Assembly (NCBI GenBank): GCA_014649555.1
Contig: BMTG01000001.1
Span: forward strand, 1,054,001-1,118,000
Source: Streptomyces globisporus
GTDB lineage: Bacteria; Actinomycetota; Actinomycetes; Streptomycetales; Streptomycetaceae
Reading direction: 5' to 3'
DNA length: 64,000 nt
Both the position numbers and the translations under genes were made by a program. This document shows, in pieces, positions 1-64,000 of the stretch. The notes under the pieces were generated by a model. It saw only the letters and a program-made list of their open reading frames with translations. It was not told the origin of the DNA and did not search any database. How positions within the stretch are numbered: position 1 is the stretch's first letter; every line of letters begins with the position of its first letter.

Positions 1-416
1 ACCACGGCCCGGGACATCCCCAGCACCTTCTTGCCGTCGCACATCGCGACCAGGTTCACCCGGACCAGGTTGTCGTCCAGCTTCGCCGCGACCTTGCCAC
101 TGACCTCGATCAGCGCGCCCTTGTCGTCGTTGGGCACGACGACCGGCTTGGTGAACCGCACCCCGTAGTCGACGACCGCGCCCGGGTCGCCGGCCCAGTC
201 CGTGACGACCCGGACCGCCTCGGCCATCGTGAACATGCCGTGCGCGATCACATCCGGCAGTCCGACCTCGCGCGCGAACTTCTCGTTCCAGTGGATCGGG
301 TTGAAGTCGCCCGAGGCGCCCGCGTACTGCACGAGCGTGGCCCGGGTGACCGGGAACGACTGCGCCGGCAGCTCGGTGCCGACCTCGACCGACCCGTAAG
401 AGACCTTCGCCGTCAT
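1..416 (-). CDS. MaoC-family (R)-hydroxyacyl dehydratase, C-terminus off window
   Basis: HotDog-fold hydratase/dehydratase of the MaoC/HadB type, acting on hydroxyacyl-CoA or -ACP. About 138 codons are visible from the ATG at 416-414; the 3' end lies beyond base 1. The hydratase signature is clear: DFNPIH near residues 38-43, followed by IAHGMFTMA. The ATG overlaps the stop of the preceding gene as ATGA, so the two are translationally coupled. In mycobacteria the equivalent genes hadA/hadB sit beside rpmG and form a heterodimeric dehydratase of fatty-acid elongation. By analogy this protein would be the catalytic partner of the upstream HotDog protein; its substrate in this organism is inferred, not shown. 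Confidence 0.9.
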   Translation of the reverse strand, partial: MTAKVSYGSVEVGTELPAQSFPVTRATLVQYAGASGDFNPIHWNEKFAREVGLPDVIAHGMFTMAEAVRVVTDWAGDPGAVVDYGVRFTKPVVVPNDDKGALIEVSGKVAAKLDDNLVRVNLVAMCDGKKVLGMSRAV

Positions 417-868
417 CACGCCTCCTCGGCGGCGCGCGCCACCAGCTTCGTGACCGCCGTGACCACCAGCTCGCCGGCCTCGTCGTGCACATCCCCGCGA
501 ATGTCGAGAACGTCGTTGCCCGCCAGGGACTTGATGCTCTCGATCGTCGACGTGACCGTCAGCCGGTCCCCCGCCCGCACCGGACGCACGTAACGGAACT
601 TCTGGTCCCCGTGGACCACGCGGCTGTAGTCCAGGCCCAGCTGCGGGTCCTGCACCACCACTCCGGCGGCCCGGTAGGTGATCGAGAAGACGAACGTGGG
701 CGGCGCGATCACATCGGCGTGACCGAGCGCACGGGCGGCTTCCCGGTCGACGTACGCCGGGTGGGTGTCGCCCACCGCCTCGGCGAACTCGCGGATCTTC
801 TCCCGGCCGACCTCGTACGCCGGAGTGGGCGGATAGGTCCGCCCCACGAAGGACTGGTCGAGCGCCAT
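416..868 (-). CDS. UPF0336/FAS1-like dehydratase-domain protein (HadA-like)
   Basis: A 150-residue single HotDog-domain protein of the UPF0336 (MaoC N-terminal-like) family. I start it at MALDQSFVG because a strong AGGAGG lies about ten bases upstream of that ATG; the longer open frame upstream has no such site and crosses non-conserved sequence. The N-terminus (GRTYPPTPAYEVGREKIREFA) followed by DTHPAY is typical of the family, in which this subunit usually lacks the full catalytic His/Asp pair and serves as a structural or substrate-binding partner. It is coupled to the MaoC gene and follows rpmG on the same strand, the arrangement known for hadAB in Actinobacteria. Partnership with the downstream MaoC protein is inferred. 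Confidence 0.88.
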   Translation of the reverse strand: MALDQSFVGRTYPPTPAYEVGREKIREFAEAVGDTHPAYVDREAARALGHADVIAPPTFVFSITYRAAGVVVQDPQLGLDYSRVVHGDQKFRYVRPVRAGDRLTVTSTIESIKSLAGNDVLDIRGDVHDEAGELVVTAVTKLVARAAEEA

Positions 869-946
869 GAGCTCGCTACCTCCTGAGAAACCTGGTGAAA
901 GACGAACAAGGGCACGCCCCCGTGCGGGGAGCGACCTCATACAACG

Positions 947-981
947 ACACGAGGCCGCCCCCAGAGGGGACGGCCTCGTGT
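947..981 (-). terminator. Intrinsic terminator downstream of rpmG
   Basis: A perfect 11-bp inverted repeat (arms 947-957 and 971-981, ACACGAGGCCG and its complement, 13-base loop) begins 12 bases after the rpmG stop. There is no clear T tract, as is common in Streptomyces. It separates rpmG from the dehydratase genes. Confidence 0.75.
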
Positions 982-992
982 ACGAGCCTGAT

Positions 993-1157
993 TCAGCGCG
1001 TTTCGCGGTGCGCGGTGTGCGAGTTGCAGCGCGGGCAGTGCTTCTTCATCTCAAGACGGTCCGGGTTGTTACGCCGGTTCTTCTTGGTGATGTAGTTCCG
1101 CTCCTTGCACTCCACGCAGGCCAGCGTGATCTTCGGGCGGACGTCGGTGGCAGCCAC
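993..1157 (-). CDS. rpmG: 50S ribosomal protein L33
   Basis: A 54-residue protein of the large ribosomal subunit. It starts with GTG at 1157, with AAGGAG six bases upstream. It has two CxxC pairs (CVEC at residues 15-18 and CPRC near 38-41), so this is the zinc-binding (C+) form of L33; streptomycetes often also carry a cysteine-free copy elsewhere, expressed under zinc limitation. The motif [14 protein letters not shown] is typical. It lies directly downstream of tRNA-Thr and tRNA-Met on the same strand, the usual actinobacterial arrangement, and ends at a hairpin terminator. It is too short to stand out among overlapping frames but is unambiguous. Confidence 0.97.
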
Positions 1158-1245
1158 GTGAGTGCTCCTTGGACGGACGTTGGACGGATGAACGCATAAA
1201 AGGGTAGCCGATCGAAGGACCGACCCAACAATCGGCTACCGTTAG

Positions 1246-1318
1246 TAGCGGTGACCGGACTTGAACCGGTGACACAGCGATTATGAGCCGCTTGCTCTAC
1301 CGACTGAGCTACACCGCT
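1246..1318 (-). tRNA. tRNA-Met (CAT)
   Basis: A 73-base cloverleaf. The acceptor stem AGCGGTG pairs with CACCGCT; the D-arm is GCTC...GAGC; the anticodon loop is CTCATAA with anticodon CAT; the T-arm is ACCGG-TTCAAGT-CCGGT. CCA is not encoded. Its sequence is that of an elongator tRNA, since the acceptor has a paired first base. Confidence 0.95.
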
Positions 1319-1332
1319 TTGATGATGAGTCC

Positions 1333-1348
1333 CCCCGCCGAAGCGGGG
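1333..1348 (-). terminator. Short GC hairpin between tRNA-Thr and tRNA-Met
   Basis: CCCCGC-CGAA-GCGGGG: a 6-bp stem with a stable tetraloop lies between the two tRNAs. It could be a partial terminator or a processing landmark in a tRNA-Thr/tRNA-Met/rpmG transcript. Its function is not established by sequence. Confidence 0.4.
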
Positions 1349-1363
1349 TTTCCCGATCACCAG

Positions 1364-1436
1364 AGCCCCAATGCGGAATCGAACCGCAGACCTTCTCCTT
1401 ACCATGGAGACGCTCTACCGACTGAGCTATTGGGGC
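1364..1436 (-). tRNA. tRNA-Thr (GGT)
   Basis: A 73-base cloverleaf. The acceptor stem GCCCCAA pairs with TTGGGGC; the D-arm is GCTC...GAGC; the anticodon stem TCTCC/GGAGA carries loop ATGGTAA (anticodon GGT); the T-arm contains GGTTCGATTCC. CCA is not encoded. It is the first gene of the minus-strand tRNA-Thr, tRNA-Met, rpmG series. Confidence 0.95.
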
Positions 1437-1447
1437 GAGCGATGAAG

Positions 1448-1477
1448 ACATTACACGGTCCTCGGCCGGTTGCCCAA
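1448..1477 (-). promoter_or_regulatory. Candidate promoter of the tRNA-Thr/tRNA-Met/rpmG unit
   Basis: On the minus strand TTGGGC (1477-1472) and TAATGT (1453-1448) are 18 bases apart and lie 12 bases before the tRNA-Thr 5' end. This is a good match to the vegetative sigma-HrdB consensus. Inference from spacing only. Confidence 0.5.
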
Positions 1478-1691
1478 ATCCGTTTGTCCGGCATCCTCCG
1501 GCCCCCCGTCCGAGGCCTCCCACACCCCCTGATCAGGGCTTGATCCAGGACGCGTCCGCCTGCGGACCCGGCCCGGGCCGCAGCCGACGCAGGCGCACCG
1601 GTACGACTATTCCGCTCCTCCCGGAAGCCGCCCCCACACGCCCCTAGGGTGTGGTCACTCCGTGTGATCTTGCACCCCTCCCAGGAGCGCG

Positions 1692-2987
1692 ATGCCTGAC
1701 AGCCAGCCACGGCGGCCCGACGACAACGCGCCCGACAGCGCCGACGCAGCCACCACCGCCGACACCCCCGCCCTCGTCCTCGGCGGCGCCCGCCTCGCCG
1801 ACGGCCGGGCCGTGGACGTACGCCTGAGCGGCGGCCGGATCGAGGCCGTCGGCACCGCGGGCAGCCTCACCGCCCGCGGCCCCCGGATCGACCTCCGCGG
1901 CTATCTGCTGCTCCCCGCCCCGGCCGAACCCCACGCCCACGGCGACACCGCCCTCACCGCGGACAGTCTGGGCCCCGACAGCCCGGGCCCCGCGTCCCAC
2001 CGCTCCGAGGACATCCAGCGCCGCGCCACGGAGGCGGCCCTCCTCCAGCTCGGCCACGGCGCCACCGCCCTGCGCACCCACGTGCGTGTCGGCGACGTCC
2101 AGGGCCTCGCCCCGCTCGAAGCCGTCCTGCAGACCCGGCGCGCCCTGCGCGGCCTCGCCGACGTGCTGCCCGTCGCGGTCCCCCGGCTCCTCACCGGCAT
2201 CGCCGGAGCGGACAGCCTCGCGATGCTCAGGGACGCGGTGAAGATGGGCGCGGCCGTCGTCGGCGGCTGCCCCGACCTCGACCCCGACCCCACGGGCTAC
2301 ACCGAAGCCGTCCTGGAGATCGCCGCCGAGCACGGCTGCCCCGTGGACCTGCACACCGACGCCGACGACCCCGCCCGGCTGACCAGGCTCGCCGCGATGG
2401 CCTCGGGGCTGCGCCCGGGTGTCGCCCTCGGCCCCTGCGCCGGTCTGGCCCACCTGCCCCTGGACGCCGCGGCCCGCGCCGCCGACCGGCTCGCCGCCGC
2501 CGGGATCACCGTGGTCTGCCTGCCCCAGGGCGGCTGCGCCGGTTCCGAGCGCCGTACGACCGCCCCCGTACGCCTTCTGCGCTCCGCCGGCGTGCACGTC
2601 ACGGCGGGCAGCGGCGCGCTGCGGGACACGGCCAACCCGGTCGGCCGCGGCGATCCCCTCGAAGCCGCCTACCTCCTCGCCTCGCAGGCGGGGCTGCGCG
2701 CCGAGCAGGCGTACGCCCTGGTCTCCACGAGCGCCCGTGCGACCCTCGGCCTGCCCGACGTGCGCGTCGAGGCGGGCTTCCCAGCCGAACTCCTCGCCGT
2801 ACGCGGCGAACGGCTCTCCGCGGCGCTCTCCCTCGCGTACAGCCGCATCGTCATCCACCGCGGCCGGATCGTGGCCCGTACCAGCGCCGTACGCGAGTAC
2901 TGCGACTCCGACGCCGACCCCACCGCGGGCCTCGGCGGCCTTCCGCGCCAGGGCCGGCCCGACCCCGGCGCCGGGCCGAGGAACTGA
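1692..2987 (+). CDS. Amidohydrolase-family protein, cytosine deaminase-like
   Basis: A 431-residue protein with the TIM-barrel metal-dependent hydrolase layout. A small beta-sandwich region (residues 25-75) is followed by the metal-binding EPHAHGD (His81, His83). Further motifs are TALRTHV near 125, VDLHTDADD near 218 and a C-terminal GSGALRDTANP with the expected Asp. The pattern resembles cytosine/N-isopropylammelide deaminases (PHxHxD, THVD, HxDE, SDNxRDP) but several positions deviate, so substrate and even activity are uncertain. The first 25 residues are low-complexity. The start has AGGAG eight bases upstream. It is a single gene, with the downstream gene 34 bases away on the same strand; they may be co-transcribed. 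Confidence 0.82.
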   Translation: MPDSQPRRPDDNAPDSADAATTADTPALVLGGARLADGRAVDVRLSGGRIEAVGTAGSLTARGPRIDLRGYLLLPAPAEPHAHGDTALTADSLGPDSPGPASHRSEDIQRRATEAALLQLGHGATALRTHVRVGDVQGLAPLEAVLQTRRALRGLADVLPVAVPRLLTGIAGADSLAMLRDAVKMGAAVVGGCPDLDPDPTGYTEAVLEIAAEHGCPVDLHTDADDPARLTRLAAMASGLRPGVALGPCAGLAHLPLDAAARAADRLAAAGITVVCLPQGGCAGSERRTTAPVRLLRSAGVHVTAGSGALRDTANPVGRGDPLEAAYLLASQAGLRAEQAYALVSTSARATLGLPDVRVEAGFPAELLAVRGERLSAALSLAYSRIVIHRGRIVARTSAVREYCDSDADPTAGLGGLPRQGRPDPGAGPRN

Positions 2988-3021
2988 GCACGACCCGGTC
3001 CCCGGGCGTACCGTCGAAAGT

Positions 3022-3678
3022 ATGCGCACTGTCATCGCAGGTGGACATGGAAAGATCGCACTGCGGCTGGAGCGGCTGCTCGCCGCACGCGGGGATGAAG
3101 CCGTAGGGATCATCCGCAAGCCCCAACAGAGTCAGGACCTGACCGACGCCGGCGCCGAACCCGCCGTGCTGGACCTCGAATCGGCCACCGTGGAGCAGAC
3201 CGCCGAGGTGCTGCGCGGCGCGGACGCGGCCGTCTTCGCGGCGGGCGCCGGGCCGAACAGCGGCATCGCCCGCAAGGACACCGTCGACCGTGACGCGGCC
3301 GTGCTGTTCGCCGACGCGGCCGAGGCGGCGGGCGTCCGCCGCTTCCTCATCGTCTCCTCCATGGGCGCCGACCCCGACCACCCGGGCGACGAGGTATTCG
3401 ACGTGTATCTGCGGGCCAAGGGCGCCGCGGACGCGGCCGTACGTTCCCGCACCGCGCTGGACTGGACGATTCTGCGCCCCGGCATGCTGACCGACGACGC
3501 GGGCACCGGCCAGATCCTCCTGGCCGCCTCGACGGGCCGTGGCCCGATCCCCCGCGACGACGTGGCGGCCACGCTGCTGGAGCTGCTGGACACTCCGGCG
3601 ACGGCGGGCCTCACCCTGGAGGTGATCTCGGGGAATGTGCCGGTGGCGGAGGCCGTGAAGGACGTCGCGGGCAACTGA
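3022..3678 (+). CDS. NAD(P)-binding atypical short-chain dehydrogenase (NmrA/epimerase-like)
   Basis: A 218-residue single Rossmann-domain protein. The N-terminal MRTVIAGGHGKIA is the glycine-rich dinucleotide motif. A short Asp-containing strand (AVLDLES) follows, then VSSMGADPDH and a YLRAKGAAD segment that sits where the catalytic Tyr-X3-Lys lies in classical SDRs. WTILRPGMLTD is typical of NmrA/SDRa5-type sugar-epimerase-like proteins. The physiological substrate is unknown. No Shine-Dalgarno is obvious; TACCGT at 3009-3014 lies seven bases from the ATG, so the mRNA may be leaderless. A strong terminator follows. Confidence 0.85.
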   Translation: MRTVIAGGHGKIALRLERLLAARGDEAVGIIRKPQQSQDLTDAGAEPAVLDLESATVEQTAEVLRGADAAVFAAGAGPNSGIARKDTVDRDAAVLFADAAEAAGVRRFLIVSSMGADPDHPGDEVFDVYLRAKGAADAAVRSRTALDWTILRPGMLTDDAGTGQILLAASTGRGPIPRDDVAATLLELLDTPATAGLTLEVISGNVPVAEAVKDVAGN

Positions 3679-3731
3679 TCCGCTGATCCTCACGGGGCCG
3701 TACGCCCGGAACTCCCCGCCCGGACAACGAG

Positions 3732-3765
3732 AAAGCCCCCGACCGGAGAACCGGTCGGGGGCTTT
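3732..3765 (+). terminator. Strong intrinsic terminator
   Basis: A perfect 15-bp stem (arms 3732-3746 and 3751-3765, loop AGAA) lies just after the 3678 stop, with the arm ending in CTTT followed by GTT. It probably terminates from both sides, since the minus-strand tRNA-Tyr ends at 3773. Confidence 0.88.
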
Positions 3766-3772
3766 GTTCGCG

Positions 3773-3854
<82 letters not shown>

Positions 3855-4020
3855 TCGAACGACGCGTTGGATCTCGTGGTGAGCTCCTTGGCGACGACGT
3901 AAACAATACCCGATGGCCAGGGGTGCTCCGCCACCTCATTGATCAGCGCCCGGAGGGTGCGGCGGTGGCTAGGCTTTGGCCTGTATCCCCACGCACATTC
4001 GACGCAAGGAGCCACACGTC

Positions 4021-4509
4021 ATGGCCGACTCCAGTTTCGACATCGTCTCGAAGGTCGAGCGGCAGGAGGTCGACAACGCCCTCAACCAGGCCGCCAAGGA
4101 GATCTCCCAGCGCTACGACTTCAAGGGCACGGGAGCCTCGATCTCGTGGTCGGGCGAGAAGATCCTGATGGAGGCGAACGGCGAGGAGCGCGTCAAGGCC
4201 ATCCTCGACATCTTCCAGTCCAAGCTGATCAAGCGCGGCATCTCGCTGAAGTCGCTGGACGCCGGCGAGCCGCAGCTCTCCGGCAAGGAGTACAAGATCT
4301 TCGCCACGATCGAGGAGGGCATCTCCCAGGAGAACGCCAAGAAGGTGGCGAAGACGATCCGCGACGAGGGCCCTAAGGGCGTAAAGGCGCAGGTCCAGGG
4401 CGACGAGCTGCGCGTCAGCTCGAAGAGCCGGGACGACCTCCAGGCCGTTCAGGCGCTGCTGAAGGGCAAGGACTTCGAGTTCGCGATCCAGTTCGTGAAC
4501 TACCGGTAG
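4021..4509 (+). CDS. YajQ-family cyclic di-GMP/nucleotide-binding protein
   Basis: A 162-residue YajQ (UPF0234) protein. Members have two ferredoxin-like domains, and some bind c-di-GMP (Xanthomonas) or GTP and nucleic acid. The hallmark N-terminus [19 protein letters not shown], the conserved ISQRYDFKG, and the C-terminal FVNYR are all present at full length. AAGGAG lies ten bases upstream of the ATG; a TAGGCT -10-like box is at 3970-3975. Cytosolic. In streptomycetes it is a conserved single-copy housekeeping gene with no demonstrated role that I know of. It is monocistronic here; 185 bases without a gene follow. Confidence 0.95.
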
Positions 4510-4694
4510 TCACGGCAGTCGACTGCCGTACGCAGCGGGGGCACACCGCCGAGGCCGACCTCGACGGCGTGCCTCTCCGTGTTTCCGGCCCGTGGGGGAC
4601 GTACGGAGCGCGCGGACGCGATGTCCGAATACCGCCGGTGACGGTGGGGCGGACGGGAGCAGACTGGCCGTACGGACCGGGGAAGTGAGAAGGC

Positions 4695-5228
4695 ATGACG
4701 ACGACGGTGTACGCGCGGGTGGAGAGCCCGCTGGGCGAGTTGCTGCTGGTCGGCGAGGTGCCGGCGGCGGACGGACCGGATACGGCCGAGGGTGTCCGGC
4801 TGCGTTCGTTGTCCGTGCCCGGCCAGAAGGGCGGCGTGGCCGTCCAGGACGGCTGGCGGCACGCCCTCGAGGCGTTCACGGACGTCGCCCGGCAGTTGGA
4901 GGCGTACTTCGCGGGGCGTTCGACGCGGTTCGACGTGCCGGTGGCCGAGGGCCTGGGCACGGAGTTCCAGCGGCGGGTCTGGGCGGTGCTGGAGTCGATC
5001 CCGTACGGGAGCACGGTGTCGTACGGGGAGGTCGCGGCACAGGTCGGCGCCTCGGGCGCGGGGGTACGGGCCGTGGGCACGGCGATCGGGCGCAATCCGC
5101 TGCTGGTCGTGCGGCCGTGCCACCGGGTGATCGGGGCGGACGGGGCGCTGCGGGGGTACGCGGGCGGGCTGGAGCGGAAGAAGCTGCTGCTGGGGATCGA
5201 GGGTGGGGCGGGGCGGTCCGAGCCGTGA
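4695..5228 (+). CDS. ogt: Methylated-DNA-protein-cysteine methyltransferase
   Basis: A 177-residue suicide enzyme that transfers the methyl group of O6-methylguanine (and O4-methylthymine) to its own cysteine. The C-terminal half holds the winged-helix DNA-binding domain (FQRRVWAVLESIPYGSTVSYGEVA, near 91-114) and the acceptor motif PCHRVIG with Cys142. There is no Ada-type N-terminal regulatory domain, so this is the Ogt class. GTGAG-type spacing gives a modest ribosome site. Its TGA overlaps the GTG start of the next gene, an AlkB-type dioxygenase, so two direct-reversal repair enzymes for alkylated DNA are coupled. Confidence 0.95.
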   Translation: MTTTVYARVESPLGELLLVGEVPAADGPDTAEGVRLRSLSVPGQKGGVAVQDGWRHALEAFTDVARQLEAYFAGRSTRFDVPVAEGLGTEFQRRVWAVLESIPYGSTVSYGEVAAQVGASGAGVRAVGTAIGRNPLLVVRPCHRVIGADGALRGYAGGLERKKLLLGIEGGAGRSEP

Positions 5229-5977
5229 CGCCTCCGTTCCCGCCGCCCTCCGACGGCCCTTCCTCCGACGGCCTCTCCTCGGACAACCCCTCTTCGGACG
5301 GCCCTTCCTCCGACGGGCTTTTCCGGCGGCCGCGTACGGTCGTGGCGCCGGGGGCCGTTCATGTGCCGGAGTGGCTTTCGGTGGAGCAGCGGGCGGAGTT
5401 GGTTGTGGCGTGCCGTCAGTGGGCGCAGGGGCCGGTCCCGTTGCGGCACACCGTGCTGCCGGGCGGCGGGGTGATGTCGGTGCGGACGGTGTGCCTGGGG
5501 TGGCACTGGCAGCCGTACCGGTACGCGCGTACGGCTGACGATGTGAACGGCGCCCGGGTGGCCGCTTTCCCTGACTGGCTGGGCGACCTGGGGCGGGCGG
5601 CGGTGGCCGAGGCGTACGGGGACGAGGACGCGGCACAGGCGTTCGCGCCGGACACCGCGCTGATCAACTTCTATGACGACACCGCGCGGATGGGGATGCA
5701 CCAGGACAAGGAGGAGCGGTCGAGCGCTCCTGTGGTGTCGTTGAGCATCGGGGCGAGGTGCGTGTTCCGCTTCGGGAACACGGAGGGACGCGGGCAGCCT
5801 TACACGGATGTGGAGTTGGCGTCCGGGGATCTGTTCGTCTTCGGCGGGCCGTCGCGGTTCGCGTTCCACGGGGTGCCGAAGGTGTACACGGGAACGGCCG
5901 ACCCGGCAGCGGGGCTACGGGTCGGCCGGTTGAATCTGACGCTGCGGGAGACCGGGATGGCGTCGGGGAACGCGTAG
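5225..5977 (+). CDS. alkB: AlkB-type Fe(II)/2-oxoglutarate DNA repair dioxygenase
   Basis: A 250-residue enzyme predicted to remove methyl groups from N1-methyladenine and N3-methylcytosine oxidatively. Iron ligands are His159 and Asp161 (MHQDKEE) and His215 (FAFHGVP). The 2-oxoglutarate-binding RxNxTxR motif is at 235-241 (RLNLTLR), and NFYDDTARMGMHQD matches the AlkB core. It starts with GTG at 5225, overlapping the ogt stop (GTGA). Residues 9-32 form an unusual Ser/Asp/Gly-rich tandem stretch (SSDGP, SSDGL, SSDNP units) absent from E. coli AlkB, probably a disordered extension. Convergent with the GlsB-like gene. Confidence 0.93.
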   Translation: MTPPFPPPSDGPSSDGLSSDNPSSDGPSSDGLFRRPRTVVAPGAVHVPEWLSVEQRAELVVACRQWAQGPVPLRHTVLPGGGVMSVRTVCLGWHWQPYRYARTADDVNGARVAAFPDWLGDLGRAAVAEAYGDEDAAQAFAPDTALINFYDDTARMGMHQDKEERSSAPVVSLSIGARCVFRFGNTEGRGQPYTDVELASGDLFVFGGPSRFAFHGVPKVYTGTADPAAGLRVGRLNLTLRETGMASGNA

Positions 5978-6008
5978 GTAGAGCGTGGCCCGCCCTGGTC
6001 GGCGGCGG

Positions 6009-6281
6009 TCAGCGGCGGTCGCGGGAGTGGCCGAACAGCAGCCGGTAGGCGATCAGCAGGACCAGGGAGCCGGCGATGGCGGCGATCCAGGTCGCGGTGT
6101 CGTAGAAGTCGTTGCTGATAGGGCGGTCGAGGACCTGGCTGGAGAGCCAGCCGCCGACGAAGGCCCCGGCGATGCCGATGAGGGTGGTGCCGATGATGCC
6201 GCCCGGGTCGCGTCCCGGGAGGAGGATCTTGGCTATGAGTCCGGCGAGCAGGCCGAGAATGATCCAACTGATGATGCCCAT
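6009..6281 (-). CDS. GlsB/YeaQ/YmgE-family stress-response membrane protein
   Basis: A 90-residue integral membrane protein with three hydrophobic segments (about 3-23, 33-52 and 60-80). Glycine-rich motifs IIGTTLIGIAGAFVGG are typical of the transglycosylase-associated (GlsB/YmgE) family. Members are induced by envelope or general stress; the molecular function is unknown. It starts with ATG, with GGGGCAG upstream. It is the last gene of the htpX-YccF-GlsB run, 87 bases after the YccF stop, and faces alkB tail-to-tail across 31 bases. Confidence 0.9.
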   Translation of the reverse strand: MGIISWIILGLLAGLIAKILLPGRDPGGIIGTTLIGIAGAFVGGWLSSQVLDRPISNDFYDTATWIAAIAGSLVLLIAYRLLFGHSRDRR

Positions 6282-6368
6282 GTCGCTGCCCCTACCCCTT
6301 GCTTCGTCTTGGAATCCAAGACGCGGCGGGCAGGTGTTCGGTTCCTCGGGGTCGCCGGACTCGGCCGG

Positions 6369-6761
6369 TCAGCGGGTGGCGAAGGGCTGGTCCGAGGGGA
6401 CGATCTCCTTGCCGAAGGGCATGAGGGAGACGGGGATCAGCTTGAAGTTGGCGATGCCCAGGGGGATCCCGATGATGGTGATGCACAGCGCGATGCCGGT
6501 GGTGATGTGGCCGAGAGCGAGCCACCAGCCGGCGAGGACCAGCCAGAGGACGTTGCCCACGCAGGACGGTGAACCCGCGTCCCGGCGATCGACGACGGTG
6601 TAGCCGAACGGCCAGAGGGCGTAGACGCCGATCCGGAAGGCGGCCACGCCGAAGGGGATGCCGATGATGGTGATGCAGAGCAGGACGCCCGCGAGCAGGT
6701 AGCCGAGGAACATCCAGAATCCGCAGAGAATCAGCCAGATGATGTTCAGGATGGTTTTCAC
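6369..6761 (-). CDS. YccF-domain inner membrane protein
   Basis: A 130-residue protein of two tandem YccF units (residues 1-52 and 67-118). Each contains the signature ITIIGIPFG or ITIIGIPLG between hydrophobic helices, with LWPFGYTVV and LMPFGKEIV marking the end of each repeat. The cellular role of YccF proteins is unknown. The GTG start overlaps the htpX stop as GTGA, so it is coupled to the protease gene, suggesting a joint role in membrane quality control. That link is inference from context. Confidence 0.92.
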
Positions 6762-7621
6762 GGGCGATGACCTGCCATCTGTTCGAGTCGGGCGATGCGC
6801 TCCGCCATCGGCGGGTGCGTCGAGAACATTTTCGCCATCCCCCGACCGGGGCGGAAGGGATTCGCGATCATCATGTGGCTCGCGGTCTCGATCCTGGGCT
6901 CGGGCGGCAGCGGGAGCTGTTTCGTCCCGGCGTCGAGCTTGCGCAGGGCACTGGCGAGCGCCAGCGGGTCACCGGTGAGCTGGGCTCCGGAGGCGTCGGC
7001 CTCGTACTCCCGGGAGCGGCTGACGGCGAGCTGGATGACGGAGGCGGCGAGCGGGCCCAGGATCATGATCAGGAGCATGCCGAGGAGGCCGGGCCCCTCG
7101 TCGTCGTTGGAGCGGCCCACCGGGATGAGCCAGGCGAAGTTGACCAGGAACATCACGACGGAGGCGAGGGCTCCGGCGACGGACGAGATGAGGATGTCCC
7201 GGTTGTAGACATGGCTGAGCTCATGGCCGAGGACGCCGCGCAGCTCGCGTTCGTCGAGGATCTGGAGGATGCCCTCGGTGCAGCAGACCGCGGCGTTGCG
7301 CGGGTTGCGCCCGGTGGCGAAGGCGTTGGGCGCCTGGGTCGGGGAGATGTAGAGGCGCGGCATGGGCTGACGGGCAGCCGTGGAGAGCTCGCGCACGATG
7401 CGGTAGAGCTGCGGCGCCTCGAACTCGCTGACAGGGCGGGCGCGCATGGCCCGCAGAGCCAGCTTGTCGCTGTTCCAGTACGCGTACGCGTTGGTGCCGA
7501 CGGCGACCAGGAGCGCGACGATCAGTCCCGTACGTCCGAAGAAGCTGCCGATGACGATGATGAGTGCGGACAGTCCCCCGAGGAGTACGGCGGTCTTGAG
7601 CCCGTTGTGCCGGCGGTGCAC
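6758..7621 (-). CDS. htpX: HtpX-family membrane zinc metalloprotease
   Basis: A 287-residue M48B protease that degrades damaged or misfolded membrane proteins. Two N-terminal membrane helices (about 9-45) are followed by the catalytic HELSH (His133, Glu134, His137). Two more hydrophobic segments and the third ligand motif [11 protein letters not shown] come next. I use the GTG at 7621, not the in-frame ATG 54 bases upstream, because GGAGG lies eight bases before the GTG and the family begins MHRRHNGLK. It heads the htpX-YccF-GlsB run. A 257-base stretch without a gene upstream (7622-7878) holds its promoter; I see no other feature there. Confidence 0.95.
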
Positions 7622-7878
7622 GGTACGCCCTCCAAGTGGTGCAGCAGGGGAACCCTTTGCATGGTGGTGCTCCACTCCCCAGTGGAGCCTCCTGTACTGG
7701 TCAACGCCAGGCGAGAGGAGCTAGTTCCCTTGTGCGTGCGGCCGGAGGGCGGGGCTGTGCCGCGTGTTCGCGCCGGTCGGGCCGCCGGCCCCGTGCGGAG
7801 TGACGCTGGGCCGTAAGGGTGGCGGCGGGCCGTCCTGGTGGTGCGGGGTGACTCGGTGGGGCGCGGTGACCCGGTGGG

Positions 7879-8337
7879 TCAGTGCTGCTGCGCGGGGAGC
7901 TTGGCGAGGGAGAGGGCCTCGGAGTCGGGCTCGACCTCACTGGTGCAGTGGCCGCAGCGGGAGGCGACGGCGGGGATCTCGCTGAAGCAGCGCGGGCAGT
8001 CGCGGAGGGCGGCCTTGATGTCGACGGCCTCTTCCTTCGCGAAGCGGTTCTGGACCTTGGCCATGGGGACCACGACGCAGAAGTAGAGGACCGCGGCGGT
8101 GATGATGAAGGCGATGGCGGCGCTGACGAAGAGGCCGTAGGGGAAGTCGACTCCGTCGACCGTGTAGTGGGCCTTGCTGAAGTCGCCGGTGCCGCGGGTG
8201 GCGAGACCGATGAGCGGGGTGATGAAGGCGTTGCTGAAGCCGGTGACGACCGCGGTGAAGGCGGCACCGACGGCGAGACCGATCGCCATCGAGATGACGT
8301 TCCCGCGCAGGATGAAGTCCTTGAACCCGTTCAGCAC
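7879..8337 (-). CDS. mscL: Large-conductance mechanosensitive channel
   Basis: A 152-residue pentameric pore that opens under membrane tension to release solutes during hypo-osmotic shock. The N-terminal VLNGFKDFILRGNVISMAIGLAVG is the conserved amphipathic helix plus TM1 glycine/alanine-rich gate; TM2 spans about 66-90 (FPYGLFVSAAIAFIITA...). Start: GTG at 8337 with GAGGAG nine bases upstream; the longer open frame upstream is not conserved. An unusual C-terminal zinc-ribbon-like CPRC...CGHC (two CxxC pairs about 15 residues apart) replaces the usual short charged helix; this is common in streptomycete MscL but its function is not known to me. Confidence 0.94.
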   Translation of the reverse strand: MLNGFKDFILRGNVISMAIGLAVGAAFTAVVTGFSNAFITPLIGLATRGTGDFSKAHYTVDGVDFPYGLFVSAAIAFIITAAVLYFCVVVPMAKVQNRFAKEEAVDIKAALRDCPRCFSEIPAVASRCGHCTSEVEPDSEALSLAKLPAQQH

Positions 8338-8453
8338 TGCTCTCGCTCCTCGATTTCCCCGACGTGTGCACGCCGAATACGTGACGTATGCACCCAAGAC
8401 CATGCCCTGCGGCGGGCGCCGTGGGCAAACCGGTCCTGCGGGGTCGGGCGCCC

Positions 8454-10085
8454 TCAGAAAAGGCTGACGGCGGCGAAGCGCAGGACGGCCTGCGGGGCCC
8501 CGGAAAGCAGGATTCCGGCGGCGGATGTGAGGACGATCGCCGTGGTGAGCGGGGTGGGCGCGCGGAATCGGCGGGGCGGGGCGGAGGCCGGGGATCCGGT
8601 GTCCGGCCCGGCCGTTTCCGGGGCCCCGTCCGGCGCGCGGAAGAGGATCGCGGTCCACTGAAGGTAGTAGTAGAGAGCGATCACCACGTTGACGGCCATG
8701 ACGACGGCGAGCCAGCCGAGGCCCGCGTCGACCGCCGCCGAGAAGACGGTGACCTTCGCGAAGAGCCCGATGATGCCGGGCGGCAGTCCGGCCAGGCAGA
8801 GCAGGAAGAACCCGAGGGCCAGGGCGGCGAGGGGCCGGGTGGCGTACAGGCCCCGGTAGTCGGAGAGCCGGTTGCCGGGGTGCGTACGGGCGACGAGGGC
8901 GGCGACCGCGAACGCGCCCAGGTTCACCACCGCGTACATGAGGGCGTACGCCACGGTGGAGCCGATCTGTTCGTCGCTGGAGTACGCGGCGGCGGCGATC
9001 GGGACCAGGAGGTAGCCGGCCTGGGCGACGGAGGACCAGGCGAGAAGGCGGACGGCGCTGCGGGCGCGGGTGGCGTTCTGGCGGAGGGCGGCGACGTTGC
9101 CGACGGTCATGGTGAGCGCGGCCAGAACGGCGAGGGCGGGTCCCCAGACGTCCGCATAGGAGGGGAACGCGATGACGGTCACCAGAATGAGGCCCGAAAA
9201 CCCTACGGCCTTCCCCACCACGGAGAGATACGCGGCGATCGGGAGGGGCGCGCCGACGTAGGTGTCGGGGACCCAGAAGTGGAAGGGCGCGGCGGCCGTC
9301 TTGAAGGCGAAGCCGACAAGCGTCAGGGCCACCCCGGTCTTGGCGAGGGTGTCGAGGACCGGGGACACGTCGTCGAGACGGTCGGCGATCTCGGTGAGGT
9401 GCAGGGTGCCGGTGGCCGCGTAGACGAAGCTGACGCCGAGCAGCATGACGGCGGTGGCGACGACGGAGGAGAGGAAGAACTTCAGCGCGGCCTCGGAGGA
9501 GCGCCGGTCGCCGCGCTTGATGCCGACGAGGGCGAACGCGGGCAGGGAGGCGACTTCGAGGGCGACGACGAGCGTGGCGAGGTCACGGGAGGCGGGCAGC
9601 AGGGCCGCTCCCGAGGCGGAGGCCAGGAGCAGGAACCAGTACTCCCCCGCCGGCAGCTTGCGGGTGTCGTCGAGCGAGAGCAGGACGGTGAGGAACGCGC
9701 CGCCGAGGACGAGTGCCTGGATGACGACGGTGAAGTGGTCGGCGGTGTAGCTGCACGCCTGGGCGCCGGTGGTGACGCAGAAGGTGGACCGGTCACCGGA
9801 GCGCAGGGGGATCAGGAACGCCAGGGCGGCGGCGAGCGCGGTAAGGGTGGCGTACCCGAGGAGCCGTTTGCGGTGGGCGGGCAGGAACAGGTCGGCGACG
9901 AGGACGACCAGGGCGGCCAGCGCGGTGAGGGTGGGGGGCGCGATGGCGAGCCAGTCGATGGACTGGACGACGCTGGGGACGTCGGCCGCGACGAGGCTTC
10001 CGGCGGTGTCGCCCGTGCCGGGTGCCGTCGTGGCCTGGGCGTGCGCGAGGAGGCTTGTGGCGGTGGTGCTGAGGTCCGCGGTCAC
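8454..10085 (-). CDS. nuoN: Complex I membrane subunit N (second set)
   Basis: A 543-residue antiporter-like proton-translocating subunit of respiratory complex I, with about 14 membrane helices. The motif FHFWVPDTYVGAPLPIAAYLSVVGKAVG (near residue 255) is the conserved discontinuous-helix region, and lysines in the central helices match the family. GTG start at 10085 overlaps the nuoM stop (GTGA). It is the last gene of the cluster; 116 bases without a gene separate it from mscL. Length is slightly above the usual 480-500 because of a longer N-terminus and a proline-rich insert near residue 500. Lower specificity between N, M and L is resolved by gene order. Confidence 0.95.
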   Translation of the reverse strand: MTADLSTTATSLLAHAQATTAPGTGDTAGSLVAADVPSVVQSIDWLAIAPPTLTALAALVVLVADLFLPAHRKRLLGYATLTALAAALAFLIPLRSGDRSTFCVTTGAQACSYTADHFTVVIQALVLGGAFLTVLLSLDDTRKLPAGEYWFLLLASASGAALLPASRDLATLVVALEVASLPAFALVGIKRGDRRSSEAALKFFLSSVVATAVMLLGVSFVYAATGTLHLTEIADRLDDVSPVLDTLAKTGVALTLVGFAFKTAAAPFHFWVPDTYVGAPLPIAAYLSVVGKAVGFSGLILVTVIAFPSYADVWGPALAVLAALTMTVGNVAALRQNATRARSAVRLLAWSSVAQAGYLLVPIAAAAYSSDEQIGSTVAYALMYAVVNLGAFAVAALVARTHPGNRLSDYRGLYATRPLAALALGFFLLCLAGLPPGIIGLFAKVTVFSAAVDAGLGWLAVVMAVNVVIALYYYLQWTAILFRAPDGAPETAGPDTGSPASAPPRRFRAPTPLTTAIVLTSAAGILLSGAPQAVLRFAAVSLF

Positions 10086-11770
10086 GACTTGCCTCCTGCG
10101 AGAAGCTGCTGCACGGCGGGGTCGGTGAGGCCGAGGAGGACGGCGGGCCAGAGGCCGGCGACGACGGTGAGCGCGGCGAGCGGGGTCCAGGCGGCGGCTT
10201 CGTACGGGTGGATGTCGGCGAGCTGCGGGGTGGTGGCCGTACGGGGGCCGGCGCTCCCGGACGACGGGGAACCGGCGGCTCCGGACTGCGGGGAGCCGTC
10301 CGCCGTTCGAGGAGCGTGCTCGTCGGGCGACAGCCGGGAGTGGGGCGCGTGCTCGCCCATGCAGACGCGGCGGACGACGATGAGCATGTACGCGGCGGTG
10401 AGCAGGGTGCCGAACGCCCCGATGGCCATGAAGGTGCGGAACGCGGGGCGGCTGAGGCCTTCGGCCGGGCTGTACGCGCCGAACAGGGTGAGCATCTCGC
10501 CCCAGAATCCGGCGAGTCCGGGCAGGCCGAGCGAGGCGACGGCGGCGAAGGCGAGCAGCGCGCCGAGGCGGGGGGCCCGGCCGTAGAGGGCGGCTCCGGT
10601 CGCTCCGGCGAGGGTGTCGAGGTCGGCGGTGCCGTAGCGGTCCTTGATCGCGCCGACCAGGAAGAACAACAGGCCGGTGATGAGGCCGTGGGCGATGTTG
10701 GCGAAGAGCGCGCCGTTGACTCCGGTGGGGGTCATGGTGGCGATGCCGAGCAGGACGAAGCCCATGTGGCCGACGGACGAGTACGCGATGAGCCGCTTGA
10801 GGTCGCCCTTGACTCCGGTACGGGCCAGGGCCAGGCAGGCGAGGGACCCGTAGACGATGCCGACGACGGCGAACGCGGCGAGGTAGGGCGCGAAGGTGCG
10901 CATGCCGTCCGGCGCGACGGGGAGCAGGATCCGGACGAATCCGTACGTTCCCATCTTCAGCAGGACGCCCGCGAGGAGGACGGATCCGACGGTCGGGGCG
11001 GCGGTGTGGGCGTCGGGCAGCCAGGTGTGCAGGGGCCACATCGGGGTCTTCACCGCGAGCCCGAGACCGATCGCGAGTACGGCGATGACCTGCACGGATG
11101 TGGTGAGGCCGCGGCCGTTGTCAGTGGCGAGTGCCACCATGTCGAATGTGCCGCTCTTCAGCCCGATGAGGAGAAGGCCGAGCAGCATGACGACCGAGCC
11201 GAGCAGCGTGTAGAGGATGAACTTCCAGGCGGCGGACTGTCGTTGGTCGCCGCCCCAGCGATTGATGAGGAAGTACATCGGGATGAGGACCATCTCGAAG
11301 GCGAGGAAGAAGAGCAGCAGATCGAGGACGGCGAAGGTGGCGAGGGTGCCGGACTCCAGGACGAGCACGAGGGCGACGAACGCCTTCGGTGAGGGGCCCG
11401 CGGGCAGCTTGAAGTAGCTGTACAGCGCGCAGAGGAAGGTCAGCAGCGCGGTCAGGACCAGGAGGGGGAGCGAGATGCCGTCGATGCCGAGGTGGATGCG
11501 GACGTCGAGCGCCGGGATCCAGCTGATGTCGGTGGTCGCCTGCATCGTGGCGGGGTGGTCGTGGTCGAAGCCGGCGGCCAGGGCGATCGCGGCGACGAGG
11601 ACGGCGCCGGTGACGGTCACGCCGTGGCGGAGCACGGCCTGGTCGGGGTTCTTCCCCTTGAGCCCGGGCGGCGCGGGGAGCAGGGCCGCGAGGGCGCCGA
11701 GGAGCGGGGCGACGACGATGAACGCCAGAAGGAACTGCATCACGGACGGGCTGATATCGATCACGGTCAC
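10082..11770 (-). CDS. nuoM: Complex I membrane subunit M (second set)
   Basis: A 562-residue antiporter-like subunit. The key TM5 glutamate is present in FEMVLIPMYFLI (near residue 152), and the conserved [23 protein letters not shown] follows near 245. A hydrophilic insert of about 60 residues near the C-terminus (HAPHSRLSPDEHAPRTADGS...) is longer than in E. coli NuoM. It begins with GTG at 11770, overlapping the nuoL stop, and its own stop overlaps nuoN. Inner membrane, proton pumping arm. Confidence 0.96.
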   Translation of the reverse strand: MTVIDISPSVMQFLLAFIVVAPLLGALAALLPAPPGLKGKNPDQAVLRHGVTVTGAVLVAAIALAAGFDHDHPATMQATTDISWIPALDVRIHLGIDGISLPLLVLTALLTFLCALYSYFKLPAGPSPKAFVALVLVLESGTLATFAVLDLLLFFLAFEMVLIPMYFLINRWGGDQRQSAAWKFILYTLLGSVVMLLGLLLIGLKSGTFDMVALATDNGRGLTTSVQVIAVLAIGLGLAVKTPMWPLHTWLPDAHTAAPTVGSVLLAGVLLKMGTYGFVRILLPVAPDGMRTFAPYLAAFAVVGIVYGSLACLALARTGVKGDLKRLIAYSSVGHMGFVLLGIATMTPTGVNGALFANIAHGLITGLLFFLVGAIKDRYGTADLDTLAGATGAALYGRAPRLGALLAFAAVASLGLPGLAGFWGEMLTLFGAYSPAEGLSRPAFRTFMAIGAFGTLLTAAYMLIVVRRVCMGEHAPHSRLSPDEHAPRTADGSPQSGAAGSPSSGSAGPRTATTPQLADIHPYEAAAWTPLAALTVVAGLWPAVLLGLTDPAVQQLLAGGKS

Positions 11771-13767
11771 GACCCCGCGTTGACGTTGGCGAAGACGACG
11801 GCGGCGATCGCCAGGGCGAGGGACCCGGCGAGCAGGGCGCTGACGTAGGTCTGCACGTTGCCGGTCTGGGCCCGGCGGACGGCGGTGCCGAGGAGGCGGG
11901 TGACGGTGCCCGTTCCGTTGACGTAGGTGTCCACGACCTCGCGGTCCAGGAAGCGGACGAGGCGGGCGGCTGCCCGGACGGGCCGGACGAACAGCGCCGT
12001 GTACAGGGCGTCGAGGTGGAACCCGGTGACCGCGTGGCGGTGCAGCGGGCCCAGGAGGAGCCTGCCGGGGTCGGCCGGGTCGGAGGCGTCCGCGATGGTG
12101 CCGTAGGCGGCGGTGTGGGACGTCATGGCCTCGGCTTCGACGAGAGCGGGTTCGGCGCCCGGGTGGGCGGCCACGGCTCCGATGGGGGTGCGGGCGGCGA
12201 GGGCGGTGGTGTGCCGCCAGGCTCCGAAGGTGACGAGGCCGCCGACGAGCGTGACGCCGGTGGCGAGGACGGCGGTGGTGAGGGACGGCGTGAGGGCGTG
12301 CCCGTCGAACCAGTCGCCGAGCAGGCCGGCGGTGAGGCCGAAGCCGATGGTGGGGACGGCCAGGATCCACAGGACGGAGGTCATGGCGAGAGGCTGCTTG
12401 CCGTGGTCGGGGACTTCGGCCCCGCGGCCGCGGAAGGCGAGGAGCCAGAGGCGTACGGCGTAGGAGGCGGTCAGGACGGCGGCGAGGAGCCCGGCGACCA
12501 GGATCGTCCAGCCTGCGGCGGCCGGGGCGACGGTCCGGTCCCCCAGCGCGGTGTGCTCGGCGGCGACGAGGACGGCTTCCTTGGAGAAGAAGCCGGCGAA
12601 CGGCGGGATGGCGGCCAGCGCGAGGAGCGCGACGGTCATCGTCCAGTAGGCGTCCGGGATCCGGCGTGCGAGGCCGCTCATCCGGGACATGGCGGCGAGC
12701 GAGTTGGTGCCCGCGGCGTGGATGACGACGCCCGCGGCCAGGAAGAGGACGGCTTTGAACGCACCGTGCGAGATCAGGTGGAAGACGGCCGCGCCCCGGT
12801 CGCCGACGGCGAGGGCGCCCGACATGTAGCCGAGCTGACCGATCGTCGAGTAGGCGAGGACGCGTTTGATGTCGTCCTGGGCGAGGGCGGCGAGCCCGGA
12901 CCCGATCATCGTGACGGCGGCCATCACGGCGAGGACGACGAGCGCCGCGCCGGAGGCCGCGAAGACGGGCAGCAGGCGGGCCACGAAGTAGATACCGGCG
13001 GCGACCATCGTCGCGGCGTGGATGAGCGCGGAGACGGGGGTGGGGCCGGCCATGGCGTCGGGCAGCCAGGTGTGCAGGGGGAACTGCGCCGACTTGCCCG
13101 CGACGCCCGCGAGGAGCAGCAGGGCGATGAGCGTGGGGTGCTCAAGACCGCCGTTGGCGACGGCGGCGAGGATCTTGGTGATCCGGAAACTACCGGTGTC
13201 GGCGGCGAGCGCGAACAGGCCGATCAGGAAGGGGACATCGCCGAGCTTGGTGACCAGGAAGGCTTTGAGGGAGGCGGCCCGGGCCTCGGGCGTCTCCCAG
13301 TAGTGGCCGACGAGGAAGTACGAGCAGATGCCCATGATCTCCCAGCCGACCAGGAGCACCATCAGGTCGCCGGAGTAGACGACCAGGAGCATCGCGGAGG
13401 TGAAGAGGGAGACGAGGGCCGCGTAGGAGGGATAGCGGGGGTCGTCGCGGAGGTAGGCCGTGGAGTAGAGCTGGACGCAGGTGGCGACGACGGTGACGAG
13501 GACGGCCACCAGCACGGCGAAGCCGTCGAGGTGCAGCGCCAGGTCGATCGGGACCGAGCCGGTGGGCGTCAGCTGGGTTGCGGCGTCGATCGCCCGGCCG
13601 CCGCCCTGACGGACGGCGACCAGCCCGGCGAGCACAGCCGCGGTGAGGGTCGGGAGGATCGCCAGCGGGCGGACGAAGCCGGGGGCGGTGCGGCCGACGG
13701 CGAGCCCGGCGAGGGCGCCGAGGAACGGGAGGAGGGGGACGAGGGCGGCGAGGGTCGTGGTGGTCAC
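11767..13767 (-). CDS. nuoL: Complex I membrane subunit L (second set)
   Basis: A 666-residue distal antiporter-like subunit with the long lateral helix expected at the C-terminus. [30 protein letters not shown] (near 230-260) and the TM5 glutamate in [18 protein letters not shown] are diagnostic. It starts with GTG at 13767 in a GTGA overlap with nuoK. A soluble insert near 530-570 ([18 protein letters not shown]...) lies before the last membrane segments. It works with NuoM, NuoN and NuoK in proton translocation. Confidence 0.96.
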
Positions 13768-14195
13768 GTGGTGGCCCCTGCCTTCTTGGTCTTTCCTGTT
13801 TTCCCGTCTGCCCGGTCGGGGGCCGTCTCGGCGCCGTCGGTTTCCGCGCCGTCGGCCTCTGCGGTGTCGGGGAGCGTTTCCGCCTCGTCCGTCTCGGCGG
13901 TGTCGCGGAGCCGGTCGATGTCGGAGGTGCCCCGGTTGCGGTAGACGGCCAGGACGATCGCGAGGCCGATGCCGATCTCGGCGGCGGCGATGGCGATGGT
14001 GAAGAGCGTGAGGGCCTGGCCGGAGTGGAGGGTGTCGCGGAGCCAGACGTCGAAGGCGACGAGGTTGAGGTTGACGGCGTTGAGCATCAGCTCGACGGAC
14101 ATCAGGACGAGGATCGCGTTGCGGCGGGCGAGGACGCCGTAGAGGCCGACGCAGAAAAGGAGGGCCGCAAGAACGGCGGGATAGGCGAGGTGCAT
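13764..14195 (-). CDS. nuoK: Complex I membrane subunit K (second set), extended C-terminus
   Basis: A 143-residue three-helix membrane subunit. The two proton-path glutamates are present: [13 protein letters not shown] (Glu36-type) and [11 protein letters not shown] (Glu72-type). The canonical protein ends near residue 100; here an additional 40-residue acidic tail rich in Glu/Asp/Thr/Ala ([19 protein letters not shown]...) follows, ending in a short basic patch (KTGKTKKAG). The ATG overlaps the nuoJ stop as TGATG; its stop overlaps nuoL as GTGA. Confidence 0.95.
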
Positions 14196-14845
14196 CAGCG
14201 CTGCTCCTCCTTGCCGGGTGTGCCGATCGGGCCGGGCCGGCCCGTGGGGCCCGTGCTCTTGCCCTTGCCCGTGCTCGTGTCCGTGTTGCGTTTGCGGGAC
14301 AGGACGATCGCGCCGACGAGAGCGGCGAGGAGGAGGACGGAGAGCGCCTCGAAGGGCAGGACCCAGTTCCGGAAGAGGAAGGCTCCGGTGACGGCGGTGG
14401 AGCCCTGAGCCGGCCCGTCGAGGTCGATCCAGGTCGTACGGAAGGCGTCCACGACGACCCAGACGAGCGCGGCGGCAGAGGCGAGGGCCACGCCGAGGGC
14501 CACCCACCGGTTGCCCGAGTCGGCGTCCGGGGAGCGGCCGATGGGGGCCCGGGTGAGCATCAGACCGAAGAGGAGGAGGACGACGATGGAACCGACGTAG
14601 ATCAGTACCTGGACCCAGGCGATGAACTCCGCGGTGAGCAGAAGGTACTCGACGGCCAGACCGCCGAGCGCGACGACGAGCCAGAGCGCGGCGTGCACCA
14701 GTTGCCTGGTGGTGACGGTGATGACGGCGGCGCCGAGGGTGGCAAGGCCGACGAGGAGGAACGCGATCTCGACGCCTGACGGGGAGAGGAAGCCGGGGTG
14801 GTCGCCTGTGGCGGAGGCGAGCAGAGGGGGTGCGGTGTGCAGCAT
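14195..14845 (-). CDS. nuoJ: Complex I membrane subunit J (second set)
   Basis: A 216-residue subunit with five membrane helices. The conserved [26 protein letters not shown] (near 65-90) contains the flexible TM3 region. The start is either ATG 14845 (TGATG with the nuoI stop) or GTG 14848 (GTGA); I chose the ATG, and GGGAGGG lies 8-12 bases upstream of both. The C-terminal 40 residues are Gly/Pro/Thr/Lys-rich and cytosolic. Coupled at both ends to nuoI and nuoK. Confidence 0.93.
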
Positions 14846-15435
14846 CACGAGGTCCCTCCCTTCTCGTCCCGCTGTTGCCGGGGCTCTTGCTCCTCCTGCT
14901 GTTCCTGTGCGCGTTGGGCGGCGAGCTTGTCCGCGGCCTTGCGGGCGGCGGCGATCTCCTTCGGCTCCTCGGCGCCGGGGTCGAGGGCTGGCGGCTCCGG
15001 CACGGTCCACATCCACTCACGGAGCTTGTCCCGCTCGTGGGTGAGTTCGTGGATGTCCGTCTCCGCGTACTCGAACTCGGGTGACCAGAACAGTGCGTCG
15101 AAGGGGCAGACCTCGATGCAGATACCGCAGTACATGCAGAGGGAGAAGTCGATGGCGAAGCGGTCGAGGACGTTCCGGCTGCGCTCACGGCCGCCGGGGG
15201 CGGCGGGTGGCGACGTCTCCTTGTGGGAGTCGATGTAGATGCACCAGTCGGGGCACTCACGGGCGCAGAGCATGCAGACCGTGCAGTTCTCCTCGAACAG
15301 TCCGATGACGCCCCGGGAGCGAGGTGGGAGTTCGGGCTGGGTGTCCGGGTACTGCGCGGTGACGGTCTTCTTCGTCATCGTGCGCAGGGTGACGGCAAGA
15401 CCTTTGGCCAGGCCGGATCCGGGGATCGGGGGCAT
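14845..15435 (-). CDS. nuoI: Complex I iron-sulfur subunit I (second set)
   Basis: A 196-residue protein with two 4Fe-4S ferredoxin motifs. The first, [15 protein letters not shown], supplies Cys51/54/57/61. The second, [11 protein letters not shown], supplies Cys100/103/106/110, each followed by the usual Pro. These hold clusters N6a and N6b, which pass electrons to N2 in NuoB. The last 60 residues are a charged Glu/Gln/Arg/Lys helix-rich tail not present in E. coli. Start ATG 15435 overlaps the nuoH stop (TGATG). In a complex without NuoEFG this would be the likely entry point for electrons from a ferredoxin-like donor (inference). Confidence 0.96.
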
Positions 15436-16403
15436 CAGTTGATCGCCACCTTCACGATGCCGGTGAGCGCGATCTGCGCGAGGGCGAGCGGGACGAGGGT
15501 GGTCCAGGCGAGCTTCTGCAACTGGTCCTCACGCAGGCGCGGGTAGCTGACGCGGAGCCAGATGACGACGAACGCGAGGAGCGCGGTCTTGAGGAGGGTC
15601 CAGAGCCAGCCGAGTCCGTCGGCGCCGAAGGGGCCGTGCCAGCCGCCGAGGAAGAGGACGGTGGTCAGGGCGCACAGGATGACGATGCCCGCGTACTCCG
15701 CGAGGAGGAACAGGGCGAAGCGCAGCCCGGTGTACTCGGTGTACGCGCCGAAGATGATCTCGGAGTCGGCCACCGGCATGTCGAACGGCGGTCGCTGGAG
15801 TTCGGCGAGACCGGCCACGAAGAAGACCAGGGCGCCGACGATCTGCCAGGGCAGCCACCACCACGCGAACGCGTCGAGGATGCCGGTGAGCGAGACCGTA
15901 CCGGCCGCCATGGCCACGGAGGCGGCGGCCAGGAGCATCGGCAGCTCGTAGGAGAGGAGTTGCGCGGCGGTACGGAGGCCGCCGAGCAGGGAGAACTTGT
16001 TGGCGGACGCCCAGCCCGCCATGAGCGAGCCGAGGACGCCGATGCCCATGACGGCGAGCACGAAGAAGATGCCCGCATCGACGACCTGGCCGACCGCGCC
16101 GTCGCCGGGACCGAGGGGGATGACGGCGAGGACGAGCAGGTACGGGAGGAGGGCGACGGCAGGGGCGAGCTGGAAGACGCGGCGGTCGGCGGCGGCCGGG
16201 ACCACGTCCTCCTTCTGCGCGAACTTCACGCCGTCCGCGACGAGCTGGGCCCAGCCGTGGAAGCCGCCTGCGTACATGGGGCCCAGGCGGCCTTGCATGT
16301 GCGCCATGACCTTGTGTTCCGTCTGGCCGACGAGGAGGGGGGCGACCAGGAACACGACGAAGACGATGGCCAGACGGAGGGCGACGTCGAGAACGTCGTT
16401 CAC
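15435..16403 (-). CDS. nuoH: Complex I membrane subunit H (second set)
   Basis: A 322-residue subunit with eight membrane helices forming the quinone chamber and E-channel. Conserved loops are intact: [16 protein letters not shown] near residue 27, [19 protein letters not shown] near 199, and [20 protein letters not shown] near 217. GTG at 16403 overlaps the nuoC stop. All residues I associate with quinone-site architecture in NuoH appear to be kept, although nuoD, which completes that site, is absent from this cluster. Confidence 0.96.
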
Positions 16404-18166
16404 TCGGGATCGCCTCCGGCGGGGTGGTCTGGAGCGGGGCTGTCTGGGGTGGGGGGGTGCTTGTCGGGGGTGGGCTTGTCGCTGGGGTCCGGGGTGTCGC
16501 TCGGGTCCGAGGCTCCGCCCGGTTCCGGGGTGTCGCTGGGGTCCGGGATGCCGTTCGGTTCCGGGGTGCCGTCCGGGTCCGGGGCGCCGTTCGGTTCCGG
16601 GGTGTCGCTGGGGTCCGGGATGCCGTTCGGTTCCGGGGTGCCGTCCGGGTCCGGGGCGCCGTTCGGGTCCGGGGTGTCGCTGGGCGTGGGTGTGGGGCCG
16701 CTGCGCGGGGCTTCTCCCCTACCCGCCCCTTCCCGGGCCGGGGGCTCCGCCCCCGTGCCCCCGCTCCTCAAGCGCCGGAGGGGCTGGGAAGGCGCGTCCG
16801 GAGACTCGCCCTCAGGGCCCTCCGGTTCGTCGAAGGCCGGCTGCGCGTCGTGCCACGGGGCGTCCGTGCTGCGCACCCGGGGCGGACTCGACGGCGGGCC
16901 CTCGGGCTTGTCCGACGCCGAACGCTGACTGGCCGAGCCACCGGACGCGGAACGGGAACGGCGTGGGCCGGCCGTCGGCGGCGCGGGCGACTCGCCCGCC
17001 TCGGGACGCCGGCTCGCCGAGCCGTCCGAAGCCGACCGGGAACGGCGGGCGGGCCGGGCAGGCGTGGCCTCCGGCTCGTCCGGCTCCGGGCGTTGGCTCG
17101 CCGAACCCTCCGACGCCGACCGGGAACGTCGTGCCGATGCGGGTGGGTTCTCTGCGGGAGTGTCGGCGGGCGTCTGCTGGCTCGCCGAACCCTCCGACGC
17201 CGACCGGGACCGGCGCGGGCGGGTCGCCGCAGGCGTCTCGGGTGCGGGAGCAGTCTCCGGTGCCGCTGCGGCCTCCCGTGTCGCGGGGGCGGCAGCCTGC
17301 TCACCGGCCGTCGTGGGAGCCTCCGGGGCAGCCGCGCCGGTCACCTCGGGCGCCTGCGTGCCCGACGTCCCAGGGGCAGCCGTGCCGGGTGTCGTGACGG
17401 CCTCCGGGCCAGGCGGCGTGGTGGCCTCCGGGGCGGGTGTCGTGGCGCGTTGTGCCGCCGAGCCCTCGCCCGCCGTGCGGGTGCGGCGTGGCGGACGGTC
17501 CGCCACGGGGCGGGCGGCCCGGGTCGGGCGGGCGGCGGCCGGGGGGAGTTGGCCCTTCAGGGGGCCCCATTCGTTCGGGTCGGGGACCCCGGGCGGGAGC
17601 ATCGCGCGTCGCTTGGGCCCGGTGTGGCCCTCCGCCGGCTCCCCCGGCTCCTTCGCCCCGGGCCAGGCCTTGGCGACACGCGCGGCCAGGACGAAGTCCT
17701 TGCGCAGCGGATGGCCTTCGAAGCCTTCCGGCAGGAGGAGCGGTACGAGATGGGGGTGGCCGTCGAACGCGACGCCGAACATCTCGTGCGTCTCGCGCTC
17801 GTGCCAGGCCGCGCCCGCGTACACGTCGATGGCGCTGGGCAGCACCGCCGCGTCGTGCGGCACGGTGGTGCGGACCAACAGCCGCCGCACCCTTCCCGTG
17901 CCGAGGGCCGCGACATGGGCACAGACGCGGAAGCCGACGCCCGGTTCGTCCACGGCGCTGAGCCAGTCGAAGTAGGTGCACCCGAGTTCGTCGCGGGCGG
18001 TCCGCAGCGCGGTGAGCCAGTCGGCGGCGGGGACGTCGACGGTGAGCAGGTCGTACGCCGACTCCGCCGTGGCTCCGTCGCCGAACACGTCGGTGACCGC
18101 GTCCGGCAGCCGGTCGTAGGCCCCGGCCCCGGCAGCGGACTCAGCCTGCTGGTCGCGACCGCTCAT
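16400..18166 (-). CDS. nuoC: NuoC-domain subunit with giant repetitive disordered tail
   Basis: 588 residues, of which only about 1-200 form the 30-kDa NuoC domain. The signature [17 protein letters not shown]...GHPLRKDF lies at 122-158. The remaining 380 residues are low-complexity: four near-identical RRSRSAS(E/D/G)GSAS units plus a variant [13 protein letters not shown], long Pro/Ala/Thr/Glu tracts, then a 24-residue acidic Pro/Asp/Gly repeat ([16 protein letters not shown] type) present twice in full. Nothing in the tail resembles NuoD. ATG 18166 overlaps the nuoB stop (ATGA). The tail could be a disordered linker, a protein-protein or RNA-binding RS-like region, or selectively neutral; its function is unknown. 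Confidence 0.92.
16531..16674. repeat. 72-bp tandem duplication inside the nuoC tail
   Basis: Two 72-base copies (16531-16602 and 16603-16674), differing by essentially one base, encode a 24-residue Pro/Asp/Gly/Glu unit. A third copy starts at 16675 and diverges after about ten bases. The unit is itself built of 18-base GTCCGGG/GTTCGGT sub-repeats. It lies in frame, so copy number can change without disrupting translation. Confidence 0.93.
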
Positions 18167-18855
18167 CGCAGCCCCTCCTCGTCCGGTTCCGAAGCTGCTG
18201 GCGGGGCCGCTGCCGGAGCCGCTGCCGGCTGGGTGACGAGGCCGCTGCGCAGAGCCTCGGTCGACGGGCCGCCGCCCGTGCCCACGGAGGCGTACCGCTC
18301 GGCGAGGGATTCGCGCGCGATCTTCTCCTGGAGCTTGAGGATGCCCTGGAGCAGCGCCTCGGGCCTGGGCGGGCAGCCGGGTACGTACACATCGACGGGG
18401 ATGATCTGGTCGACGCCCTTGGTCACGGAGTACGAGTCCCAGTAGGGGCCGCCGCAGTTGGAGCAGGCGCCGAAGGAGATGACGTACTTCGGTTCCGGCA
18501 TCTGCTCGTACAGCCGCTTCACGGCCGGGGCCATCTTGTCCGTCACCGTGCCGGACACGATCATGAGGTCGGCCTGACGGGGGCCGGGGGCGAACGGGAT
18601 CACGCCGAGCCGGATGAAGTCGTGGCGGGCCATCGACGCGGCGATGAACTCGATGGCGCAGCAGGCGAGTCCGAAGTTGAAGACCCAGAGGCTGTAGCGG
18701 CGGCCCCAGTTGAGGACGACCTTCATCGGCTCCGGTGCGAGCCGGGAGAGCACGCCGAGGCGCTTGGGCTCGGGAAGGAGGACCGGGTCGGCGGGGGCTG
18801 GGGGCGGGGACGCGGGCTGCTGCGACGCGGAGTTCGGCCGGCTCGTCAGGCCCAT
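18163..18855 (-). CDS. nuoB: Complex I iron-sulfur subunit B (second set)
   Basis: A 230-residue protein holding the terminal cluster N2. All four ligands are present: the tandem Cys65-Cys66 (GLACCAIEF), Cys131 (GACSNCGG) and Cys161 (VPGCPPRP). The core spans 30-185. The N-terminal 30 residues are Pro/Ser-rich, and an Ala/Pro-rich tail of about 40 follows. The ATG lies within the 3' end of nuoA (10-base overlap) and the stop overlaps nuoC. In complete complexes NuoB packs against NuoD to form the quinone site; here the partner must come from elsewhere or be missing. Confidence 0.96.
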
Positions 18856-19307
18856 GCGAGGACGCCCTTCTTCCATGCGTAGAGCAGTCCCACGGCCAGG
18901 AAGCCGAGGAAGATGAACATTTCGACCAGGGTCGTCGCGCCGTATCCAGGCGCCGCGAACACCGTGGCCCAGGGGAACAGGAAGATGGAGTCGACCGCGA
19001 AGATCACGTACAGGAACGCGTAGACGTAGTACCGCACCTGGGTGTGCGCCCAGCCCTCGCCGACCGGGTCGACGCCGCATTCATAGGTGAGCAGCTTCTC
19101 CGGGGTGGGCACGATGGGGCGCAGCAGTCGCCCGGCTCCGAAAGCGACGGCGACGAACAGGACGCCGACCAGGGCGAGCAGGCCGATGACCGAATAGCTC
19201 TGGAAGTACTCTGAGGCGAGTGCGGTGGCTCCGTCCGCCGGAACACCGGACACCCCGGTCATGCCCGCCGCGTCCGCCAAGCCGGTCACGTCCGTAACGT
19301 CGGCCAC
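18846..19307 (-). CDS. nuoA: Complex I membrane subunit A (second set)
   Basis: A 153-residue subunit with three membrane helices. [36 protein letters not shown] is the strongly conserved loop and TM2, including the Cys of the loop and the membrane carboxylates. The N-terminus is uncertain: GTG 19307 has GAGGGGCG upstream, while an in-frame ATG at 19262 would give a more usual length of 138. I list the longer form. First gene of the ten-gene cluster; a candidate promoter lies about 80 bases upstream. Confidence 0.93.
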
Positions 19308-19383
19308 GTCCGCCCCTCGCTCCCTCGTCGTCCGCTTCTGTCCCGCGTGCCCGTTGTGTACCCACGGGTTCCGTACGCACGGG

Positions 19384-19411
19384 AGTCTAGGGCCTGCTAA
19401 ACGGAGCGTAA
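19384..19411 (-). promoter_or_regulatory. Candidate nuo-cluster promoter
   Basis: On the minus strand TTACGC (19411-19406) and TAGACT (19389-19384) are separated by 16 bases. They are about 77 bases upstream of the nuoA GTG in the 198-base gap shared with the divergent kinase gene. I saw no Rex-type (TGTGAAC...GTTCACA) site in the gap. Confidence 0.4.
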
Positions 19412-19505
19412 GCAGCCGCGTCGGACATCAGGTGGGGTTATCCCTACTTCACCCCCACCCACGAGCCCCATGGTGCGCGCGGGTGCGGCCCGGCAGGCTG
19501 GGGGT

Positions 19506-20696
19506 ATGACCATGAGCCCCTCCCTGCCGGCCCCCGACCGGCTGCCGCCCGCCCGCTTCGCCCTCGACCGGTGGACCTGGCGGGAGATCGCTTATCTGCT
19601 CGCCAATCTGCCGGTGGCCGTCGTCGGGTTCGTCTACACGGTTGTGGTGATCAGCGTGGGCGCCGGACTGTCCGTCACCGTGATCGGTCTGCCGCTGCTG
19701 GTCGGCGGGCTCCAGGGTGCCCGGCTGCTGGGCGGGCTGGAGCGGCGGCGGGCGCGGTGGATGCTCGGTGTGCGGGTGGACGAGCCGAGTCCGCTGGGGC
19801 GCGGCCACCGGGATGAGGGGTTCTTCGTCCGGCTGTGGGCGGGGCTGAAGGACCCGGTGGGCTGGCGGGCGTTGTTGTACGGGTTCATCCGACTGCCGTG
19901 GGGGGTGCTGACGTTCGCGGTGACACTGGTGAGTCTGTTCGTCCTGTGGCCGGTGCTGCCGTTCATCGCGCGGGGGCTGACGACGGTGGACCGGGCGTTG
20001 GTGCGCGGGCTGCTGTCTCCGTCGGACGAGTTGGAGCGGCGCATCGCCGAGCTGGAGTCGGACCGGGGCGTGGTCGTGGACACGGCCGCCGCCGACCTCC
20101 GCCGGATCGAGCGCGACCTGCACGACGGCGCCCAGGCCCGCCTGGTCGCCCTCGCCATGGGGCTCGGCCTGGCGAAGGAGAAGCTCACCGACGACCCCGA
20201 GGCCGCCGCCCGCATGGTCGACGAGGCCCACGGCGAGATCAAGGTGGCCCTGCAGGAGCTGCGCGACCTGGCACGCGGCATCCACCCCGCCGTCCTCACC
20301 GACCGGGGCCTGGACGCCGCACTCTCCGCCATCGCCTCCCGCTGCACGGTCCCGGTCAAGGTGTCGGTGGGGCTTCGGGGGCGTCCGGCCGAGGCGATCG
20401 AGGGGATCGCGTATTTCACCGTCTCGGAGCTCCTTCAGAACATCAGCAAGCACAGCGGTGCGCGGTCGGCCTCGGTCGACGTGTGGCGTTCGGGGGGCCG
20501 GCTGCTGCTCCAGGTCACGGACGACGGCGGGGGCGGGGCCCGGCTGGACGGCGGCTCGGGGCTGGCGGGGCTCGCCGAGCGGCTCGACGCGGTCGACGGG
20601 GTGTTCGTCGTGGACTCGCCGGAGGGCGGGCCGACGACCGTCACCGCCGAGCTGCCCTGGCGCGACCGGACCGTTGCGGCCGCACGCCCGGCATGA
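19506..20696 (+). CDS. NarL-type sensor histidine kinase with integral membrane sensor domain (1)
   Basis: A 396-residue membrane kinase. Residues 1-170 are the 'putative sensor' membrane domain with two hydrophobic hairpins (about 30-75 and 120-160). The HisKA_3 dimerisation helix has RIERDLHDGAQARL with phospho-acceptor His206, and the HATPase domain has the N-box ELLQNISKHSG and G-box DDGGGG...GLAGLAERL. ATG 19506 lies seven bases after CAGGCT, suggesting a leaderless mRNA. It is closely paralogous to the next kinase: about 100 residues around the His are almost identical. Likely feeds the LuxR-type regulator at 22785. Confidence 0.93.
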   Translation: MTMSPSLPAPDRLPPARFALDRWTWREIAYLLANLPVAVVGFVYTVVVISVGAGLSVTVIGLPLLVGGLQGARLLGGLERRRARWMLGVRVDEPSPLGRGHRDEGFFVRLWAGLKDPVGWRALLYGFIRLPWGVLTFAVTLVSLFVLWPVLPFIARGLTTVDRALVRGLLSPSDELERRIAELESDRGVVVDTAAADLRRIERDLHDGAQARLVALAMGLGLAKEKLTDDPEAAARMVDEAHGEIKVALQELRDLARGIHPAVLTDRGLDAALSAIASRCTVPVKVSVGLRGRPAEAIEGIAYFTVSELLQNISKHSGARSASVDVWRSGGRLLLQVTDDGGGGARLDGGSGLAGLAERLDAVDGVFVVDSPEGGPTTVTAELPWRDRTVAAARPA

Positions 20697-20740
20697 CCGC
20701 ATGACCGCATGACCGCACGACCGCACGACCGCACGACCGC
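20693..20740. repeat. Six tandem 8-bp repeats (RYGACCGC type)
   Basis: Three copies of ATGACCGC followed by three of ACGACCGC start at the stop codon of the first kinase gene, and a degenerate seventh copy (ATGGTCGG) follows. Period 8 is not a codon multiple. The repeats lie outside the coding sequence except for the first bases, which supply the TGA stop. Confidence 0.9.
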
Positions 20741-20764
20741 ATGGTCGGCACGACCTCCCACACA

Positions 20765-20789
20765 ACCGGGGGTAGGGAAAACCCCCGGT
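20765..20789 (+). terminator. Hairpin between the two kinase genes
   Basis: A perfect 9-bp stem (ACCGGGGGT 20765-20773 and its complement 20781-20789) with a 7-base AGGGAAA loop, 69 bases after the first kinase stop. Probably a terminator, which would make the second kinase separately transcribed. Confidence 0.6.
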
Positions 20790-20958
20790 CGGATACGGAG
20801 AGGGACCTCATGGTGCGGAAGGCCGCGGGCCAGCACCCTTGAGGGAGAACGGAGGAAGGACGGTCCCTGGTGACGGGGCCGCCTCCGGCGCCACGACGGC
20901 GCACGCCCCACGGACAGCCCACTGAGAGACTGAGACAGAGACGGAACGGACGGGACTC

Positions 20959-22320
20959 ATGGCCACGGCATACGGACCGGACACGCGGGACCGGGAGCAC
21001 GAGGGTTCCGCCCCCGGCTTCGGGGTGAAGACCCGGACGAGGCAATTCCTCCCGGCGCCGCTGCGTGCGCCGCTGGAGGCCCGTGCCTGGCGCGAGCTCC
21101 TCTACGCGCTGCTGAGCTTCCCGCTCAGCACGGTGATGTTCGTCTTCGCGGTCACCATGACGTCGTTGAGCGCGGGTCTGATGGTCACCTTCATCGGGAT
21201 ACCGGTCCTCGCCGTCGGCCTCGCCGTGTGCCGGGGCTTCGGGACGCTGGAGCGGCACCGGGCGCGGGCGCTGCTGCGGGTGGAGGTGGCGGATCCGGAG
21301 CGGGTGCGCGGGAAGACCGGCGGCCCGATGTCCTGGATGGGCGCCGTCCTCAAGAGCGGGGCGTCCTGGCGGCACCTGCTGTACACGCTGCTGCACTTCC
21401 CGTGGGCCGTATTCACGTTCGTCGTCGCGATCACGTTCTGGACGTACGGTCTGATGGCGCTGACGTACCCGCTGTGGTTCTGGCTCTTCCCGATGTTCGC
21501 CGGGCAGGACGGCATCCAGGTGTACGGGGACCGCACCCACGAGGAGTATCTGAACTCGCCCCTGGAGCTGGCGGTGACCGGGGCGGTGGGCCTGGTGCTG
21601 GTGGTGGCGGCGCCCTGGGTGGTGCGGGGTCTGCTGACGGTGGACCGGCTGATGGTCACCGGTCTGCTGGGGCCGTCCCGGCTGGCCAGCCGGGTCTCCG
21701 AGCTGGAGTCGGACCGGGGCGTGGTCGTGGACACCGCCGCCGCCGACCTCCGCCGGATCGAGCGCGACCTGCACGACGGCGCCCAGGCCCGCCTGGTCGC
21801 CCTCGCGATGGATCTGGGCCTGGCGAAGGAGAAGCTGACCGACGACCCCGAGGCCGCGGCCCGCATGGTCGACGAGGCTCACGGCGAGGTGAAGGTCGCT
21901 CTGCAGGAGCTGCGCGACCTGGCCCGCGGCATCCACCCCGCCGTCCTCACCGACCGGGGCCTGGACGCCGCACTGTCCGCAATAGCCTCCCGCTGCACCG
22001 TGCCCGTGACCGTCGAGGTGGACCTGGACTCGCGTCCGGCGCAGGCGATCGAGGGGATCGCGTATTTCACCGTCTCGGAGCTGCTCCAGAACATCAGCAA
22101 GCACGCCCGTGCGACCCGGGCCACGGTCGATGTGTGGCGGGCGGGCGACCGGCTGATGCTCCAGGTCACGGACAACGGCCAGGGTGGGGCGTCGTCGGCC
22201 TCGGGCGGCGGCCTGGCCGGACTGGCGGAGCGGCTGGACGCCGTGGACGGGATCCTGGTGGTCGACTCCCCGGCCGGCGGCCCGACGACGGTCACAGCCG
22301 AACTGCCCTGGCGCGGCTGA
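20959..22320 (+). CDS. NarL-type sensor histidine kinase with integral membrane sensor domain (2)
   Basis: A 453-residue paralogue of the preceding kinase. The longer membrane sensor region (about 45-95 and 135-230, four to six hydrophobic segments) contains an extra 45-residue loop, QDGIQVYGDRTHEEYLNSP. The DHp helix has RIERDLHDGAQARL with His272, and the ATPase domain ends in ADNGQGG-type G-box and GLAGLAERLDAVDG. The catalytic core is nearly identical to kinase 1, while the sensor halves differ, so the two proteins may sense different cues, or heterodimerise, and act on the same regulator. ATG chosen at the conserved length; GGGACTC lies just upstream. Confidence 0.93.
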   Translation: MATAYGPDTRDREHEGSAPGFGVKTRTRQFLPAPLRAPLEARAWRELLYALLSFPLSTVMFVFAVTMTSLSAGLMVTFIGIPVLAVGLAVCRGFGTLERHRARALLRVEVADPERVRGKTGGPMSWMGAVLKSGASWRHLLYTLLHFPWAVFTFVVAITFWTYGLMALTYPLWFWLFPMFAGQDGIQVYGDRTHEEYLNSPLELAVTGAVGLVLVVAAPWVVRGLLTVDRLMVTGLLGPSRLASRVSELESDRGVVVDTAAADLRRIERDLHDGAQARLVALAMDLGLAKEKLTDDPEAAARMVDEAHGEVKVALQELRDLARGIHPAVLTDRGLDAALSAIASRCTVPVTVEVDLDSRPAQAIEGIAYFTVSELLQNISKHARATRATVDVWRAGDRLMLQVTDNGQGGASSASGGGLAGLAERLDAVDGILVVDSPAGGPTTVTAELPWRG

Positions 22321-22370
22321 CCCGGACGAACCAGACGAACCAGCCGGGCGGGGGGCGCGCTGGACGGACC

Positions 22371-22525
22371 TCGCCCTGGCAGGCCGGGGTGCCCCAGCGG
22401 GAGCCGCCCTGCCCCGGCTGCCCCGGATGAACCGAGCGGGCGGGCACGCCCCGGACAGACCCGTCGCCCTGGCAGGCCGGGGTGCCCCGGCGGAGCCGCC
22501 CTGGCGCGGCTGCCCCGAACGAACC
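22371..22525. repeat. Imperfect 93-bp direct duplication in a 464-base gene-free stretch
   Basis: The segment 22371-22433 recurs at 22464-22525 (offset 93): the first 25 bases are identical and the rest differ at a few positions, both ending GATGAACC/AACGAACC. It is followed by a pyrimidine-rich tract (22555-22640) with a repeated GGGGC(A/G)GGCCCCCTCTCCC unit. The stretch 22321-22784 holds no convincing gene; it contains these repeats and the promoter of the response regulator gene. Confidence 0.8.
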
Positions 22526-22784
22526 TCGCCCTCCCCCGTTCCTTGCCGGGGCAGGCCCCCTCTCCCTACCGGGGCGGGCCCCCTCTCCCGCCGCTCCCCT
22601 GCCCTCCCTCTCCCCTCCCCTTGCCTCTCCCTCACCGGTCCGCGTGGGTTATCCACAGGTCCCCCATCCGAGTCCGGGTCCTGGGATGCTGGGACGGTCG
22701 GGGCGCGGCGCGCGGTGGGTCGGGCGTGGGGCGTGCGAGGTCGCGGGGAACGCGGCATATTCGAAAAGTGGGGGACTCGCAGTC

Positions 22785-23465
22785 GTGGAGAACGTGGAGA
22801 ACAGGGTGCGCGTGGTCATCGCCGAGGATTCGGTCCTGCTCCGGGAGGGGCTCACCCGGCTGCTCACCGATCTCGGGCACGACGTGGTCGCGGGGGTCGG
22901 GGACGCGGAGGCGCTGCTCAAGACCGTGGCGGAGCTCGACGCCGAGCAGGCGCTTCCCGATGTGGTGGTCGCCGACGTGCGGATGCCGCCGACGCACACG
23001 GACGAGGGAGTGCGCGCGGCGGTGCGGCTGCGGAAGGACTACCCGGGCATCGGGGTGCTGGTCCTCTCCCAGTACGTGGAGGAGCAGTACGCCACCGAGC
23101 TGCTGGCGGGCAGCAGCCGCGGGGTGGGGTATCTGCTGAAGGACCGGGTGGCCGAGGTCCGCGAGTTCGTGGACGCGGTCGTCCGGGTGGCGCAGGGCGG
23201 GACGGCTCTGGACCCGGAAGTGGTGGCGCAGCTGCTGGGCCGCAGCCGCAAGCAGGACGTGCTGGCCGGGCTGACGCCGCGCGAGCGGGAGGTCCTCGGT
23301 CTGATGGCCGAGGGCCGGACGAACTCCGCCATCGCCCGCCAGCTCGTGGTGAGCGACGGGGCGGTCGAGAAGCACGTCAGCAACATCTTCCTGAAGCTGG
23401 GGCTCTCCCCCAGCGACGGCGACCACCGGCGCGTCCTCGCCGTGCTGACCTACCTGAATTCTTAG
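22785..23465 (+). CDS. LuxR/NarL-family response regulator
   Basis: A 226-residue regulator. The receiver domain has the acidic pocket AED (residues 14-15), phospho-acceptor Asp64 (VVVADVRMPP) and the conserved Lys in YLLKDRV. The C-terminal helix-turn-helix is LTPREREVLGLMAEGRTNSAIARQLVVSDGAVEKHVSNIF. Start GTG 22785 follows a GGGGG about 11 bases upstream; a second in-frame GTG at 22794 is possible. Context makes it the partner of the two upstream kinases. An LSPSDGDHRRVLAVLTYL C-terminus is typical of this subclass. Target genes are unknown; nuo and korAB flank it. Confidence 0.92.
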   Translation: MENVENRVRVVIAEDSVLLREGLTRLLTDLGHDVVAGVGDAEALLKTVAELDAEQALPDVVVADVRMPPTHTDEGVRAAVRLRKDYPGIGVLVLSQYVEEQYATELLAGSSRGVGYLLKDRVAEVREFVDAVVRVAQGGTALDPEVVAQLLGRSRKQDVLAGLTPREREVLGLMAEGRTNSAIARQLVVSDGAVEKHVSNIFLKLGLSPSDGDHRRVLAVLTYLNS

Positions 23466-23469
23466 AAAC

Positions 23470-23484
23470 CTGACACTCTGTCAG
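23470..23484. promoter_or_regulatory. 15-bp palindrome after the regulator gene
   Basis: CTGACA-CTC-TGTCAG is a perfect inverted repeat of 6-bp arms four bases after the regulator stop and 270 bases before korA. The shape suits a TetR- or GntR-type operator or a short terminator; nothing fixes which. The rest of 23485-23753 shows no gene. Confidence 0.4.
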
Positions 23485-23753
23485 ATATCGAGCACTTGAG
23501 AAGCACTCAAAGGCGCCCCGAGAGGGGACGGAGAAGGTGAGGGATCTAGGGCCAAAGGCCCAGGGGCAGCGCATCTCCATCCCACGATCGGGGGTCGGCA
23601 TAACGTGACAGTCCTTACTAAAAGGGTGTCTCAAAACAGCGTCCACCATATGATCGGTCCCTGGAGGGCAACCTACGCAGACGTAGGGTGGCCTCCGGGA
23701 TCCGCCGGCCGCCGGACGGTTCCGAACCGCCGCCCCAAGGGAGGTCCAGTTCA

Positions 23754-25710
23754 GTGACGAGCCAGGTCAGTAGCGCGGCAGAGAAGGCCGATGAGGCCAA
23801 CGACGCCGTCCTCGGGGGCCAGCGAGCCCCCCTGTCAGGTACGACGGGAACCACGGGCGGCGACGGGAAGGAAGTCCGCCGCCTGGACCGGGTGATCATC
23901 CGCTTCGCGGGCGACTCGGGTGACGGTATGCAGCTCACGGGTGACCGGTTCACCTCAGAGACCGCTTCCTTCGGCAACGATCTCTCCACCCTGCCGAACT
24001 TCCCGGCGGAGATCCGCGCCCCCGCAGGCACGCTGCCGGGGGTCTCTTCCTTTCAGCTCCACTTTGCCGATCATGACATTCTGACCCCGGGCGACGCCCC
24101 CAACGTCCTGGTCGCGATGAATCCCGCCGCGTTGAAGGCGAACATCGACGACGTACCGCGCGGCGCGGAAATCATTGTGAACACCGACGAGTTCACGAAG
24201 CGGCCGATGGCGAAGGTGGGCTATGCGACCAGCCCGCTGGAGGACGGTTCGCTGGAGGCCTACAACGTCCACCCGGTGCCGCTGACGACGCTGACGCTGG
24301 AGGCGCTGAAGGAGTTCGGGCTCCCCCGCAAGGAGGCCGAGCGGTCCAAGAACATGTTCGCGCTCGGACTGCTGTCGTGGATGTACCACCGGCCGACCGA
24401 GGGGACGGAGGCGTTCCTGCGGACCAAATTCGCGAAGAAACCGGAGATCGCCGAGGCGAATGTGGCGGCCTTCCGGGCCGGGTGGAATTTCGGCGAGACG
24501 ACCGAGGACTTCGCGGTCTCCTACGAGGTCGCCCCGGCGTCACAGGCCTTCCCCACCGGCACCTACCGCAACATCTCGGGGAACCTCGCCCTGTCCTACG
24601 GCCTGATCGCCGCAGGGCAGCTGGCGGACCTGCCGCTCTACCTGGGCTCGTATCCGATCACCCCGGCCTCGGACATCCTGCACGAGCTGTCCCGGCACAA
24701 GAATTTCGGTGTGCGGACCTTCCAGGCCGAGGACGAGATCGCCGGAATCGGGGCGGCGCTGGGAGCCGCGTTCGGCGGGGCGCTGGGTGTGACCACGACA
24801 TCGGGCCCCGGTGTGGCGCTGAAGTCGGAGACGATCGGGCTCGCGGTCTCCCTGGAGCTCCCGCTGCTGATCATCGACATCCAGCGCGGCGGTCCGTCGA
24901 CCGGGCTGCCGACCAAGACCGAGCAGGCCGACCTGCTCCAGGCGATGTACGGCAGGAACGGTGAGGCCCCGGTTCCGATCGTGGCCCCGCAGACCCCGGC
25001 GGACTGCTTCGACGCCGCGATCGACGCGGCCCGGATCGCCCTGACGTACCGGACGCCGGTCTTCCTGCTCTCCGACGGTTATCTGGCCAACGGCTCCGAG
25101 CCCTGGCGCATCCCGGAGACGGATTCGCTGCCCGACCTCAAGACGCCGTTCGCCACCGGGCCGAACCACGCCCTGGCCGACGGCACCGAAGTCTTCTGGC
25201 CCTACAAGCGCGACCCGCAGACCCTGGCCCGCCCCTGGGCGGTCCCCGGGACGGCCGGCCTGGAGCACCGCATCGGCGGGATCGAGAAGCAGGACGGCAC
25301 CGGCAACATCTCCTACGACCCGGCCAACCACGACTTCATGGTCCGCACGCGCCAGGCCAAGGTGGACGGCATCGAGGTTCCCGACCTGGAGGTCGACGAC
25401 CCGGCCGGGGCGGCGACGCTGGTGCTCGGCTGGGGATCGACGTACGGGCCGATCACCGCCGCCGTTCGCCGTCTGCGCGCCGCGGGGGCGCCCATCGCCC
25501 AGGCCCACCTGCGCCATCTCAACCCCTTCCCGAAGAATCTCGGCGAGGTACTGAAGCGCTACGACAAAGTCGTCGTGCCGGAGATGAACCTCGGCCAGCT
25601 CGCGATGCTGCTGCGGGCGAAGTATCTGGTGGACGCCCACAGCTACAACCAGGTCAACGGAATGCCGTTCAAGGCCGAGCAGCTCGCCACGGCTCTCAAG
25701 GAGGCCATCG

Positions 25711-25718
<8 letters not shown>
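23754..25718 (+). CDS. korA: 2-oxoacid:ferredoxin oxidoreductase, alpha subunit (gamma-alpha fusion)
   Basis: A 654-residue subunit that with KorB oxidatively decarboxylates 2-oxoglutarate (or a related 2-oxoacid) to the CoA ester while reducing ferredoxin. The N-terminal gamma domain (about 45-230) begins RVIIRFAGDSGDGMQLTGDRF. The alpha domain (about 265-500) has LYLGSYPITPASDILHEL and TTTSGPGVALKSETIGLA, and a C-terminal transketolase-like domain follows. Start GTG 23754 has AGGGAGG nine bases upstream; the longer ATG start lacks one. The first 40 residues are a non-conserved Ser/Gly-rich leader. It overlaps korB by eight bases. Typical of aerobic actinobacteria using a KorAB-type variant TCA step. 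Confidence 0.95.
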
Positions 25719-26784
<1,066 letters not shown>

Positions 26785-26813
26785 GCCGAAGCGCGTTCCG
26801 TACCCACCTCACC

Positions 26814-26854
26814 GAGGCCCGGGCCCGATCCCCGCAGGATCAGGCCCGGGCCTC
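26814..26854. terminator. Bidirectional terminator between korB and the HxlR gene
   Basis: A perfect 12-bp stem (GAGGCCCGGGCC 26814-26825 and complement 26843-26854) has a nested 5-bp GATCC/GGATC inner stem. It lies 30 bases past korB and overlaps the last codons of the convergent HxlR gene. Confidence 0.88.
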
Positions 26855-27211
26855 GTCGTATGCCTCGCGTGCCGCCTGCACCGCGTCCACCTGGCGTTCG
26901 GTCCAGCGGGCGAGCGCCGACACCTGCTCGGCGGCCTCGACACCGAGCGGGGTGAGCGAGTAGTCCACCCGCGGCGGGATCACCGGCTTCGCGTCCCGGT
27001 GGACGAAACCGTCGCGCTCCAGCGTCTGGAGGGTCTGGGCCAGCATCTTCTCGCTGACGCCGCCCACCTCGCGGCGCAGTTCGCTGAAGCGGTACGAGCG
27101 CTCCAGCAGCGCTACCAGAACGAGCACGCCCCAGCGGCTCGTCACATGCTCCAGGATCAGCCGGGACGGGCACATGGGCTGCTTGACGTCCGCGATCGCA
27201 ATCACTGCCAT
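26840..27211 (-). CDS. HxlR-family redox/quinone-responsive regulator
   Basis: A 123-residue winged-helix DNA-binding protein. The single cysteine Cys14 in KQPMCPSRLILEHVTSRWGVLVL corresponds to the redox-sensing N-terminal cysteine of the HxlR/DUF24 group (YodB, HypR, QorR). SELRREVGGVSEKMLAQTLQTLERDGFVHR is the recognition helix and wing. Divergent from a quinone oxidoreductase-like gene, and an inverted repeat abuts its start codon, so it is likely the repressor of both, released by quinone or aldehyde stress. The regulatory link is inferred from family and context. Confidence 0.93.
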   Translation of the reverse strand: MAVIAIADVKQPMCPSRLILEHVTSRWGVLVLVALLERSYRFSELRREVGGVSEKMLAQTLQTLERDGFVHRDAKPVIPPRVDYSLTPLGVEAAEQVSALARWTERQVDAVQAAREAYDEARA

Positions 27212-27214
27212 ACC

Positions 27215-27239
27215 AGTACCTTACTTCAAAGTGGGTACT
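27215..27239. promoter_or_regulatory. Probable HxlR operator
   Basis: AGTACC (27215-27220) and GGTACT (27234-27239) are perfect inverted half-sites around 13 bases that themselves contain the inner palindrome ACTT-CA-AAGT (centre 27227). It begins four bases from the regulator start codon, suited to autoregulation and control of the divergent gene. Confidence 0.65.
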
Positions 27240-27279
27240 TTCTCAGGGTTAGCGCTTCCCCTAGGGTGGTGGCCGAAGC

Positions 27280-27335
27280 GCGAAGACGCGGAGACGTGAA
27301 GACACGGGAACGCGGAAACGCGGAAACGCGGAAAC
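27280..27335. repeat. Seven tandem 8-bp repeats (GCGGAAAC type)
   Basis: Seven consecutive 8-base units; the last three are identical GCGGAAAC and the first four are variants (GCGAAGAC, GCGGAGAC, GTGAAGAC, ACGGGAAC). They lie between the HxlR operator and the start of the oxidoreductase gene, in its probable 5' leader. The rest of the 153-base gap holds the promoter. Confidence 0.9.
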
Positions 27336-27364
27336 GCACCAGCTGATCGAAATCGGAGCCCCCC

Positions 27365-28225
27365 ATGAGCATCGTTGTCACCGGAGCCACTGGCGCCCTC
27401 GGCCGCCTCGTCGTCGACGCCCTGCTGGCCACGGTCCCGGCCGACGAGGTCGTCGCGGTCGTGCGCGACAAGGAGAAGGCCGCCGCACTGGCCGCCCGGG
27501 GCGTGGAGCTGCGCATCGCGGACTACAGCGCCCCCGAGACCCTCGCCGGAGCCTTCCGGTCCGGCGACCGGGTGCTGCTGATCTCCGGCAGCGAGGTGGG
27601 CCGGCGGGTGGCGCAGCACGCCGCGGTGATCGACGCGGCCAAGGCGGCGGGCGTCGCCCAGCTCGCGTACACCGGCATCCTCGGCGGACCCGACGCGGAC
27701 TTCGCGCTGGCCGACGAGCACAAGGCCACCGAGCAGCTGATCCTCGACTCCGGGCTGCCGTACACCTTCCTGCGCAACGGCTGGTACACGGAGAATTACA
27801 CCGCCAACCTGACCCCGGTCCTGGAGCACCGCGCGGTCGTCGCCAACGCGGGCGAGGGCCGTATCGCCTCGGCCTCCCGGGCCGACTTCGCCGCCGCCGC
27901 GGCCGCCGTACTCACCGGCGACGGCCACCTGAACACCGCCTACGAGCTGAGCGGCGACACCGCCTGGTCGCTCGCCGAGTACGCCGCGGTGATCTCCGGG
28001 CTGACCGGCGAGACGATCGCGTACAACAACGTCCCGGCCGCCACGCACCAGGAGATCCTGGTCGGCGCGGGGCTGCCCGAGGGCTTCGCGGCGATCCTCG
28101 TCGACGTGGACGAGGCGATCGGGCGCGGCCGGCTCGCGGGGACGAGCGGCGACCTCGCCCGGCTCATCGGCCGCCCGACGACGCCCCTCGCCGAGACCGT
28201 GCGCGCCGCCCTGTCCGCCGCCTGA
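27365..28225 (+). CDS. NAD(P)H:quinone oxidoreductase, QorB/YtfG-type
   Basis: A 286-residue single-Rossmann NmrA-like SDR. The N-terminus MSIVVTGATGALGRLVVDALL is the NADP-binding GxxGxxG motif. LAYTGILGGPDADFALADEHKATEQLI and PYTFLRNGWYTENY match E. coli QOR2 (YtfG) and its relatives, which reduce quinones with NADPH. The ATG has GGAG eleven bases upstream. Divergent from an HxlR regulator with a candidate operator, as in the qorA/qorR pairs of Corynebacterium. Likely detoxifies quinones or electrophiles; substrate unproven. Confidence 0.9.
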   Translation: MSIVVTGATGALGRLVVDALLATVPADEVVAVVRDKEKAAALAARGVELRIADYSAPETLAGAFRSGDRVLLISGSEVGRRVAQHAAVIDAAKAAGVAQLAYTGILGGPDADFALADEHKATEQLILDSGLPYTFLRNGWYTENYTANLTPVLEHRAVVANAGEGRIASASRADFAAAAAAVLTGDGHLNTAYELSGDTAWSLAEYAAVISGLTGETIAYNNVPAATHQEILVGAGLPEGFAAILVDVDEAIGRGRLAGTSGDLARLIGRPTTPLAETVRAALSAA

Positions 28226-28406
28226 GCAGCGACGTGCCCCCACGAAATCCCCGCCTGAGCGGCGACGCGCCCCCTCACGGACTCACCCACGCAGCACTGT
28301 CATGAGTGTTTCCGTGAGACGGCTATGACACGAAGGCCTTCCGGCGCTACCGTCGTGCCGTCGGCCGGATACGGCCGTCGCGCGCGGGCAGGCCGGGAGG
28401 GCACAC

Positions 28407-29438
28407 GTGGAGGGCAAGAACGAGCAGCGGGCGGGCCTGCTGTACGGAATCGGCGCGTACGGGATGTGGGGTCTGGTCCCGCTGTTCTGGCCGCTGCTCG
28501 AACCGTCCGGGGCGATCGAGATCCTCGCCCACCGGATGGTCTGGTCGCTGGGCGTCGTCGCCGTCGCCCTGCTGGCCGTCCGCCGCTGGGCCTGGATCGG
28601 CGAGCTGGTCCGCGACCGGCGCAAGCTGGGGCTGATATCGGTGGCGGCGGCGACGATCTCCGTCAACTGGGGCCTCTACATCTGGGCCGTGAACAACGGG
28701 CACGTCGTCGAGGCCTCGCTCGGCTACTTCATCAATCCGCTGGTCACCATCGCCCTGGGCGTCCTGCTGCTGGGCGAACGGCTGCGGCCCGCCCAGTGGG
28801 CCGCGGTGGCCATCAGCGTGGCCGCCGTCCTTGTTCTGGCGATCGGGTACGGCAAGCCGCCCTGGGTCTCGCTGGTGCTGGCGTTCTCCTTCGCCACGTA
28901 CGGCCTGATCAAGAAGAAGGTGAACATGGGCGGCCTGGAGTCCCTGGCCGCCGAGACCGCCGTGCTCTTCGTGCCCGCGCTCGGCTTCCTCCTCTGGCTG
29001 GCCGCCAGCGGCGAGTCGACGTTCACGGCCGGGGGCACGGGGCACGGGTTCCTGCTGGCCGCGACGGGCATCGTCACCGCGCTCCCGCTGATCTGCTTCG
29101 GCGCGGCGGCGATCCGGGTGCCGCTGTCCACGCTGGGACTCCTCCAGTATCTGGCCCCGGTCTTCCAGTTCGGTCTGGGCGTCCTCTACTTCCACGAGGC
29201 GATGCCGCCCGAGCGGTGGGCCGGGTTCGCCCTCGTGTGGCTCGCCCTGTCCCTGCTGACCTGGGATGCGCTGCGCACCGCGCGACGCAACCGGATGCTG
29301 GCGGCGGAGCTGCTGGCGGTGGCGGCGGCCGCCCCGGCGCCCACGACCCCGGACGTCACGCCGCCCCCGGACCTCACACAGACACACCAGGACCCCGCGC
29401 CGACACCCCCGGACTCAGCCCAACAAAAGATTACCTAG
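28407..29438 (+). CDS. rarD: RarD/EamA-family drug/metabolite transporter
   Basis: A 343-residue integral membrane protein with ten hydrophobic segments in two EamA halves. The RarD hallmark near the start is GLLYGIGAYGMWGLVPLFWPLL, and WGLYIWAVNNGHVVEASLGYFINPL is strongly conserved. RarD was named for chloramphenicol sensitivity, but its physiological substrate is unknown. The GTG start has GGGAGGG six bases upstream. The last 45 residues are a Pro/Thr/Gln-rich cytosolic tail not normally present. Stands alone; the next gene is 66 bases away on the same strand. Confidence 0.92.
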   Translation: MEGKNEQRAGLLYGIGAYGMWGLVPLFWPLLEPSGAIEILAHRMVWSLGVVAVALLAVRRWAWIGELVRDRRKLGLISVAAATISVNWGLYIWAVNNGHVVEASLGYFINPLVTIALGVLLLGERLRPAQWAAVAISVAAVLVLAIGYGKPPWVSLVLAFSFATYGLIKKKVNMGGLESLAAETAVLFVPALGFLLWLAASGESTFTAGGTGHGFLLAATGIVTALPLICFGAAAIRVPLSTLGLLQYLAPVFQFGLGVLYFHEAMPPERWAGFALVWLALSLLTWDALRTARRNRMLAAELLAVAAAAPAPTTPDVTPPPDLTQTHQDPAPTPPDSAQQKIT

Positions 29439-29504
29439 TTGCTTTTCTTACTCAGTTACGTTTCTCTGGTCTCGGACCACCGGAAGCGTGACCGAGGGAG
29501 AGGC

Positions 29505-29528
29505 ATGGGCATGGGCATGGGCATGGGC
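29505..29528 (+). repeat. Hexanucleotide repeat (ATGGGC)4 across a start codon
   Basis: Four ATGGGC units and then ATGACC give five in-frame ATG codons in a row at 29505, 29511, 29517, 29523 and 29529. The Shine-Dalgarno-like GGGAGAGG (29496-29503) is best spaced for the second ATG. Changes of copy number keep the frame but move starts relative to the ribosome site. Confidence 0.95.
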
Positions 29529-31265
29529 ATGACCGACGTACTCGTCGTGGGAGCGGGACCCACCGGGCTGGTGCTGGCCTGCGATCTGGCCCGGCGCGGG
29601 GCCGCCGTTCGGATCGTGGACCGGTCCCCCGCACCGCCGCGCACCTCGCGCGCCAAGGGGCCCAACGCCCGGTCCCTGGAGATCCTGGACGACCTCGGGG
29701 TGGCCGAGGAGGTGCTCGCCGCCGGTTCGGCCCCGCTGCCGATGCTGAAGTACCGCGACCGCCTTCCGGTCGCGGAGACCGATCCGTGGGCGGACTCCTC
29801 GCCGTCCCCGGACGCCCCCTATGACCGGGGCCGGCTGATCGCCCAGTGGCGGCTGGAGGAGATCCTCCGCGACCGGCTGGCCGGGTACGGCGTCCGCGTC
29901 GAGCTGGGCCGCGAGGCCACGGGGCTGGGGGAGGGCCCCGGCGGGCGGCACGTGGATGTGACGTTCGCGGAGGGCCGTACGGAACGCGCGCGGTACGTCG
30001 TCGGGTGCGACGGCGCGCACAGCTCCGTACGGAAGCTGCTCGGGATCGGGTTCGAGGGGGCCACCGCCGAGGACCAGGTGATGGTCTGCGGGGATGTCGA
30101 CCTGGCCGACGGCGCCCTGGACCGTACCCGCTGGCACCAGTGGTTCGACGAGGACGGCGCGGTCATGCTCTGCCCGATCCCCGGTACGCGCACGGGCTGG
30201 TGGTTCCAGGCGGGGCCGGAGCGGGACGGGCGGGGCCGGCCGCTCGCGCCCACCACCGACGGGTTCCGGCGGCTGCTCGCCCGCCACACCGCGCTGCCCG
30301 GCCGGGCCCTGACGCGGGCGGAGCTGCTGTCGACGTACCGGGTCAACGTGCGGATGGCGGACCGTTTCCGCGCCGGGCGGGTCTTCCTCGCGGGCGACGC
30401 GGCGCACGTCCACGCCGTCGCGGGCGGCCTCGGCATGAACACGGGCATCCAGGACGCGTTCAACCTGGGCTGGAAGCTGGGTCTGGTGCTCGCCGGCCAC
30501 GCGGGTCCCGAGCTGCTGGACACGTACGAGGAGGAGCGGCTTCCGGTGGCGGCCCGGACCCTGGACCTCACCTCCGAGCGGCTGCGGGCCACGCTGGAGG
30601 CGATCCGCCGCCCCGGTGGCGGCCTGGACGCGGCGATCACCCCGGACACGACCGGCCTGGGAGTCGGCTACCGCTGGAGCTCCCTGGCGCGGGGCCTCGC
30701 CGAGGCCCCGCAGGCCGGGGACGGCTCGCCGGACGCCCCGGACTCCGAGGGCCGGGTGGCGCGGGACGGCGATCGGCCCGCCCCGCAGTCCGGGGACCGG
30801 GCCCCCGACGCCCCGTGCGTGGACGCCGTCACCGGGGCTCGCACCCGGCTCCACCGCGTCTTCGCGGGCCCCCGCACCACCGTCCTCGGCTTCGGCCCGG
30901 GCAGCGCGGCGGTCCTGCTTGAGGTGGCGGCCGCGTACGGCGACGCCGGGGTGCGGACCTGCCGCGTGTACGCGGCGCACGAGGACCGAGCGACGTTCGG
31001 CCCGGAAGCGGCGGTCGTCGACGACGAGGGCCACGCGGCCGCCGCGTACGGAACGAAAGCCTCCGCCGGTACGGGCACAGGGACGGGCACGGGCACCGTC
31101 GTGATCGTCCGCCCCGACCATCACCTGGGCCTGTCCGCCCCGGCGGCCGACGCCCGCTCCGTACGCGCGTATCTGCGCCGGCTCCACGGAGGGCCCCGGT
31201 CCGCGGAAGGGGCCGCGGAAGGGTCCGCGGACCGGTTCTCCGGCATTGGTGGACGCCACCGGTAA
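29505..31265 (+). CDS. FAD-dependent aromatic monooxygenase (PheA/TfdB-like)
   Basis: About 586 residues. The N-terminus reads (MG)4MTDVLVVGAGPTGLVLACDLARRG, the FAD GxGxxG motif. VVGCDGAHSSVRKLLG is the DG motif, and FLAGDAAHVHAVAGGLGMNTGIQDAFNLGWKL is the GD motif that binds FAD ribityl and closes the active site. The C-terminal 190 residues are the thioredoxin-like domain found in phenol- and polyketide-hydroxylases, interrupted by a low-complexity (GT)n run from another short DNA repeat. Works with NADPH and O2 on an aromatic substrate that cannot be named from sequence. Start is ambiguous within the ATGGGC repeat; 29511 has better ribosome-site spacing. Confidence 0.9.
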   Translation: MGMGMGMGMTDVLVVGAGPTGLVLACDLARRGAAVRIVDRSPAPPRTSRAKGPNARSLEILDDLGVAEEVLAAGSAPLPMLKYRDRLPVAETDPWADSSPSPDAPYDRGRLIAQWRLEEILRDRLAGYGVRVELGREATGLGEGPGGRHVDVTFAEGRTERARYVVGCDGAHSSVRKLLGIGFEGATAEDQVMVCGDVDLADGALDRTRWHQWFDEDGAVMLCPIPGTRTGWWFQAGPERDGRGRPLAPTTDGFRRLLARHTALPGRALTRAELLSTYRVNVRMADRFRAGRVFLAGDAAHVHAVAGGLGMNTGIQDAFNLGWKLGLVLAGHAGPELLDTYEEERLPVAARTLDLTSERLRATLEAIRRPGGGLDAAITPDTTGLGVGYRWSSLARGLAEAPQAGDGSPDAPDSEGRVARDGDRPAPQSGDRAPDAPCVDAVTGARTRLHRVFAGPRTTVLGFGPGSAAVLLEVAAAYGDAGVRTCRVYAAHEDRATFGPEAAVVDDEGHAAAAYGTKASAGTGTGTGTGTVVIVRPDHHLGLSAPAADARSVRAYLRRLHGGPRSAEGAAEGSADRFSGIGGRHR

Positions 31266-31284
31266 AGGCTGATTGAGTGCCCGG

Positions 31285-31824
31285 ATGGGGACTGTCCTGG
31301 GGGCCATGAGGAACGTGCGGTGGCACGAGCTGCAGCATGCGTACGGCTCCGCGTCCCAGGTTCCCGGGGTGCTGTCGCGGATCGCCTGGGGCGACGCGCC
31401 GTCCTCGGACGAGGCGCTGAACGATCTGGAGCGGTGGATCGGCACCCCGCCCGTGTTCGACTCGACGGCCGCGACGGTGCCGTTCCTCTGGGAGCTGGCG
31501 GCGACGGACACCGTCCGGGACCGTGCGGGCGTGCTGGATCTGCTCGCCACGATCCTGGCCGCCGGGAACCCCGAGCACCCGGCGTGGACCCGCGCCGCGC
31601 ACGAGGCGGTGGCGGAGGGGCGCGGCACGGCCGTCCGGCTGGCCGGGGCGGTACCGGACGCGCGCGGGGCACGCCGCACCTCCGGATCGCCCGACACACC
31701 CGAGTCCGGGGGCCCCGCCCCCGCGCAGGCCCTGCGCACCGCGGCGGCGCGGCTGCTGGCCGCGATCGACGGGCACAGGTGCCCCGCCTGTCCCGCCCCT
31801 CCCCCGGACGCGGACGCGGCGTAA
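31285..31824 (+). CDS. Hypothetical protein, helical repeat-like
   Basis: About 179 residues and not assigned to a family I recognise with confidence. MRNVRWHELQHAYGSASQVPGVLSRIAWGD and FDSTAATVPFLWELAA recall small streptomycete HEAT-like helical proteins. A Pro/Ala-rich segment (about 118-145) precedes a helical C-terminus with a CPAC pair at 166-169. Several starts are possible (TTG 31273, ATG 31285, ATG 31306); 31285 is a compromise without strong ribosome-site support. It lies 19 bases after the monooxygenase on the same strand, so it may be co-transcribed. Confidence 0.68.
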   Translation: MGTVLGAMRNVRWHELQHAYGSASQVPGVLSRIAWGDAPSSDEALNDLERWIGTPPVFDSTAATVPFLWELAATDTVRDRAGVLDLLATILAAGNPEHPAWTRAAHEAVAEGRGTAVRLAGAVPDARGARRTSGSPDTPESGGPAPAQALRTAAARLLAAIDGHRCPACPAPPPDADAA

Positions 31825-31842
31825 GGCAGAGGCATAAGGGCT

Positions 31843-32232
31843 TCAGGTCAGCTCGGCCTCGATCCGGTCCATCACGTTCTTCCAGTGCGTCCGGCGCTCC
31901 TCGCGCTCCTCGGCGCTCGCCAGGCGCTCCTGGTGGAAGCGCAGCACGGTCCGGTCCTCGGAGCTGCCGGGCGTCACGGCGACCTGGACGATGGAGGTCC
32001 CGTGAGTGAGGCGGACCCGGTCGCCGGGGCGGAAGCTGCGGATCTCGCCCTCGATACCGTCAGCCGTGCGGTACGGCGCGCCCTTCCCGGTGGGCAGCGG
32101 GCCGTCGAGGCCGAGCCAGAGCGCGGCGCCCTCCGGGCCGGTGACGAAGTCCCATACGGCGGTCAGCGGTCGGTGGATGGTCCGGGAGACGCCGATCTCC
32201 CAGCCTGCGTCCTGTGTGAGTCCGGTCGGCAT
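31843..32232 (-). CDS. SRPBCC (START/AHSA1-like) domain protein
   Basis: A 129-residue single SRPBCC fold of the AHSA1 type. IGVSRTIHRPLTAVWDFVTGPEGAALWLG is the first strand-helix unit. The end THWKNVMDRIEAEL is the long C-terminal helix of the family (compare RAHWQ.VLDRLA in relatives). Such proteins bind hydrophobic ligands; the ligand is unknown. GAAGGGG precedes the ATG. It is 30 bases downstream of the CGNR regulator on the same strand and probably in one transcript with it. Confidence 0.88.
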   Translation of the reverse strand: MPTGLTQDAGWEIGVSRTIHRPLTAVWDFVTGPEGAALWLGLDGPLPTGKGAPYRTADGIEGEIRSFRPGDRVRLTHGTSIVQVAVTPGSSEDRTVLRFHQERLASAEEREERRTHWKNVMDRIEAELT

Positions 32233-32262
32233 GACGGATACCCCTTCGCCCTTCGGTCCTGG

Positions 32263-32925
32263 TCAGTCAGTGCGGTCCGTGGCTTCCGCGTCGGGGGCGG
32301 TGAGCCGGGCGCGGTGGGCGCGGACCTTGTGCCGGTTGCCGCAGCGCTCCATCGAGCACCAGCGGCGCTTGCCGGGGCGGGAGGTGTCCACGAACAGCAG
32401 AGCGCAGTCGTGCGCGCCGCAGGTGCGGATGCGGTGGGCGTACGCCCCGGCGAACAGGTCGATCGCATCGCGGGCGACGGTGGACAGCAGCCCGGTCCCG
32501 GTGCCGCCCGGCGTCCATGAGCGCTCACCGCCCAAAGTCAGCCGGGCCGTCAGCGAGGGCCGGGCCGCCGCGTCGTTGAGGGTGGCGAGGTCGTCCGGAG
32601 CCGGAGGCTCTTCCCGCACCCGGCTCTCCGTGATCCGCCACAGCGCATCGCGCAGCGCCCGCGCGTCCGCCACCTCCGCCGCGCTCACGGCGAGCCCGTC
32701 GCCCGAGCGCGAACCGGTCCCGGGTCCGAGCCCGCCCGGCAGCCGGCTCTCCTCCGCCCAGCGCACCAGGTCGGCCGGCTCGTGCAGCACCTCGAAGTAC
32801 GACAGCGGTCCTGGCCCGCCGGTCGGCAGCAGCTCCAGACACAGCGCGCCCGGATCGAACCGGAACGAACTGCCGTCCGGATGCCGCAGCAACAGCCCCG
32901 GCGTGTTGGTTGCCCTTCCGCTCAT
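32263..32925 (-). CDS. CGNR zinc-finger/ABATE-domain regulator
   Basis: A 220-residue protein. The N-terminal ABATE region (residues 1-160) is the presumed ligand-sensing domain of stress-induced transcriptional regulators. The C-terminal CGNR zinc finger has IRTCGAHDCALLFVD and WCSMERCGNRHKVRAHR with the four cysteines. Start ATG 32925 chosen because a TATAGT -10 lies six bases upstream, implying a leaderless transcript. Divergent from a VOC-family gene with only 22 bases between their start codons. Likely regulates itself, the SRPBCC gene and/or the VOC gene; inference. Confidence 0.9.
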   Translation of the reverse strand: MSGRATNTPGLLLRHPDGSSFRFDPGALCLELLPTGGPGPLSYFEVLHEPADLVRWAEESRLPGGLGPGTGSRSGDGLAVSAAEVADARALRDALWRITESRVREEPPAPDDLATLNDAAARPSLTARLTLGGERSWTPGGTGTGLLSTVARDAIDLFAGAYAHRIRTCGAHDCALLFVDTSRPGKRRWCSMERCGNRHKVRAHRARLTAPDAEATDRTD

Positions 32926-32947
32926 GTAACCACTATAAACGGTTTCC
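32926..32947. promoter_or_regulatory. Overlapping divergent leaderless promoters
   Basis: In a 22-base gap the plus-strand -10 TATAAA (32934-32939) and the minus-strand -10 TATAGT (32937-32932) share four bases. Each lies six to eight bases from its ATG, so both mRNAs would start at or next to the start codon. AACC and GGTT half-sites (32928-32931, 32941-32944 region) flank the core. Confidence 0.6.
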
Positions 32948-33409
32948 ATGACGGAGACACAGCCACTGTCCTGGAAGCTCGTGATCGACAGCGCCGACCC
33001 GCACGCGCAGGCGGGATTCTGGGCGGAGGCCCTGGGGTACGTCGTCGAGGACAACAGCCCGCTGGTCGAGCAACTGCTCGCGGCCGGAGCCGTGCCCGAG
33101 GCCATCACGACCCACGCCCATGGCCGCCGCGCCTGGCTCGACCTGGCGGCGGCCCGGCATCCGGACGACCCGTACGACGAGGTCAGCGGTACGGGGCAGG
33201 GGCGGCGGCTGCTGTTCCAGCGGGTACCGGAGCCGAAGACGGTGAAGAACCGCATCCACATCGACGTGCACTCCGCCCCGGGCCGGCGCGACGCGGAGGA
33301 GGAACGGCTGACGGCGTTGGGCGCGCGGTCGCTGCGCACGTACGACGAACAGGGCGGAAGCTGGGTCGTCATGACGGACCCCGAGGGCAACGAGTTCTGC
33401 CTGAACTGA
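32948..33409 (+). CDS. VOC-superfamily (glyoxalase-like) protein
   Basis: A 153-residue protein with two beta-alpha-beta-beta-beta modules. WKLVIDSADPHAQAGFWAEALGYVVED opens module 1; NRIHIDVHS (near 101-109) and VVMTDPEGNEFCLN (C-terminus) are the module 2 metal/ligand positions of the 'glyoxalase-like' VOC type. The specific reaction is unknown; relatives include antibiotic-binding and dioxygenase-like proteins. No Shine-Dalgarno; predicted leaderless from the promoter shared with the CGNR regulator. The following 111 bases (33410-33520) show no gene. Confidence 0.9.
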   Translation: MTETQPLSWKLVIDSADPHAQAGFWAEALGYVVEDNSPLVEQLLAAGAVPEAITTHAHGRRAWLDLAAARHPDDPYDEVSGTGQGRRLLFQRVPEPKTVKNRIHIDVHSAPGRRDAEEERLTALGARSLRTYDEQGGSWVVMTDPEGNEFCLN

Positions 33410-33520
33410 GCGCCGAGCCTGGCGCGCGGGCCGCCCGGACCGGGTCGCACGCCCGGACCAGGTCGCGCAACGAGGCCGGATCGAACGGTCAGCCCGGGGC
33501 GGGCAACCGTGCCGGGCCGC

Positions 33521-34108
33521 TCACTCGGGGGTGACGGCCCGCCGCACGCACGCGCGGAGCAGGGCGCGGCGCTGGTCGTGGGCGTCGGCAGGCTCGTCGG
33601 CCGACGCCGCGTAGACGTTGCTCACCGGCGACCAGGCCATCGACATGGCAATCACCATGGCCATCACGTCGAACGGATCACCCGGCCGCACCCGCCCGGC
33701 CTCCTGCGCCTCGGCGATCAGCCGCAGCTTCCGGTCGTCGAGGCGGCGGCCGTCCTCCACGAGATGGCCGGCAGGCCTGCGCTCCAGGCGCGCCCAGGTG
33801 GCCAGCCGGATGAGGTCGGGGCGGCGGAGGTATTCGTCGTAGAGGCGGACGGCCCAGTCCGCGAGGTCGTCCGCGTCGATCGGGACGACGTCCATGATGC
33901 GCTCCATCGAGGCGAAGAAGATCGCATCGAAGAGCTTTTCCTTGTTGCCGAAGTACGCGTACAGCTGGGCCTTGTTGGTCTGCGCGGCGGTCACGATCCG
34001 CTCGATGCGCGCGCCCGCGATCCCGTACTCGGCAAATTCCTGGGTCGCCACGTCGAGGATCCGCTGATACGTCGCGGCTCCGCGCGTGGTCGTGGGCTGG
34101 TCCGCCAT
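33521..34108 (-). CDS. TetR-family regulator
   Basis: A 195-residue repressor. The N-terminal HTH has YQRILDVATQEFAEYGIAGARIERIVTAAQTNKAQLYAYFGNKEKLFDAIF; the C-terminal ligand-binding and dimerisation domain is TetR_C-like with a DDLADWAVRLYDEYLRRPDLIRL helix. Divergent from a zinc alcohol dehydrogenase gene. Two related candidate operators lie in the 104-base gap, one close to each gene, so it likely represses both itself and the dehydrogenase. The inducer is unknown, plausibly an aldehyde or alcohol. Confidence 0.92.
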   Translation of the reverse strand: MADQPTTTRGAATYQRILDVATQEFAEYGIAGARIERIVTAAQTNKAQLYAYFGNKEKLFDAIFFASMERIMDVVPIDADDLADWAVRLYDEYLRRPDLIRLATWARLERRPAGHLVEDGRRLDDRKLRLIAEAQEAGRVRPGDPFDVMAMVIAMSMAWSPVSNVYAASADEPADAHDQRRALLRACVRRAVTPE

Positions 34109-34122
34109 ACCCCGACGCTATC

Positions 34123-34200
34123 AAACAGAACAGTTGGTTTGCCGGTACCGCCGATCACCCCTACGCTCGGAGATATCAGATAGACCGAACAGTCTGTTTA
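34123..34200. promoter_or_regulatory. Two candidate TetR operators
   Basis: AAACAGAACAGTTGGTTT (34123-34140) and AGACCGAACAGTCTGTTT (34182-34199) share the core GAACAGT and the outer AnAC...GTTT arms, giving imperfect palindromes in the same orientation, 59 bases apart. They flank the divergent promoters of the TetR and alcohol dehydrogenase genes. Confidence 0.65.
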
Positions 34201-34212
34201 AGGGGATGCGCC

Positions 34213-35337
34213 ATGCGTACGACGACCGGCTGGCTGGCGAACGCCTCCGACACCTCTGACGGCCGCAGCGGCTCCGCGGCCTCCGCGAGCCCGGACAGCC
34301 CCGCCGGCTCCGCGCCCGCACTGCGTCGCAGCTCACTGGAACGCCGCGACCTGCGACCCGACGATCTCGCGGTCCGGGTCGACTTCTGCGGCGTCTGCCA
34401 CTCGGACCTGCACGCGCTGCACGCCCTGCGCGAGGGGGCCACTCTCGTGCCGGGTCACGAGTTCACCGGCGTGGTGACCGCGACCGGTGCGGCCGTGACC
34501 CGCTTCGCGGCGGGCGACCCGGTGGCGGTGGGCAACATCGTCGACTCGTGCGGCACGTGCCCCATGTGCCGGGCGGGCCAGGAGAACTTCTGCCACACCT
34601 TCCCCACGCTCACCTACGGCGGGTCCGACCGGCAGGACGGCTCGGCCACGCTGGGCGGCTATTCCCGCGAGTACGTCGTCCGTGACGCGTTCGCCTACGC
34701 GCTGCAGCCCGGCCTCGACCCGGCGGGCGCCGCCCCCTTGCTCTGTGCGGGCGTCACCGTCTGGGAGCCCCTGCGCGCACTGGGCGTGGGGCCCGGCAGC
34801 CGGGTGGCCGTGGCGGGCCTCGGCGGCCTCGGGCACCTCGCGGTGAAGATGGCGGTCGCCCTGGGCGCGGCCACAACGGTCATCAGCCGCACCCCCGACA
34901 AGGCCGAGGACGCCCGCCGCCTCGGCGCCCACGGTCTCCTGGTCTCCACGGACGAGGGACAGATGGACCGGGCCCGGGACAGCTTCGACGTCGTCATCGA
35001 CACCATCTCCGCGCCGCACGACCTCGGCCCGTACCTACGGCTGGTCACGCTGGACGGCACACTCAGCCTCCTCGGCCACCTGGGCCGGGTCGACGTGAAC
35101 GCGATGGACCTGCTGATCGGCCGCAAGAAGCTCAGCTCGGCGGGCAGCGGCGGACGCCCCGCGACCGCCGCCATGCTGGAGTTCTGCGCGGAGCACGGCA
35201 TCACCGCCGATGTGGAGGTGCTCCCCTCGGCCCGGGTGAACGAGGCACTGGAGCGCCTCGGCCGCAACGACGTCCGTTACCGGTTCGTCCTGGACCTGTC
35301 CGACCTGGACGCAACCGCACCCGGATCGGACACGTAG
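34213..35337 (+). CDS. Zinc-dependent alcohol dehydrogenase (YahK/CAD-like MDR)
   Basis: A 374-residue medium-chain dehydrogenase. The catalytic zinc site is FCGVCHSDLHAL, PGHEFTGVV and the distal Cys in LLCAGVTVWEPL. The structural zinc motif CGTCPMCRAGQENFC has all four cysteines. The NADP(H)-binding AGLGGLGHLAVKMAVALG is near 198-215. The type resembles YahK/cinnamyl alcohol dehydrogenases, which reduce aldehydes. The N-terminus holds a Ser/Ala-rich insert (residues 12-40) where the usual family has a short strand. ATG 34213 has AGGGG nine bases upstream. Likely controlled by the divergent TetR. Confidence 0.92.
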   Translation: MRTTTGWLANASDTSDGRSGSAASASPDSPAGSAPALRRSSLERRDLRPDDLAVRVDFCGVCHSDLHALHALREGATLVPGHEFTGVVTATGAAVTRFAAGDPVAVGNIVDSCGTCPMCRAGQENFCHTFPTLTYGGSDRQDGSATLGGYSREYVVRDAFAYALQPGLDPAGAAPLLCAGVTVWEPLRALGVGPGSRVAVAGLGGLGHLAVKMAVALGAATTVISRTPDKAEDARRLGAHGLLVSTDEGQMDRARDSFDVVIDTISAPHDLGPYLRLVTLDGTLSLLGHLGRVDVNAMDLLIGRKKLSSAGSGGRPATAAMLEFCAEHGITADVEVLPSARVNEALERLGRNDVRYRFVLDLSDLDATAPGSDT

Positions 35338-35391
35338 GCGGCACCCACGCCCGGTGACCGGTCGCAGCCGAACCGACCGCCCGCCCTCACC

Positions 35392-35991
35392 TCAGGAGGA
35401 CGACCGCGTCCCCCGCAGGCCGCGCAGCAGCAGGTCCACCAGCCGCCGCGGGTCATAACGCGAATCGTCGTCCCGCCCCACGCACAGATTCCCGACCCCG
35501 CGCATCAGCTCATAGGGCTCGATGCCGGGCCGGGCCTCCCCCGCGCCGACTGCCGCGTCGAGCAACTGCCCGCAGACGGGTACCAGGCGGTCGAGGAAGT
35601 AGGCGTGGAGCGCCTCGAAGCCGCCGCTGTCCGAGCGCAGCGCGTCGGCGAGCCCGTGCTTCGTGACCAGGAAGTCGACGAAGAGGTCGACCCACCGCTC
35701 CAGCGCGGTGAACGGGGACTCCTCCTCGGCCAACAGGGCCGGCCCCGCCTCGGCGCAGGCCTCGACCTGGTGGCGGTAGACGGCCACCACCAGGTCCGCC
35801 CGGGTCGGGAAGTGCCGGTAGATCGTGCCCATCCCGACCCCGGCCCGCTTGGCGATCTCGCGGATCGGCGCGTCGACGCCCGAGGTCACGAACACCTCGG
35901 CGGCGGCGGCGAGCAGCGTCTGCTGATTGCGCACCGCGTCGGCCCGCTTCGGCCGGGCGGACGCCCCTCCGTCTTCATCGGCGACAGCCAC
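35392..35991 (-). CDS. TetR-family regulator
   Basis: A 199-residue repressor. The HTH is IREIAKRAGVGMGTIYRHFPTRADLVVAVYRHQVEACAE, with the TetR_C_33/SbtR-like C-terminal domain (GGFEALHAYFLDRLVPVCGQLL). The first 20 residues are a charged linker. Divergent from an alpha/beta hydrolase gene; two copies of an imperfect palindrome overlap the promoter between them, matching this family's habit of repressing a neighbouring enzyme gene. About 210 bases separate the two start codons. Confidence 0.93.
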   Translation of the reverse strand: MAVADEDGGASARPKRADAVRNQQTLLAAAAEVFVTSGVDAPIREIAKRAGVGMGTIYRHFPTRADLVVAVYRHQVEACAEAGPALLAEEESPFTALERWVDLFVDFLVTKHGLADALRSDSGGFEALHAYFLDRLVPVCGQLLDAAVGAGEARPGIEPYELMRGVGNLCVGRDDDSRYDPRRLVDLLLRGLRGTRSSS

Positions 35992-36063
35992 CGCGCACCC
36001 CTCTCCTCACCTGCTCCGCTGCCAAAGGACCCCGTAGCGGGAATCCGTCGCCGGGCATCGCCG

Positions 36064-36110
36064 TTGACAAAGCGGAACAGCGCTCCGTATCGTAAATGGA
36101 ACAACGCTCC
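36064..36110 (+). promoter_or_regulatory. Promoter with two overlapping repressor sites
   Basis: A consensus -35 TTGACA (36064-36069), 18-base spacer and -10 TATCGT (36088-36093). GGAACAGCGCTCC (36074-36086) sits in the spacer and GGAACAACGCTCC (36098-36110) follows the -10; both are imperfect palindromes differing at one base, 24 bp apart. Binding there would block RNA polymerase. It reads toward the hydrolase gene. Confidence 0.75.
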
Positions 36111-36200
36111 GCTTCACTTTAGCCGAAGTCGGACGCTTCCCCTCCCCTGCCCCGGCCCCCTTCGGGCCCGCGGCAGGGGCCCTCCCGGAAGGGCTTCCCC

Positions 36201-37157
36201 ATGCGTACACCCTCCCCCGTCCTGTCCGTTGCCCCACTGGTGCTGCCCACCCCCGACCGCGCCGCGGACCTAGAGCTCCGCGTCTCCCTGCCGCTGCCCC
36301 CGACCGGCGCCGAGGCACCCGGGGACGGGGACCGGCTGCCGGTCATCCTGCTCTCGCACGGTCAGGGCCACTCGAACAACCTCTCCTCGCTCAACGGCTA
36401 CGCCCCCCTCGTCGCGTTCTGGGCAGCGCACGGGTTCGCCGTGATCCAGCCGACCCACCTCAGCTCGACAACGCTGAGCCTGCCGCCCGAGACCCCCGGC
36501 GCACCCATGCACTGGCGCTCCCGCGCCGAGGACATGTCGCGCCTCATCGACCGGTTCGACGAGATCGAGGCGGGCGTCCCCGGACTCGCCGGCCGCCTGG
36601 ACCGGGACCGGATCGCCGTCGTCGGGCACTCGATGGGCGCCCACACGGCGGGCCTCCTGCTGGGCGCGAGCCTCACCGATCCGGATGACGGTACGGAGGT
36701 GGAGCTGGCTGATCCGCGGATCAAGGCGGGCGTGGTGCTGGCCGGACCCGGCCGGGGCGGCGACGCGATCACCCCGCCCATGGCGGAGGCGCTGCCGTTC
36801 CTCACCACCACGGACTTCTCCCGGATGGCGACGCCGACGCTCGTGGTCAGGGGCGAGAAGGACGAGTCCGCCCATCTGACGGTGATGGGCCCGGACTGGC
36901 ACGCCGACCCGTACGTCCTCGCCCCCGGCCCCAAGACCCTGCTCACCCTCTTCGCGGCGGAGCACGGCCTCGGCGGGATCTCCGGATACGACGTCGCCGA
37001 GACGACCGACGAGAACCCCGCACGCGTCGCCGCGCTCGCCCACCTCGCCTCCGCCTACCTGCGCAGCGTGCTGTACGCCGACGACGCCGCATGGCGGACG
37101 GCCGTCGAGGCGCATGCGACGGGCCCGGACGCGTTCGGACGGGTCGAGTCCAAGTAA
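36201..37157 (+). CDS. Alpha/beta hydrolase (PAF-acetylhydrolase/dienelactone-like)
   Basis: A 318-residue serine hydrolase. The nucleophile elbow GHSMG is near 152-156, with the oxyanion-side motif LLSHGQGHSNN (about 50). The catalytic acid is probably in RGEKDESAH and the histidine in AAEHGLGG. No signal peptide. A long GC-rich leader (36111-36200) separates promoter and start; AAGGG lies about ten bases before the ATG. Presumably induced by a ligand of the divergent TetR. Substrate unknown: esters, lactones or phospholipid-like molecules are possible. Confidence 0.88.
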   Translation: MRTPSPVLSVAPLVLPTPDRAADLELRVSLPLPPTGAEAPGDGDRLPVILLSHGQGHSNNLSSLNGYAPLVAFWAAHGFAVIQPTHLSSTTLSLPPETPGAPMHWRSRAEDMSRLIDRFDEIEAGVPGLAGRLDRDRIAVVGHSMGAHTAGLLLGASLTDPDDGTEVELADPRIKAGVVLAGPGRGGDAITPPMAEALPFLTTTDFSRMATPTLVVRGEKDESAHLTVMGPDWHADPYVLAPGPKTLLTLFAAEHGLGGISGYDVAETTDENPARVAALAHLASAYLRSVLYADDAAWRTAVEAHATGPDAFGRVESK

Positions 37158-37249
37158 AGCGGACGGGTCGTGCCGGCCGGCGCACGGCGGCAACAGGGTG
37201 GCCCCCGCCGGAGAGTCGACACTGTTGGCGAATCCCGGGCCTGAACGTG

Positions 37250-37291
37250 ACGTCGGCCTTCATGACCCGTTGTGGTCGTGAAGGCCGACGT
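37250..37291 (+). terminator. 13-bp hairpin upstream of the transposase remnant
   Basis: Perfect 13-bp arms (ACGTCGGCCTTCA 37250-37262 and complement 37279-37291, 16-base loop). Elements often carry such a structure at the 5' end to block read-through transcription from flanking genes into the transposase; it may also terminate the hydrolase mRNA. Confidence 0.6.
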
Positions 37292-37311
37292 TGTATTTGG
37301 GGAGGGTGTTG

Positions 37312-38750
37312 GTGTCCTTGCACGCCAAGAAGATCGACGGCGTTCCGGAGGAGACGGCCCGGGTGGCCCGGGCTGCGTTCCCAAAGGGCAGCCTGGCGAT
37401 GCGGATCCGTGACGAGTTGGGCGAGCTATTCCCGGACGCGGACTTCGCCGGGTTGTACCCGGCCAGGGGGAAGCCGGCCTGGTCGCCGGGCAGGCTGGCA
37501 CTGGTGTCGATCATGCAGTTCGCCGGGGGCCTCTCGGACCGGCAGGCCGCGGACGCTGTGCGCGGACGGCTGGACTGGAAGTACCTGCTGGGACTGGAAC
37601 TGGTCGATCCGGGGTTCGACCATTCCGTGCTCCCCGAGTTCAGGGACCGGCTGATCGCCGGAGATGCCGGGATTCAGCTCCTGGACCGGGTGCTTGAGGC
37701 CGCTGCGGAGCACGGGCTGCTCAAGGCCCGTGGCCGTGCGCGCACGGATTCCACGATCGTGCTGTCCGCCGCCCGGCAGACCGGCGGGCTGGTGCGGCTC
37801 GGTGAAAACTTTGCGTGCCGCACTGAACAGCGTGGCGACCCACGAGCCGGAGTGGCTGGCTGGGTGGGCTCCGCCTGAGTGGTTCGACCGGTACGCGATC
37901 CGGTTCGAGGACACCCGGCTTCCCAAGGGGAAGGCCAAACAGACCGAGCTGATCGAGCAGATCGGCGCCGACGGGCTGAGACTTCTTACAGCCCTGCACG
38001 CACCCGACGCCCCTGGGTCCCTACGGCTGCTTGACCGGGTCCAGAACCTTCGGCAGATGTGGAACCAGCAGTACTTCGTCGACAACGGACAAGTCCACCG
38101 CCGGGACCTCAAGGACCGCCCGCCGGGCGCGGACCGCCTGGTCACGCCCTACGACACCGACGCACGGGGCAGCGTAAAGCGAGGCATCTTCTGGGACGGC
38201 TACGAGGTCCACCTCACCGAGACCTGCGAGCCGGACAGCCCGAATCTGATCACCTACGTCGCCACGACCGCCTCCACCGCACAAGACGTGCGGCTGGTAG
38301 CCCCGATCCACGCCCACCTTGCTGAGCGCGACCTCCTGCCCGACCGTCACCTGGTCGACGCGGGCTACGCAACCGCCAGGGAAGTGGTCACCGCCCGCCG
38401 AAATCACAAAGTGACTCTGGTGGGCCCAATCCTCGCCTCCACCAGCTGGCAGACCAAGGACGGCGGCTTCTCCCAGGCAGACTTCGCCGTCGACGGGGAA
38501 AACCGGCAGGTGACCTGCCCCAACGGCGCAACCAGCAGCCGTTGGGCCGAAGACCGCTCCCAGGAGGGGACAGCCGTGGTCCGAGCACGGTTCCCGCCGT
38601 CTGCCTGCCGTCCCTGCAAGACCCGAGAGCAGTGCACCCGCTCCAACAGCCACGGCCATGAACTTCCACCGCCTCAATGCGTGGTGCACCGAAACCCCAC
38701 GAGCCCGCACACGAACATCTCGCCTGGCGGCCCTACGGCCCACCGACTAG
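37312..38750 (+). pseudogene. IS1182-family transposase, frameshifted and internally deleted
   Basis: Starts at GTG 37312, with GGGGAGG six bases upstream. The first frame encodes AKKIDGVPEETARVARAAFPKG...RARTDSTIVLSAARQ with the first catalytic Asp. An extra base in the AAAA at 37804-37807 shifts the frame; the remainder continues one frame over as TLRAALNSVATHEPEWL...TPYDTDARGS...GYEVHLTETCEP...VDAGYATA (second Asp) to CTRSNSHG. The typical C-terminus NFHRLNAWCTETPRARTRTSRL then appears at 38661-38750 in yet another frame. The intervening 80-90 residues, including the catalytic Glu region, are deleted. Non-functional. Confidence 0.88.
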
Positions 38751-38929
38751 CACTGGTAGGACCTTCTTCCGGATCACCCGGATCACCTCTGCCCCGGAAG
38801 GAAGACGGCCCCGGCCCATGGGCTGTTGCCCGGGTCCCGCACCCGTCAGCATGGAGGCTTCACCTAAGAGGTTTTGATATTTCTCCTCACGCTGGGCGGC
38901 CTTGGCCGCCGCTTTGAGCCCGGATCCGC
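38733..38929 (-). other. Intergenic tract with coding-like minus-strand fragment
   Basis: Between the transposase stop and dgdR there are about 200 bases with no complete gene. On the minus strand they translate without stops into a plausible fragment, KAAAKAAQREEKYQNLLGEA followed by a Gly/Pro stretch and EVIRVIRKKVLPVLVGGP, lacking a start. It may be the C-terminus of a gene destroyed by the element, or chance. I recognise no family. Confidence 0.3.
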
Positions 38930-38953
38930 TTCTGCATTCCTGGCCCGGTGAGC

Positions 38954-41286
<2,333 letters not shown>

Positions 41287-41406
41287 GGCTGGTCCTGGCG
41301 GATCGTCACCGGACGCGACACCCCGGCCGCCACGGGTCAGCGGGCGGGGTGCCGTGGGTGACGCGCCGCCGCGCGACGATGACCAGCACGTCGACACCCG
41401 GGTCCG

Positions 41407-42299
41407 TGAGCCTTTTCCCACCTCAGGTTGGGGCGTGGCGAAGAACGCGGACGGCCTTCACGATGTTGGTAATCCGGTTGGTGCTGCAGCGGAGCTTCCG
41501 CAGTGGGCGCCAGCCTTTCAGGACGGCCATGGCCTGCTCGCCGACGCACCGGATCTTGGCGTGGCTGCTGTTGTGTCGCCGCTTCCATCGCTTGAGCCGG
41601 CGGCCACGGAAGGAGACTCGGATCTGCCGGCCGGCGCCTTGGTACGCCTTGTCCGCCCAGCATTTCAGTCCCGGTGCGGCGAGCGCGTCGACGATCTCGT
41701 GCGTTCGTGCGGCCGTCAGGTCATGGGTGGAGCCGGGCAGGGCCGGGGATGCCCGGAGCAGTCGACCGAGCGGGTCGGTGAGGACCTGCACGTTCATGCC
41801 GTGCCGTTTGTGTTTGCCCGAGCAGTACGGGGCGTCGGCGGCAATCCGGTCGATCGGCAGCAGGGTGCCGTCCAGGATCACGAATGCCTTCGCCCGGGAT
41901 GTCTCCATCGCCTCGGCCAGGGTCGGTGCGAGAGCGGCCAGGACTTCGATGGCCTCGCGTATGTACCGGTAGACAGTCGCGATGCCGATTCCGAAACCGG
42001 CGGCAAGCTGGGCGTAGGTGTCTCCGCACCGCAGGTGGGCCAGGGCGAGCAGGGCCTGACGGCCGGCGGGCAGTCGTCGCCACCACGTACCGATCTCCCG
42101 GTGCCGAACTGCGAGCTGCTCGGTCAGGTACCGCAGGGTGCTGCTGGACAGATCGATCGAGGATGGGTACACAAGCACGAGAAGCTCTTGGCGGACACGG
42201 TGATCTTGGTCGAGAACCCGTCTACCAGGAGCTTCGTCGTTACGTACAGCCCGTTGACCCCCAACAGCTCGGCATCGCTGTCAGGTTGAAAAAGGCTCA
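41407..42299. mobile_element. IS5-like insertion sequence, complete
   Basis: About 893 bp bounded by 17-bp imperfect terminal inverted repeats: TGAGCCTTTTCCCACCT (41407-41423) and the complement of TGAGCCTTTTTCAACCT (42283-42299), 15 of 17 matching. One minus-strand DDE transposase gene fills most of it. I see no clear target-site duplication. The right end abuts the truncated MarR-like frame at base 42300. Confidence 0.85.
41423..42178 (-). CDS. IS5-family DDE transposase
   Basis: A 251-residue transposase that looks intact. The N-terminal helical domain has an HTH (DTYAQLAAGFGIGIATVYRYIREA). The DDE_4/HARBI-like catalytic core has VILDGTLLPID (first Asp), CWADKAYQGAG (second Asp) and a downstream Glu in RCVGEQAMAVLKGW. 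The start is the ATG giving MLVYPSSIDLSSSTLRYL, the usual beginning for this streptomycete subgroup. Its stop lies inside the left inverted repeat. No frameshift, so the element may still be active. Confidence 0.93.
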   Translation of the reverse strand: MLVYPSSIDLSSSTLRYLTEQLAVRHREIGTWWRRLPAGRQALLALAHLRCGDTYAQLAAGFGIGIATVYRYIREAIEVLAALAPTLAEAMETSRAKAFVILDGTLLPIDRIAADAPYCSGKHKRHGMNVQVLTDPLGRLLRASPALPGSTHDLTAARTHEIVDALAAPGLKCWADKAYQGAGRQIRVSFRGRRLKRWKRRHNSSHAKIRCVGEQAMAVLKGWRPLRKLRCSTNRITNIVKAVRVLRHAPT

Positions 42300-42581
42300 A
42301 TGACCCTCCCCGAGCTTCAGCGGGCCATGGCCTCGTACATCCGGCCCGAGGACGACCTCGCGGTCGAGGCCGAGGCGCTCGTACGGCGGGGCTGGCTGCG
42401 GCGCGACGCGGACGACAGGCTGTGGATCACGGAGGAGGGGGAGCAGGCCCGCCTCGATCTCAAGCGCAACGCTCCCGCGATGCGCGCCGCGCTCCACGAG
42501 GGGATCCCCGACGCGGACTTCGTCACCACCGTGAAGGTGCTGCGGCAGCTGGTGCGTAACGCCGGCGGGACAGCCGCCTGA
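42300..42581 (+). pseudogene. MarR-like regulator, 5' end removed by the IS
   Basis: 93 codons are readable from an ATG that begins at the first base beyond the IS right end. The sequence (MTLPELQRAMASYIRPEDDLAVEAEALVRRGWLRRDADDRLWITEEGEQARLDL, here quoted only in part as LVRRGWLRRD...LWITEEGEQARL) is the second half of a winged helix plus the C-terminal dimer helix of a MarR-type protein, normally about 140-150 residues. The N-terminal dimer helices and first HTH half are absent, and I could not find them left of the element. Possibly expressed from an IS-borne promoter as a fragment; most likely inactive. Confidence 0.75.
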
Positions 42582-42663
42582 CAGCAACGGTGGGTAGCGG
42601 CGCCTGTATCCGGTCCACCCCTCGCGGGCAAGCGGCCGTTCGGGGCCTTCTAGGCTGGGGATC

Positions 42664-43512
42664 ATGCTCACGACCCCCGCCTATGCCCTCGTCGCCACGG
42701 ACCTGGACGGCACCCTGCTGCGCCCCGACGACACCGTCAGCGCCCGGTCCCGTGCCGCGCTCGGTCTCGCCGCCGCCTCGGGCGCCCGGCATCTGATCGT
42801 GACCGGGCGGCCCGTCCCCGGCATACGGGCGCTGCTCGCGGACCTCGCGTACACCGGGCTCGTCGTCTGCGGGCAGGGCACCCAGCTCTACGACGCGGAC
42901 GCCGCGCGGCTGCTGCGCTCCGTCACCCTCGACCGGGAGGCCGCCGACACCGCGCTCGGCAAGATCGAGGCGGAGGTGGGGACCGTGTTCGCCGCCGTGG
43001 ACCAGGACGGCGTGGACGGGGTGACCCTGATCGAGGCCGGCTACCGGATGCCGAATCCGACGCTGCCCGCCCAACGCGTCAACTCCCGCGAGGCGTTGTG
43101 GGAGCGGCCCGTCATCAAGGTGCTGGTGCGCCACCCGGAACTGGGCGACGACGAACTCACCGCCGTCGCACGCGGGGCCGTGGGCGATCTGGCGACGGTG
43201 ACCATGGCGGGGCCGGGCACGGTGGAGCTGGCTCCGCGCGGGGTGGACAAGGGCACGGGTCTCGCGGCGGCCGCCGAGCTGCTGGGCATCGGGGCCGAGC
43301 GGACCGTCGCGTTCGGCGACATGCCCAACGACCTGCCGATGTTCGCCGGTTCGGGCCTTCGGGTGGCCATGGGCAACGCGCACCCGGAGCTGCGCGCGGC
43401 GGCCGACGAGGTGACCCTGTCGAACGCGGAGGACGGCGTCGCGGTGGTCCTGGAGCGGCTGTTCGGCACCGGAGGCGCGTCGAGTCGAACTCCGCCCTCC
43501 AGTTTGGTCTAG
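42664..43512 (+). CDS. Cof-type HAD-IIB phosphatase
   Basis: A 282-residue hydrolase of phosphorylated metabolites. Motif I is ALVATDLDGTLLRPDD (Asp13 and Asp15 in this numbering), motif II HLIVTGRP, motif III lysine in the VDKGTGLAAAAELLG region, and motif IV TVAFGDMPNDLPMF. A type IIB cap occupies about 85-190. TAGGCT at 42651-42656 places transcription start at the ATG, so the mRNA is probably leaderless. Its stop codon lies within a DasR-like palindrome. Substrate unknown (sugar phosphate or flavin/nucleotide phosphate). Confidence 0.93.
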   Translation: MLTTPAYALVATDLDGTLLRPDDTVSARSRAALGLAAASGARHLIVTGRPVPGIRALLADLAYTGLVVCGQGTQLYDADAARLLRSVTLDREAADTALGKIEAEVGTVFAAVDQDGVDGVTLIEAGYRMPNPTLPAQRVNSREALWERPVIKVLVRHPELGDDELTAVARGAVGDLATVTMAGPGTVELAPRGVDKGTGLAAAAELLGIGAERTVAFGDMPNDLPMFAGSGLRVAMGNAHPELRAAADEVTLSNAEDGVAVVLERLFGTGGASSRTPPSSLV

Positions 43513-43517
43513 ACCAA
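43504..43517. promoter_or_regulatory. DasR-type operator (dre) candidate
   Basis: TTGGTCTAGACCAA is a perfect 14-bp palindrome matching the core of the DasR-responsive element (consensus close to AYTGGTCTAGACCART), the GlcN6P-sensing GntR regulator of chitin and N-acetylglucosamine metabolism. It includes the TAG stop of the HAD gene. It lies about 125 bases upstream of the RTX gene, with a TAGGCT -10-like box at 43524-43529. Confidence 0.75.
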
Positions 43518-43642
43518 GGCGGGTAGGCTGCGGTCGCCCGCGTGGCGACCCCACCGCCACGCGCGGCGCTTGACATGCCCCTGCCCTCACCTGCTCCGTA
43601 ACGGCAGGCGGGCGGGCCCCCACGGACCCCCGAGGAGTTGTC

Positions 43643-44407
43643 GTGAAGCGCAAGAGGATGTCGGCCGTCGTGACCCTGCTCGCCACCGGCCTCGCCGTGT
43701 CCCCGGCCGTCGCGGCGCCCACCGCCGCCGAGGGCAAGGCCCGCGTCGGCGCCGACTGGGCGAAGCAGTCGATCACCTTCACCGCCGCCCCGGGGCAGGT
43801 CAACGACCTGCACGTGGTCCCGATGGACCAGGGTGACGGGGTCCGGCGGATCGGCTTCCGGGACGCGGTTCCGCTCCAGCCCGGCGACCACTGCACGTAT
43901 CTGGAACCGGGCGTCGAGACGTACGTCGTCTGCGAACTGCCCACCGACAGCGCCCGGCCGGACCGGATCGACGTCTTCCTCGGCGACGGCGACGACGAGA
44001 TCGCCACCAGCGACCCGGGCGTCGCCACCGTGAGCGGCGGCCCCGGTGACGACATGCTGCACGCCCACACCGCGCACACCGTGCGGGGCGACGCGGGCGA
44101 CGACATGGTCATGGGGCGCGTCGTCCTCGACGGCGGCGACGGCATGGACCACCTGATGGCCGTCGACGGCGACCAGTTCCTCCGGGGCGGCCGGGGTGAC
44201 GACATGATCGAGGCGTACGACGGCAAGGACGTCGTGTCCGCGGGCCCGGGCGACGACCACGTCATGGGCGGGGACGGCGACGACATCGTCTTCGGCGGCT
44301 CCGGGGACGACATGCTGCACGGCGAGGCGGGCGACGATGTGCTCGTCGGCGGCTCCGGGAAGGACACGGTCGAGGGCGGCCCGGGCCGGAACATCACGCT
44401 CCCCTGA
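43643..44407 (+). CDS. Secreted RTX-repeat calcium-binding protein
   Basis: A 254-residue exported protein. A Sec signal peptide (MKRKRM, hydrophobic core, AVA-AP cleavage near residue 25) is followed by a 90-residue N-terminal region with two cysteines (HCTYLEP, YVVCELP) that may form a disulfide. Residues 115-250 hold six to eight glycine/aspartate nonapeptides of the type GGxGDDxxx ([54 protein letters not shown]), which form Ca2+-binding beta-rolls. The start GTG has GAGGAG five bases upstream. No enzymatic domain is seen. A DasR-like site upstream suggests control by N-acetylglucosamine status. Confidence 0.93.
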
Positions 44408-44434
44408 ACTACCGCGTGATGCCCCCGAACCGCT

Positions 44435-45184
44435 TCACCCCTGCGGCGGGTTGAGCTTGCGGAAGTAGGTCCAGCTCGTCTCGTTGGGCTCGCTCCACCG
44501 CTCCGGGGCGTGCGCGAACTCCGGGTGGTGGTCGGCGATGTGGGCCCGGGTGCGCTCGGGGACCTCGGTGTACGCGCCGAGCTTGCGGCCCCGGCAGTGG
44601 AAGGTGAGGCCGCCGGGCCGCTGCCCCCGGGCCATCCACGGCAGCCACGGGGACATCCGGCTCCACGACATGGTGGCCGGGACACTGGGGGCCTGGCCCG
44701 CCAGATCGGCGCGGTCCGCGAAGAACAGGAAGAGTTCCAGGGCCTTGTAGGTGTTCCCCGCCGAGTGCACCGGGTACTGGGCCACCGGCAGCGGCGACGG
44801 GTAGGCGAGCGGGATCTCCAGACTGAAGCAGACCTGGTCCCCGAGGTCGGTCGTCGGGATCGGGAACGGGCGCCATTTCTGGTTGGCCGGGTCGTTCCAG
44901 ACGTGCACCACCGGCAGGTCCTGCCAGGTCTCCAGGATCTCGCGGCTGACGGGATCCAGGTAGAACGCGGCTTCACGGGTGAGCAGTTGGTACGCGTCAG
45001 GACCTGCCTCGGCGTCCTCGACCAGGCGGGAGACGTTGAGGCCCTCGAAGCCGAAGACGCGCTGGTAGGGCTCGTCGGGGGCCCAGGAGTAGACGTCTCC
45101 GGACCACCAGTACGTGACCTCCTCGCCGTCGAGGGAGGCGCGGGTGCGGGCGAAGGAGCGGAGCAGCTCTGCGGGAGTCGTCAT
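44435..45184 (-). CDS. DUF1838-family protein
   Basis: A 249-residue protein matching the DUF1838 pattern. DGEEVTYWWSGDVYSWAPDEPYQRVFGFEGLNVSRLV is at the N-terminus, FYLDPVSREILETWQDL near 80, and ERTRAHIADHHPEFAHAP near the C-terminus. It is rich in aromatic residues. Biochemical role unknown. Start is ATG 45184 or an upstream in-frame GTG 45193; neither has a good ribosome site. It follows the SpoIIE-type phosphatase gene on the same strand after 51 bases, and converges with the RTX gene. Confidence 0.88.
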   Translation of the reverse strand: MTTPAELLRSFARTRASLDGEEVTYWWSGDVYSWAPDEPYQRVFGFEGLNVSRLVEDAEAGPDAYQLLTREAAFYLDPVSREILETWQDLPVVHVWNDPANQKWRPFPIPTTDLGDQVCFSLEIPLAYPSPLPVAQYPVHSAGNTYKALELFLFFADRADLAGQAPSVPATMSWSRMSPWLPWMARGQRPGGLTFHCRGRKLGAYTEVPERTRAHIADHHPEFAHAPERWSEPNETSWTYFRKLNPPQG

Positions 45185-45235
45185 GGGGACCACTCTGCGC
45201 GATCGGCGGGAGCGGCGGCCACGGCTGAGCGGGAT

Positions 45236-47368
45236 TCAGCCCGCCGGGTCGGGAGGACCGTCCGGCAGCTCCTGCTCGGTCCACAGCACCTTGCCGTCCG
45301 GACCGTGGCGCGCTCCCCAGTGGGAGGCGAGACGGGAGACGATGAACAGGCCCCGGCCGCCCTCGTCCACGGTCCGGGCGTGCCGCAGGTGCGGGGCGGC
45401 CGTGGAGCCGTCGTGGACCTCGCAGGTGAGCGTGGAGTCCAGCAGGAGCCGCAGCCGCAGCGGCGGGGTGCCGTAGCGGACCGCGTTGGTGACGAGCTCG
45501 CTGACGATCAGCTCGGTCGCGTCCACGGTGTCCTCGTCCAGGCCCCAGCCCTGGAGCCGGTCGCGGACGAGCACCCGGGCGGTGGCGGGCGTCGTGGCCT
45601 CGTCGGCGAGGTCCCAGGTGGCGACCAGGTGGTCGGAGACCGTACCCGTACGGGCCAGGAGCAGGGCGGCGCCGGCGGCGCGGGTGTCGTCCGCCAGCGC
45701 GTACACGATGTCGTCGCCGAGCTGCTGGAGGCTGCGGCCCGGCCGGGCGAGGGCCCGGGTGATGCGTTCGGCGGCGCGGTCGCCGGAGAGGAGTTCGGCC
45801 GTGCAGAACGCGACGAGGCTGCCCTCCTCCAGGGTGACGGTGGCCGGGGCGAAGAGGGCGCTGTCGGTGGCGAAGAGCCCGGGCCCCTCCGGTACGTCGA
45901 GGGGGACCGCCCGTCCGTCGGGGCCGACGATCAGCGGCGCGGGATGCCCGGCGCGGGCGACGGTGCAGGCGCGGGTGAACGGGTCGTACACGCCGTAGAC
46001 GCAGCCCGCGCTCAGGGGTTCGCCGTGGAGGCCGTCGGCGGGCGGCAGCGAGGCGCGTTCGTGGGCGAGGCGGTCGGCGGTGTCCTTGAGCCGGGCGAGG
46101 ACTTCCTCCGGCTCCAGGTCGAGACCGGCCAGCGCCTGGATGACCGTACGCAACTGGCCCATGGCGATGGCCGACTGGAGGCCCTCGCCCGCGACGCCGC
46201 CGACGACGAGCGCGGTACGGGCGCCGGACAGGGCGATGGTGTCGAACCAGCAGCCGCTGTCCCGGCCGGGCAGCAGGACGTGCGCGGTGTCTACGGCCGC
46301 CTGCTGCCGTTCGGCCTGCGGGAGCAGCCGCCGCTGGACCGTCGAGGCGATGACGTGCTCGCGTTCGTAGCGGCGGGCGTTGTCGACGGCGAGGGACGCG
46401 CGGGTGGCCGCCGTGACGGCCAGGGAGACGTCGTCCTCGTCGAAGGGTTCGGAGGCCCCGCAGCGGTAGAGGCTGACCAGTCCGAGGACCGCGCCCCGCA
46501 GGGAGAGGGGCGCGACGACCAGGGAGTGCGCGCCGGTCTCCGCGACGGCGCGCGCCCCGTCCTGGTCGGTGCCGAGCCACGGGGTGTCCGGCCCGAGCGG
46601 GACGAGCCGGGCCCGCAGGTCGGCGGCGGCGAGCGCGTACGGCGTACGTGCGGGAAGGTGGCGGGTCGTGCCCGGCGCCCGCCCCCGGGCCCCGTTCCCG
46701 CTCTCCACCGCGTCCCGCACGGAGTCGCACCGGCCGCTGGCGGCACGGCGCAGCGGGGTTCCGGGCGGCATCGGGCCCACCGGCGGCTCGGCGCCGCGCA
46801 GGACGTCGTCCACCACCTCCACGACGGCGAGATCGGCGAACCCGGGTGCCAGGGCGTCGGCGAAGGCCCGGCAGGTGGTGGCGACGTCGAGGGAGCCGCC
46901 GACCGCGTCCCGCACGGCGGTGAGCGCGGCCTCCCTGGCCCGGCCCCGTTCCCGCTCGGTGACGTCGACGACCGCGACCACCAGGCCGAGGGCGGGGGCG
47001 TCGGGGCCGCCGGAGCCATGAAGGCGGTAAAGGGAGGTCAGGAATTGCCGGTCGCCGGGGATCCGGCGCAGCCGCCCCCGCACGAGGTGGTCGCGGGCCG
47101 GGCCCTCACCGGCCAGCACCCGCTTCATGAGCTGCTCGTAGCCGTCCGGGTCGTCGAGCCGGACGACCTCGGCGATCGGGCGGCCGACGTACTCCCCGGT
47201 CCCCACCCCCTCGACGAGGGAGTTGGCGCGTACGAGCCTGAGCTGCGGGTCGAGCACGACCAGGCCGACGGCGGACTGGGTGAACAGCGCCGCGAGAAGC
47301 GCCTCGTCGAAGCCTCCGCCCGTCCTCGCGGCCCGCCCGGGCCCGGCCGGGTTCTCGCTGTCCGCCAC
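45236..47368 (-). CDS. PAS-GAF-SpoIIE phosphatase with C-terminal anti-sigma-type ATPase
   Basis: A 710-residue signalling protein. A PAS domain (about 20-140, ALFTQSAVGLVVLDPQLRLVRAN) leads into a GAF domain (about 160-325) and a PP2C/SpoIIE phosphatase (about 345-560, with WFDTIALSGARTALVVGGVAGEGLQSA and SLVAFCTAELL). A HATPase_c domain of the RsbW type (about 590-700, ELIVSELVTNAVRYG, GRGLFIVSRLA) ends the protein. This puts the phosphatase that reactivates an anti-anti-sigma factor and the anti-sigma kinase in one chain, as in many streptomycete sigma-B-like pathways. In the PP2C domain the usual GDxYD-type metal Asp reads GCWFD and GDVAGHG reads GGVAGEG, so metal binding and activity are doubtful. 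Start GTG 47368. Confidence 0.92.
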   Translation of the reverse strand: MADSENPAGPGRAARTGGGFDEALLAALFTQSAVGLVVLDPQLRLVRANSLVEGVGTGEYVGRPIAEVVRLDDPDGYEQLMKRVLAGEGPARDHLVRGRLRRIPGDRQFLTSLYRLHGSGGPDAPALGLVVAVVDVTERERGRAREAALTAVRDAVGGSLDVATTCRAFADALAPGFADLAVVEVVDDVLRGAEPPVGPMPPGTPLRRAASGRCDSVRDAVESGNGARGRAPGTTRHLPARTPYALAAADLRARLVPLGPDTPWLGTDQDGARAVAETGAHSLVVAPLSLRGAVLGLVSLYRCGASEPFDEDDVSLAVTAATRASLAVDNARRYEREHVIASTVQRRLLPQAERQQAAVDTAHVLLPGRDSGCWFDTIALSGARTALVVGGVAGEGLQSAIAMGQLRTVIQALAGLDLEPEEVLARLKDTADRLAHERASLPPADGLHGEPLSAGCVYGVYDPFTRACTVARAGHPAPLIVGPDGRAVPLDVPEGPGLFATDSALFAPATVTLEEGSLVAFCTAELLSGDRAAERITRALARPGRSLQQLGDDIVYALADDTRAAGAALLLARTGTVSDHLVATWDLADEATTPATARVLVRDRLQGWGLDEDTVDATELIVSELVTNAVRYGTPPLRLRLLLDSTLTCEVHDGSTAAPHLRHARTVDEGGRGLFIVSRLASHWGARHGPDGKVLWTEQELPDGPPDPAG

Positions 47369-47517
47369 GGATCCACCCGCCCTCCGGCTCCGGCACGCCG
47401 GAGTACCGGTTCCGGCCCGCGCCGGACCAGCATCACCCGCCGCACCGGACCCGGCCACCGGTGGACGGCAGGGGTGTGACGTCCCGGGTACGGCCCGGGT
47501 GCCGGGGGCAGCGGGGG

Positions 47518-47817
47518 TCAGTCCCGGTCCACGATGAGCAGCGTGCCCCGGCTGCCGGGCCGGACCGCGTGGGGGACACCCGCGCCCACCACGTACATCC
47601 CGCCCGGTCCCACCGTCACCTCTCGGCCGTCCACGGACAGTTCGAGGCAGCCGTCGAGCACCAGCAGTGCCTCGGCCTCGTCGTGCCGCTCCTCCTCGAC
47701 CGGCAGCGCGTCCATGCGCAGGACCCGCACCGACGCCGTCCCCACCCGGGCGAGCACCGTCGAACTCCACGCCCGGGGAAGGGCGGACGCCGTTTCCGAC
47801 ACCGTGACCACGCTCAT
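47518..47817 (-). CDS. Cupin-domain protein
   Basis: A 99-residue small cupin. Motif 1 (DEAEALLVLDGCLELSVDG) and motif 2 (GGMYVVGAGVPHAVRPG) are present; one histidine at position HDE and one in PHAV remain of the usual metal set. Start ATG 47817 has AGAGGTG six bases upstream; the GTG nine bases earlier would overlap that site. Function unknown; such proteins bind small ligands. It lies between the phosphatase and the divergent kinase gene. No feature is seen in the 149 bases downstream. Confidence 0.88.
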   Translation of the reverse strand: MSVVTVSETASALPRAWSSTVLARVGTASVRVLRMDALPVEEERHDEAEALLVLDGCLELSVDGREVTVGPGGMYVVGAGVPHAVRPGSRGTLLIVDRD

Positions 47818-48021
47818 CGCACACACCTCTCGGCGGGCTCTTCACGGCATGCCGTGGGGAGCCCGCGCCTCGGATTCGAAGGGGTGCGAGGACGCTATCC
47901 GGGGCGGGGAGGCGGTTGGTCGACCGTTCGGCAAAGACTTCCGCCGGGCCTCCCCGGAGCCTCCCCGGGCGGCCTCCCCGGGCCTGCGTCATACTGATCC
48001 GCCGGAGCACAGGGGGGCGGC

Positions 48022-49329
48022 GTGAATCTGCCGGAACGTATCGGTGGCTACATCGTGGAGCGGGAGTTGGGTGCCGGCGGCATGGGCACCGTCTATCTGG
48101 CGCGTTCCCGTGGCGGGCGGTCGGTGGCCGTGAAGGTGGCCCGCCCGGAGCTCGCGTCGGACCCGCACTTCCGGGAGCGGTTCCGCGCCGAGGTCGCCGC
48201 CGCGCGCAGCGTGGGCGGCTTCCACACGGCCCCCGTGGTGGACGCGGACCCGGACGCGGCGGCGCCCTGGCTGGCCACGGCGTACATTCCCGGACCGACC
48301 CTCTCCGCGCTCCTGGAGGCCGAGGGGCCGATGGACGAGGCGCGGCTGCGAGGGCTTGGCGCGGCGCTCGCCGAGGCGCTGGCCGCGATCCACGGCTGCG
48401 GCCTGGTGCACCGCGATCTGAAGCCCGGCAACATCATCATGGCGGCGGACGGCCCCCGGGTCCTGGACTTCGGCATCGCGCGGGCGCTGGAGTCGACCCG
48501 GCTGACGGCCACCGGTACGGCCTTCGGCACCCCGGGGTTCCTGGCGCCGGAGCAGGCCCAGGGGCAGGAGGTCGACGGGGCCGCCGACGTGTTCGCGCTG
48601 GGCGCGGTGCTCGTCGCCGCGGCGGGCGGCAGCGCGTTCGGGGCGGGTACGCCGATGGGCATGATGTACCGGTCGGTGCACGAGCCCCCGGACCTGGCCG
48701 CCGTCCCGGAGGGGCTGCGGCCGGTCGTCGCGGCGTGCCTGGCCAAGGCCCCGGCGGAGCGGCCGACACCGGCGGCCCTGCTGGACCTGTTCGTCCCGGA
48801 CGCGGCGCCGTCCCCGCCCGCCGCGGCGTACGCCCCCACCGTCGCAGTGGTCCCTCCGCCGCCACCGTCGTACGCCCCGTACAACGCCTTCCCGCCGCCG
48901 CACCAGTACCCGGCCCCGGCCAACAGCCCGCTGCCGTACGGAGCCCCGCCCCACTCCTTCCAGCCGCCGTACCCGTACCCGGCCCCGGCCCACAGCCTCG
49001 CGCCGCAGCACCAGGCGCCGGCCTGGCCCGTGCCGGCGGGCGGCGCACCGGACGACGGCGCCGACCTCTCGTTCGTGGCGGTCGGCCCGGGCAGCTCCCT
49101 CCTGATCGACGCCACGGGCATCACGCTGGGCCCGGAGGGCGCGGAGACGCCGTACACCTGGGCCGAGATCCGTACCGTGACGTACACGGCCGAGGGCCCC
49201 AAGCACCTCCAGGTCGTCGTCCACCCGCACCACGGCACGGCCCACCCGTGCGTCATCGCCGCCCGCCGGAAGTCCCGCCTCCAGGAGTGGCTGCAGGATC
49301 TGCCGCTGATCCTGGAGTGCTTCCTGTAG
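48022..49329 (+). CDS. Soluble Ser/Thr protein kinase (Hanks type)
   Basis: A 435-residue kinase. The N-terminal domain (8-260) has the glycine loop ELGAGGMGTVYLA, Lys38 (VAVKVARP), catalytic HRDLKPGN (Asp132, Asn137), DFG 149-151 and GTPGFLAPEQ. A 90-residue Pro/Tyr/Ala-rich linker (265-350) follows, then a compact 80-residue C-terminal domain (SLLIDATGITLGPEGAETPYTWAEIRTVTY...) that looks PH-like. No transmembrane helix and no PASTA domain, so it is cytosolic. GTG start with GGGGGG upstream. Adjacent to a SpoIIE-type phosphatase; a regulatory connection is possible but unproven. Confidence 0.92.
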   Translation: MNLPERIGGYIVERELGAGGMGTVYLARSRGGRSVAVKVARPELASDPHFRERFRAEVAAARSVGGFHTAPVVDADPDAAAPWLATAYIPGPTLSALLEAEGPMDEARLRGLGAALAEALAAIHGCGLVHRDLKPGNIIMAADGPRVLDFGIARALESTRLTATGTAFGTPGFLAPEQAQGQEVDGAADVFALGAVLVAAAGGSAFGAGTPMGMMYRSVHEPPDLAAVPEGLRPVVAACLAKAPAERPTPAALLDLFVPDAAPSPPAAAYAPTVAVVPPPPPSYAPYNAFPPPHQYPAPANSPLPYGAPPHSFQPPYPYPAPAHSLAPQHQAPAWPVPAGGAPDDGADLSFVAVGPGSSLLIDATGITLGPEGAETPYTWAEIRTVTYTAEGPKHLQVVVHPHHGTAHPCVIAARRKSRLQEWLQDLPLILECFL

Positions 49330-49336
49330 GGGGCGG

Positions 49337-50353
49337 TCAGGCGGCGGGACGCGTCCGTAGCCAGTACGAACGGGCCGCGACGGCCAGGGCGACGCCGTAG
49401 ACCGCGAAGGCGGTGATCCCGATCCAGGCGACCAGCAGCGCGTCGCCCTCGGAGGGGAAGTCGCCGCGGCCCATCGTCACCGCGCCGGCCGTGACCAGGG
49501 CCAGGTAGCCGATCCCGACGACGCCGTACGGAGCGAGCGTGGCGGCGCCGAGCAGAGCCGGGGCGAGCGGGAGCCCGCGCGGTACGCGTCGGCCGCGGAG
49601 GAACGGCGTCCAGCGCGGGAAGGCCTGCCCCCAGGGGCGGACCAGCCCCCACAGCAGGAACACGCCGAGCAGGGCCAGCAGGGCCGTCGGGTCCAGGCCC
49701 CAGGACTCCAGCGTGAGGAAGATCCCCGATGCGCCGTTCCGCTCCGAGACGGCGAGCATCTCCTCGCCGGTGACCCCGGCGAACGTGCCGCCCGACGCCC
49801 AGTGCGTCTTCATCGCCGCGTAGGGCAGAAACGCCAGCGTGCCCGCCCAGGCCGCGAGTTGGACGGACCGCGGTGCGGCGGACGGCTTCGGTGCGGCGGT
49901 GCCGGTGGGCACGGCGGTCACGGCGGTCACGCGGTCGGAGCGGGCCGTGGCCGCGAGCAGGACGGCTCCCGCCGCCGCCAGGGCCTTGTTCACGGTGGAG
50001 GCCCAGCTGTCCACTCCCTGGCCGGCCATCAGCGTGATCACGTCCATGAGCAGGCTGAACGCCATGACCCCGGTGAGCGCGCAGGCCGACAGGAGCGGCA
50101 CCCGCAGCGCCGGCCGCATCCCGTACCGCACCACCGCCGCGCTGATCAGAGCCGCCGTCATGCCCACCGCCACGACCGCCCACGCCGGCCCGAGGCCCGT
50201 CCCGTCACCCCCGATGTGGAGCAGGGATGTACCGCTCAGCACGCACGCCAGGCCGAAACCGGCGTACGCCACCGCCCACACCAGCGCGGCCCGGCCCACC
50301 CGGTGCGGCCCTGGCCGTCGCTGCCGCCAAGTGTTCATGTCACGGGTTCTCAT
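49337..50353 (-). CDS. Polytopic membrane protein of unknown function
   Basis: About 338 residues with eight to nine hydrophobic segments. I recognise no family motif. ALVWAVAYAGFGLACVLSG opens the first helix, and a cytosolic loop (GTAAPKPSAAPRSVQ) lies mid-protein. Start is uncertain: ATG 50353 (MRTRDMNTW) or ATG 50338 (MNTWRQRR); no strong ribosome site for either. Downstream of and in the same direction as the TetR gene at 50450, so probably its target or partner; it converges with the kinase gene across seven bases. Confidence 0.8.
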   Translation of the reverse strand: MRTRDMNTWRQRRPGPHRVGRAALVWAVAYAGFGLACVLSGTSLLHIGGDGTGLGPAWAVVAVGMTAALISAAVVRYGMRPALRVPLLSACALTGVMAFSLLMDVITLMAGQGVDSWASTVNKALAAAGAVLLAATARSDRVTAVTAVPTGTAAPKPSAAPRSVQLAAWAGTLAFLPYAAMKTHWASGGTFAGVTGEEMLAVSERNGASGIFLTLESWGLDPTALLALLGVFLLWGLVRPWGQAFPRWTPFLRGRRVPRGLPLAPALLGAATLAPYGVVGIGYLALVTAGAVTMGRGDFPSEGDALLVAWIGITAFAVYGVALAVAARSYWLRTRPAA

Positions 50354-50449
50354 GCACTGAACGTCGCATCGGCCGCGTCCGGTGACATCGACCGCCGGAC
50401 CGATCCCCCTCCCCCGCACGGGCGAGAGCCCCACCTCCGGGAACGCGCC

Positions 50450-51040
50450 TCAGTACCCCGGCGCCCGCAGCGACCGCAGGACGTGGTCGACCAGTGTGGC
50501 GATCGTCTCCTCGTCCTGGACGGGCTTGCGCAGCACATGGCGGTAGTAGACGGGGCCGTACAGCATCTCCACCGCCAGCGGGAGGTCCGCGCCGGGCGGG
50601 ATCTGGCCCTGGTCCTGGGCGCTGCGGAGCCGGCCGATCGCCTCCTCGACGCGCGGGTCGACCAGCTGTTCGCGCAGTTGCTGGGCCAGGCGGTCGTCGT
50701 GGTGCAGTTCGGAGAGGATGCCCGCGTAGGCGGGGCCGAAGGGCGGGACCGAGAGCAGTTTCACCGCACCGGCGACGTGGGAGCGCAGGTCGGCGCCGAT
50801 GTCGCCGGTGTCCACGAACGGGGTGGCGTCGATCAGGGCGTCCGTGAACGCCTCCAGCAGAACCGCCCCTTTTGACGGCCACCAGCGGTAGATCGTCTTC
50901 TTGCTGACCCCGGCGTCGGCCGCGATGGCCTCTATCGTGACGTGCCCGTACCCCCGCTCCGTACAGAGGTCGAGAGCGGACCGCAGGATCGCGCGGCGTG
51001 ATCGTTCGCTGCGTCGCACACTGCTCGGCGGTGTGATCAT
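50450..51040 (-). CDS. TetR-family regulator
   Basis: About 196 residues. The HTH is SALDLCTERGYGHVTIEAIAADAGVSKKTIYRWWPSKGAVLLEAF; the C-terminal domain is of the TetR_C_16/AcrR-like class with HHDDRLAQQLREQLVDPRVEEAIGRL. The start is probably ATG 51040 (MITPPSSVRRSERSRRAIL); a GTG at 51019 is an alternative. It ends with RSLRAPGY. Target unknown; it precedes the membrane protein gene by 96 bases. Region 51041-51275 holds no gene I can support. Confidence 0.9.
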   Translation of the reverse strand: MITPPSSVRRSERSRRAILRSALDLCTERGYGHVTIEAIAADAGVSKKTIYRWWPSKGAVLLEAFTDALIDATPFVDTGDIGADLRSHVAGAVKLLSVPPFGPAYAGILSELHHDDRLAQQLREQLVDPRVEEAIGRLRSAQDQGQIPPGADLPLAVEMLYGPVYYRHVLRKPVQDEETIATLVDHVLRSLRAPGY

Positions 51041-51275
51041 TCGGTGAGCATAGGGGGGTTCCAGCCAATCTCTTGTTGACATCTCGTCGCCAAAGACCGA
51101 ACAATACCCAGGCGGAAACGGAACGTACCGTGTCGTGTCGTTCCGGTTGTCCGCACCGTTCGTGCCGTTCGTGCCGCGACGAGCCGATCGGGGGACGGCT
51201 CGCCCGGCCGACGGCGCGTGCGGCCCCCTCCGATCCGATCAGGCCAGACCTCCTTGCGCTCGCTCGGGGCGTCCC

Positions 51276-52169
51276 TCAGGCCGTGATGTCCTTGGCCGTG
51301 AAGCGGGCCCAGGCCGCCGAGCCGAACACCGCGACGTACAGCCCCTGCAGCTGGAAGTTCTTGCTCAGGTCGTCCCAGTAGACCGGTTCGCGCAGGACGT
51401 CGGCGAACGACATCCAGTAGTGCGCGAACAGATACGGGTGCACGCCGCTCAGCTGCGGAATGCTGTCGAGGATCTGCACGGTGATCAGCAGTCCGACCGT
51501 GGCCGCCATCGCCCCGATCCCGCTGCCGGTCAGCGTCGAGACGAACATCCCGATCGCGGCGAACCCGGTCAGCGACACCGCGACGACCAGCGCGGTCAGC
51601 GCCGCCCGCGCCAGCCCCTCACCGAAGCCGATCCGGGTCCCCGAGATCGTGGTGACGTCCCCCACCGGGAACAGCAGCGCGCCCACCGCCAGCGCCGACA
51701 CCGCCACGACCAGGGTCGCGACCAGGCAGAAGACGAGGACGGAGGCGTACTTCACGAGCAGCAGCCGGGTCCGGCCCGCCGGGGCGACCAGCAGATAGCG
51801 CAGGGTGCCGCTGTTCGCCTCGCCCGCGATCGCGTCGCCCGCGACGACGCCGACGGCCATCGGCAGGAAGACCGGCAGCGTCGCGGCGAGGGCGGCGAAG
51901 ACCAGGAAGAAGCCGTTGTTGGTGACCTGGGCGAGGAAGGCCGGGCCGGCCCCGCCGTCCGGACCGCCCTCCCCGCCACCGCCACCGCCCGTCTCGATCC
52001 GGATCGCGATCCCGATGAGGACGGGGACTGCGGCGAGGACGGCGAGCAGGGCGTAGGTGCGGTGGCGGCGCAGCAGCGTGGTGATCTCGGAGCGGAGGAG
52101 ACCCAGGGTCCACAGCGGATTGCGGGAGCCCTGCGGGTCGCTGAGAAGCGCCCGTTCAGCCTGCGACAT
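51276..52169 (-). CDS. ABC-2 type exporter permease
   Basis: A 297-residue membrane protein with six hydrophobic helices. The N-terminal RSEITTLLRRHRTYALLAVLAAVPVLI and the amphipathic GDAIAGEANSGTLRYLLVAPAGRTRLLLVKY coupling region are typical of ABC-2 permeases. An extracellular loop near residue 65 contains a Gly-rich run (GGGGGGEGGPDGG). It overlaps the ATPase gene by 14 bases and is translationally coupled. The exported substrate is unknown. Confidence 0.92.
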   Translation of the reverse strand: MSQAERALLSDPQGSRNPLWTLGLLRSEITTLLRRHRTYALLAVLAAVPVLIGIAIRIETGGGGGGEGGPDGGAGPAFLAQVTNNGFFLVFAALAATLPVFLPMAVGVVAGDAIAGEANSGTLRYLLVAPAGRTRLLLVKYASVLVFCLVATLVVAVSALAVGALLFPVGDVTTISGTRIGFGEGLARAALTALVVAVSLTGFAAIGMFVSTLTGSGIGAMAATVGLLITVQILDSIPQLSGVHPYLFAHYWMSFADVLREPVYWDDLSKNFQLQGLYVAVFGSAAWARFTAKDITA

Positions 52170-53193
52170 CGAATCCCTCTCCCGTGAGTGCCACGAAGGC
52201 CTCCTCCAGCGAACCCCGCTCGACGCCGAAGAACCGCACCCGCACCCCGCCGCCCACCAGCGCCGCGTTGAGGTCGGCGAGGTCCACGGCGGCGGGCGGG
52301 GCGTCGGCGGTCAGCCGGTCGCCGTCGGTGCTCAGGCCGGTGATCCCGTGCTCCTCGAGGATGCGGGCGGCGTCCCCGGGGTCGGGGGTGGTGACGGCGA
52401 GCCGGCCTCGGGCGCGCGCGGCGAGGTCGGCGACCGGGCCCTGGACGATCAGCCGGCCCCGGGCCATCACCGCCGCGTGCGTGCAGACCTGCTCGATCTC
52501 GTCCAGGAGGTGGGAGGAGAGGAACACCGTGGTGCCCTCGGCCGCCAGTTCCCGGACCAGGAGACGGATCTCGCGCATGCCCTGCGGGTCGAGGCCGTTG
52601 GTCGGCTCGTCCAGGACCAGCAGCCGGCGCGGCCGGAGCAGGGCGGCGGCGAGGCCGAGGCGCTGCTTCATGCCGAGCGAGTACGCCTTGGCCTTCTTCC
52701 CGGAGGCGGCGGCGAGCCCGACCCGTTCCAGGGCCGTCCCGACGCGGGCCCGGCGGGTGCTCGGGTCGGCGGTGGGGTCGGCCCGGTCGTACCGCAGGAG
52801 GTTGTCCCGGCCGTTCAGGAAGCCGTACAGCGCGGGCCCCTCGATCAGCGCGCCGACCTCCGGCAGCACCGTACGGGTGGCCTCCGGCATCGGCCGGCCG
52901 AGCACCTCGGCGGTGCCGGACGTCGGGTCGATGAGGCCCATCAGCATCCGGATCGTGGTGGTCTTCCCGGAGCCGTTGGGGCCGAGGAAGCCGAAGACGC
53001 TGCCGGTCGGCACGGTCAGGTCGAGGCCGTCCACGGCGAGCTGACCGCCCCGGTAACGCTTGGTCAGGTCACGGGTGCGGATGACGGGGGCGGCGGTGGC
53101 CGCGCCATCCGCACCTGTGGCGTGCAGGACCCGTCCCCGCGCGTCCTCCGCCGCCGCGCCCCCGGCCTCGGACCCGGCCGCTGTGTCCGTCAT
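52156..53193 (-). CDS. ABC exporter ATP-binding protein
   Basis: A 345-residue nucleotide-binding protein. Walker A FLGPNGSGKTTTIRML, signature YSLGMKQRLGLAAALL, Walker B LLVLDEPTNGLDP and H-loop LSSHLLDEIEQ are all intact. A C-terminal 80-residue regulatory segment follows. An N-terminal 35-residue Ala/Gly-rich extension (SEAGGAAAEDARGRVLHATGADG) precedes the domain. First gene of the exporter pair; the upstream LolA-like gene is 139 bases away, behind a very strong terminator, so the pair has its own promoter. Confidence 0.95.
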   Translation of the reverse strand: MTDTAAGSEAGGAAAEDARGRVLHATGADGAATAAPVIRTRDLTKRYRGGQLAVDGLDLTVPTGSVFGFLGPNGSGKTTTIRMLMGLIDPTSGTAEVLGRPMPEATRTVLPEVGALIEGPALYGFLNGRDNLLRYDRADPTADPSTRRARVGTALERVGLAAASGKKAKAYSLGMKQRLGLAAALLRPRRLLVLDEPTNGLDPQGMREIRLLVRELAAEGTTVFLSSHLLDEIEQVCTHAAVMARGRLIVQGPVADLAARARGRLAVTTPDPGDAARILEEHGITGLSTDGDRLTADAPPAAVDLADLNAALVGGGVRVRFFGVERGSLEEAFVALTGEGFDVAG

Positions 53194-53207
53194 GGCGGTC
53201 GCACCTC

Positions 53208-53262
53208 TCAGTGAGCACGGTCAGTGAGCACGGGTCAGTGGGCACGGGTCGTCGAGCGCGGG
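53208..53262. repeat. Tandem 14-bp repeats upstream of the exporter genes
   Basis: Four consecutive copies of TCAGTGAGCACGGG-like units (53208-53220, 53221-53234, 53235-53248, 53249-53262), the first one base short and the last divergent. They lie between the ATPase start codon and the terminator hairpin, i.e. in the ABC promoter or leader; could be a reiterated regulator site. Confidence 0.75.
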
Positions 53263-53305
53263 GCCGCCGTGGCCTCCACGCGGGTGCGTGGAGGCCACGG
53301 CGGCC
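53262..53305 (-). terminator. Exceptionally strong 20-bp terminator hairpin
   Basis: A perfect 20-bp stem (53262-53281 pairing with 53286-53305) with a 4-base GGGT loop, 27 bases after the stop of the LolA-like gene. It is the longest perfect hairpin I found in the window and insulates the exporter pair. Confidence 0.93.
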
Positions 53306-53332
53306 GGGTGTCCAGGTGCCCCTGGGAAGGTT

Positions 53333-54595
53333 CTACTTCGCGGCGGCGTCGGCCGCACGCACCAGCGCGTCCTTCGTCACCGCTCCGACGTACACCGAGC
53401 CGTCGTCCGTCAGCAGGGCGTTGACCAGGCGTGTCTTGAAGACCGTGCCCGAGCCGAACTTCCCGGTGACCTTGTCGCCGAGCGCGTCGAGGAAGCCCTG
53501 CGCCTCGGCCGGCATGTCGTCCGAGCCCGCCTCGGGCAGGCCCTTGCCGCCGGGGGCCTTGATCTCGGCAATCGAGGTCCAGCCCTTCCCGATGACGTTG
53601 AAGCCGCCCTCGCCCGCGAGTCCGTCCAGCTCGGCCAGCTGTCCGGGCAGCGCCTTCTGCGCCGCGCCGCGCTCGTCCTTGCCGGTCTCCAGCTCGTCGG
53701 CTTCGGTCACCTTGGCGCCCTTGGGCGGGGTGAAGGCGAACGTGGACGCGGCGGGCTTGGCGAAGTCGACCTTGGTGAACCCGGCGTCGACCACGGCCTT
53801 GCCGCCGCTCGCCGCGGACAGGGTGAACTTCAGCGGTACGCCGTTCTCGGCGTCCACGGCGATCCGGACCGAGCCGATCGTCGAGCCGGACTGCTTCGGC
53901 TTGATCAGCAGCTGGTACGCGTCCCGCCCGGCGACCTGCGCCGTGCCGTCCACGGTCACCGAGGTGGTGTCCCCGGCCGCCGCGAGCGCCTTCTCGGCGA
54001 AGTCCTTCGGGGTGGCCGCAGCGCCCTCGGCCCCCTTCGGGGCCTTCTCCGCGTGCCCGCCGCCGTCCCGGCCCTCGGGCGCCTCGGCGTGGTAGACCTC
54101 GTCGGACTTACTGTCGTACGCCCAGACCTCGCCCTGGTTGTGGATGACGCTGTACTCGGACGCGTCGCCCAGGACGGAGAGCTTCTGCCGCTCCGGGCCG
54201 TCGGCGGCCACCCGCAGCGTGTGCGTGCCGGAGGTCAGCTCCATGAGCTTGTCCTGCGGGGCCGCCGCGCCGCCGTCCTTGTCGCCGCCCCGGCCCTCGT
54301 CGCCCGGGACGAGCGAGCCCGCGAGGCCGTCGAGGGGCAGGCCCAGGTCGGTGCTGATCTTGAACGTGCCGGAGAGCTGCTCCTCGTCGGAAGCGGCGAT
54401 CTTCTCGATGAGTTCCTGCGCGCTGATCTTCGGCAGGTCCGGGTCGCCCGAGCTTGCGAGCGCCGGGACGAGTCCGATGGTCGCGGCCGCCACCCCCGCG
54501 ACCGCGACGGGGACGATGTAGCGCGCCGTCTTCCGGCGGCCCACGACAGTGCTCGTGGCCTCGCCGGTGGTCTCTGCGCTGTCGTTCGGTGCCAT
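53333..54595 (-). CDS. Membrane-anchored LolA/RseB-like protein (DUF2092)
   Basis: A 420-residue protein exposed outside the membrane. A short cytosolic start and one helix (about 27-48, YIVPVAVAGVAAATIGLVPALAS) anchor it. The remainder is the LolA/LppX/RseB-like beta-barrel: ELIEKIAASDEEQLSGTFKISTDLG, LRVAADGPERQKLSVLGDASEYSVIHNQGEVWAYDS, YQLLIKPKQSGSTIGSVRIAVDAENGVPLKF. Such folds bind lipids or sense envelope stress. Start ATG 54595, with GGAGG 12 bases upstream. Adjacent to an exporter pair; joint work on a lipid-like substrate is possible but a strong terminator lies between. Confidence 0.88.
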   Translation of the reverse strand: MAPNDSAETTGEATSTVVGRRKTARYIVPVAVAGVAAATIGLVPALASSGDPDLPKISAQELIEKIAASDEEQLSGTFKISTDLGLPLDGLAGSLVPGDEGRGGDKDGGAAAPQDKLMELTSGTHTLRVAADGPERQKLSVLGDASEYSVIHNQGEVWAYDSKSDEVYHAEAPEGRDGGGHAEKAPKGAEGAAATPKDFAEKALAAAGDTTSVTVDGTAQVAGRDAYQLLIKPKQSGSTIGSVRIAVDAENGVPLKFTLSAASGGKAVVDAGFTKVDFAKPAASTFAFTPPKGAKVTEADELETGKDERGAAQKALPGQLAELDGLAGEGGFNVIGKGWTSIAEIKAPGGKGLPEAGSDDMPAEAQGFLDALGDKVTGKFGSGTVFKTRLVNALLTDDGSVYVGAVTKDALVRAADAAAK

Positions 54596-54819
54596 GGTGT
54601 GCCCTACCTCCGTGGTCGGCGGCTTCCGTTGATAACCATCTGACCAAATCGGGCGGTTCGAAGCGTCAGCCCGGGGAATCAACTCCGCCTACTGCTCCGG
54701 TATGACAACCGAAGGGGGCGTGTACGCCATCCCGTAGGGGTGGGCCGGCCCGTGACACCGCGTGGTGGGGCCCCGGTGACACCGCGTCAACCGGCGGCGG
54801 GCACGACAGACCTCAGGCC

Positions 54820-55830
54820 TCAGCCCGCGCGGTGCACCACCGCGTCGCACAGCTCCTCCAGCGCCGCCTTCGCGTACCCCTCGGGCAGCGGGGCCAGCGT
54901 GGCGCGTGCCTCCTGGGCGTAGCGCACGGTGTCCTGGCGGGCCTGCTCCAGCGCCGGGTGGGCGCGCAGCCGGCGCAGCACCTCGGCCAGGGCGTCGTCG
55001 CTGCTCAGGTCACCGTCGAGCAGCTCGACGAGCTCCAGGTCGTCGGGCTTGCCGTCGGCCGCCGCCTGGGCGCGCAGCCGCAGGACCGGGAGCGTCGGGA
55101 TGCCCTCGCGCAGGTCGGTGCCGGGGGTCTTGCCGGACTCGTGGGAGTCGGAGGCGATGTCGAGGACGTCGTCGGCGAGCTGGAAGGCGATGCCGAGCCG
55201 TTCCCCGTACTGGGTGAGGACGTCCACGGTCCGCTCGTCGGCGCCGGACATCATCGCCCCGAACCGGCCGGAGACGGCGACCAGCGAGCCGGTCTTGCCG
55301 CTGAGCACGTCCAGGTAGTGGTCGACCGGGTCGCGGCCGTCGCGCGGGCCCGCGGTCTCCAGGATCTGGCCGGTGACGAGGCGCTCGAAGGCCTCGGCCT
55401 GGATGCGGACGGCCTCGGGGCCGAGGTCGGCCAGGATGTGGGAGGCGCGGGCGAAGAGGAAGTCGCCGGTGAGGACGGCGACCGAGTTGCCCCAGCGGGT
55501 GTTGGCGCTGGGCACCCCGCGCCGCACGTCGGCCTCGTCCATCACGTCGTCGTGGTAGAGCGTGGCCAGATGGGTCAGCTCGACGACGACGGCCGAGGGA
55601 ACGACTCCCGGCGCGTCGGGATCCCCGAACTGTGACGCGAGCATGACCAGCAAGGGACGGAACCTCTTGCCTCCCGCGCGCACCAGGTGCTGCGCGGCGT
55701 CCGTGATGAAGGGGACGTCGCACTTGGTGGCTTCGAGCAGCCCTGCCTCGACAGCGGCCAGGCCCGACTGGACATCGGCCTCAAGAGCCTGGTCCCGCAC
55801 GTGCAGTCCGAACGGCCCGACGACGGTCAC
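54820..55830 (-). CDS. Long-chain polyprenyl diphosphate synthase
   Basis: A 336-residue all-trans prenyltransferase that extends farnesyl or geranylgeranyl diphosphate with isopentenyl diphosphate. The first aspartate-rich motif is DDVMDEAD (Asp94, Asp95, Asp98) and the second DDVLDIASD; GGKRFRP near 54-60 binds substrate diphosphate. The residues before the first motif (THLATLYH) are small, consistent with a long product such as the side chain of menaquinone-9, but chain length cannot be read with certainty. GTG start with AGGAG eight bases upstream. Divergent from the peptide transporter. Supplies the quinone used by complex I (inference). Confidence 0.92.
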   Translation of the reverse strand: MTVVGPFGLHVRDQALEADVQSGLAAVEAGLLEATKCDVPFITDAAQHLVRAGGKRFRPLLVMLASQFGDPDAPGVVPSAVVVELTHLATLYHDDVMDEADVRRGVPSANTRWGNSVAVLTGDFLFARASHILADLGPEAVRIQAEAFERLVTGQILETAGPRDGRDPVDHYLDVLSGKTGSLVAVSGRFGAMMSGADERTVDVLTQYGERLGIAFQLADDVLDIASDSHESGKTPGTDLREGIPTLPVLRLRAQAAADGKPDDLELVELLDGDLSSDDALAEVLRRLRAHPALEQARQDTVRYAQEARATLAPLPEGYAKAALEELCDAVVHRAG

Positions 55831-55989
55831 GGGGACATCTCCTGTCTGCTGACGATCACACGCAATGTCGATGTGTCGCTGTCTCTCGAATCAACTTCAG
55901 CGTATCCGGTCCTCTATGGATCACCGTGGGCGGCTTCCCATGACCGCCGGTATGTTCGGGATCAGCTCATACGATCAGGAGTCTCCGCT

Positions 55990-57489
55990 TTGTCCCACAG
56001 CACCGCGGCCACCGAGCCGGCCCAGCCACCGCCCGAGGACGACCGCGCCTTCTTCGGCCAGCCACGGGGTCTGATGACCCTGTCCGGCCTGGAGGTCTGG
56101 GAACGGTTCTCGTTCCTGGGCATGCAGGCCATCCTGGTGCTGTTCTTCGCCGACACCGTGGCGAACGGCGGCATGGGCATGGACCCCGGCACCGCGGCGT
56201 CCGTCTCCGCCGCCTACGGGACGCTGGTCTATCTGGTCTCCGTGGCGGGCGGCTGGCTGGCCGACCGGATCCTCGGCTCGTACCGGGCCGTGCTCTACGG
56301 CGGCATCCTCATCGCCTGCGGCCACTACTCCATGGCCGTCCCCACCGACGCCATGACCTGGGTGGGCCTCGGCCTGATCAGCGCCGGAACGGGCCTGCTC
56401 AAGCCCAATGTGGCCTCCATGGTCGGCAAGCTCTACCGCACCGACGACGAACGGCGCGACGCCGGCTTCGCCCTCTACTACATGGGCATCAACATCGGCG
56501 CGTTCGCCGGACCGCTGATCACCGGCTGGCTCGGCGAGCACTGGAGCTGGCACTGGGGCTTCTCGGCCGCCGCGATCGGCATGACCTTCGGCCTGATCCA
56601 GTACGTCGCGGGCCGCCGTCACCTGGTCGGCCGCAAGGAGGGCGCGGAATTCGCGCTGGCCCCCGACGCCATGCGGCGGGCGGTGCGCCTGATCATCGGC
56701 GGGGCCGTCGCGGTAGCCCTCGTGGCCACCGTTCTGGCGCTGGTCGGATGGCTGACCATCGACCGGTTCGTGGACGTGCTGACGGTGATCTCGATCATCG
56801 CCCCGATCGCCTACTTCGTGGTGATGTTCAAGAGCCCCCGGGTCACCGCCGAGGAACGCGGCAGGCTGCGGCCGTACGTCGTGCTCTTCCTGGGTTCGGT
56901 CTTCTTCAACTTCATCCTCTTCCAGGCCTACTCGACGATGATCCTGCTGGCGTCGACCAACGCCCGGACCGAGATCTTCGGCTTCACCTTCCCGGCCAGC
57001 TGGTACGCCTCCGCGCTCGGCGCCTTCGAGGTGGCGCTCGCACCGGTGGTGGCCGCCACCTGGGTGCGGATGGGCCGCCGCCAGCCGCACGCCTCCAACA
57101 AGATCGCCTTCGGTGTGATCCTCGGCGGACTGTCGTTCCTGCTGATGGTGCTGCCGACCTCCGGGCACGCGGACGACACCTACAAGATGGCCGTCTGGTG
57201 GATCGTCGGCTCCTACCTGCTGCTCGGCCTCGGCGACGTCCTGCTGGAGACCTCCGGCCTCTCGGCCAGCAGCAAGCTCGCCCCGAAGGCGTTCGCCAGC
57301 CAGACCATGGCCCTGTGGTTCCTCTCCCTTGCCGTCGCCAACGGCATCCAGGCCCAGACCGTGAAGCTGTACGGCGAGGTCTCCAACCCCGCGTACTTCG
57401 GCGTCAACGGGGCGATCGCGGTGGCGGCCGGTGTGGCGATGATCCTGGCCGCGCCCTGGCTGAAGCGCACGATGCACCCCGTCCACTGA
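55990..57489 (+). CDS. Proton-dependent oligopeptide transporter (POT/PTR2)
   Basis: A 499-residue transporter with 12-14 membrane helices that imports di- and tripeptides with protons. Family signatures: GLEVWERFSFLGMQAILVLFF (the ExxER-like WERFSF) and YYMGINIGAFAGPLITGWLGE (PTR2 motif). The start is a TTG at 55990: AGGAG lies eight bases upstream, and no ATG or GTG in frame is nearby; earlier in-frame starts would run through the divergent promoter. Followed after 41 bases by a CocE/S15-type hydrolase, so uptake and intracellular peptide or ester hydrolysis may be coupled. Confidence 0.93.
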   Translation: MSHSTAATEPAQPPPEDDRAFFGQPRGLMTLSGLEVWERFSFLGMQAILVLFFADTVANGGMGMDPGTAASVSAAYGTLVYLVSVAGGWLADRILGSYRAVLYGGILIACGHYSMAVPTDAMTWVGLGLISAGTGLLKPNVASMVGKLYRTDDERRDAGFALYYMGINIGAFAGPLITGWLGEHWSWHWGFSAAAIGMTFGLIQYVAGRRHLVGRKEGAEFALAPDAMRRAVRLIIGGAVAVALVATVLALVGWLTIDRFVDVLTVISIIAPIAYFVVMFKSPRVTAEERGRLRPYVVLFLGSVFFNFILFQAYSTMILLASTNARTEIFGFTFPASWYASALGAFEVALAPVVAATWVRMGRRQPHASNKIAFGVILGGLSFLLMVLPTSGHADDTYKMAVWWIVGSYLLLGLGDVLLETSGLSASSKLAPKAFASQTMALWFLSLAVANGIQAQTVKLYGEVSNPAYFGVNGAIAVAAGVAMILAAPWLKRTMHPVH

Positions 57490-57530
57490 CCCGTACGCCT
57501 CACGCACCCCGTCCCCCACCGAGGTGACCC

Positions 57531-59525
57531 ATGAACATCACGACCGAGTTCCCGTACGAGACGACCCACGAGGACGTCCGGATCCCGCTGTCCGACGGCA
57601 CCCGGCTCTACGCCCGGATCTGGCGGCCGCTGACCGACGAACCGGTCCCCGCCCTGCTGGAGTACCTGCCCTACCGGCTGAGCGACTGGACGGCGCCGCG
57701 CGACTGGCAGCGCCACCCCTGGTACGCGGGCCACGGCTACGCCTCCGTACGGGTCGACGTCCGGGGGCACGGCAACAGCGAGGGGCTGCCGGGCGACGAG
57801 TACGACGCGCAGGAGCTGGCCGACGGGGTCGCCGTCATCCACTGGCTGGCCCAGCAGGAGTGGTGCTCGGGCCGGGTCGGGATGTTCGGGATCTCCTGGG
57901 GCGGCTTCAACTCGCTCCAGATCGCCGCGCTCGCCCCCGAGCCGCTGAAGGCGATCGTCACCGTCTGCTCGGCCGACGACCGCTACGACAACGACGTGCA
58001 CTACATGGGCGGCTCGGTCCTCGCCGTGGACATGCACGCCTGGGCGGCCACCATGCTCGCCTTCGTCTGCCGCCCGCCCGACCCGGCGCAGGTCGGCGAC
58101 GACTGGAAGGAGATGTGGCGGAAGCGGCTGGAGGCCGTCGAGCCCTTCAGTCACACCTGGCTCGCCCACCAGAGCCGCGACGCCTACTGGAAGCACGGCA
58201 GCGTCTGCGAGGACTACGGCGCGATCAAGGCGAGCGTCCTCGCGGTCGGCGGCTGGCACGACCCGTACCGGGACACCGTCCTGCGGCTCGTCGAGCACCT
58301 CGATCCCGGGCAGGTGCGCGGGATCATCGGGCCGTGGTCGCACCAGTACCCGGACCGGGGGCTGCCGCCGGGGCCCGCGATCGGCTTCCTCCAGGAGACG
58401 CTGCGCTGGTGGGACCAGCACCTCAAGGGCAAGGAGACGGGCGTGATGCGGGAGCCGCTGCTGCGGTCCTGGATCAGCGGCTCGCACCCGCCCGCCACGG
58501 TGTACGAGACGCTGCCCGGACGCTGGGTCGGGGACGCGTCCTGGCCCTCGGAGAACGTGAACCCGATGGCGTACGCCCTCCAGGGCGGCGAGCGGATCGT
58601 CGCCTCGCCGCAGCAGACCGGCCTGGACGCGGGCCGATTCTTCCCGTTCGGCAACGAGGCGGACCTGCCGCCCGACCAGCGGGACGAGGACGCCAAGTCG
58701 GTCTCCTTCGAATTTCCCGTCACCGACGCGCCGATCGAGATCCTCGGCCGCCCCCGGGTGAAGCTCCGCATCCGCATGGACGCGACCCGCGGCCAGGCCA
58801 TCGCCCGGCTCTGCGACGTCGCCCCCGACGGTGCCTCGACGCTCGTCACCCGGGGCGTCCTCAACCTCGCCGCCCGCAACGGCCGCGACCGCGCCGACGA
58901 CTGGACACCCGGCGAGAGTGAGGACGTGGTCTTCGACCTCAACGGCATCGGGCACACCTTCCCGCCCGGCCACCGCATCCGGATCGCGATCTCCTCCGCG
59001 TACTGGCCCTGGATCTGGCCCCAGGCCGGCTCGGCGGGCTTCACCCTGGACGCCGACGGGAGCTTCGTCGAGCTGCCGGTGCGCCGCCACACCGAGGACC
59101 CGGCGATCACCTTCGGCGAACCGGAACAGTCCGAACCGCTCGGCGTGGTCTACCCGGTCACCCTGGAGGAGCCCCGCCCCGAACGCCTCGTCGTCCGCGA
59201 TGTCGCCAAGGGCGAATGGCGCCTGGAGGTCGACCCCCGCTACGGCGGTACGCGCGTCTACCCCGACGGTCTCGAATTCACCGAGGACGCCCTGGAGACG
59301 TACACGATCCAGCAGGACGACCCGCTCTCCGCACGGACCCGCAGTGACTGGACGATCCGGCTGCACCGGCCGGAGGCGGCGTGGGACGTGGGGATCGAGA
59401 CCCGCTCCGAGATCACCGCCGACGAGCACGACTTCATCACCTCCGACGAGGTGATCTGCAAGGACGGCGAGGAAATCGTCTTCCACCGCACCTGGGAGAA
59501 GCGCATCCCGCGCACCGCGGGCTGA
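57531..59525 (+). CDS. CocE/NonD-family hydrolase (X-Pro dipeptidyl-peptidase-like)
   Basis: A 664-residue serine hydrolase of the S15/CocE group. The alpha/beta domain (1-340) has VDVRGHGNSEG, nucleophile Ser122 in FGISWGGFNS, Asp in VGGWHDPYRD and His in GPWSHQYP. The C-terminal jelly-roll (about 370-560) matches PepX_C. Members cleave Xaa-Pro dipeptides, cocaine-like esters or glutaryl amides. An unusual extra 100-residue C-terminal segment (LEEPRPERLVVRDVAKGEWRLEVDPRYGG...) follows the jelly-roll. No signal peptide. GAGGTGACCC precedes the ATG. Ends at a strong terminator. Confidence 0.92.
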   Translation: MNITTEFPYETTHEDVRIPLSDGTRLYARIWRPLTDEPVPALLEYLPYRLSDWTAPRDWQRHPWYAGHGYASVRVDVRGHGNSEGLPGDEYDAQELADGVAVIHWLAQQEWCSGRVGMFGISWGGFNSLQIAALAPEPLKAIVTVCSADDRYDNDVHYMGGSVLAVDMHAWAATMLAFVCRPPDPAQVGDDWKEMWRKRLEAVEPFSHTWLAHQSRDAYWKHGSVCEDYGAIKASVLAVGGWHDPYRDTVLRLVEHLDPGQVRGIIGPWSHQYPDRGLPPGPAIGFLQETLRWWDQHLKGKETGVMREPLLRSWISGSHPPATVYETLPGRWVGDASWPSENVNPMAYALQGGERIVASPQQTGLDAGRFFPFGNEADLPPDQRDEDAKSVSFEFPVTDAPIEILGRPRVKLRIRMDATRGQAIARLCDVAPDGASTLVTRGVLNLAARNGRDRADDWTPGESEDVVFDLNGIGHTFPPGHRIRIAISSAYWPWIWPQAGSAGFTLDADGSFVELPVRRHTEDPAITFGEPEQSEPLGVVYPVTLEEPRPERLVVRDVAKGEWRLEVDPRYGGTRVYPDGLEFTEDALETYTIQQDDPLSARTRSDWTIRLHRPEAAWDVGIETRSEITADEHDFITSDEVICKDGEEIVFHRTWEKRIPRTAG

Positions 59526-59546
59526 GCGGCTGCCGTGTTTCCGGCT

Positions 59547-59575
59547 CGGTTCCCCCCGGTTTCCGGGGGGAACCG
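59547..59575 (+). terminator. Terminator after the CocE-type gene
   Basis: A perfect 13-bp stem (CGGTTCCCCCCGG 59547-59559, complement 59563-59575) with a 3-base loop, 22 bases past the stop. No T tract. Confidence 0.85.
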
Positions 59576-59696
59576 ACGGTAACCGGTGAACTTTCCGGGC
59601 AATACGCACAGTTGGGGATGGTCAGGGCACTGCCGCTGGGTAGGAGCCCCGACGTAACGTGTCCCCAACGCGACCTGGAAAGCGAGGCAGCACCAC

Positions 59697-60926
59697 ATGC
59701 CCGAGCAGAGCAGCCCGCTCGATCTGGCCGAGGGCGACCCCTTCGGCCCGCACAACCTTCCGTACGGTGTGTTCTCCACCCCCGACCACCCCGACGACCG
59801 CCGGGTCGGCGTCCGCATCGGCAACCACGTCCTGGACGCCGGGGCCGCCGCCCACGCGCTGGGCTCCCCGTACGCGGGGCTGCTGGGCCGGCCGAGCCTG
59901 ACGCCGCTGCTCGCGGCGGGCCGCACCGCCTGGAGCGATGTGCGTCGCGCGCTCACCGCCTGGCTGACCGTCCCCGCCCACCGCGCGGACATCGAGCCGC
60001 TGCTGCACCCGGTGGACGCGGTGATCCTGCACCTGCCGTACGAGGTGGCGGACTACGTCGACTTCTACGCCAGCGAGCAGCACGCCACCAACGTCGGCAG
60101 GATCTTCCGGCCGGACGGTGACGCGCTCACCCCCAACTGGAAGCACCTGCCGATCGGTTACCACGGCCGCTCCGGCACCGTCGTGGTCTCCGGCACCGAC
60201 GTCGTACGCCCCAGCGGCCAGCGCAAGGCCCCCACCGACCCGGCCCCCGTCTTCGGGCCCTCGGTGAAGCTCGACATCGAGGCCGAGGTCGGCTTCGTCG
60301 TCGGCGTCCCCTCCGCGCACGGCACCCCGGTCCCGCTGGCCGACTTCCGCGAGCACGTCTTCGGGCTCTCCCTCCTCAACGACTGGTCCGCGCGCGACCT
60401 CCAGGCCTGGGAGTACGTGCCGCTCGGCCCGTTCCTCGGCAAGTCCTTCGCCACCTCCGTATCGGCGTGGGTCACCCCGCTGGAGGCCCTGGACGCCGCC
60501 CGCACCGCACCCCCGGCCCGGGACGTCCCGCTCCTCCCCTACCTCGACGACGCCGAGGACGAGGAGCCGGGCGGCTTCGACATCCGGATCACCGTCGAGA
60601 TCAACGGCCAGGCCGTCGCCGAGCCGCCGTTCGCCTCGATGTACTGGACGGCGGCCCAGCAGCTCGCCCACATGACGGTCAACGGCGCGTCGCTGCGCAC
60701 CGGCGACCTGTACGGCTCCGGCACGGTCAGCGGCCCCGAGACGCACCAGCGCGGCTCGCTCCTGGAGCTGACCTGGAACGGCCGCGACGCGCTCGAACTG
60801 ACCGAGGGCAAGCGGACGTTCCTGGAGGACGGCGACACGGTCACGCTGACCGCCTGGGCCCCCGGCCCGCACGGCACCCGCGTGGGCCTCGGCGACGTCA
60901 CCGGAAGGATCGTCACCGCGCCATGA
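59697..60926 (+). CDS. fahA: Fumarylacetoacetase
   Basis: A 409-residue enzyme of the last step of tyrosine/homogentisate breakdown, splitting fumarylacetoacetate to fumarate and acetoacetate. YVDFYASEQHATNVGRIFRP holds the metal ligand Asp122 and catalytic His129. KLDIEAEVGFVVG and FGLSLLNDWSARDLQAWEYVPLGPFLGKSF are the conserved metal-site region of the two-domain FAH. Length matches the family. The next gene overlaps by four bases (ATGA). Homogentisate dioxygenase and maleylacetoacetate isomerase are not in the window. Confidence 0.96.
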   Translation: MPEQSSPLDLAEGDPFGPHNLPYGVFSTPDHPDDRRVGVRIGNHVLDAGAAAHALGSPYAGLLGRPSLTPLLAAGRTAWSDVRRALTAWLTVPAHRADIEPLLHPVDAVILHLPYEVADYVDFYASEQHATNVGRIFRPDGDALTPNWKHLPIGYHGRSGTVVVSGTDVVRPSGQRKAPTDPAPVFGPSVKLDIEAEVGFVVGVPSAHGTPVPLADFREHVFGLSLLNDWSARDLQAWEYVPLGPFLGKSFATSVSAWVTPLEALDAARTAPPARDVPLLPYLDDAEDEEPGGFDIRITVEINGQAVAEPPFASMYWTAAQQLAHMTVNGASLRTGDLYGSGTVSGPETHQRGSLLELTWNGRDALELTEGKRTFLEDGDTVTLTAWAPGPHGTRVGLGDVTGRIVTAP

Positions 60927-61636
60927 CGCAGGACGCCTCCGCCCTGACCCTGCCCGAGGAACTGCTCCTGCTGACGCTGGACCCGGAGCGCGGCAAACCG
61001 CTCTGCAACCGCACGTATCTGCGGTACGGCGCGGCGGGAGCGGTCCTCGCCGAGCTGGAGCTCCAGGGCCGGATACGCGAGGAGCGCGGCCGGGTCCAGG
61101 TGGTCAACCCCCTGGACCCGGCCCACCCGCTGCTCGCCTCGCTGCTGAGCACGCTCGACCCGCCCTCCGCCAAGAAGAAGCGCTTCCGCCCGGGGACCAG
61201 CGCCAAGAGCTGGATCCGGCTGTACGGCCGCAACGCCGAGGAACGCCACCTGGACCACCTGGTGGAGCGCGGCCTCCTGCGCCGCGAGACCCGCCGCTTC
61301 CTCGGCGTACTCCCCTACCAGCGCCACTTCCCGGGCGACCCCGACCTGACCGGCGCGACCCGCTTCCGCTTCGGCCAGGCGGAGGATCGGGGCTTCCCGG
61401 ACCAGCGCAGCCGCGCCCTGGCCGGCCTTGTCTCCGCGATGGGCCTGGCCGGCACCCTCACCACCGCCGGCCGCGAGGGCCGCCTGGCGATGAAGACCGT
61501 GCGCCGCGCCCTGTGGTTCGCCTCGGCGGTCCACCACAACGTCCGCCAGAGCCAGTCCAGCGGCGGGAGCGGCGACAGCGGCGGAGGCTGGAGCGACGGG
61601 GGCGGGGGCGGCGGCTGCGGCGGAGGCGGGGACTGA
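60923..61636 (+). CDS. GOLPH3/VPS74-family protein
   Basis: A 237-residue protein of the GPP34 family, named for the eukaryotic Golgi PI4P-binding adaptor. LTLPEELLLLTLDPERGKPL is the characteristic N-terminal helix and LRYGAAGAVLAELELQGRI follows. FPDQRSRALAGLVSAMGL and AMKTVRRAL mark the conserved core. The last 25 residues are a Ser/Asp/Gly tail (QSQSSGGSGDSGGGWSDGG...) with one Cys, probably disordered. Bacterial members are widespread in actinomycetes with no firm function known to me. The ATG overlaps the fumarylacetoacetase stop, so the two are coupled despite no obvious functional link. Confidence 0.92.
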   Translation: MTQDASALTLPEELLLLTLDPERGKPLCNRTYLRYGAAGAVLAELELQGRIREERGRVQVVNPLDPAHPLLASLLSTLDPPSAKKKRFRPGTSAKSWIRLYGRNAEERHLDHLVERGLLRRETRRFLGVLPYQRHFPGDPDLTGATRFRFGQAEDRGFPDQRSRALAGLVSAMGLAGTLTTAGREGRLAMKTVRRALWFASAVHHNVRQSQSSGGSGDSGGGWSDGGGGGGCGGGGD

Positions 61637-61805
61637 GGACGGCCCTGCGCGTTTGGGCGGAGACGCTCCTCGCGGTGGGGACGGGTGCGAACGCGGTTGG
61701 CGGGGTACCCGGGCGACAGCAGCACACATCCGGACGCGACGGTTCCGTCGCGGCACTCCGCATGAACGTGCCGACGCCGACAGGGAAGAGCCAGGTGACC
61801 GCGTC

Positions 61806-62225
61806 ATGAGTACAGCAGGACGGCAGACCCCCACCGCCACCGGCGATGAACCGGTGGGCGTTCTCGTCTCACGTGCCTCGCAGCAGATCTCGGAACTCGT
61901 CCGCGAGGAAATGCAGCTGGCACGTTCGGAGATGGCGGAGAAGGGCAGGCGCTTCGGCAAGGGCGGTGGCCTCTTCGGCGCCGCGGGCTTCGTCGGCATC
62001 CTGGCGGCTCAGGCCCTGGTGGCGACCTGCATCGCGGCACTCGCGCTGGCCCTGCCCCTGTGGGCGGCGGCCCTCATCGTCACGGCGGTGCTGGCCGCGG
62101 TGGCGGGAGCAGCCGCCCTCGCGGGGAAGAAGCAGATCGCCCGCGCCGGAACCCCCGCCCCGGAACAGACCATCGACAGCGTCAAGGCCGATCTGGCCGA
62201 GGTCAAGGAGAGGGCTCACCGATGA
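61806..62225 (+). CDS. Phage-holin-superfamily membrane protein (Phage_holin_3_6-like)
   Basis: A 139-residue protein. A helical N-terminal region (PVGVLVSRASQQISELVREEMQLARSEMAEK) is typical of the actinobacterial 'holin 3_6' group. Two membrane helices follow (about 60-82 and 87-105), then a charged tail. These are cellular envelope proteins, not lysis proteins. It is first of a coupled three-gene set with DUF3618 and DUF4235 proteins, linked by ATGA and GTGA overlaps. The 169 bases upstream hold only its promoter. Confidence 0.9.
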   Translation: MSTAGRQTPTATGDEPVGVLVSRASQQISELVREEMQLARSEMAEKGRRFGKGGGLFGAAGFVGILAAQALVATCIAALALALPLWAAALIVTAVLAAVAGAAALAGKKQIARAGTPAPEQTIDSVKADLAEVKERAHR

Positions 62226-62875
62226 ACGACGAGTCGCAGAACAAGATGGGTTCGCCCACCCCCGAGGAACTGCGCCAGCAGGTCGAGCGCACGCGCGACG
62301 AACTCGGTCAGACCGTCGAGGCATTGGCGGGCAAGGCCGACGTCAAGGCGCAGGCCAAGGAGAAGACCGCGGCGGCGAAGAAGCAGGCCTCCGAGAAGAC
62401 GGCCGAACTGAAGGAGCAGGCCGCGGAGAAGACGGCGGCCGCGAGGGAACAGGCCGCGGAGAAGGCGACGGCGGTGAAGGAACAAGCCGCGGAGAAGTCC
62501 GCCGAGCTCAAGGAGCAGGCCGCCGAGAAGACCGCAGCCGCGAAGGACCAGGCGGCCGAGAAGGCCGCGGCGGTCAGGGAACAGGCCGCAGCCGCCACGG
62601 CCCAGATCCGTGAGAAAGCCGCGCAGGCCGCACAGGCGGTGAAGGACAGGACTCCCGACCCCGTGCAGGAGAAGACCGCGCAGGCCGCCACGCAGGTGCG
62701 CGAAAGCGCGGCCCGGGCCGGGCAGTTCGCAGTGGACCGGACCCCCGGCCCGCTGCTGGAGAAGGCGGACCGGGTCGCGAAGGCCGCCCGCGCCAACCGG
62801 ACGCCGCTCCTCGCGGGCGGTGCGGTGCTGGTCGCCTTCCTGTTGATTCGCCGCGGCCGGGGGCGTAACAAGTGA
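62222..62875 (+). CDS. DUF3618 protein with long amphipathic helical repeats
   Basis: A 217-residue protein. The N-terminal DUF3618 motif (SPTPEELRQQVERTRDELGQTVEALAGKADV) is followed by about ten 11-residue repeats of the pattern AKEQAAEKTAA (residues 45-125), an uninterrupted Ala/Glu/Lys amphipathic helix like LEA or apolipoprotein repeats. A C-terminal membrane helix (PLLAGGAVLVAFLLI) ends in a basic RRGRGRNK tail. Likely lies along the inner membrane or bridges to the wall; possible stress role by analogy with LEA-type repeats. Overlaps both neighbours by four bases. Confidence 0.9.
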   Translation: MNDESQNKMGSPTPEELRQQVERTRDELGQTVEALAGKADVKAQAKEKTAAAKKQASEKTAELKEQAAEKTAAAREQAAEKATAVKEQAAEKSAELKEQAAEKTAAAKDQAAEKAAAVREQAAAATAQIREKAAQAAQAVKDRTPDPVQEKTAQAATQVRESAARAGQFAVDRTPGPLLEKADRVAKAARANRTPLLAGGAVLVAFLLIRRGRGRNK

Positions 62876-63138
62876 AGGCGTCCAAGCTCGCCTACAAGCC
62901 GACGGGGTACGCCCTCGGCGCACTCAGCGGCGTGATCGCGAGCGCCGCGTTCAAACAGACGTGGAAGGTCATCGAAGGGGAGGGCGACGCCCCCGACGCC
63001 CTCGACGAGGACCGTCCGTGGCGGCAGATCCTCCTCGCCGCCGCCGTACAGGGTGCGATCTTCGCCGTGGTCAAGGCCACCGTGGAACGCTCGGGCGCGA
63101 AGGTGACCCGGCGCGTCACGGGCGTCTGGCCGGCCTGA
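62872..63138 (+). CDS. DUF4235 small membrane protein
   Basis: An 88-residue protein. KLAYKPTGYALGALSGVIASAAFKQTWKVI is the DUF4235 N-terminus with one membrane helix. WRQILLAAAVQGAIFAVVKATVERSGAKVTRRVTGVWP forms a second helix and basic tail. The GTG start overlaps the DUF3618 stop (GTGA). The holin-like/DUF3618/DUF4235 trio is a recurring actinobacterial membrane set with unknown role. Confidence 0.9.
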   Translation: MKASKLAYKPTGYALGALSGVIASAAFKQTWKVIEGEGDAPDALDEDRPWRQILLAAAVQGAIFAVVKATVERSGAKVTRRVTGVWPA

Positions 63139-63142
63139 CCCG

Positions 63143-63186
63143 GGGGCGGTGCCGGCCGGGCCCGGTAGTCCGGTCGGCACCGCCCC
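63143..63186. terminator. Convergent terminator
   Basis: A perfect 12-bp stem (GGGGCGGTGCCG 63143-63154, complement 63175-63186) lies in the 60-base gap between the DUF4235 gene and the convergent response regulator gene. Confidence 0.8.
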
Positions 63187-63198
63187 GGTGTCCCCGGC

Positions 63199-63897
63199 TC
63201 AGTGCCCCGGCCCCGGCCCCGGGTGTTCGGCGTCCCGGACGAGCAGGGCGATCCGCACCCGGTTGTCCACCTCCAGCTTGCTGAACAGACTGCTGGTGTG
63301 GGCCTTGACGGTGGCGACGGTGATGCCGAGACGTTCGGCGATCTCCCGGTTGCCCAGCCCGTCCGCGATGGCCCGCGCGGTGTCGAGTTCGCGCCGGGTC
63401 AGGACGGACAGCCGCTTTCGGGCGGCATCGCGGACAGCCCCGCGAACCACCGGACCGTCGGCCGCGGTGGCCGCCGAGATGAGCCGCGCCGTGGCCTGCG
63501 GGGACAGGGCGGGTTCGCCGTTCGCGACCGTGCGTACCGCGTCGATGATCCGCTCGGGCGGGGTGTGCTTGAGGACGAAGCCGAGGGCTCCCGCGCGCAA
63601 CGCGTCGAGGACCAGCGCGTCGGAGTCGAAGGCGGTCAGGACGATGACCCGCGGCGGGCGGGCCAGCGCCAGGAGCTCCCGGGTCCAACTCACGCCGTCC
63701 CGCCCCGGCATCCGTGCGTCCATGAGCACGACGTCCGGCGTCGTCTCCCGTACGAGGGCGAGGGCCTCCTCCCCGTCGGCGGCCTCGCCCACCACGGTGA
63801 GGTCGCTCTCGCCGTCGATGACCAGACGCACCGCCATCCGGATCAGCTGTTCGTCGTCGACCACGACCACCCGCACCGGCGGCTCACCGGACTCCAC
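63199..63897 (-). CDS. LuxR/NarL-family response regulator
   Basis: A 232-residue regulator. The receiver domain has DDEQ (Asp15, Asp16 region), phospho-acceptor Asp in VVLMDARMPGRDG, and FVLKHTPPERI with the conserved Lys. The HTH is LTRRELDTARAIADGLGNREIAERLGITVATVKAHTSSLFSKLEVDNR. A Gly/Pro/His tail ends the protein. GTG start, with GGAGG eight bases upstream, lies two bases after the stop of the preceding gene, whose C-terminus is consistent with its sensor kinase. Confidence 0.95.
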   Translation of the reverse strand: MESGEPPVRVVVVDDEQLIRMAVRLVIDGESDLTVVGEAADGEEALALVRETTPDVVLMDARMPGRDGVSWTRELLALARPPRVIVLTAFDSDALVLDALRAGALGFVLKHTPPERIIDAVRTVANGEPALSPQATARLISAATAADGPVVRGAVRDAARKRLSVLTRRELDTARAIADGLGNREIAERLGITVATVKAHTSSLFSKLEVDNRVRIALLVRDAEHPGPGPGH

Positions 63898-63899
63898 GC

Positions 63900-64000
63900 T
63901 CAGGACCTCCGCTCGGGCTCGTCGCCGGGCCGGGCGGGTCGGGCGGGCTCGAGTCGGGTTGGCCGGGGGGGCTCGTGCTTCCCGGCCGTGCGCCCGGGCT
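63900..64000 (-). CDS. Probable sensor histidine kinase, only C-terminal tail in window
   Basis: 32 codons and a stop can be read from the minus strand (ending RPGDEPERRS), rich in Pro, Arg and Gly and without a recognisable domain. The call rests on position: immediately upstream of, and two bases from, a NarL-type regulator, where the cognate kinase usually lies. Confidence 0.5.
   Translation of the reverse strand, partial: PGRTAGKHEPPRPTRLEPARPARPGDEPERRS

Follow-up and report, generated by a model that had tools for sequence, protein, structure and literature searches.

The nuo2 genes of Streptomyces globisporus, located in the window (the whole stretch of 64,000 nucleotides that was analysed), most probably encode a second complex I without an NADH module, a reading to which we assign a probability of about 85 %. 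A single cluster specifies ten of its subunits, and the gene for the eleventh, NuoD2, has a separate place in the genome; for the electron donor, the electron acceptor, and a methylation step, we infer candidates that are discussed below. The probable identity of a gene cluster that is conserved in Streptomyces and whose function had been unclear is thereby resolved. Passages in print have already named the nuo2 genes and called nuoD2 separate, and published data suggest that the nuo2 genes form one operon.

The cluster occupies positions 8454-19307 of the minus strand and comprises ten nuo genes matched by Pfam or NCBIfam profiles. From left to right, these are nuoN2 for an antiporter-like subunit (8454..9980; TIGR01770, E 1.4e-92, and PF00361), nuoM2 (10082..11728; TIGR01972, E 1.1e-165), nuoL2 (11767..13767; TIGR01974, E 1.8e-137, with PF00361 and PF00662), nuoK2, whose start is uncertain (13764..14210; PF00420, E 1.7e-29), nuoJ2 (14195..14845; PF00499, E 3.8e-35), nuoI2 (14845..15435; NCBIfam NuoI models), nuoH2 (15435..16403; PF00146, E 6.7e-101), nuoC2 (16400..18166; PF00329, E 1.1e-32), nuoB2 (18163..18855; TIGR01957, E 7.4e-66), and nuoA2 (18846..19307; PF00507, E 1.1e-31). 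The initial annotation had described ten tightly coupled genes, and overlaps of 1-4 bp are indeed present between most neighbours, with spacers of 38 bp from L to M and 101 bp from M to N. Neither nuoD nor nuoE, nuoF, or nuoG was found inside the cluster in the profile scan, which agrees with the earlier description of a missing NADH module as in 11-subunit enzymes. Genome-wide, NuoE (PF01257) has a single match, inside the main nuo operon, and NuoF (PF01512) is matched in the main operon and in a NuoF-like/ferredoxin fusion on contig C10; by the scan of the cluster for all three subunits and these genome-wide searches for NuoE and NuoF, nuo2 does not possess the dedicated NuoE/F/G of a 14-subunit NADH:quinone oxidoreductase. 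A NuoD domain fused into NuoC2 was considered and rejected, as the 588-residue protein consists only of a NuoC domain (approximately residues 43-163) and a 418-residue tail whose composition is rich in proline and alanine.

Two NuoD genes (PF00346) are present in the genome, one within a complete nuoA-N operon situated about 50 kb to the right of the ten-gene cluster and one standing alone. The latter, nuoD2 (G000:C13:46172-47311), lies on a contig other than that of the cluster and starts 38 bp after a gene for a MidA/NDUFAF7-type methyltransferase. The search for a complete operon and for an orphan nuoD that had been proposed earlier was thus successful on both counts; the reported absence of nuoD holds for the cluster and not for the genome, and the refuting condition named there, a nuoD split off nearby and co-regulated with the cluster, applies by half, in that the gene is split off but lies far from the cluster. 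NuoD1 and NuoD2 share 38% identity, NuoB1 and NuoB2 42%. The large subunit of Group 4 membrane-bound [NiFe] hydrogenases carries CxxC nickel-ligand pairs; no such pairs were found in NuoD2, and its best PDB matches are 49-kDa subunits of complex I. Together with nuoD2, the ten cluster genes constitute a full A, B, C, D, H-N set. In other classes of the phylum, nuoD2 is located between nuoC2 and nuoH2 in 17 of 20 fetched loci, forming an 11-gene nuo operon (among the 18 NuoI rows of this group, that of L277, where the contig ends, is a main NuoI). The separate nuoD2 and these operons with nuoD2 in place argue that nuo2 represents an 11-subunit complex I whose nuoD was relocated. The two proposals of the initial annotation, a NuoD borrowed from the main complex I or a different membrane machine, are therefore poorly supported: the presence of a dedicated nuoD2, whose product forms a complementary Thr/Arg pair with NuoB2, makes borrowing unnecessary, and the relatives have the same gene set in a single operon.

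The ten-gene cluster is no local oddity. NuoD2 was detected in 147 of 150 sampled Streptomyces genomes (146 full-length proteins and one fragment) and NuoH2 in 146 of 150, and none of the 150 lacks both. Of 80 fetched loci, 53 come from named Streptomyces and span 20.5 kb or more, and every one of these 53 has all ten cluster genes. NuoD2 accompanies NuoH2 in 51 of the 53 class-sample genomes that have the latter, the two exceptions being 72% and 80% complete. The iron-sulfur ligands and most proton-path residues are retained. NuoB2 has the cluster-N2 ligands Cys65, 66, 131, and 161, confirmed for a start at 18855, which this numbering presumes (counted from 18840, its cysteines are 60, 61, 126, 129, and 156), and both CxxCxxCxxxC sets for the two [4Fe-4S] clusters of NuoI2 were located as annotated. 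The listed residues of NuoK, NuoM, NuoL, and NuoN have roles in the proton path: in E. coli numbering, E36 and E72 are kept in NuoK2, E144, K234, K265, and E407 in NuoM2, including the glutamates pointed out earlier, E144, K229, and K399 in NuoL2, and E133, K217, K247, and K395 in NuoN2. Replacements in the same numbering are E216 to V in NuoH2, D79 to A and E81 to D in NuoA2, H305 to Q in NuoN2, D400 to E in NuoL2, and E80 to D in NuoJ2. The open frames, the cysteines, and most proton-path residues being intact, the earlier judgement that the genes are not decaying stands. Its opposite, a silent or decaying duplicate, might draw on the fact that the function of nuo2 is called unclear in print; this explanation is extremely improbable given the intact genes, their occurrence in 146 of 150 congeners, and two papers that report nuo2 transcription, which is altered in a regulator mutant.

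A link between the cluster and the distant nuoD2 is found around the iron-sulfur cluster N2. At the position of bovine Arg85, the arginine that NDUFAF7 dimethylates in mitochondria, all 65 NuoD2-type rows (64 distinct) have arginine, placed in an HRGxE motif, and all 22 main NuoD proteins have threonine. The corresponding NuoB site, in an SGT motif that aligns with Thermus Arg83, is threonine in 46 of 46 NuoB2 rows and arginine in 13 of 13 main NuoB rows (12 genomes). In every sequence checked, the pair is thus swapped, being Thr/Arg in NuoB2/NuoD2 and Arg/Thr in NuoB1/NuoD1. The arrangement is opposite to that of the main pair, a finding that, like the midA distribution, the quinone-site tryptophan, and the membrane-less relatives described below, is new as far as the literature was searched; one cell would build N2 twice, with the arginine on NuoB in the main enzyme and on NuoD in the other, where the adjoining methyltransferase may act. 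Paired distances of NuoB2 and NuoD2 correlate with r 0.59 (33 pairs, 0/2000 permutations), a value in which co-evolution is not separable from shared ancestry.

The swapped pair also bears on the possibility that Nuo2 proteins such as NuoL2 and NuoM2 are exchange parts of one hybrid main enzyme containing NuoD1 and NuoEFG, with nuoL2/M2 antisense RNA setting the mix. An exchange of NuoL2/M2 and a hybrid machine have been proposed in print, and most proton-path residues are retained in the membrane subunits of both sets. A combination of NuoB2 and NuoD1 would, however, be Thr/Thr and leave no arginine beside N2, and in Yarrowia the exchanges R121M/K of the same arginine abolished both quinone reduction and the N2 signal. 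As the inherited nuo2 set moreover includes separate B, C, D, and I subunits, we regard the hybrid as unlikely; swapping of membrane subunits alone between the two sets may occur.

For the second complex I, the Q-site offers a mixed picture. The quinone-site histidine of NuoD2 is present in 63 of 65 rows, including that of the window genome, and the quinone-site tyrosine (E. coli Y273 in the 596-residue numbering) is replaced by tryptophan in 65 of 65. This tryptophan may be a variant trait; with it in place, electrons may be handed to the acceptor in another way than in the main enzyme. Because all NuoD2 proteins checked have Trp for Tyr and NuoH position E216 is V or I, ordinary quinone coupling is not assured.

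The methyltransferase gene midA is assigned by its PF02636 match (E 3.6e-15; 56.5 bits versus a cut-off of 23.3). It occurs in 69 of 74 NuoD2-positive genomes of the class versus 10 of 123 others, or in 69 of 75 when G241, a draft genome with a 167-residue nuoD2 fragment that was excluded from the 74, is counted. Among 44 short Streptomyces loci (L095-L138), midA adjoins nuoD2 in 40, with 28 co-directional and 12 convergent pairs; of the remaining four, L107 and L118 stop at a contig edge, and in L134 and L138 midA is about 5 and 7 kb away. A fixed midA-nuoD2 operon was rejected in view of the convergent pairs and the kilobase distances in L134 and L138, and no midA was found in the fetched 11-gene nuo2 loci. 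The two genes share an old neighbourhood, and their joint loss as a block could explain the co-occurrence. The candidate substrate arginine is present in NuoD2 and not in the main NuoD; its dimethylation by MidA would allow N2 assembly. With two complexes I in a bacterium open to genetic work, the purpose of NDUFAF7 methylation becomes accessible to experiment.

Divergent from nuoA2, the plus strand carries genes for two sensor kinases (19470-20696 and 20959-22320) and a LuxR-type response regulator (22482-23465), identified by domain matches and representing positional counterparts of SCO4596-4598, the published nuo2 neighbours. They are followed on the same strand by korA and korB for a 2-oxoacid:ferredoxin oxidoreductase (23688..26784; TIGR03710, E 4.7e-198, and TIGR02177, E 1.4e-72), a possible source of reduced ferredoxin whose link is not specific to nuo2. 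KorA was found in 157 of the 197 genomes of the class sample, irrespective of nuo2; KorAB is therefore weak evidence for the donor and was rejected as specific proof of it. In the mechanism we envisage, reduced ferredoxin, perhaps charged by KorAB, would dock at NuoI2, electrons would reach N2, at the boundary of NuoB2 and NuoD2, by way of the NuoI2 clusters and would then reduce menaquinone or a different acceptor, and protons would be pumped by NuoH2 and NuoJ2-N2.

NuoD2 is not bound everywhere to an 11-subunit membrane enzyme, as 23 of 74 NuoD2-positive class genomes have no NuoH2 match; draft assemblies account for some of these, and the membrane arm is gone in several. In 14 fetched loci, B2, C2, and I2 occur without a membrane arm, nuoD2 being retained in those genomes (L252, which ends after nuoC2, was left out of this count, and L292 and L293 do not count among the relatives of nuo2), and 13 of 17 tested have a single NuoH. 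It is conceivable, at slightly less than even odds, that several actinomycete lineages reduced the enzyme to a soluble Q-module of NuoB2, C2, D2, and I2, an electron relay possibly serving 2-oxoacid:ferredoxin oxidoreductase, which would reverse the union of soluble and membrane modules from which complex I arose; such relatives would bear on the evolutionary assembly of complex I. In membrane-less genomes, the quinone-facing loop of NuoB is often decayed, with no loss of the Fe-S ligands, the putative target arginine of MidA, or the tryptophan. The same loci and NuoH counts could be taken to mean that in Streptomyces, too, only the B2-C2-D2-I2 module matters, as a soluble or peripheral relay with an optional membrane arm. 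This is very improbable, as NuoH2 is present in 146 of 150 Streptomyces genomes and the proton-path residues in the window are largely intact, so that the membrane arm is probably used in this genus.

The nuo2 cluster corresponds to SCO4599-4608 of S. coelicolor, where nuoD2 is likewise separate and the flanking two-component genes are the same; the names used in print for these Streptomyces genes are nuoA2, B2, D2, and H2-N2. One published passage lists C, D, and L as missing, whereas C2 and L2 are present here; the passages on nuo2 give no reason for the separation of nuoD2 and mention neither MidA nor the Arg/Thr swap nor the Tyr-to-Trp replacement. The main 14-subunit complex I has homologous membrane-arm and Q-module subunits and differs by NuoE/F/G, by Tyr in NuoD, and by the Thermus arrangement of Thr in NuoD and Arg in NuoB. 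Complexes I of 11 subunits without NuoE/F/G include Fpo, NDH-1-type enzymes, and ferredoxin-dependent bacterial forms. With nuoD2 counted, nuo2 shares the A-D, H-N set of these enzymes and is set apart from them by its relocated gene, by the NDUFAF7-type arginine near N2, and perhaps by the quinone-site Trp. The mitochondrial and Paracoccus enzymes, in contrast to nuo2, oxidise NADH with a full core, and their NDUFS2/Nqo4 is dimethylated, a modification for which NuoD2 is a candidate; NuoD2 shares the HRG arginine with them, a PF02636 gene adjoins nuoD2, and mitochondrial NuoB homologues have the opposing threonine, as does NuoB2.

The second complex I cluster of S. globisporus (nuo2) comprises ten minus-strand genes (window 8454-19307; NuoN, M, L, K, J, I, H, C, B, and A), most of which overlap by a few bases, the widest spacings being 38 bp (L/M) and 101 bp (M/N); the initial annotation proved correct in its coordinates and cysteine numbering, taking 18855 as the NuoB start. 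The window corresponds to contig C1:1054001-1118000, which is Streptomyces chromosomal DNA. Two sensor kinase genes, a response regulator gene, and korAB are located upstream of nuoA2 on the opposite strand. The nearest NuoH2 relatives stem from Streptomyces species (97-99% identical), and NuoH2 was present in 146 of 150 sampled congeners. NuoC2 has a Pro/Ala-rich tail of 418 residues (window 16400-17660) containing near-repeats; the total length of the protein ranges between 429 and 680 aa across nine other Streptomyces loci, and long NuoC frames also occur in some 11-gene operons of other classes.

None of the ten genes encodes NuoD, as had been noted, but the subunit is not missing from the genome: of two NuoD genes detected by PF00346, one is a dedicated nuoD2, standing alone on contig C13 (46172-47311, 380 aa). 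The proposed genome check for a complete nuoA-N operon and an orphan nuoD thus found both, since the matches to E. coli NuoA-N all fall together on contig C1, at about 1123.9-1140.0 kb, some 50 kb past the right end of nuo2; this main 14-gene operon also contains the only NuoE gene (PF01257). Full-length nuoD2 was found in 146 of the 150 congeners and a fragment in one more. The genomes in which NuoH2 (G001, G008, G046, G139) or nuoD2 (G028, G112, G119) was not found are all draft assemblies of at least 250 contigs, and none of the 150 lacked both. In the class sample of 197 genomes, 51 of 53 NuoH2-bearing genomes had NuoD2, the other two being 72% and 80% complete.

Of 20 loci sampled around NuoB2-like genes in the other classes of this phylum, 17 have nuoD2 (46-58% identical) placed between nuoC2 and nuoH2. 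All eleven genes (A-B-C-D-H-I-J-K-L-M-N) are visible in 11 of these 17; in five the stretch stops within nuoM2, and in L277 the contig stops within nuoH2. Of the other three loci, L281 carries a nuo2 cluster without nuoD, and L292 and L293 represent different nuo operons. In several loci nuo2 follows nuoN of the main operon. The simplest history is therefore an ancestral 11-gene operon from which nuoD2 moved away in the Streptomyces line.

The residues at cluster N2, the iron-sulfur cluster between NuoB and NuoD, bear directly on the alternative that NuoD is borrowed from the main complex I. According to the accessible parts of the literature, mammals, Pichia, and Paracoccus carry a symmetric dimethylation on the arginine of the HRGxE motif in NDUFS2/NuoD (bovine Arg85), introduced in humans by NDUFAF7, and the E. 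coli counterpart of this arginine is unmodified (PMC3829151; PMC3750175). The arginine lies 3.7 Å from N2, and in Yarrowia its replacement (R121M/K) abolished both the N2 signal and the reduction of quinone; in Thermus the position is a threonine, and R83 of the NuoB homologue occupies the same space (PMC8042128, in part). Arginine was found at this column in all 65 NuoD2-type rows (64 distinct, the nuoD2 of the window genome being entered twice; 17 from 11-gene operons, 26 from membrane-arm genomes, 12 membrane-less, and 10 further), and threonine in 22/22 main NuoD rows. The facing NuoB column is threonine in 46/46 NuoB2 rows and arginine in 13/13 main NuoB rows (12 genomes); in a PDB alignment, the latter falls exactly on Thermus Arg83, and plant NDUFS7 has threonine. 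Each enzyme thus receives the arginine from one of the two subunits, a different one in each case, and a NuoB2-NuoD1 hybrid would carry none at N2, which argues directly against a borrowed NuoD.

A methyltransferase gene of the MidA/NDUFAF7 family (PF02636) precedes nuoD2 by 38 bp. Across the 197 class genomes this family occurs in 79; among those with NuoD2 (at least 50% identity) 69 of 74 have it, against 10 of 123 without NuoD2 (Fisher p about 1e-35, uncorrected for descent). In three of the five NuoD2 genomes scored without midA, tblastn gave a MidA match 2-5 kb from nuoD2 (L196, L203, L205). Outside the 74, midA was present in ten genomes. Five of these (G194, G211, G308, G327, G335) encode a NuoD2-like protein that is more distant, NuoH2 is present in two incomplete ones (G163, G251), another two reach 73-80% completeness (G171, G221), and G215 stands as a true exception. 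The 14 control genomes gave PF02636 matches in Caulobacter, Synechococcus, and Haloferax, with no match in E. coli, where the arginine is unmodified, or in Thermus. Since the main NuoD in the actinomycetes examined here lacks an arginine at the site, NuoD2 is the likely MidA substrate. This link calls for caution: the flanking ORFs suggest an old common neighborhood of midA and nuoD2, the relative orientation of the two genes is not constant, and no midA was seen in the fetched stretches of 11-gene loci.

The four NuoB ligands and eight NuoI cysteines are intact, as first described, and most proton-path residues in H, K, L, M, and N are retained; exceptions include NuoH E216 (V/I throughout nuo2), NuoN H305 (Q), and NuoA D79 (A). 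NuoA2 (window 18846-19307) has Ala/Asp at E. coli Asp79/Glu81, as do 12/12 other class-level clusters checked; in loci from other classes the change was seen in 0/18. At the quinone site of NuoD, the tyrosine that is important for quinone reduction (E. coli Y273) is replaced by tryptophan in 65/65 NuoD2-type rows and retained in 22/22 main rows. Judged by analogy to enzymes that likewise have no NuoE/F/G, the electron donor is likely reduced ferredoxin. korAB adjoins nuo2 in Streptomyces (KorA in 53/53 full loci, KorB in 52); KorA occurs in 157/197 class genomes, with and without nuo2, and in six compared genomes without nuoD2 (G186, G205, G244, G254, G265, G273) its distance from the main nuoH is 12-16 kb, so that a KorAB/nuo2 pairing is plausible, not proven. 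Contig C10 (about 162.6-164.1 kb; L009:7580-9142) encodes a NuoF-like protein that combines FMN, SLBB, and 4Fe-4S domains with a fused ferredoxin domain at the C terminus; no neighboring nuo gene was noted, and the protein may connect NADH with ferredoxin. The window's genome also has a third NuoH-like gene, a distant one (C3:321931-322746, E 6.8e-48), which perhaps belongs to a hydrogenase-type complex.

No NuoH2 match was found in 23 of the 74 NuoD2-bearing class genomes, some of them drafts (G216 is probably a broken assembly). Fourteen loci fetched from such genomes (L251, L253-L256, L258-L265, L270) contain nuoB2, nuoC2, and nuoI2 without nuoH2 between C2 and I2, without J-N as judged from the fetched loci, and without complete membrane-arm genes, nuoD2 lying elsewhere; more than 3 kb past nuoI2 is visible in ten, and the contig stops 0.9-2.3 kb past it in L258, L263, L264, and L270. 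L253, from a single-contig genome, retains a nuoA2 match and a 123-residue nuoH2 remnant, so the membrane arm was lost there. Including L252, which is cut after nuoC2, korAB lies within the stretch in 10/15. A single NuoH (PF00146) was found in 13 of 17 NuoD2-positive genomes without NuoH2; G160, G168, G178, and G184 gave additional weak or partial matches. Membrane-less NuoB keeps the four cysteines in 15/15 rows, but just 5 rows retain Asp77 and 6 retain Arg80 (both 31/31 in other nuo2 rows), and NuoI keeps all eight cysteines in 14/14, which suggests a soluble Q-module. Split clusters were also observed, with spacings of about 4.9 kb (nuoB2-nuoC2, L268), 4.2 kb (nuoC2-nuoI2, L251), and 3.8 kb (nuoI2-nuoH2, L269).

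The cluster without nuoD is thus largely explained. To this we add the residue switch at N2, the connection to MidA, the replacement of Tyr by Trp, and the forms without a membrane arm; no MidA-nuoD2 link was found in the literature searched, which left out most subscription journals, and the nuoD2 papers PMC8388888 and PMC3765725 contain neither MidA nor NDUFAF7. The available sections of the main text of a survey of complex I variants published in 2025 do not mention Streptomyces (PMC12361115). In the parts available, Moody et al. (2013; PMC3765725) described nuoA2, B2, D2, and H2-N2 in Streptomyces, with nuoD2 apart, data suggesting one nuo2 operon, and antisense RNA at nuoL2/M2, and much the same account was given for S. 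ambofaciens (PMC8388888, in part). Another report, as far as accessible, described nuo2 as lacking C, D, E, F, G, and L and called its function unclear (PMC9239103), whereas C2 and L2 are clearly present in the cluster of the window.
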